IMG/VR virus record: IMGVR_UViG_3300044858_005264
Location: 1 to 20,401 of that record
Strand: one strand, 5' to 3'
Length of the DNA: 20,401 nt
Source of the DNA: a virus
Positions within the stretch are counted from its first letter, which is position 1. Each line of letters starts with the position of its first letter. This document shows, piece after piece, positions 1 to 20,401 of this stretch. The notes beneath the pieces are model-generated. The model did not search any database, was not told the DNA's origin, and worked only from the letters and a program-made list of their open reading frames with translations. The translations under genes and the position numbers were made by a program.

Positions 1-407
1 CTATTGTCAAGGGAGATGAGATTATCTTCTCTCTAAATGACAATCTTAAGATTGCACCACTGCGAGGCAACACCAACCTACACTCATTAAATGATGGTAC
101 GTACCTTGCAGTGGTGCATATACTTTACACAACTAAGACAAGAACCTACGACGCGCGCATGTTTGGAATAAGAGACGGCTTGAATAAGGACTACACACAC
201 TTATTCGCGCGATACGACGAGCGCGGGCGGTTAATAGAACTAAGTGAGGAATTTAAGTTCATTAGTCCTGGAATTGAGTTTGCCGCAGGAATGGTGGAGA
301 TGGGTGATGATCTTGTAATTACATTTGGTAAGGACGATGTATCAAGTCACTACGCACGCATTCCAAAGTGGAAAGCAATAAAGATGCTATCCCGTGTAAA
401 TGACTGA
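1..407 (+). CDS. C-terminal part of a beta-propeller glycoside hydrolase/phosphorylase-like protein (GH43/GH130-type), 5' truncated
   Basis: The reading frame is open from the first bases of the window, so this is the 3' end of a longer gene; the internal GTG at 111 is not needed as a start. The visible part has about 134 residues. It contains the blocks 'LRGNTNLHSLNDGTYLAVVH', then 'HLFARYDERGRLIELSEEF', then 'GIEFAAGMV' and 'LVITFGKDD'. I recognise this order from the last blades of five-bladed propeller proteins related to GH43/GH130 (mannosyl phosphorylase-like), which are often found beside glycosyltransferases. The catalytic part lies outside the window, so activity cannot be judged. 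The last 21 nt overlap the convergent methyltransferase gene, with no terminator between them. The link to glycan metabolism is inferred from the pattern and from the neighbouring glycosyltransferase and methyltransferase. Confidence 0.6.
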   Translation, partial: IVKGDEIIFSLNDNLKIAPLRGNTNLHSLNDGTYLAVVHILYTTKTRTYDARMFGIRDGLNKDYTHLFARYDERGRLIELSEEFKFISPGIEFAAGMVEMGDDLVITFGKDDVSSHYARIPKWKAIKMLSRVND

Positions 408-1175
408 CGGGTACCTATCGTTAACTGGTCCAATCTTTTTTGACACCGCAAAGATGTTATCGCCGACGTGGTCCATTGCATAGCCCATAGTCTTTAGCTT
501 ATTCACGTCAGTGTAGTTGGGTTCCTCAAATGAATCCTCTGTCCAGCTGCTTCCATCAAACCCGGCAGCCTTAAGAACCGAAACGAGCGAGTGGATTGAG
601 TATTCGTAGTTATGTCTCCACGGATCATTGTGCTTACGATACTGCATGTAGAAGTATGGCTCAATGCCTCTCAGAATCTTTGTAACTGCCCAAGTGGATA
701 CTGCGTTAGGTGTAGTAATGATAAGTGCTCCACCAGGCTTTAAGACGCGATTAGCCTCGGACAACATAAACATCGGATCAACGTCCATATGCTCAATAAC
801 CTCGCAACATAAAACAACATCAAATGTCTCGTCAGGTATTGGTAAAGGCGTTTCCTCAAGGTTAACGCGATAACCAGGAACCGTGATGCTATCACCGCAA
901 AGTTCTAGATAAATATCATCAACAGAAGGCAAGTCAAGATTAAAGTCGGTAACATGCACTTCAAGGTCGGGAATTAACCTTTTCAAGGCTAAGGGTACAA
1001 TTGCACCCGTGCCAAGCTCTAGCAATTTACCTTTTGGCTTTTGGTCAATTAACACTTGCAAAGTACGAGCCATGCGACGCTCGTGCGTCCTGTGATACAA
1101 ATCATCGGCCGCAATTAGCTTTGTAAGTACTTCACGAATAGACGGATGAATGTCTTTATATGTATCAGTGATCAA
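387..1175 (-). CDS. Class I SAM-dependent methyltransferase (Methyltransf_11/23 type)
   Basis: This 262-residue protein has a Rossmann-type methyltransferase core. Motif I is 'LLELGTGAIVPLAL' (residues 51-64, the SAM-binding loop). An acidic residue follows strand 2 in 'HVTDFN' (74-79). Motif IV is 'FDVVLCCEVIEHM' (118-130), and 'LKPGGALIITTPN' (145-157) is the post-II/III block. This is the UbiE/type-11 layout of small-molecule or sugar O-/N-methyltransferases. The start is TTG at 1175, giving an 11-nt overlap with the upstream glycosyltransferase gene, so the two are probably translationally coupled. As third gene of the leftward SpeD-glycosyltransferase-methyltransferase operon it may act on a glycan or metabolite made by its neighbours. 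The substrate cannot be read from the sequence. Confidence 0.85.
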   Translation of the reverse strand: MITDTYKDIHPSIREVLTKLIAADDLYHRTHERRMARTLQVLIDQKPKGKLLELGTGAIVPLALKRLIPDLEVHVTDFNLDLPSVDDIYLELCGDSITVPGYRVNLEETPLPIPDETFDVVLCCEVIEHMDVDPMFMLSEANRVLKPGGALIITTPNAVSTWAVTKILRGIEPYFYMQYRKHNDPWRHNYEYSIHSLVSVLKAAGFDGSSWTEDSFEEPNYTDVNKLKTMGYAMDHVGDNIFAVSKKIGPVNDRYPSVIYTG

Positions 1176-1995
1176 CTAGAGGGTATCCTTTATAGATGTA
1201 TGATCCATGATGGCTTAAAACAATCTTTGGATCTATCCAGATTTTTCCTCCAAGAGCTTGCCAACGACGACAAAATGTGTAATCCTCGCTAAGATACCTA
1301 TCGGTTTCTCGATCAATAGATGTATCAAATAACGCGTGAAGCTTAAGTTCTCTTTTTTCTATAGTTCCATCGACAAGACGGGTCGCTTCGTCTCCTCTAT
1401 ATGAGATCTCTTCTCCATAGTTGTCTATAAGAGCTTGTAGCGCAAAACGACTAATCAACATAAAACCTGTTCCAGCATCGTATACCTCAAGTAGTCCATC
1501 ATAAAGTTTAACATCAATCTTTCCGGTCTTCTTAACCTTCTTTGATTCTGAAACTTTAGGAGGCATATTTATCACGTAGTTAACAGATCTTTGCTTTGCA
1601 TCTTCTTCAGACTCAGCACCAACAACCCTATCCCAGGCAAGACCTTTTAGAGGGTACGCTGCAGCTATAACGTCCCTTTTATAAAGAACTAGCTTAAAAA
1701 CATCAATAGGGTCAAATGAAATATCTGCATCAATAAACATTAGATGAGTCAGTCTCTCGTCTTCCATAAAATTGTAAACAATTTGATTACGAGCGCGCGT
1801 GATAAGGCTTTCATTTCCAATCGTTTGAAGCCCCATAGATATCTTGTTCTGTGCTGCAAACGCAAATAAGCCAGTCATTGAGCGCATGTAATACGAAGAA
1901 CACATCTCCCCATAACAAGGAGTTGCGATAAGAATATGAGTACCGCGAAGGTACTGCAACTCCTCGTCAGAGAATGTGGATTGTTTTTTAGTCAA
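1165..1995 (-). CDS. GT-A-fold glycosyltransferase-like protein (paralogue of the gene at 17130)
   Basis: The 276-residue product begins with a nucleotide-sugar-binding type strand ('ILIATPCYGE', 21-30) and has a DxD metal-binding motif, 'MFIDADISFDP' (86-96, Asp89/Asp91). A C-terminal 'SEDYTFCRRWQALGGKIWID' block (236-255) is followed by a His pair (262-263). The acidic ED followed by an aromatic and a C-terminal His is typical of GT2-like GT-A enzymes, where it supplies the catalytic base and a metal ligand. The TTG start overlaps the end of the SpeD-like gene by 8 nt. The same landmarks recur in the protein at 17130-17813, so the two are paralogues. Donor and acceptor are unknown; phage DNA, virion or host glycans are all possible. 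Confidence 0.75.
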   Translation of the reverse strand: MTKKQSTFSDEELQYLRGTHILIATPCYGEMCSSYYMRSMTGLFAFAAQNKISMGLQTIGNESLITRARNQIVYNFMEDERLTHLMFIDADISFDPIDVFKLVLYKRDVIAAAYPLKGLAWDRVVGAESEEDAKQRSVNYVINMPPKVSESKKVKKTGKIDVKLYDGLLEVYDAGTGFMLISRFALQALIDNYGEEISYRGDEATRLVDGTIEKRELKLHALFDTSIDRETDRYLSEDYTFCRRWQALGGKIWIDPKIVLSHHGSYIYKGYPLVDH

Positions 1996-2371
1996 AGGTA
2001 TGAGTCTCTACAATATTGAATCCATTACGACGCTCCATTACCATGTACCAATACTTTTCAAGTCCCATGTACTTATTAAGACTGTCAAGAACAATTGATA
2101 CAGGAAGAGTAGAGCATGTGTAAAGATCAAACTGAATAAGACCAGGTTGTTCTTCATCCCATACGTGCAAGGCGATATGCGAGGTTTCAATCATTACTGT
2201 AGCAGTAAGACCTCGGTTACCTTCCTTGCTAACATACGAAGCGTATGGACCTTGAATGATCTTCATATCAATATCTGATACAAGTTGCTTCATCCATTCA
2301 ATTGTTTCTTCCTCGTTTGTTGGAGGATTAGTGACATACCCATTTAGTAGGATATGGTTGTGCAGTGCCAT
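1988..2371 (-). CDS. speD: SpeD-like S-adenosylmethionine decarboxylase family proenzyme (may decarboxylate another amino acid)
   Basis: The 127 residues match the length of prokaryotic class 1b AdoMet decarboxylases, which self-cleave to create a pyruvoyl cofactor. The key region 'ETSHIALHVW' (62-71) supplies the expected self-cleavage Ser64 and His69, and 'FDLYTC' (81-86) the proton-donor Cys86. In classical SpeD the cleavage site is Glu-Ser; here the residue before Ser64 is Thr, with Glu one position further upstream. Cleavage would give a chain of about 63 residues and a pyruvoyl chain of about 64. The ATG has a good Shine-Dalgarno (AAAGGAGAA). This is the first gene of a three-gene leftward operon driven from the shared -10 box at 2410-2417. 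Phage SpeD homologues are known in some cases to have changed substrate to ornithine or arginine, so AdoMet should not be assumed. Confidence 0.8.
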   Translation of the reverse strand: MALHNHILLNGYVTNPPTNEEETIEWMKQLVSDIDMKIIQGPYASYVSKEGNRGLTATVMIETSHIALHVWDEEQPGLIQFDLYTCSTLPVSIVLDSLNKYMGLEKYWYMVMERRNGFNIVETHTFD

Positions 2372-2409
2372 AGGGCTTCTCCTTTTGTATTACGTCTTGT
2401 CTTGAGTAC

Positions 2410-2417
2410 ATTATAAT
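2410..2417. promoter_or_regulatory. Palindromic bidirectional -10 element (ATTATAAT)
   Basis: ATTATAAT is its own reverse complement, so each strand carries a consensus TATAAT: 2412-2417 on the plus strand and 2415-2410 on the minus strand. On the plus strand the ATG at 2424 lies 6 nt beyond the -10 box, which suits a leaderless DUF3039 transcript. On the minus strand transcription would begin near 2403 and give the SpeD operon a leader of about 30 nt with a Shine-Dalgarno. Neither side has a convincing -35. Symmetric -10 elements are an established cause of divergent transcription in bacteria. Confidence 0.6.
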
Positions 2418-2423
2418 ATGACC

Positions 2424-2654
2424 ATGGGCTTTATAGACACCTCTGAAGAGACTAAAGCAGATATACGCACTGATAACGGCGACCACGACCGATTCTCACA
2501 TTATGTAGATAAGGACAGCGTCGCTGAAGCATATATCAACGGGACACCAGTAATTGCCTTGTGTGGGAAAGTGTGGGTACCCTCCCGTGATCCAGAGAAG
2601 TTTAAGGTATGTCCTACCTGTAAAGAAATCTATGAAGCTTTATTTTTAGGCTAG
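2424..2654 (+). CDS. DUF3039-family small protein (leaderless)
   Basis: This 76-residue protein matches the actinobacterial DUF3039 pattern: 'DRFSHYV' (22-28), then 'PVIALCGKVWVPSRDPEKF' (42-60) and 'VCPTCKEIYE' (62-71). Cys47, Cys63, Cys66 and probably His26 suggest a metal-binding site. The family's function is not known. An ATG also occurs at 2418, but it abuts the -10 box, whereas the ATG at 2424 falls where transcription should begin. There is no Shine-Dalgarno, so I chose 2424 and a leaderless start. The gene is divergent from the SpeD operon and separated from nrdJ by its own promoter, so it is probably monocistronic. Its presence supports an actinobacterial host. Confidence 0.75.
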   Translation: MGFIDTSEETKADIRTDNGDHDRFSHYVDKDSVAEAYINGTPVIALCGKVWVPSRDPEKFKVCPTCKEIYEALFLG

Positions 2655-2660
2655 ACTGGG

Positions 2661-2690
2661 TTTACACACTAGTACAAAACTAGGTATAAT
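2661..2690 (+). promoter_or_regulatory. Sigma-70-type promoter for the nrdJ operon
   Basis: A TTTACA -35 box (2661-2666) lies 18 nt upstream of a perfect TATAAT -10 box (2685-2690). The expected start is near 2697, about 40 nt before the nrdJ GTG. This is the best two-box promoter in the window. Confidence 0.7.
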
Positions 2691-2738
2691 CTGTTATCTA
2701 AACTTTAGTCAACTAATACAAAAATATGGGAGTGTAGC

Positions 2739-4775
2739 GTGAGCCTTTTCTCTTTTCGTCTAAATGAAGAGTTTGTTTCAGGATATAAAGGAAAGAAGGC
2801 ACCATTTGGTTATACAGACGCTGCTGGAAACTCCGTTGGAGAGATTACTTTTCTTCGTACTTACTCTCGACTAAAAGAAGACGGCACCAAGGAAACTTGG
2901 GTGGATGTATGTCAACGAGTTATTGAGGGCATGTACTCTATACAAAAGGATCACTGCAAGAGTCAAAGATTACCATGGAATGATTCACGTGCGCAGGCGT
3001 CTGCTAAGGAAGCATTTGAGCGCATGTTCAACTTAAAGTGGACACCACCAGGACGTGGTCTATGGGTTATGGGAACACCACTCGTCAACGCGCAACGTAA
3101 CTCTGCAGCACTACAAAACTGTGCATTTGTTTCAACAATGGAAATGACAAAGGCAAACCCTGCACGTCCATTTGCATTTCTAATGGAAGCATCAATGCTT
3201 GGTGTTGGTGTAGGATTTGACGATAAAGGTGCAGACAAAGACTTTACAATATACGAGCCGAAAGGAGAGGAAACATATGTCGTCCCAGATACCAGAGAAG
3301 GATGGGTTGAATCTCTCTCGCTCATCGTCAATGCTTACCTACGACCAGATCAGAAGACTCCACTATTTGACTACTCGCAAGTACGCCCAGCAGGCACTCC
3401 AATCAAAACCTTCGGAGGAACAGCAGCAGGACACGAACCATTAGAAAAACTCCATAACTATATTCATAAGATATTTAAGGGGCGTGCAGGTGAAAAGATT
3501 ACTCGTAGGGATATTGCTGACATCGGTAATCTTATTGGTGTGTGCGTGGTTAGTGGCAATGTTCGCCGTAGCGCTGAGCTACTTATTGGTCGAATTGATG
3601 ATGCTGACTTTCTAAACTTAAAGAACGCCGAGGTCTATCCCGAGCGTAACTCATACGACCCTGCAGCGCCTGGTTGGGGTTGGATGTCAAACAACTCTGT
3701 TGAAGCATACGTTGGCGCTGACTTAAACCCGATTGTTGAAGGCATTGCCCGCAACGGAGAACCTGGTGTTATCTGGCTAGATATGTCACGTAAGTATGGA
3801 CGTCTTGCTGATCCAATTAACAACAAAGATCATCGCGTGGCTGGGTATAACCCTTGCGCTGAACAGTCATTGGAATCATACGAGTGCTGCACACTCGTTG
3901 AGACATATCTAAACCGTCACGATGATTTAGAAGATTTTAAGCGCACGCTTAAGTTCGCGTATCTATACGCTAAGACTGTAACACTACTTCCTACACACTG
4001 GGAAGAGACCAACGCAATCATGCAACGCAATCGCCGTATTGGTACTTCTATCTCAGGTGTAGCAAACTTTGCAGACACAAAGGGTCTTCCAGTTCTTCGT
4101 GAGTGGATGGACGAAGGATACAAGCACATCAAACAATACGACAACACTTATTCAGAGTGGCTTGGTATTCGTGAGTCAATCAAGATGACAACAGTTAAAC
4201 CATCAGGAACAGTTTCAATTCTTGCAGGTGAGTCACCAGGAGTTCACTGGACAGTTGGTGGGGAGTACTTTGACCGCGCAATTCGCTTTGCTAACTCTGA
4301 CCCGATGTTGCCACTGTTTAAGATGGCAAACTATCGCGTTGAGCCTGCGTCAGAGTCACCAGAAACAACATCAGTGGTATTCTTCCCTATTAAGTCAGGT
4401 GCGCGTCGCTCAGAGAAGGACGTAACAATCTTTGAGAAGATGAACCTTGCTGCAACCGCGCAAAGATATTGGTCAGATAACTCCGTATCAGTTACCGTAT
4501 CATTTGATAGTGAAAAAGAAGCAGAGCATGTGGGAACCGTATTACACATGTATGACGGCCAATTAAAGACCGTTTCGTTCCTGCCACAGGGTAACTTCAC
4601 ATATCCACAGATGCCATACACTCAGATCACCGCTGAGACCTATGACGATGCAAGGATGAAGTTGTTTCCAATTGACTTTGCTGGTGTGTACGCAGGTATG
4701 GCCGCTGATGCTGTTGGAGAAGCGTACTGCACAACGGACGCCTGTGAGATTAGACTAATAAAGGATAATGCATGA
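2739..4775 (+). CDS. nrdJ: Adenosylcobalamin-dependent (class II) ribonucleoside-triphosphate reductase, monomeric type
   Basis: The 678-residue protein converts ribonucleotides to deoxyribonucleotides using a B12-generated thiyl radical. Landmarks fit the monomeric Lactobacillus leichmannii-type enzyme (about 740 residues). They are Cys128 in 'LQNCAF' (one of the redox pair), Cys373 and Glu375 in 'NPCAEQ' (radical Cys and acid), the second redox Cys in 'YECCTL' (383/384), and a C-terminal Cys664-x4-Cys669 shuttle pair. Glycine-rich 'MLGVGVGFDDKG' (153-164) and 'SGNVRRSAEL' (272-281) are further family blocks. All catalytic residues are present and no break is seen. The GTG start has GGGAGTG upstream. 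The gene overlaps the redoxin gene by ATGA. A B12-dependent enzyme works with or without oxygen, but the phage must draw cobalamin from its host. Confidence 0.95.
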   Translation: MSLFSFRLNEEFVSGYKGKKAPFGYTDAAGNSVGEITFLRTYSRLKEDGTKETWVDVCQRVIEGMYSIQKDHCKSQRLPWNDSRAQASAKEAFERMFNLKWTPPGRGLWVMGTPLVNAQRNSAALQNCAFVSTMEMTKANPARPFAFLMEASMLGVGVGFDDKGADKDFTIYEPKGEETYVVPDTREGWVESLSLIVNAYLRPDQKTPLFDYSQVRPAGTPIKTFGGTAAGHEPLEKLHNYIHKIFKGRAGEKITRRDIADIGNLIGVCVVSGNVRRSAELLIGRIDDADFLNLKNAEVYPERNSYDPAAPGWGWMSNNSVEAYVGADLNPIVEGIARNGEPGVIWLDMSRKYGRLADPINNKDHRVAGYNPCAEQSLESYECCTLVETYLNRHDDLEDFKRTLKFAYLYAKTVTLLPTHWEETNAIMQRNRRIGTSISGVANFADTKGLPVLREWMDEGYKHIKQYDNTYSEWLGIRESIKMTTVKPSGTVSILAGESPGVHWTVGGEYFDRAIRFANSDPMLPLFKMANYRVEPASESPETTSVVFFPIKSGARRSEKDVTIFEKMNLAATAQRYWSDNSVSVTVSFDSEKEAEHVGTVLHMYDGQLKTVSFLPQGNFTYPQMPYTQITAETYDDARMKLFPIDFAGVYAGMAADAVGEAYCTTDACEIRLIKDNA

Positions 4776-5011
4776 AAACAGTCTTATACACAATGCCAGA
4801 CTGCCCGCAGTGTAATGCAACTAAGAGATATCTTGAAGAAGGCGAAATCAACTACTCGACTGTTGATCTAAGCACGAATCAGGAAGCCTACGAACTTGTT
4901 TCTTCCTTGGGGTATAAGAGTGCGCCAGTTGTAATAAGTGGAGAAAATCACTGGAGCGGTTTTAGACCAGATAAAATTAAATTACTTAAACTTATTAAAG
5001 ACAACCAGTAA
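4772..5011 (+). CDS. nrdH: NrdH-like glutaredoxin/redoxin
   Basis: This 79-residue thioredoxin-fold protein has the active-site motif 'MPDCPQCNATK' (CPQC, Cys11/Cys14), a cis-Pro block 'SAPVV' (about 50-54) and the C-terminal 'HWSGFRPDKI' signature that marks NrdH redoxins. NrdH reduces the C-terminal cysteine pair of ribonucleotide reductases. The 4-nt ATGA overlap with nrdJ supports coupled production with its partner. It would need host thioredoxin reductase or an equivalent for recycling, as no reductase gene is visible here. Confidence 0.9.
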   Translation: MKTVLYTMPDCPQCNATKRYLEEGEINYSTVDLSTNQEAYELVSSLGYKSAPVVISGENHWSGFRPDKIKLLKLIKDNQ

Positions 5012-5038
5012 CTACTGCAACTATAACTAGGAGGAACG

Positions 5039-5194
5039 ATGGCAACATATACTGTATACATCACCGAGTCAAAGAACTACCAGACTGAGGTAGAGGCTGC
5101 ATCATACGAGGCTGCACTTTCAGCCGCAATTGCAACTGATACGACAACACTTACTGCAACAGTAGATAAGTCAGTTAGCGCACGACTAGCGTAA
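5039..5194 (+). CDS. Small unknown protein, 51 aa
   Basis: An ATG preceded by a perfect AGGAGG (5029-5034) opens a 51-residue frame that begins MATYTVYITESKNYQ and ends in TAA. The product is rich in Ala and Thr, has no cysteine and no membrane segment, and probably forms a short beta/alpha domain (strand, then an Ala-rich helix 'EAASYEAALSAAIA'). I do not recognise a family. It lies 27 nt after the redoxin gene and 2 nt before the FmdB-like gene, so it is part of the same operon. The strong ribosome-binding site is the main reason to believe it. Confidence 0.7.
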   Translation: MATYTVYITESKNYQTEVEAASYEAALSAAIATDTTTLTATVDKSVSARLA

Positions 5195-5196
5195 CT

Positions 5197-5376
5197 ATGG
5201 CGGTGTACGAATACACTTGTGAGAACAAGCATGTGTATATTGACGAGCGCCCGATGGCGCAGGAGGACACAGTAGTAGGCTCTGCATGCGAGATATGTAC
5301 AAATGATTTACAACGTGTATATAGTAGCTCAGCAATAATCTTTAAGGGACCAGGTTTTTATAGTTCGCGTAGATAG
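5197..5376 (+). CDS. FmdB-type zinc-ribbon small protein (one Cys pair degenerate)
   Basis: The 59-residue product has the FmdB/CxxC_CxxC_SSSS layout: 'VYEYTCENKH' at the N terminus, 'CEIC' at 31-34, then 'RVYSSSAIIFKGPGFYSS' (40-57), the family's characteristic tail. In typical members the first knuckle is CxxC; here the second Cys of that pair is Lys (Cys8-Glu-Asn-Lys), so zinc binding may be weakened or use His12. Members are small and frequent in actinobacteria and phages, with putative regulatory roles that are poorly tested. The ATG lies 2 nt after the preceding stop and has little Shine-Dalgarno of its own, suggesting translational coupling. Confidence 0.75.
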   Translation: MAVYEYTCENKHVYIDERPMAQEDTVVGSACEICTNDLQRVYSSSAIIFKGPGFYSSRR

Positions 5377-5382
5377 GGGAAG

Positions 5383-5715
5383 ATGCGCTTGGATCAAGAG
5401 ACTGAAGACACAGATGTACAAAGGCGACGCAGGAGCTATAGTGAGGTTCACGGGTTTGTAGGTAGATTTCCAAACTTTATAAATGAGGGAAACCCACCGT
5501 GCTCCGAAGCAAATCCAGAGGCATTTTTTCCGGAGAAGGGTATGGCCAACACCACCTGGGAAGAAATGAGAATGGCACAAAAAATATGTAAAACTTGCCC
5601 TTATAAGACCCCTTGTCTAAACTGGGCGATAGACAACGCAGAGATGGGCATCTGGGGAGGAACAACAGAAAGAGAGCGAAGACTACTAAGACGCTCAAGA
5701 CGGTTTGCTTCTTAA
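5383..5715 (+). CDS. whiB-like: WhiB-family (Wbl) iron-sulfur transcription factor
   Basis: The 110-residue protein has the four Wbl cluster cysteines: Cys40, then Cys69, Cys72 and Cys78 in 'CKTCPYKTPC' (CxxCx5C). These bind a [4Fe-4S] cluster. 'GIWGG' (89-93) is the beta-turn motif that contacts the primary sigma factor in this family, and the basic tail 'RERRLLRRSRR' (97-107) is the DNA-contacting part. The highly charged N terminus (1-20) is longer than in most short Wbl proteins. Wbl proteins act by binding region 4 of the host housekeeping sigma factor, and phage copies such as WhiBTM4 are known to alter host gene expression. The ATG follows a GGGGA ribosome-binding site that overlaps the end of the FmdB-like gene. 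Confidence 0.93.
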   Translation: MRLDQETEDTDVQRRRRSYSEVHGFVGRFPNFINEGNPPCSEANPEAFFPEKGMANTTWEEMRMAQKICKTCPYKTPCLNWAIDNAEMGIWGGTTERERRLLRRSRRFAS

Positions 5716-5777
5716 GTGATAGGATAACTATCTAACACCTCTGGGGAGAGGGTACGACACTTCCAGGGAGAAGCGCG

Positions 5778-6029
5778 ATGGCAGATAAGAAAAAGGTCTA
5801 CAAGAAGACCGTAGTGGCTGTTACTTCAGCCGCACTTGGGTTATTATTACTATCAGGATGTGGGTATCAAGGCAGTTACCGTTATCATTGCCAGGATCCT
5901 GTAAACTGGGGAGCAAAGGAGTGTGTAATGCCAGAGTGTAAAGCAACTGGTGTATGCACAGCAGATCTACTCGGATATGATCCTTTAGCACCAGAAACAA
6001 CAAAAACTGAAGGGACACCAAATGAGTAA
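5778..6029 (+). CDS. Cys-rich phage lipoprotein
   Basis: The 83-residue product has a basic N terminus (MADKKKVYKK), a hydrophobic stretch (11-25) and a lipobox 'LLSGC' with Cys28 as the predicted lipidated residue. The mature part carries four more cysteines in 'HCQDPVNWGAKECVMPEC' and 'GVC', which could form disulfides outside the cytoplasm. The tail is acidic. I recall similar short 'CQDPxNW' lipoproteins in marine and freshwater phages, but no function is established. Candidate roles are lysis-associated (spanin-like) or superinfection exclusion. It overlaps the next membrane-protein gene by 8 nt, so the two may work together at the envelope. Confidence 0.75.
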   Translation: MADKKKVYKKTVVAVTSAALGLLLLSGCGYQGSYRYHCQDPVNWGAKECVMPECKATGVCTADLLGYDPLAPETTKTEGTPNE

Positions 6030-6435
6030 AGAAAAATTTAGATATTCAGCGGCTGACTTAGACGCGAGATTAAAGTTTACACTTGGTCTTATACTTGGAA
6101 CAATTTTATTGTTCACAACAATGGGAATTCTTTACGCCCTTGTTTTTGTTACACAGCCAGTAGGTGCACAGTCAGAGAACGACAAGATGTTCTTTAACGT
6201 GCTAGGAAGCGTCGCAACATTCATTACAGGAACCCTTGCAGGTTTACTAATTGGACAGTCTGGCGCTAAGGATATTATGCAGGCTCAACTATCCAATAAG
6301 GAAATGGACGCCAAGAACACACAAGCGGATAAGAAGCTTGAGGCAGAGATTGATGCAACCGCTGCGCGTTTAGCAGCTAAGCCAGATGGCGCAATGCCAG
6401 AGGAACAACCTGTTGACGCAGATTGGGATAAATAA
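6022..6435 (+). CDS. Two-TM membrane protein with a coiled-coil tail
   Basis: The 137-residue protein has two hydrophobic segments (about 20-43 and 57-79, the second glycine-rich), then a charged helix (84-120) predicted to be coiled coil, and an acidic end. With both ends in the cytoplasm, the loop between the helices would face outside. It is translationally coupled to the lipoprotein (8-nt overlap) and lies upstream of the endolysin in the same operon. That makes a role in lysis (holin- or pinholin-like) possible, although the long tail is unusual for a holin. No family is recognised. Confidence 0.7.
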   Translation: MSKEKFRYSAADLDARLKFTLGLILGTILLFTTMGILYALVFVTQPVGAQSENDKMFFNVLGSVATFITGTLAGLLIGQSGAKDIMQAQLSNKEMDAKNTQADKKLEAEIDATAARLAAKPDGAMPEEQPVDADWDK

Positions 6436-6436
6436 T

Positions 6437-6499
6437 ATGTGTGCAACATGTGGATGTAAGTCAAAGCCTAAGCCAAAGCCAAAGCCAAAAGGTAGATAA
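6437..6499 (+). CDS. Cys/Lys-Pro microprotein, 20 aa
   Basis: A 21-codon frame starts 1 nt after the preceding stop and ends 3 nt before the next ATG, filling the gap exactly. The product is MCATCGCKSKPKPKPKPKGR: three cysteines in CxxCxC, then a Lys-Pro repeat. The Cys cluster could bind one metal ion, perhaps as a dimer, and the basic tail could bind nucleic acid or another acidic partner. No function can be assigned. Weak points are the small size and lack of a clear ribosome-binding site; strong points are its fit to the gap and its striking composition. Confidence 0.5.
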   Translation: MCATCGCKSKPKPKPKPKGR

Positions 6500-6502
6500 C
6501 TA

Positions 6503-6772
6503 ATGGAAGATCCATTTGCACCTCTACCTACTCCACCAGGCAATAATTCCCATCCACCAGGCAACGATAGAGAACTGGCTATAAGTATTGAAACTTCTGT
6601 TAGAGACGGCTTGCTTGCAAACCTAATGGAGAGAGTTCAGAACTATAAGAATTGGGAAAGTTACAACGAAGAACAGCGCAGTGCATTGATGCGTTATCGT
6701 CAAGATTTAATAGACGTCACAGACCAAGAGGGCTTTCCTTACTACATAGTATGGCCTCAACCACCATTTTAA
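6503..6772 (+). CDS. Phage tail assembly chaperone-like protein (Phage_tail_APC type)
   Basis: The 89-residue protein starts with a Pro-rich, probably disordered stretch. It then has a helical region ('RDGLLANLMERVQNYKNWE') and ends in 'LMRYRQDLIDVTDQEGFPYY' followed by 'IVWPQPPF'. The C-terminal 'YRQxLxDxxxQxGFP...WPxxP' pattern is characteristic of Phage_tail_APC and tail-fibre-assembly small proteins. I infer a role in tail or tail-fibre assembly, although no tail genes are visible here. It lies between the microprotein and the endolysin, where small tail-associated genes often sit. Confidence 0.6.
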   Translation: MEDPFAPLPTPPGNNSHPPGNDRELAISIETSVRDGLLANLMERVQNYKNWESYNEEQRSALMRYRQDLIDVTDQEGFPYYIVWPQPPF

Positions 6773-6795
6773 TAAGTCACTAAGGAGAAATAACT

Positions 6796-7407
6796 ATGGC
6801 AGAACAAGGAACAGCAGCTCGTTTAATTGAGGTTGCAACAGCAGAGGTTGGGGTCATTGAAGGCCCTAAGGATAATGAAACAAAGTATGGTGCTTACACT
6901 AAGGCTAACTTTCAACCTTGGTGTGGATCATTTGTTAACTGGTGTGGAAACGAAGCAGGGGTAAAGATTCCTAATACCGTTTACACTCCTTCAGGAGCGC
7001 AAGCATTTAAGAAGGCTGGCTCTTGGGTTGACGGAGACATCGCAGACCCAGAACCAGGAGACATCGTTTATTTCGACTTCCCTTCAGATGGTGTTGACCG
7101 GATTAGTCACGTAGGTATTGTTGTAAAAGACAACGAAGATGGAACTGTTTGGTGCATTGAAGGAAACACTACTTCAAAGAAAAAAGGAAGCCAACGAAAT
7201 GGCGGAGAAGTTTGCAAACAACTTCGTGCTTTTAAGAAGAACAAAGCTGGACTTCAAGTTTCAATTGTAGGATTTGGTCGCCCTAAGTTTAAGGGTGCTG
7301 GAGCTAAACCTTCAACCGCAAGTGCGCCTACAGAGAAAAAGGAACCAGCAGAGGTAATGGCTGCCATCGGATTATTAAAGTCCTATGGCTATACAGTTAC
7401 AAAATAA
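6796..7407 (+). CDS. CHAP-domain endolysin
   Basis: The 203-residue protein is a probable peptidoglycan amidase/endopeptidase. CHAP landmarks are the nucleophile Cys43 in 'FQPWCGSFVNW', the catalytic His105 in 'ISHVGIVV' and the third polar residue in 'WCIEGNT' (Glu122 or Asn124). 'EPGDIVYFDF' (86-95) is the usual strand before the His. The domain spans about 8-160. A Ser/Ala/Pro/Lys-rich linker (165-185) leads to a short C-terminal helix ending 'LLKSYGYTVTK', which may bind the wall or be a remnant. No signal peptide is present, so it needs a holin to cross the membrane. The ATG has TAAGGAGAAATAACT before it, a good ribosome-binding site. Confidence 0.88.
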   Translation: MAEQGTAARLIEVATAEVGVIEGPKDNETKYGAYTKANFQPWCGSFVNWCGNEAGVKIPNTVYTPSGAQAFKKAGSWVDGDIADPEPGDIVYFDFPSDGVDRISHVGIVVKDNEDGTVWCIEGNTTSKKKGSQRNGGEVCKQLRAFKKNKAGLQVSIVGFGRPKFKGAGAKPSTASAPTEKKEPAEVMAAIGLLKSYGYTVTK

Positions 7408-7413
7408 GTAGTA

Positions 7414-7509
7414 GTGTACTATCTAACGCATCTTACCTTTCAAGGAGTGTTTCTTGCAACTTTAGTGACTGCTACATTTATTGGCTGGTGGTGGGCAGAG
7501 CGTGAATGA
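7414..7509 (+). CDS. Membrane microprotein, about 31 aa
   Basis: Just after the endolysin stop, in the same frame, a 31-residue frame starts at GTG and reads MYYLTHLTFQGVFLATLVTA then TFIGWWWAERE. It has one hydrophobic helix ending in a tryptophan cluster and a charged tail, like small single-TM lysis or regulatory proteins. A second GTG at 7447 lies directly after AAGGA, too close for normal initiation, so the start is uncertain. Its last 8 nt overlap the next small gene. The 3' end and hydrophobic character are better supported than the start. Confidence 0.45.
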   Translation: MYYLTHLTFQGVFLATLVTATFIGWWWAERE

Positions 7510-7603
7510 TGCAGAACGCATCAAACCTTGGATATGTGCTGTATGCGGAAAGCGCTGGGTAATTCCTGATCTAGCAAGAATGTGTGAAGAAAAACACGAC
7601 TAG
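7502..7603 (+). CDS. Zinc-finger microprotein, 33 aa
   Basis: A GTG-initiated frame of 33 residues contains 'WICAVCGKRW' (CxxCG) followed by 'MCEEKH', giving Cys-x2-Cys, then Cys and His about 13 residues later, which is enough for one zinc site. It overlaps the membrane microprotein by 8 nt and the convergent DUF6065 gene by 4 nt, so it is packed like a real gene. It is the last gene of the rightward operon that begins at nrdJ. The role is unknown; a small nucleic-acid- or protein-binding zinc knuckle is the simplest reading. Confidence 0.55.
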   Translation: MNDAERIKPWICAVCGKRWVIPDLARMCEEKHD

Positions 7604-8301
7604 TCCTGCAGTTTAAGCTTTAACTTATGTAGTTCAGGATTTGCAATTGGACAACCGTCAGGTTTAGTTCCTTTTTTATAATAATAATGTTTCTTTTCTG
7701 GATTAGCTCCTCTATCGTCTGACCATTCCTTATAAGAATCGTAGTTAGGGTGCTCTGTTATCTCCTTAAATACTGGAGTAAATTCCTCAAGAACAACTGA
7801 ATTAACTGGAAAGAAATGAACAAAAGGCGTTCCTGCCTTAAAAGTAACAGGACGATTTTTATATCTAATCTTCCAATTCATCGTAAATGTGTATGGTGCC
7901 CAGTGGGTTTCAACTACACCTGTAACTGGAGCCGCACCTTTAATATAGTGATTTGGCGAACCTGTGACATAAAGGTTATATGGCTCAGGTGTCTTAACAA
8001 GATACCAGCAATAGAATGTTAGAACTCCATGACCAACAAGTGACGCGCAAAGAATCTCACCGCTTTGTTTATCAAATTGACCAGAGATAATTTGTAAACC
8101 GTCCGGTGACTCTCCTCCATCCCACACCACAACTATATCTTGAGTTAAGTAAATCTCCCAGCCGTGGGAATTTGCACGCACAATAGGAATGCAATGATAT
8201 GGATGTTTGTTTGAGCTAGCATCCATCCAGTCACGCTTATGACTAGCCTGACGTACTTCTGGGCGGTGATTAGGATCTATAGCGTATAGCTCTAACTCCA
8301 C
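7600..8301 (-). CDS. DUF6065-family protein
   Basis: The 233-residue product follows the DUF6065 pattern. Landmarks are 'RDWMDASSNKHPYHCIPIV' (23-41), 'ANSHGWEIY', 'VVWDGG', 'GHGVLTFY', 'YNLYVTGSPNHYIKGAAPV', then 'GVVETHWAPYTFTMNWKIRY' and 'GTPFVHFFPV'. The family is found in bacteria and phages and has no proven function. The many aromatics and beta-strand-like stretches suggest a compact, perhaps cupin-like fold, which is only an inference. The start is GTG, 3 nt after the stop of the coiled-coil gene. It is the last gene of the long leftward cluster and ends in a 4-nt convergent overlap with no terminator. Confidence 0.75.
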   Translation of the reverse strand: MELELYAIDPNHRPEVRQASHKRDWMDASSNKHPYHCIPIVRANSHGWEIYLTQDIVVVWDGGESPDGLQIISGQFDKQSGEILCASLVGHGVLTFYCWYLVKTPEPYNLYVTGSPNHYIKGAAPVTGVVETHWAPYTFTMNWKIRYKNRPVTFKAGTPFVHFFPVNSVVLEEFTPVFKEITEHPNYDSYKEWSDDRGANPEKKHYYYKKGTKPDGCPIANPELHKLKLKLQD

Positions 8302-8304
8302 TAC

Positions 8305-8481
8305 CTAGTCTACCTCTTCTGGTTCTAGCATCGCAGTACGCTTAATTTCTTCTAGTTCAGCCTTAGTTGAAGCAAGCTCTAGTTCATACGAAGCTGCAAT
8401 GTTTGCAATACGAGTGCTAAGGTGATTAACAATATACTCGAGTTGACGAATCTTTTTATTACTTTCGCTAGCTATGTCCAC
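8305..8481 (-). CDS. Small coiled-coil protein, 58 aa
   Basis: The GTG start shares its G with the upstream TAG stop (TAGTG), a common coupling arrangement. The 58-residue product is almost all helix with heptad-like hydrophobics ('IRQLEYIVNHLSTRIANIAA', then 'LELASTKAELEEIKR') and an acidic end. I recognise no family. It fills the gap between the 91-aa gene and DUF6065 exactly and is probably a dimerising accessory protein. Confidence 0.65.
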   Translation of the reverse strand: MDIASESNKKIRQLEYIVNHLSTRIANIAASYELELASTKAELEEIKRTAMLEPEEVD

Positions 8482-8756
8482 TAGAAACCTTCCCTGTTAT
8501 ACGGTTGAATACCAAATGTTTCAATAAAGTTGTAAAGCCCATCAGTGTAGATGCTAGCAGTAGATGCTAGATCCGCTGGATGATGAAGATCATCCACGTT
8601 TGTAAATCCCCAGTTCTTGTGCATGTAGTCTCTCATACCGGGAGTAAGTTTTTCAACAAACTCGTCGATGGTCATGTAACCACGAGCGCGAAGCTCCTTG
8701 TCATCTGGAGTGTAATGAATAGAGTTAGTTGGTACTTGCTTGTTTTTCTTTGCCAT
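8481..8756 (-). CDS. Unknown protein, 91 aa
   Basis: The frame is open up to 8843, but the start is best placed at the ATG at 8756, which is preceded by AAGGAAGG at a suitable distance. The 91-residue product begins MAKKNKQVPTNSIHYTPDDK and contains 'GYMTIDEFVEKLTPGMRDYM' and a conserved-looking aromatic C terminus ('LYNFIETFGIQPYNREGF'). It is soluble and no domain is recognised. Its 5' end overlaps the upstream 79-aa gene by 32 nt in another frame. Confidence 0.65.
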   Translation of the reverse strand: MAKKNKQVPTNSIHYTPDDKELRARGYMTIDEFVEKLTPGMRDYMHKNWGFTNVDDLHHPADLASTASIYTDGLYNFIETFGIQPYNREGF

Positions 8757-8964
8757 TAACAACCTTCCTTGAAATCTTAAGTCCTGTTTTATCATCTGTG
8801 TAGTAGTCGCCATCATAGGTAAAGCCGGTTCCTTCAACCGCAATTACCCATGCTTGACCTTTAATTCGTAAAAGCCAAAGCATGACATTAAGAATCTTAG
8901 TCTTCCACTCTGGCATATCTACGACAACAAAAACGGGGAGATCTTGTTTTTTCTTCTTAGGCAT
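8725..8964 (-). CDS. Unknown small basic protein, 79 aa
   Basis: I place the start at the ATG at 8964 rather than the far upstream start at 9030. It overlaps the stop of the zinc-finger microprotein by 8 nt and has GAAGG 5 nt before it. The product starts MPKKKKQDLPVFVVVDMPEW, has a hydrophobic segment 'ILNVMLWLLRIKG' and a beta-rich end ('GTGFTYDGDYYTDDKTGLKI'). One amphipathic or membrane-associated helix is possible. No family is recognised. Confidence 0.6.
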   Translation of the reverse strand: MPKKKKQDLPVFVVVDMPEWKTKILNVMLWLLRIKGQAWVIAVEGTGFTYDGDYYTDDKTGLKISRKVVNGKEKQASTN

Positions 8965-9064
8965 CGTTACCTTCTTCATGAAAACACTTAAGTGAGCCTC
9001 CGCATTTTTGGCACATATCGCTTGCTTCAAAATACTTCTTAATGATACTAATAAGCGTATTCAT
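8957..9064 (-). CDS. Zinc-finger microprotein, 35 aa
   Basis: A 35-residue frame begins at ATG 1 nt after the stop of the 123-aa gene and overlaps the next gene by 8 nt. It reads MNTLISIIKKYFEASDMCQK then CGGSLKCFHEEGNDA. Cys18-x2-Cys21 and Cys27-x-His29 form a plausible zinc knuckle after an N-terminal helix. AGGTGA lies about 9 nt upstream. It is a different frame from the longer open frame here (8725-9030), which the overlaps argue against as the true gene. Role unknown. Confidence 0.6.
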   Translation of the reverse strand: MNTLISIIKKYFEASDMCQKCGGSLKCFHEEGNDA

Positions 9065-9065
9065 C

Positions 9066-9437
9066 TTAAAGTTCACCTGCAATTGCAAACGCCTCAGACG
9101 CTGTAAGTTCATTCACCACTGTGATAGGTGTGGTAGTTCTCATGACGAGATCATCGCCATTTTTCCACGTCATACGCAGTGGGAACGACACTGAACACGA
9201 ATAGATCTCTTCATAAGGATACCACACTGAATCATGCTCGACGTGGGAAGCATCATCGCCGGGAATACGCAAAGCGCGCTTGTTGGCAAGATCAATCACG
9301 TATGAGCTCTGCTCTGTGATAACTTGAATATAGTCAGAGTTGTAGTGGTGGGTCACAATACTTAAGTCTGGGTTGTCCACGTCTACTCCTCTTGTCTTAG
9401 CGTATCTTTTAAACCTTCTAGACTGTTCTCTGTTCAT
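9066..9437 (-). CDS. Unknown protein, 123 aa
   Basis: The product has a basic, helical N terminus (MNREQSRRFKRYAKTRG) followed by a beta-rich body with paired strands ('YIQVITEQSSYVIDLANKRA', 'SVSFPLRMTWKNGDDLVMRT'), ending in a helix ('LTASEAFAIAGEL'). It could be a small barrel-like domain. No family is recognised. It starts 7 nt after the preceding stop, within the leftward cluster. Confidence 0.65.
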   Translation of the reverse strand: MNREQSRRFKRYAKTRGVDVDNPDLSIVTHHYNSDYIQVITEQSSYVIDLANKRALRIPGDDASHVEHDSVWYPYEEIYSCSVSFPLRMTWKNGDDLVMRTTTPITVVNELTASEAFAIAGEL

Positions 9438-9444
9438 TTACAAG

Positions 9445-9612
9445 CTACTTTGTGTCTATCTTATAGTCGTTAAGAACAACGTCTACAGCATCGCTTAAAG
9501 AGTCACTAAGCAGTTCTACCTGCTTATCATTAAGGTGAGCAAAGTCATTCTTAGTAAGTATAACCTGAAATGAAAGTGCGTCTATAGCCTTACGTTTTTC
9601 TAACCTTTTCAT
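9445..9612 (-). CDS. Unknown small protein, 55 aa
   Basis: The start is taken at the ATG at 9612, preceded by GGAGG at normal spacing, rather than the upstream open frame to 9657. The stop of the zinc-ribbon gene overlaps it as ATGA. The product is a charged helical protein: MKRLEKRKAIDALSFQVILT, then a C-terminal acidic helix ('VELLSDSLSDAVDVVLNDY'). No family is recognised. Confidence 0.65.
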   Translation of the reverse strand: MKRLEKRKAIDALSFQVILTKNDFAHLNDKQVELLSDSLSDAVDVVLNDYKIDTK

Positions 9613-9788
9613 TTTGCGTCCTCCGTTTCTATGTATCTGTTCCAGCAAGATTGGCACCTATGCCCTTTTGCGTCGTTATCCCAAAGATGAGATAGACGCA
9701 CAACAACCCTGCCCTTGCAGTTAATACACTGCACGGGGTGTCTTTGTACTTTTTTAAGAGAGGTCGTCTTGATCTCTGAGTTTGGCAC
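9609..9788 (-). CDS. Zinc-ribbon small protein, 59 aa
   Basis: A GTG at 9788 with GGGGAG 6 nt before it opens a 59-residue frame with two CxxC knuckles: 'CINC' (21-24) and 'CQSC' (45-48). This is a classic four-Cys zinc ribbon of the sort found in small nucleic-acid-binding proteins. It overlaps the end of the HTH gene by 35 nt and the next gene by 4 nt (ATGA). A later GTG at 9734 is possible but has no ribosome-binding site. The function may be regulatory, next to the HTH protein, but that is inference. Confidence 0.65.
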   Translation of the reverse strand: MPNSEIKTTSLKKVQRHPVQCINCKGRVVVRLSHLWDNDAKGHRCQSCWNRYIETEDAK

Positions 9789-10236
9789 GATGTACTCCCC
9801 AGTACAATGGCTGAGAGGAAGAGATGCCTAGTGCACTTGCAACCTTTGCAAGTGAGATACCTTTGTCATACTCTGCTGCAAGTGCAGTGTGATAAGCGTC
9901 AGGAGACTTTTCCTTAGCTTTTTTAATTCTGTCAATGCCTTTTTGAGTTTGCACCTCAGTCATTGAACTCTTTTTGCGAGACGGTTCTGCTGGAATGTCC
10001 GCTGTAATAACTCGACGGCGTAGACCTGCGTAGGTAACGCCTAATTCTTCTGCTAGTGCAACAAGAGATCCACCCTTCTTGTAGTACTCTACAAGCAGTT
10101 GGGTGTACTCACGACTAGCCTTATGCTCTGGTGTCATGTGTATCCTTGATCCGAAAGCCTTCTTTGCCAGTGGCAAAATTGGCTTAATCTTCTTTGAGTA
10201 TGTTTCTAATAATTTATCTGGTGCCACAGTCGGCAT
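9754..10236 (-). CDS. Protein with two helix-turn-helix-like segments, 160 aa (putative DNA-binding)
   Basis: Two similar HTH-like segments are visible: 'GGSLVALAEELGVTYAGLRR' (55-74) and 'GISLAKVASALGISSSQPLY' (126-145). Each is preceded by a helix rich in Tyr and Lys ('LLVEYYKKGG', 'ALAAEYDKGI'), so the protein looks like a tandem duplication of one HTH unit with a basic linker between. It probably binds DNA as a regulator or a terminase/recombinase-like accessory. It is the second gene after the promoter at 10582-10611 (TAATG overlap with the first), so it may regulate this cluster. Confidence 0.65.
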   Translation of the reverse strand: MPTVAPDKLLETYSKKIKPILPLAKKAFGSRIHMTPEHKASREYTQLLVEYYKKGGSLVALAEELGVTYAGLRRRVITADIPAEPSRKKSSMTEVQTQKGIDRIKKAKEKSPDAYHTALAAEYDKGISLAKVASALGISSSQPLYWGVHRAKLRDQDDLS

Positions 10237-10544
10237 TATTTTTTGTTCCCCTCGTTAGTTTCTCGTATGGACACGTGAATTCCAGCTTTTTTATTTAGAT
10301 AAAGCTGAGTTTCAATTAGTCCTTTAACCGCAAAAACAAGGGAGGATTCATATGATCTGTTTGCATCGCTTGGTAAATCAATATCAACTCTTACCCAAGC
10401 GCCACGATATTCATCATGTGGTTCTAAAAGTAGAGTCTTACTCTTTACCTTTGTTATCTTCGAGATTAGGTCTATAGCTTGACGCGCCGCATTCTCTGCT
10501 ACGTCCTCGTCTACGTTTACTATCTCGACCGCAAGCACGGCCAT
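10236..10544 (-). CDS. Unknown protein, 102 aa
   Basis: The ATG at 10544 is chosen because AAGGAGG precedes it at good spacing; the frame is open to 10565. The product begins 'MAVLAVEIVNVDEDVAENAA' and alternates strands and helices (beta-alpha-beta-beta-alpha), suggesting a small ferredoxin-like or dodecin-like fold. The end is basic. No family is recognised. It is the first gene of the leftward small-gene cluster. Confidence 0.65.
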   Translation of the reverse strand: MAVLAVEIVNVDEDVAENAARQAIDLISKITKVKSKTLLLEPHDEYRGAWVRVDIDLPSDANRSYESSLVFAVKGLIETQLYLNKKAGIHVSIRETNEGNKK

Positions 10545-10581
10545 TTGTATTCCTCCTTGTATCATTCACGTTAGTGGTTTT

Positions 10582-10611
10582 ATTATAACGCAAATCTAAG
10601 GATTTATACAA
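10582..10611 (-). promoter_or_regulatory. Promoter of the leftward small-gene cluster
   Basis: On the minus strand TTGTAT (10611-10606) lies 18 nt before TATAAT (10587-10582). Transcription would begin near 10575 and give a leader of about 30 nt before the ATG at 10544. The -35 lies just beyond the stop of the thermonuclease gene, so the cluster can be expressed independently of the upstream operon. Confidence 0.6.
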
Positions 10612-10617
10612 CTTAGG

Positions 10618-11025
10618 CTATTTCTTTGCTTCCGCTCGTTTCTTTTTTAAGGCTTCAAAGTCTTTAACCTTTGTATCACCAAGATAGCCCCAGGCGTATC
10701 CACCTGCAACAAGAGCTTCATTCACTGATAAGGATTCACCATCAAGATAAAGCCAACCAAGGATTCTTCCATACTTTTCAGTTGAATCCATTTTTTCAGT
10801 GCGAATAACAATACTTTTTGCATTGTTAATAAGATCACCGAGCTTCTTCTTAACCTCTAAACCTAGTACCTTTTCTTCCTTATTTGTAGTACGAGATTCA
10901 GGGGTATCAATTCCCGCTAGACGGACGCGGGAAGAGAATGAAATATCAAAGCCTAGATCAATCTCAACGTCAATGGTGTCACCATCAACAACCTTTGTAA
11001 CCTTCTTAACAAGATACTCGTACAT
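10618..11025 (-). CDS. Thermonuclease (staphylococcal nuclease-like, SNase)
   Basis: The 135-residue protein has the SNase core. Acidic Ca2+ ligands lie in 'VVDGDTIDV' (Asp14, Asp16) and 'RLAGIDTPES' (Asp40, Thr41). The catalytic residues Arg35, Glu43 and Arg87 ('YGRILGW') are all present. The C terminus 'NEALVAGGYAW' (102-112) is the usual last helix. The enzyme cuts DNA and RNA with calcium. No signal peptide is visible, unlike secreted staphylococcal nuclease, so it probably acts in the host cytoplasm, perhaps degrading host DNA for recycling through the phage ribonucleotide pathway (inference). GGGGAG precedes the ATG. Confidence 0.92.
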   Translation of the reverse strand: MYEYLVKKVTKVVDGDTIDVEIDLGFDISFSSRVRLAGIDTPESRTTNKEEKVLGLEVKKKLGDLINNAKSIVIRTEKMDSTEKYGRILGWLYLDGESLSVNEALVAGGYAWGYLGDTKVKDFEALKKKRAEAKK

Positions 11026-11041
11026 ATTCTCCCCTTAGTTA

Positions 11042-11221
11042 TTATTCTTCTTCATCCTCTTTAGGATTACGAATACGATAGGTTGCTACCCAAATAAAGG
11101 TAGACCATAGAATAGCGTATCCAACAATCGTTCGAGCTGAACCATCAAGTACTAGCCAGGCAATAAACATGCCAAGCAGCGTCCATGTCTGGTCAAGCAT
11201 GTCACGGATAAAGTCTTTCAT
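11042..11221 (-). CDS. Two-TM small membrane protein (holin-like topology), 59 aa
   Basis: The ATG overlaps the stop of the giant gene as TAATG. The 59-residue product has an amphipathic start (MKDFIRDMLDQ), two hydrophobic helices ('WTLLGMFIAWLVLDG' and 'TIVGYAILWSTFIWVATY') joined by a tight turn, and a charged tail ending in EDEEE. This hairpin topology is shared with class II holins, and I recall similar small proteins in aquatic phages. The endolysin is on the other strand 4 kb away, so lysis function is only a possibility. The tight coupling to the secreted giant protein suggests they may be used together. Confidence 0.65.
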   Translation of the reverse strand: MKDFIRDMLDQTWTLLGMFIAWLVLDGSARTIVGYAILWSTFIWVATYRIRNPKEDEEE

Positions 11222-14200
11222 TATTTAGGTCTCCTTCTTGGTTTTATTTTATTTTGCTTCTTAACTTGCTTCTTAGGTTTCGTGCCGCCTTCTTTACCAA
11301 GAGGTGCGCCACCGTCGTTACGTGGAGCAGCTGGTCCACCAGCACCGCCACCCTTAGATCCTCCACCTGAAGGAGCACCACCACCTGTACTTGCTGCACT
11401 TGCTGCCGCAAGTTGAGCAGCTCCTGCCGCCGCGTTAACCGCTGATTGAACGGCAATTCCTGTAACAACAACCGCGGCTACAATGACATCCTCGGACTCT
11501 TCGCGTTCCTCCTCAGACATATCCGAGCCCAGACTTCCAAGGGCTAAGAGGACCTGTCCAGGGTCAGAGAATATGGCGCCAATAAGTTCCTCAGGATTTG
11601 CAAGTGTCTCAAAAGCATTGCCAACCTCGGCAGTAATTACAACGCCGTTATTAAGTTCAATCGGTGTATCAGGAGGTAGATCCGCAAGATCAATGCCTGC
11701 TTCTGCAACCGCGTTAACATCTACACCCTTATCACCAGCAAACTGTTCAACAAGCGCATCTGCAACAATATCTTTTTCAGCGGAGGTCAAGTTACCATCA
11801 CCGGAGACAAGCGCAACAATCGCCGCAACGTCTTCCTTGGAAACTTCACCATCTCCTGCAAGAGCGTCAAGAACAGATGCAACCTCATTGGTTGTAAGTT
11901 TTCCATCCTCGGACAGAGCTTCAACGAGTTGATCTGTTTCCTCCGCGCTAACCTCGCCGTCGGCTGCCATTGACTCGGCGATAGCTTCAACCTCATCTGC
12001 AGTAACCTTTCCGTCTGCAAGAGCGTCATCAACCTCTTCAGTTATTTCCTCTTCAGTTGGTGTATTATCTTCAGATGGCGTTTCCTCTTCTGGAGTTGGT
12101 TCTGGATCAACTGGAGTTTCAGGTTGTTCTGGCTCTGGATCAATCGGAGTTTCTTCTTCAGGAGTCTCTGGCTCTTCAGTCTCGGGTTCTGGCTCTACAG
12201 GATTCTCTGGCTCAGTAGGACCATCTGGGTCAACAGGGTCTAATGGATCTACATCAGGGTCTGCTGGGTTTTCTATTTCAATAGGTGTTGTGGTATTATC
12301 ATCAGGTGAAGAAGAATCATCGTCTGGGTCTGTTTGTTCTGGTGACGGCTCTGTTTGGTCTGGTGTCGGCTCTACTGGCTCATCTGGCTGCTCGGGCTCT
12401 GTCTCGGGCTCTTGAGGAGTCGGATTTGTGGGAGTCGGATCAGGAGTAGTTTCGTTATTATTGTCAGATGAGTTTGTATCCGGATTCGTATTATCAGTGG
12501 ATGGCGTGGCATCTGGAGTTGTCGGGGCAGGATCAGGAGTCGATTGAGAAGATCCTCCGTTATTTGTTGGTGGAGCCGGAGTCGGATCCGCAACAAGAAG
12601 CTGAGTAGAAACTTGCTCAGAGTATTTTGCAAGTGAATCATTATCAGAGCGCACAGTAATTTGATACGTCTTATCTAATCCGCCAGTTCCTTCAAATAGT
12701 GAAGCTGGAATAACAATACTTGTGTTAAGAGCATTCGCATCTCCTGCGTTACCAGTTGCTATTCCCCAGCCGGCACCACCCACAGACCAGGACACCGCGT
12801 AACGCTCTGGCATAACTAATCCTGTTGGCGCAGTCCACGTTACTTGAACATCACCATTTGATAGTTGTGTTACCTGCACGTTGCTTGGTGCATTAACCGG
12901 TGTTTGGTTGATAAGCTCTGTTTGAACAACAGTCTGCGCAGTGGCAACCGCTGTGATTGCTTCTTGTGTTTCGGTGATTGCAGTCTGAGCAAGTGCAACG
13001 TATTCCGTGCGAGCAGTCTCAGCGGATTGCGCTAAAACGAGAGTTGCCTGTGCTGATGTAAGATTTGTTTGTGCCTGGGTCTCTGTTGTTTCAAGAGAAG
13101 TAAGAACTGCAGTCTCGGTGTTAAGAGTAGCAACTGCAGATGCTAGTGCATCCTTTTGTTCCTGCGTTGCGTTTGATGTTGTAAACTCAGTTCCAGGAAC
13201 TACCTCCCAGGTTCCTGAAGAAGTGTAGCGCATAAACGCAACGTGAGCTCCACCACCGTTTTCGTAATACCACAACTCAAACACCTTGCTAGTTCCTACC
13301 GCAGTTACAACGTCAACGGTTGATCCGCCTCCACCTTTGTCATGCCAGTCATTGATAACAAGCTCACCATCAAGATAAAGTTTTACACCGTCATCTGCTG
13401 GAGCGTAAACGTATTGTGTTCCTGTGTACTGAGGTGTCCATATACCGGTGTACTTAACAACGGTATCCTCGGATCTGTTAGAGCCAGCAATTGTTCCTCC
13501 GCCCCATTGTTCACTAATTCCATTTGTATCTGTCGTCGTAAGAATAGGTGTTGCTCCTACAGGAATACTTGGTGCGTTGTTTTGTCCTTGAACGCTATAG
13601 ACCTCTACCTTTAATCCTTGAGATGTGTTTGTGTCAACAACTGTCTGCGCAGTATCCTTTGTTGTTTGCGCAGTAGCAACAACAACCTCCTGGGCGTCAA
13701 CCGCAGTCTCGGCCGCTGCTAGAACTGCTGTCTTGTCAGCAACAACCTCGGTAGCTGATGTAACAGTTGTAGTTGCACCAGCTGCTGCTTGTAAACCGTC
13801 TGCAACATCCTTCTTTGCATCTGCTGCTGCAATTGCTGTGGCTGCCTCGGTAATTGCAGTTTCTGCTGTCGTAATCGCAGTTGACGTTGCAGTGGTAGGC
13901 GTGATGTCAACTGCCTTAACTGTTTCAAGAGTTGCAGTAATAACTGGAACAACCGCGTTGGAGACAGTAACCTGTGCATCAGCAACCGCAACCGCTGCCT
14001 GATCTCCTTCAACCTTTGTAGTAGCGGTAGCTACTTCAACCTGTTGTGTTGCAGTAATAACCTGTGCCTGTGCAGTTGCCTCAGCCGCTTGCGCAGTAGA
14101 CAAAGTTGTTTGCGCAGTGGTAAGTGCTTGAGTTGCAGTAGTCTCAGTTGTTTGAAGAGTTGTAAGGGTTGCCTGCTCTGTTGCAAGAGTGGTGTTAGCT

Positions 14201-15336
14201 TCCTGGGCTGCTGCAACGAGAGCTGGGTCCGAGGTTGTCTTTGTAATTACAATGTTATCTACAACGTAATAATCAGCGTCCTTTACAATGGTGACGGTGT
14301 CAATGTTTGTACCTGTGACCGTCTCCGTTGTAGTGTAGCTAACAGACTGAAGTTCAGAAGATACGTTGTTGTCCATAACCGTTGTGGTCGTGGTTCCATC
14401 GGTGTTCGTTGTAATGATCGGTGTGTCGCCGTTTTTAGCGTACACACCCATCACAACTTGGGTAACTGTTCCTGTGTTAGATGGATTAACGTCAATCACA
14501 ACGTTATTGGCTGGATTGATAATTACAAGACCAGGTCCTGATGTTTGAGGAGTATTCCAGCTTCCACCAATAGATACGCCGGTAGATCCTGTAGATGACG
14601 TAACAGTTGTTGTTCCTGTTGTAATCGTTACAGCACTTGTTGTGTTGTTAGTAAATGTCTCGGTAACTGTTGTAGACGTGTTTGCCGCGTTAGCTTCTGC
14701 CTGAGCAGTGGTTGCCGCTTCCTGTGCAGCAGTGACAATAGGTGTCTGTGTTGCGACTGCAGCGGAAGCCTCGGTGACTGCTACCTGTGCAGTTGTAACC
14801 TGCGTGGTAGCCGTCGCAATCTGGGCGGTTGCCTCGGTGACCTGCGTGGTTGCAGTTGTAAGAGAAGTTTGAGCAGATTCCTGCGCTTGCTCAGCGGAAG
14901 CCGCCTCGGTAACCTGTGTAGTTGCATTTGTAACCGCTGCTGTAACAGTTTCGGTTGGTGAGGTAACGGTAGATAAAACAGTGGTTACCTGTTCTATTTT
15001 TGTCTCTAACGTGTTACTATTTGTATCAACCGAAGACGAAAGGGATGATGATGGACTGGATGTCGTTTGCTGTTGGGTTTCTTGCGAACTTTGCGTTCCT
15101 TGGGATTGTTGCGACGTTTGTTGCTGTGAAGGCTGTGAAGGATCAGAAGAAGTAGAGTTCGTTGTGGTTGGCGAGCTATCACCGGTACCTGTTGTTTGGG
15201 TGCCGGTGGTATTTTCTTCTGCGTGAGCTGAGTTAGAAGAAAACACAAGTCCAATACCAGCCACACCTGTAGCTAGTAATAACCTACCTTTATTTCTTGA
15301 TTCGCGCTCTCCCTCGCCTTTTTGGCGGAGCGACAT
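11221..15336 (-). CDS. Giant secreted modular surface protein (signal peptide, coiled coils, PA14, FN3, 18-residue repeats)
   Basis: The 1371-residue protein opens with a Sec signal peptide: basic start, hydrophobic core 'LLLATGVAGIGLVFSS', cleavage expected after 'AHA' (37-39). A Ser/Thr/Gln-rich linker (40-108) follows. Ala/Thr/Gln-rich coiled-coil-like stretches cover about 110-220, 371-570 and 721-810, with a beta-rich region between at 222-366. A PA14 domain (574-720) has the Asp648-Asp649 pair in 'PADDGVKLYLDG' that in PA14 adhesins binds calcium and sugar. An FN3 domain (812-916) is followed by a Pro/Asp/Glu/Thr linker (917-1100), five exact 18-residue repeats (1103-1192), a hydrophobic Ala-rich helix (1283-1316), a Gly-rich stretch and a strongly basic tail. 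No LPXTG motif or cysteine is seen. AGGAAG precedes the ATG. It could be a host-surface adhesin made during infection or an unusual fibre. Confidence 0.8.
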   Translation of the reverse strand: MSLRQKGEGERESRNKGRLLLATGVAGIGLVFSSNSAHAEENTTGTQTTGTGDSSPTTTNSTSSDPSQPSQQQTSQQSQGTQSSQETQQQTTSSPSSSLSSSVDTNSNTLETKIEQVTTVLSTVTSPTETVTAAVTNATTQVTEAASAEQAQESAQTSLTTATTQVTEATAQIATATTQVTTAQVAVTEASAAVATQTPIVTAAQEAATTAQAEANAANTSTTVTETFTNNTTSAVTITTGTTTVTSSTGSTGVSIGGSWNTPQTSGPGLVIINPANNVVIDVNPSNTGTVTQVVMGVYAKNGDTPIITTNTDGTTTTTVMDNNVSSELQSVSYTTTETVTGTNIDTVTIVKDADYYVVDNIVITKTTSDPALVAAAQEANTTLATEQATLTTLQTTETTATQALTTAQTTLSTAQAAEATAQAQVITATQQVEVATATTKVEGDQAAVAVADAQVTVSNAVVPVITATLETVKAVDITPTTATSTAITTAETAITEAATAIAAADAKKDVADGLQAAAGATTTVTSATEVVADKTAVLAAAETAVDAQEVVVATAQTTKDTAQTVVDTNTSQGLKVEVYSVQGQNNAPSIPVGATPILTTTDTNGISEQWGGGTIAGSNRSEDTVVKYTGIWTPQYTGTQYVYAPADDGVKLYLDGELVINDWHDKGGGGSTVDVVTAVGTSKVFELWYYENGGGAHVAFMRYTSSGTWEVVPGTEFTTSNATQEQKDALASAVATLNTETAVLTSLETTETQAQTNLTSAQATLVLAQSAETARTEYVALAQTAITETQEAITAVATAQTVVQTELINQTPVNAPSNVQVTQLSNGDVQVTWTAPTGLVMPERYAVSWSVGGAGWGIATGNAGDANALNTSIVIPASLFEGTGGLDKTYQITVRSDNDSLAKYSEQVSTQLLVADPTPAPPTNNGGSSQSTPDPAPTTPDATPSTDNTNPDTNSSDNNNETTPDPTPTNPTPQEPETEPEQPDEPVEPTPDQTEPSPEQTDPDDDSSSPDDNTTTPIEIENPADPDVDPLDPVDPDGPTEPENPVEPEPETEEPETPEEETPIDPEPEQPETPVDPEPTPEEETPSEDNTPTEEEITEEVDDALADGKVTADEVEAIAESMAADGEVSAEETDQLVEALSEDGKLTTNEVASVLDALAGDGEVSKEDVAAIVALVSGDGNLTSAEKDIVADALVEQFAGDKGVDVNAVAEAGIDLADLPPDTPIELNNGVVITAEVGNAFETLANPEELIGAIFSDPGQVLLALGSLGSDMSEEEREESEDVIVAAVVVTGIAVQSAVNAAAGAAQLAAASAASTGGGAPSGGGSKGGGAGGPAAPRNDGGAPLGKEGGTKPKKQVKKQNKIKPRRRPK
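11761..12030 (-). repeat. Five tandem 54-bp units encoding 18-residue Asp-Gly repeats
   Basis: Within the giant protein, Asp-Gly pairs recur at residues 1108, 1126, 1144, 1162 and 1180, exactly 18 apart. Each unit reads like 'DGKVTADEVEAIAES' or 'DGEVSKEDVAAIVAL': a DGx(V/L)(T/S)xxE loop followed by a short helix. A degenerate sixth unit may follow at about 1202. The loop resembles half of an EF-hand or dockerin calcium loop, but the acidic residues before the Gly are fewer than in a true EF-hand. DNA identity between units is only partial, so the repeat is old or under codon drift. Confidence 0.75.
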
Positions 15337-15343
15337 TTACTTC

Positions 15344-15619
15344 CTAATTATTAGTATCTGTATCAGTATTGGGTATGTATGAAGGGTGGGCTTCTTTGTC
15401 TGGCCACGTCATCGCGCGGACATCAAACGCTAGGGTCATTACCTCGTTAACGAGGTCCTCTACTACGATGAGTAGGTCTGCACGTCGATCTACGTTGATT
15501 GGATCTACAAGCTCCTCTCTTACAATTGCAACAGTATTGACGCACGCTGAAAGTCGTTGTTGGTTGCGAGCGAGCGCCTCCAAGAACAACGGATGATTGT
15601 ATGGACTGTCATCGTGCAT
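15344..15619 (-). CDS. Unknown helical protein, 91 aa
   Basis: The product begins MHDDSPYNHPLFLEALARNQ, has two long helices ('QQRLSACVNTVAIVREELV', 'RRADLLIVVEDLVNEVMTLA') and a polar tail with Thr-Asp repeats (TDTDTNN). No membrane segment or family is recognised. There is no Shine-Dalgarno; a TAAAAT box lies 7 nt before the ATG, which suits a leaderless transcript. Its stop is 7 nt before the giant gene, with which it is probably co-transcribed. Confidence 0.65.
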   Translation of the reverse strand: MHDDSPYNHPLFLEALARNQQRLSACVNTVAIVREELVDPINVDRRADLLIVVEDLVNEVMTLAFDVRAMTWPDKEAHPSYIPNTDTDTNN

Positions 15620-15626
15620 GTAGATA

Positions 15627-15632
15627 ATTTTA
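15627..15632 (-). promoter_or_regulatory. -10 box for leaderless start of the 91-aa gene and giant-gene operon
   Basis: TAAAAT on the minus strand ends 7 nt before the ATG at 15619, and no ribosome-binding site is present between. No clear -35 is seen. The position would put the transcript 5' end at or near the A of the start codon. Confidence 0.4.
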
Positions 15633-15661
15633 CACGCTAAAGGTAGATATGACTTGTCTTA

Positions 15662-16009
15662 TTACTCTGTTTCTTTAACTTCTTCTACGACCTGTCTGCC
15701 AAAATACATAATAATTGAGAGGACAGCAATGGTAAGTCCAATGACGATATACCACGCAAATAAACCTAGAGTAGCAGCAATGAGAAGCATCGCCGCAGGT
15801 ACGAGATATGAGACGAGTTCACCGCGAACATTAGGAATATCCTTGAGAGAGTGCTCGACGTAAAGCTTAACGGTCAACGGCCAAAAGGCTGCACTAAGAA
15901 ATACGACTATGAAAAAGGCAGTAATAGCCTCATCGTCCGCATCGGAAAGGAGCTTGTTTGTCTCCTCGGTCGCCTTAAGGTTGCGATAAACCAGGTAGGT
16001 TAGTAGCAT
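15662..16009 (-). CDS. Multi-TM membrane protein, 115 aa
   Basis: The product has a polar N-terminal helix (8-27), a hydrophobic helix at about 29-50 ('AFFIVVFLSAAFWPLTV'), a short charged loop, and a long hydrophobic region (66-104) that can form two helices. The end is acidic (EEVKETE). Three membrane spans are likely. No family is recognised. A perfect TATAAT lies 6 nt before the ATG with no Shine-Dalgarno, so translation is probably leaderless. It is the first leftward gene from the divergent spacer. Confidence 0.65.
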   Translation of the reverse strand: MLLTYLVYRNLKATEETNKLLSDADDEAITAFFIVVFLSAAFWPLTVKLYVEHSLKDIPNVRGELVSYLVPAAMLLIAATLGLFAWYIVIGLTIAVLSIIMYFGRQVVEEVKETE

Positions 16010-16015
16010 AGATTT

Positions 16016-16021
16016 ATTATA
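16016..16021 (-). promoter_or_regulatory. -10 box for leaderless start of the 115-aa membrane protein
   Basis: A perfect TATAAT on the minus strand ends 6 nt before the ATG at 16009, placing the predicted transcript start on the start codon. A weak TTTGCC (16044-16039) lies 17 nt upstream as a possible -35. Confidence 0.55.
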
Positions 16022-16318
16022 TCAGGTCGACAGACTAGGGCAAAAATAGGGTGAGCGGCCCTGGGTCATACTAAGCGGAAACAGCAAAAAATAATCACTT
16101 ACGATAGGGAAGATAAGGTAGATCCTACTAAGCAAAGAAGTGAAAGCAAAATGTAAAAAACGCTTAGTATCCTGATACTTATATATCGTGTATCTATGAA
16201 TCGAGATTATTATTAGTTTACGTGTATAAGGTCTAAGAGTAGAGCTAACGAGAAATATAGTCTCAATTTATAGTTTCATAATTTATAGTAGTTATAGTAT
16301 ACAAATCATAAGAAGTAG

Positions 16319-16324
16319 TATATT
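16319..16324 (+). promoter_or_regulatory. Probable -10 box for the rightward operon
   Basis: TATATT ends just before an ATG at 16325, so that ATG would lie upstream of the transcript. The expected transcript start near 16331 leaves the AAAGGAG ribosome-binding site (16337-16343) and the ATG at 16349 intact. No good -35 is visible. Confidence 0.4.
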
Positions 16325-16348
16325 ATGACTCTAACGAAAGGAGTTTCT

Positions 16349-16540
16349 ATGATTGAACAATGGGGTACCGAGGTTGCTCTAGTCATCGCAGTGGTGACTG
16401 GAATCTTTGTTCTTCAGGTTGGGAAGAAGGAAATGAACAAGACCAGTTTGGGAAGATGGTTTCAGTTTATTCTTGCTGCCTGCCTGCTTATCTCAGTCGC
16501 AATGTACTTTGGATTGCGTATGTCAGGAGTTAATCCTTGA
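16349..16540 (+). CDS. Two-TM small membrane protein, 63 aa
   Basis: The frame is open from 16325, but the ATG at 16349 is preferred because AAAGGAG lies 5 nt before it. The product has two hydrophobic helices (7-24 'TEVALVIAVVTGIFVLQV', 38-55 'FQFILAACLLISVAMYFG') joined by a basic loop (KKEMNKTSLGR), so the loop is expected inside and both ends outside, or the protein acts as a holin-like hairpin. No family is recognised. Its stop overlaps the TTG of the next gene by 4 nt. Confidence 0.65.
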   Translation: MIEQWGTEVALVIAVVTGIFVLQVGKKEMNKTSLGRWFQFILAACLLISVAMYFGLRMSGVNP

Positions 16541-16992
16541 GCAGCAACCCATTTGACTTTATGGATTTCTCACTAGAAGAAGCAACGGGTGAGGATGAAC
16601 GGCTAAGAAATAAGCCAGTCGAGCGAGATGGACGGATCTGCCTTTGCGGGCACCCAATGTCTCGTCACACGATTATCAACGGAATGGTTTTCTGTAAGCC
16701 GACTCGTATGGAGTGCCCATGCAAGAAGGCTCGTGCGGTTATCGAGTGTAACGATGTGAGACCGTTCCTAAGGAAGACTGAAGGTGCAGGTCCCATGCAC
16801 GCGTTGGGTCGAGGACTTGCCGCTGCAGTAACTAAAGGATTTGAGATTACCTGGCTGGTTGATAAGAAGTGTGACCGTTGCGGTACGGAAGGTCCCGTGT
16901 CTCCTGTCCCTGTAACTCAACGAGGCATATCAACAAGTAAGGCAACTGGGTTTGATGCCCTATTGTGTCAAGCCTGTAGGCAGGAGGTCTAG
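16537..16992 (+). CDS. Cys-rich zinc-binding protein, 151 aa
   Basis: Two metal-binding clusters are visible. The first has 'ICLCGHPMSRH' (34-44) with Cys53, Cys60 and Cys62 ('ECPCKKA'); the second is a zinc ribbon with 'CDRC' (112-115) and 'CQAC' (144-147). The N terminus is acidic. The TTG start lies within TTGA, overlapping the upstream stop, with AGGAG about 8 nt before it. No family name can be given. It is the first of three consecutive rightward genes for Cys-rich small proteins, counting the interruption by the glycosyltransferase. Confidence 0.65.
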   Translation: MSSNPFDFMDFSLEEATGEDERLRNKPVERDGRICLCGHPMSRHTIINGMVFCKPTRMECPCKKARAVIECNDVRPFLRKTEGAGPMHALGRGLAAAVTKGFEITWLVDKKCDRCGTEGPVSPVPVTQRGISTSKATGFDALLCQACRQEV

Positions 16993-17130
16993 GTGATTAA
17001 GCTACAGAGCCCGTTTATTGTGACAAGAAAAAAGCCAAGGCTAATTAGCGTCAGGTGTTTTCATTGCGGTAGAAATGTGTATGTTACTCAAGAAAAGCTT
17101 CGAGTAACTAACTTCTGTGAGGAGTGCTGA
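16993..17130 (+). CDS. Zinc-ribbon small protein, 45 aa
   Basis: A GTG placed directly after the preceding TAG and 6 nt after AGGAGG opens a 45-residue frame. It has 'CFHC' (22-25) and 'CEEC' (42-45), a four-Cys zinc ribbon with a basic N terminus (TRKKPR). The last Cys is the last residue. Its TGA overlaps the next ATG (TGATG). The strong ribosome-binding site and exact fit make it very likely real. Function unknown. Confidence 0.7.
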   Translation: MIKLQSPFIVTRKKPRLISVRCFHCGRNVYVTQEKLRVTNFCEEC

Positions 17131-17813
17131 TGCCAGCGGTAAGCAGTGCCGAGAACATTCCACATTACGATGTAGTGATTGCTACTCCAGGAACTTCAAT
17201 GAAGGCTGAGTACGTTAAAAGCTTGGTGAGTACCTGCGCGACACTTGATGATCTAGGAATCACCTACACGTTTCTCAATCGTCAGTCCTCCTTTGTAGCG
17301 ACTGCCCGTGAGCTAACCGCCATTGATTCTTCCTTGCACGACTATGATGTATCTTCCATTGGTTCAGGGAGATTTACCTACAACAAGATTTTTTGGATTG
17401 ACTCGGATATTGAATGGGAACCTGTTGATTTCATAAAGCTATACAGTTCAGATCTTCCTATCGTCTCTGGGCTGTACCAACTTGACACTGCCGGATCTGT
17501 TGCAGTAGGTTTCCCCAACAAGCACGGAGTCCCTACTCGCGTAAACAAGATCGAGTTCCTTCTTCATGAAGAACCTGTAGAGGTCGGTGGAGTTGGATTT
17601 GGTTTTCTTGCGGTGAAGACTGGAGTCTTCGAAGATCTTCCTCGACCTTGGTTCCTCATTGCAAAGATTAGGTGGGAACCTACTCGAGACCTAAAGGTTA
17701 ACATGGGAGAAGATTACTCCTGGTGTGAACTTGCTAAGGCTAATGGATACAAGATCTGGCTAGACCCAACGGTGAAGGTTCGTCATCATAAGGAGACGGT
17801 GTACGAGATCTAA
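17130..17813 (+). CDS. GT-A-fold glycosyltransferase-like protein (paralogue of the gene at 1165)
   Basis: The ATG at 17130 (TGATG overlap, GAGGAG upstream) is preferred to an upstream GTG at 17124. The 227 residues contain 'YDVVIATPGT' (13-22), the DxD motif 'FWIDSDIEWEPVDF' (88-101), 'GEDYSWCELAKANGYKIWLD' (193-212) and a His pair (219-220). Each landmark matches the protein at 1165-1995 in the same order ('MFIDADISFDPIDV', 'SEDYTFCRRWQALGGKIWID', 'SHH'), so both are of one family of GT2-like enzymes. The acceptor is unknown. Confidence 0.75.
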   Translation: MPAVSSAENIPHYDVVIATPGTSMKAEYVKSLVSTCATLDDLGITYTFLNRQSSFVATARELTAIDSSLHDYDVSSIGSGRFTYNKIFWIDSDIEWEPVDFIKLYSSDLPIVSGLYQLDTAGSVAVGFPNKHGVPTRVNKIEFLLHEEPVEVGGVGFGFLAVKTGVFEDLPRPWFLIAKIRWEPTRDLKVNMGEDYSWCELAKANGYKIWLDPTVKVRHHKETVYEI

Positions 17814-18184
17814 TGCCAGTTAAAGATAGTGACAACCCTCTGCTCTATAAGGGACCTCGGACTCCAGTAGTCATGTCCCGTATTTGCGGATTTTGTAATG
17901 CAAGGGACTGTGACAAGTGCTGTCACGAGATTCCTTACTTTGAGAAACTGTGGATTTGCCCCTGTGAGTGTAACAAGGGTTGGATACCACAGGATTTAGG
18001 ATCTGCTGTAACGATAAAGAAACGGAGAACAAATGAAGTGCGAGATGTGCGACTATCAGGAGAAGCCGGACAACCTTCAGAAGATAGTACTTCAAGCGGA
18101 GACTTGCCAGCTTCGTCTATGCCGGAAGGCGAAGGTAGTTTGGAGGGACGGACAGATGACATTGACAATGACTCCTCAGGATAA
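17813..18184 (+). CDS. Cys-rich protein with acidic tail, 123 aa
   Basis: The ATG overlaps the upstream stop (TAATG). The first 60 residues are dense in cysteine: 'ICGFCNARDCDKCCHEI' (24-40) and 'WICPCECNKGW' (48-57), probably binding two metals. From about residue 74 on the frame overlaps the next gene and becomes Ser/Gly/Glu/Asp-rich with no structure. So the N-terminal part is well supported, while the tail may be only tolerated readthrough of the overlap. No family is recognised. Confidence 0.6.
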   Translation: MPVKDSDNPLLYKGPRTPVVMSRICGFCNARDCDKCCHEIPYFEKLWICPCECNKGWIPQDLGSAVTIKKRRTNEVRDVRLSGEAGQPSEDSTSSGDLPASSMPEGEGSLEGRTDDIDNDSSG

Positions 18185-18338
18185 CGAGACTGTTTTTGGA
18201 GTAGAGATTAAGGATGTTCCTCCAGCCCCTGTTCCTCCAATTTCGATACCAAGGCACCTAAAGTCTAACACGATTGTAGAAGATCTTTCCCTATCAGCCA
18301 ATGTAAAAGATGAGGACACAGATGAGCAGCGACAATAA
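18033..18338 (+). CDS. Zinc-binding small protein, 101 aa
   Basis: The ATG has GGAGAA 5 nt before it. The N terminus has 'MKCEMCDYQEK' (Cys3, Cys6) and 'AETCQLRLCRKAKVVW' (Cys25, Cys30), a plausible four-Cys zinc site, followed by a Pro-rich linker ('VPPAPVPPISIP') and an acidic end. Its first 152 nt lie inside the 3' part of the upstream gene in a different frame. No family is recognised. Confidence 0.6.
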   Translation: MKCEMCDYQEKPDNLQKIVLQAETCQLRLCRKAKVVWRDGQMTLTMTPQDNETVFGVEIKDVPPAPVPPISIPRHLKSNTIVEDLSLSANVKDEDTDEQRQ

Positions 18339-18609
18339 AGAGCTAGACCGGTTGGTCGACAGAATGGCTTATGCCATGAAGACCATGTCATTCTCCCCTG
18401 ACAATGAACAAAGAGTAGTAGAGCTTGAGCTAGCCGAGCGAGCAGTACGAAGTATCCTTAAGGATTGGTTTGAGTCTATAGACAACACCATGGACAAGAT
18501 GATTGATGACTGGGAAGCACGTATGGAAGGTGAAGAAACCTTCTACAGTCTTGGCATCCGTCGCGTTAAAGATATGATTCGCGGTGACGACTCGATAGGA
18601 ACTCCCTAA
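18322..18609 (+). CDS. Helical unknown protein, 95 aa
   Basis: The frame is open from 18310; the ATG at 18322 has GAGG 6 nt upstream and is preferred. The product starts MSSDNKELDRLVDRMAYAMK and is nearly all charged helix, with 'IDNTMDKMIDDWEARMEGEE' in the middle, ending in 'VKDMIRGDDSIGTP'. It is soluble, and no family is recognised. It overlaps the upstream gene by 17 nt and is followed by a 154-nt gap with a new promoter. Confidence 0.65.
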   Translation: MSSDNKELDRLVDRMAYAMKTMSFSPDNEQRVVELELAERAVRSILKDWFESIDNTMDKMIDDWEARMEGEETFYSLGIRRVKDMIRGDDSIGTP

Positions 18610-18639
18610 GCAGTTTGGTATTCTCCTCCGTTAGATTCA

Positions 18640-18645
18640 TATAAT
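18640..18645 (+). promoter_or_regulatory. Promoter -10 box for the holin-like gene
   Basis: TATAAT at 18640-18645, with a weaker TTGGTA at 18615-18620 (19 nt apart) as a possible -35. The transcript would have a leader of about 110 nt containing the hairpin at 18730-18746. Apart from these elements I see nothing in 18610-18763. Confidence 0.5.
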
Positions 18646-18729
18646 CTGTTTCTGAGGATACACCACCAGCGGCGCTTTCTCCTCTCTCATCAAAAATACT
18701 TCTCAAGTTTCCCGATACAGTTATCTTGT

Positions 18730-18762
18730 CGGACAACCTTTGTCCGCATAAGGAGATATCTC
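18730..18762 (+). promoter_or_regulatory. Leader hairpin and palindrome at the ribosome-binding site of the holin-like gene
   Basis: CGGACAA-CCT-TTGTCCG (18730-18746) forms a perfect 7-bp stem with a 3-nt loop. Immediately after it the perfect 10-bp palindrome GAGATATCTC (18753-18762) overlaps the AAGGAG ribosome-binding site. Both could limit or time translation of the holin-like gene, or one could be a protein-binding site. Confidence 0.5.
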
Positions 18763-18763
18763 T

Positions 18764-19024
18764 ATGGACAAACTACTTTCACCTAGCAACAAGGCAATGC
18801 TCGCTTCATGGGCACGTTCCTTTGTTGCAGCGGTAGTAGCGCTATACTCAGCAGGACAAACAGATCCTGCGATGTTACTTAATGCAGGAATCGCGGCAGT
18901 GGTTCCAGTAATCATTCGCTTCCTTAACAAGAAGGATCCAGCTTTCGGTCTTATTGCAAAGAAGGTTTTAGACGCAGCGCAAGCTGAGGTCGCAAAAAAG
19001 ACGAAGAAGAAAGCAGCGAAGTAA
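18764..19024 (+). CDS. Putative holin, 86 aa
   Basis: The 86-residue protein has two hydrophobic helices: 12-30 ('MLASWARSFVAAVVALYSAG') and 37-54 ('MLLNAGIAAVVPVIIRFLN'), a short polar turn, a 'NKKDPAFG' motif and a strongly Lys-rich tail (KKTKKKAAK). This layout, with 'SWARS' before the first helix and 'NxKDPxFG' after the second, I recognise from holin-like proteins of aquatic phages. The basic tail fits a holin with a cytoplasmic C terminus. It is about 12 kb from the endolysin and has its own promoter, leader hairpin and terminator, so its expression can be timed independently. Confidence 0.65.
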   Translation: MDKLLSPSNKAMLASWARSFVAAVVALYSAGQTDPAMLLNAGIAAVVPVIIRFLNKKDPAFGLIAKKVLDAAQAEVAKKTKKKAAK

Positions 19025-19039
19025 AGACCATTTAGGTCG

Positions 19040-19096
19040 AGGCAGTCTCCGGTCCCAGTCCTCTCCCCCGCGGATCGGAGACTGTCTCCTTTTTTA
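19040..19096 (+). terminator. Rho-independent terminator after the holin-like gene
   Basis: AGGCAGTCTCCG (19040-19051) pairs with CGGAGACTGTCT (19076-19087): 12 bp with one G-U pair and a 24-nt loop, followed by a T-run from 19090. It separates the holin unit from the packaging genes. Confidence 0.85.
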
Positions 19097-19104
19097 TTTA
19101 AAGA

Positions 19105-19113
19105 TACTATAGT
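19105..19113 (+). promoter_or_regulatory. -10-like box before the terminase-small-subunit-like gene
   Basis: Overlapping TACTAT (19105-19110) and TATAGT (19108-19113) lie 8 and 5 nt before the ATG at 19119. There is no Shine-Dalgarno, so the gene may be leaderless. No -35 is evident. Confidence 0.35.
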
Positions 19114-19118
19114 TTTCT

Positions 19119-20036
19119 ATGAGTACAGATGTAGATCTATTTGGTAAACCGATGGAGGAAGAGAAGCCCGTCATTGAAATTGACGAGCCGATTAACCTGC
19201 GTCCGGATCTTTCAACCTACGGCATCATTGAGGTAGAGCGCGGTGTCTGCGAGGATACCTTCGAGAACCGTAAGCTTCTTCGCAACGGCAAGATGGGCTG
19301 GGATACGGTCTACTCTTCCAACGGCGTTCCGACCGGTCTTATCATGGCGCGGTCTATGGAGATGGCCAAGGAGAGACGGATGCTGTCTCTCACCGAGAAG
19401 AAGCCTATCATGGTGGATCCTGACTCGGTCAACTCAGATTACCTTACCGGCCTCGACCTCTTAGCGGAGGCGGCGACGGATTACCTGGTACCACCGTGGG
19501 TAATTGGAGCGACACGGATGTGGGTCAAGGAACAGGACGAACCTGTGGCCTCCTCAAAGAGACAACCGACCGCGCTTCCTTCTCGATGTCGAACCATCAA
19601 GGATGACGGCATCCGTTGCATGCTATGGAGCAGCGGACGTCCCAAGGATGACGGACTATGTCGAGTGCATCTCCGCTCTGTAAAGAAGAGACCAGGCGAG
19701 GATATAGAACGGGCAAGGCAAAAGCTAACTCAGGCAGCACCGTATGCAGTTGACATGCTTGAGGACATGATGGAAAACGCAATCTCTGAACCGGTGAAAT
19801 TAAAAGCAGCTACGGAGATTCTTGACCGTGCTGGTGTTCGAGGCGGTATAGAGTTCGACACTAACATCAAGGTTATTGATGACCGGCCTGCGGCGATAAT
19901 TATTCAAGAGAGGCTTGACCGTCTTGCAGCATCTGCAGGCGAACGGGCGCTCGAATTAGTACAGGCAGGTGTAGTAGAGAGTGACACTAGTGACATTCAG
20001 GATGCCGATGAAGTACAGGAAGAGGAAAAGGACTAG
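19119..20036 (+). CDS. Terminase small subunit-like protein, 305 aa
   Basis: The product has an acidic N terminus and a middle region with a possible zinc site, Cys157, Cys167, Cys181 and His184 ('RCRTIKDDGIRC', 'DGLCRVH'). A helical block follows: 'AAPYAVDMLEDMMENAISEP' (206-225), then 'VKLKAATEILDRAGVRGG' (226-243). The 'AAPxAVxxLxxLM...EPVKLKAAxxILDRAGVR' pattern is characteristic of small terminase subunits and related phage proteins that bind the packaging site. A short acidic tail follows. The gene comes first after a strong terminator, where packaging genes often begin. The large subunit is not in the window, so this call rests on the block alone. Confidence 0.6.
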   Translation: MSTDVDLFGKPMEEEKPVIEIDEPINLRPDLSTYGIIEVERGVCEDTFENRKLLRNGKMGWDTVYSSNGVPTGLIMARSMEMAKERRMLSLTEKKPIMVDPDSVNSDYLTGLDLLAEAATDYLVPPWVIGATRMWVKEQDEPVASSKRQPTALPSRCRTIKDDGIRCMLWSSGRPKDDGLCRVHLRSVKKRPGEDIERARQKLTQAAPYAVDMLEDMMENAISEPVKLKAATEILDRAGVRGGIEFDTNIKVIDDRPAAIIIQERLDRLAASAGERALELVQAGVVESDTSDIQDADEVQEEEKD

Positions 20037-20221
20037 TGGACATTCACGATTTAATGACGGCGGCACGCGAACACGCTGACCGACTCACCAGTGACGTTGA
20101 GCTATGCTCCACTCGTGAGGAACATGTTCGCCTAACGGCAAGGGCAAATGAGGCTGAGAACATTGCCAACGATCTTTACAAGTACGTTATTACATTAACG
20201 GCGGCTGACACGTTAGGATAA
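20036..20221 (+). CDS. Small helical protein, 61 aa
   Basis: The GTG shares its G with the upstream TAG (TAGTG). The 61-residue product is a charged helical hairpin: 'MDIHDLMTAAREHADRLTSD' then 'EEHVRLTARANEAENIAND' and a short hydrophobic end. No family is recognised. It lies between the terminase-like gene and the CHAP-like gene in a tight operon. Confidence 0.6.
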   Translation: MDIHDLMTAAREHADRLTSDVELCSTREEHVRLTARANEAENIANDLYKYVITLTAADTLG

Positions 20222-20225
20222 CGGC

Positions 20226-20401
20226 ATGCTTAAAAAGACGTCCGACGCTCCTGGTCTTGTAATTGCCGCTGCCGAAAAGTATCTCGGTTATCAATGCCGG
20301 CCTGGTAATGTCTCCGTGTTTGGAGAGACGGTTGGCTATAGCGGCCTGACATGGTCGGGTGCATTTATCGATGTTGTTTTTCGTGAGGCAGGCTTTCAAT
20401 C
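20226..20401 (+). CDS. CHAP-like peptidase-fold protein, 3' truncated by the window; nucleophile position is Ser
   Basis: An ATG with AGGA about 8 nt upstream opens a frame that runs off the window end. The visible 58 residues include 'AAEKYLGYQC' and 'GLTWSGAFIDVVFREAGFQ'. This aligns with the endolysin's 'FQPWCGSFVNWCGNEAG': same spacing of Trp, Gly, Phe, and Ala-Gly, but the catalytic Cys position is Ser. Either the enzyme uses a different residue or it is an inactive, structural CHAP relative. The His and third residue lie beyond the window. Confidence 0.55.
   Translation, partial: MLKKTSDAPGLVIAAAEKYLGYQCRPGNVSVFGETVGYSGLTWSGAFIDVVFREAGFQ

Follow-up and report, generated by a model that had tools for sequence, protein, structure and literature searches.

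Phages encode superinfection-exclusion membrane proteins and receptor-masking lipoproteins, of which T4 Imm and T5 Llp are examples, and exclusion genes are often early. To our knowledge, no phage exclusion protein is a stalked protein of more than 1000 aa with a dedicated partner. The long stalk of the enterococcal surface-exclusion protein PrgA presents a protease domain (PMC10588982). A search of the literature on phage PA14 surface proteins found nothing. Among named phages, relatives of the protein described here were found only in phage DSL-LC01, whose predicted host belongs to the Actinomycetia (PMC10611076), apart from a weak PA14 match in HTVC008M.

The stretch analysed here (the window) is a 20.4-kb virus record from IMG/VR, and BIG is the label used for the protein encoded by its ORF at 11221..15336. 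The ORF runs on the minus strand (15336 -> 11221) and encodes 1371 aa, and the coordinates reported in the first-pass annotation are exact. AGGA, a Shine-Dalgarno-like sequence, lies just 5' of the ATG. At the other end, the stop codon and the start of the next gene overlap in TAATG, which AAGGAG closely precedes. This gene (TM59; 11042..11221, minus strand) encodes a 59-aa protein with two TM segments, as seen from its translation and from comparison of neighbours and loci, and the coupling recorded in the first pass was confirmed. Upstream of BIG lies a 91-aa gene in the same direction (15344..15619, minus strand; translation and neighbour comparison), which had been suggested as a helper of BIG. 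The gene exists, but the proposed role did not hold up: a homologue adjoins a BIG relative only in DSL-LC01 (31% identity), which makes membership in a module with BIG improbable, and the gene was dropped as a partner because its linkage to BIG relatives is not conserved. The window also encodes a WhiB regulator (5383-5715; Pfam E 6.9e-18), which fits an actinobacterial host, as well as a B12-type ribonucleotide reductase, a CHAP endolysin and an SNase. Together with the kinship to DSL-LC01, these neighbours indicate an actinophage, and the hosts of phages with BIG are probably freshwater actinobacteria.

From its translation, its relatives and their alignment, BIG appears to be a secreted, membrane-anchored modular surface protein, and all of its parts lie on the minus strand. 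It starts with a predicted Sec signal peptide (MSLRQKGEGERESRNKGRLLLATGVAGIGLVFSSNSAHA|EEN, cut at SAHA|EE; residues 1-39, 15220..15336), the same pattern being seen in relatives. An Ala/Thr-rich coiled-coil helix (residues ~108-217, 14686..15015) is followed by a beta domain, here called domain X (residues ~220-368, 14233..14679), that is recognised from the alignment and from a partly low-confidence AlphaFold model and that received no name in a Pfam search. A second set of coiled-coil helices (residues ~371-569, 13630..14226) leads to a PA14 domain (residues ~573-720, 13177..13620) with an Asp-Asp pair in ADDG. Pfam PF07691 matches residues 573-668 of this domain (E 1.1e-6, 29 bits, above the gathering score of 24), the best PDB sequence matches are RsgI3 6qe7 and 6qdi, and its Foldseek fold neighbours are sugar-binding adhesins. 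A third coiled-coil helix (residues ~725-810, 12907..13164; AlphaFold) connects PA14 to an FN3-like domain (residues ~818-912, 12601..12885), a segment in common with DSL-LC01. Sequence and alignment then show a Pro/Glu/Thr-rich stalk (residues ~920-1095, 12052..12579) and acidic helical repeats (ADGxVTAxE...; residues ~1096-1190, 11767..12051). The conserved motif G-x-D-M-S-x-E-E-R precedes a C-terminal hydrophobic anchor helix (VIVAAVVVTGIAVQSAVNA...; residues ~1284-1310, 11407..11487; alignment and hydropathy), and a Gly-rich/Gly-Ser linker connects this helix to a basic tail that ends in KPRRRPK and is predicted to be cytoplasmic (11224..11340).

Most of this build had been read correctly in the first-pass annotation. 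The claimed signal peptide and PA14 domain with an Asp-Asp pair were borne out, and the Pro/Glu-rich stalk and basic tail are both visible in the translation. Structure prediction, which had been proposed as a check, gave long helices alternating with beta domains (AlphaFold, residues 100-925, mean pLDDT 72.5), in agreement with the Ala/Thr coiled coils described there. The FN3 domain stands only in part: an AlphaFold beta fold at ~818-912 and a weak Foldseek match to the FN3 domain 2yrz speak for it, but Pfam made no FN3 call in BIG. The hydrophobic helix at ~1284-1310 and the beta domain at ~220-368 had been missed.

The two ends of BIG are its most constant parts. A signal peptide is present in all complete relatives although their ectodomains diverge beyond alignment, and an A-x-A/G site lies just past the N-terminal hydrophobic stretch in all 55 complete in-frame relatives found via TM59. 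Basic tails with a charge of +2 to +4 occur in 69 of 69 relatives. The mean Kyte-Doolittle value of the anchor helix over 19 residues is 2.03 (KD19 in relatives, 1.6-2.4); its Ala/Gly-rich composition and moderate hydrophobicity are a point against an anchor. A Sec signal peptide combined with a C-terminal hydrophobic helix and a basic tail strongly suggests a type-I membrane protein with its ectodomain outside and its tail inside. No LPXTG motif is present in the BIG translation. Judging from sequence, BIG is quite probably exported and displayed on the membrane of the infected cell; this localisation is well supported, and its function is what we infer below.

Wherever the sequence of a relative includes the downstream end, the TM59 gene lies 3' of BIG, and within the same set of relatives TM59 is 57-75% identical and BIG 37-58%. 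A search of IMG/VR viral contigs gave at least 576 TM59 loci, of which 80 were fetched and used to count linkage. In 77 of these 80, the upstream gene bears a BIG-type anchor: the upstream gene is complete with the anchor in frame in 56 (55 by pattern and L026 by eye), the anchor or its tail is present and interrupted by the contig end in 15 (tail only in L103), and the anchor is in the -1 frame in six. Among the rest, L053 has a disrupted frame and L039 is too short for judgement. L036 (286-687) is the sole clear TM59 locus without BIG; its upstream gene encodes a different small secreted protein, of 133 aa, with VLVVDKCPEFCP repeats. The BIG homologue of DSL-LC01 has a C-terminal TM59-like hairpin (aligned over 47 columns at 28% identity, P 2.5e-5), and this protein is, on the evidence of its sequence, a natural fusion of the BIG and TM59 genes. 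The linkage and the fusion support the first-pass suggestion that the two-TM protein helps to anchor BIG. There is little doubt that BIG and TM59 make up a two-gene module, and TM59 as a dedicated membrane partner of BIG is strongly supported. Pairing of an acidic TM59 tail with the basic BIG tail was considered and rejected, since most TM59 tails have a charge near -1 and some are positive.

Twenty-two BIG relatives were found in IMG/VR viral contigs. In a 16-way alignment, the two ends, with the signal peptide pattern and the C-terminal anchor, are retained, and the parts between them are exchanged. The FN3 domain is present or absent, domain X is absent, inside PA14 (L021) or, in DSL-LC01, present in a diverged form, and PPAEE repeats or an Ala/Glu/Lys-rich helix may substitute for the stalk. 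The ectodomains at the TM59 loci fall into nine BLAST groups. Most BIG relatives start with GTG or TTG; in three of them (L017:7602, L018:7608 and L022:3745) there is no ATG, GTG or TTG near the signal peptide, and the apparent start, ATT or ATC, is preceded by a GGAG-like site. A serine recombinase gene of ~220 aa lies directly upstream of BIG in L001-L010, L019 and L020 and is absent from the window; such a recombinase could shuffle the BIG region. Scans of 84,980 cellular genomes returned no TM59 relative and, for BIG, only generic partial-domain matches without any relative of the module, and a cellular origin of the module was rejected on this basis. In addition, no TM59 relative was found in 50,697 phage records, and no relatives were found on plasmids. 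The BIG family is apparently large and virus-only.

One sub-branch of the family, the L030 group, is organised differently. Its zero-frame protein consists of the signal peptide, a hairpin and PA14 and then meets a stop codon; the anchor follows in the -1 frame, with no ordinary start codon nearby. The AlphaFold model of L030, a short relative (mean pLDDT 79.6), has helices at 29-157 and 329-448 flanking PA14, which we read as a helical hairpin tipped by PA14. After further search, the set comprised 35 loci with 28 distinct sequences (sites include L030:5383-5452, L035:5729-5798, L046:5672-5741 and L058:4398-4467). A slippery heptamer X-XXY-YYZ abuts the UAA in all 28 (CCCAAAA in 18, TTTAAAA in nine and AAAAAAA in one). 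In all 24 aligned sequences, CCCCC lies five nucleotides past the heptamer (UAA plus two) and pairs with GGGGG ~45 nt further on, and the proline codon at this stem is always CCC, though any CCN would serve. Inner stems remain paired through different letters in two groups, as counted by a script for each group. RNAalifold, run on all frameshift sequences, returned only the outer stem, which is invariant and so gives no covariation. The arrangement of slippery heptamer, UAA and stem is that of programmed -1 frameshifting, from which both a secreted and an anchored product are to be expected. We consider it very probable, from these sequence features, that programmed -1 frameshifting operates in this sub-branch, where it would determine how much of the protein is released and how much is anchored. 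A literature search on frameshifting between secreted and anchored forms found nothing. In the BIG of the window, the anchor is in frame.

The genomic context of the module varies. In five large contigs, TerL lies 0.7-1 kb downstream of BIG-TM59 on the same strand, with a small HTH gene between them; in L016, L018, L021 and L022, holin-like and CHAP endolysin genes come directly after BIG-TM59. This adjacency to terminase or lysis genes makes a late-type position of BIG-TM59 likely, which speaks against an exclusion role in so far as exclusion genes are often early. The window itself encodes a 160-aa HTH-like protein (9754-10236), a candidate small terminase or regulator; in several relatives, its homologue separates TM59 from the large terminase. 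In DSL-LC01, the BIG homologue is at 14-17 kb, TerL at 44 kb and the capsid and tail genes at 68-83 kb, far from the BIG homologue. A receptor-binding domain common to BIG and to the phage's own fibres was considered and rejected, since PA14 occurs once per genome and always in BIG (11 of 13 large contigs).

Taken as a whole, we think it reasonably probable that BIG and TM59 are a surface-display module expressed in the host, most likely for surface exclusion or receptor masking. The host would export BIG and anchor it in its own membrane with TM59, and the helical hairpins and Pro/Glu or helical stalks would hold PA14, domain X and the FN3-like domain away from the membrane and through the wall. 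By analogy with adhesins, BIG is probably a sugar-binding protein, and we infer that its ectodomain would bind host wall glycans or neighbouring cells and in this way alter adsorption to the infected cell. On the model of PrgA, the benefit would be superinfection (surface) exclusion or receptor masking; this assignment of the benefit is drawn by analogy and is tentative. BIG may also keep progeny from sticking to debris. The same display could instead make infected cells sticky and so hold particles, glycans or uninfected neighbouring hosts nearby at the time of progeny release. The resemblance of PA14 to sugar-binding adhesins, the multiple binding modules on long stalks and a position that is probably late, close to terminase and lysis genes, would fit such adhesion, and the released form of the frameshift branch could cross-link cells. 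However, among the first-pass suggestions of a block to superinfection, aggregation or glycan binding, the likeness to PrgA gives indirect evidence for exclusion, and short members with one tip domain are poorly suited to cross-linking, which leaves adhesion as a rather unlikely benefit.

A role in lysis or release, in which BIG and TM59 would assist holin and endolysin, for instance by disrupting or bridging an outer wall layer or by keeping progeny off wall debris, appears improbable. The position directly upstream of the holin-like and endolysin genes in four relatives suggests it, and TM59 is holin-sized with two hydrophobic segments; but linkage to lysis genes is not general whereas that between TM59 and BIG is, no lytic domain was found in BIG by the Pfam search, and identification of TM59 as a known holin was rejected for want of a solid match to named holin families. 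Still less probable, to the point of being very doubtful, is a virion receptor-binding or head-fibre protein whose hydrophobic N-terminus is incidental. BIG is fibre-like in size and modularity, the large terminase is nearby in five genomes, and PA14 is also found in phage proteins named adsorption or tail proteins, which counts against surface display. A tail fibre would carry no export signal and be encoded with the tail module; BIG has a signal peptide, and its homologue is outside the virion module of DSL-LC01, though the module is near terminase elsewhere. Exported proteins would miss the cytoplasmic assembly of tails. The first-pass preference for a secreted, adhesin-like host-surface protein over a tail fibre is thus upheld by the conserved signal peptide and C-terminal anchor, the near-constant two-TM partner, the glycan-binding type of PA14 and the position in DSL-LC01.

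We lean towards regarding BIG-TM59 as an undescribed, virus-specific surface-display system, in which exchangeable ectodomains are combined with one conserved anchor and a two-TM partner, which would remodel the host surface in hundreds of uncultured, probably actinobacterial, phages, and which in one sub-branch uses frameshifting at a stop codon. Lytic phages are rarely thought of as rebuilding the host exterior. A common glycan-binding stalk module would let phages of abundant aquatic actinobacteria control phage competition, cell contact and progeny release, and hundreds of genes that lack annotation gain a meaning through it. If true, the frameshifting in the sub-branch would be an uncommon use of recoding, to set secretion versus anchoring.

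Compared with known systems, BIG is like T4 Imm and T5 Llp in being phage-encoded, in its predicted export or membrane association and in its proposed action at the envelope of the infected cell, but those proteins are small. With the PA14 glycan-binding adhesins (the Marinomonas adhesin PA14, the Epa/Flo lectins and RsgI3), which usually need calcium to bind sugar and are its best PDB neighbours by sequence and by fold, BIG has the PA14 fold and the Asp-Asp pair in common; the likeness is limited to this domain, outside which neither BIG nor its partner is related to them. The protein WJZ48438.1 of the Actinomycetia phage DSL-LC01 (OQ999401.1) has a signal peptide, domain X-like and FN3-like domains, a stalk and an anchor helix, and, as in the window, a homologue of the 91-aa gene precedes it; it differs in that the two-TM hairpin is fused C-terminally and PA14 is missing, and it is annotated as hypothetical only. 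PrgA/SEC10 (TIGR04320, 6z9l) is likewise encoded by a mobile element and exported, with a long stalk and a distal functional domain. A long coiled-coil stalk presenting a head domain, as in PrgA/SEC10, is seen in the AlphaFold models, with export by the predicted signal peptide. The second coiled coil of BIG gives a TIGR04320 (SEC10/PgrA surface exclusion) match (E 1.9e-9; 37.3 bits, below the curated cut-off of 70), which recurs in seven of 16 relatives and is lost when BIG sequences are shuffled. Foldseek aligns the hairpin with PrgA (6z9l) over 538 columns at a TM of 0.30 and an rmsd of 15, values that indicate likeness, not homology. PrgA is plasmid-borne and cell-wall anchored and has a protease-type head (PMC10588982), whereas BIG is phage-borne and combines PA14, domain X and the FN3-like domain with a membrane anchor and a two-TM partner. 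BIG therefore resembles a PrgA-type stalked surface protein in its build and is not a member of the PrgA family.
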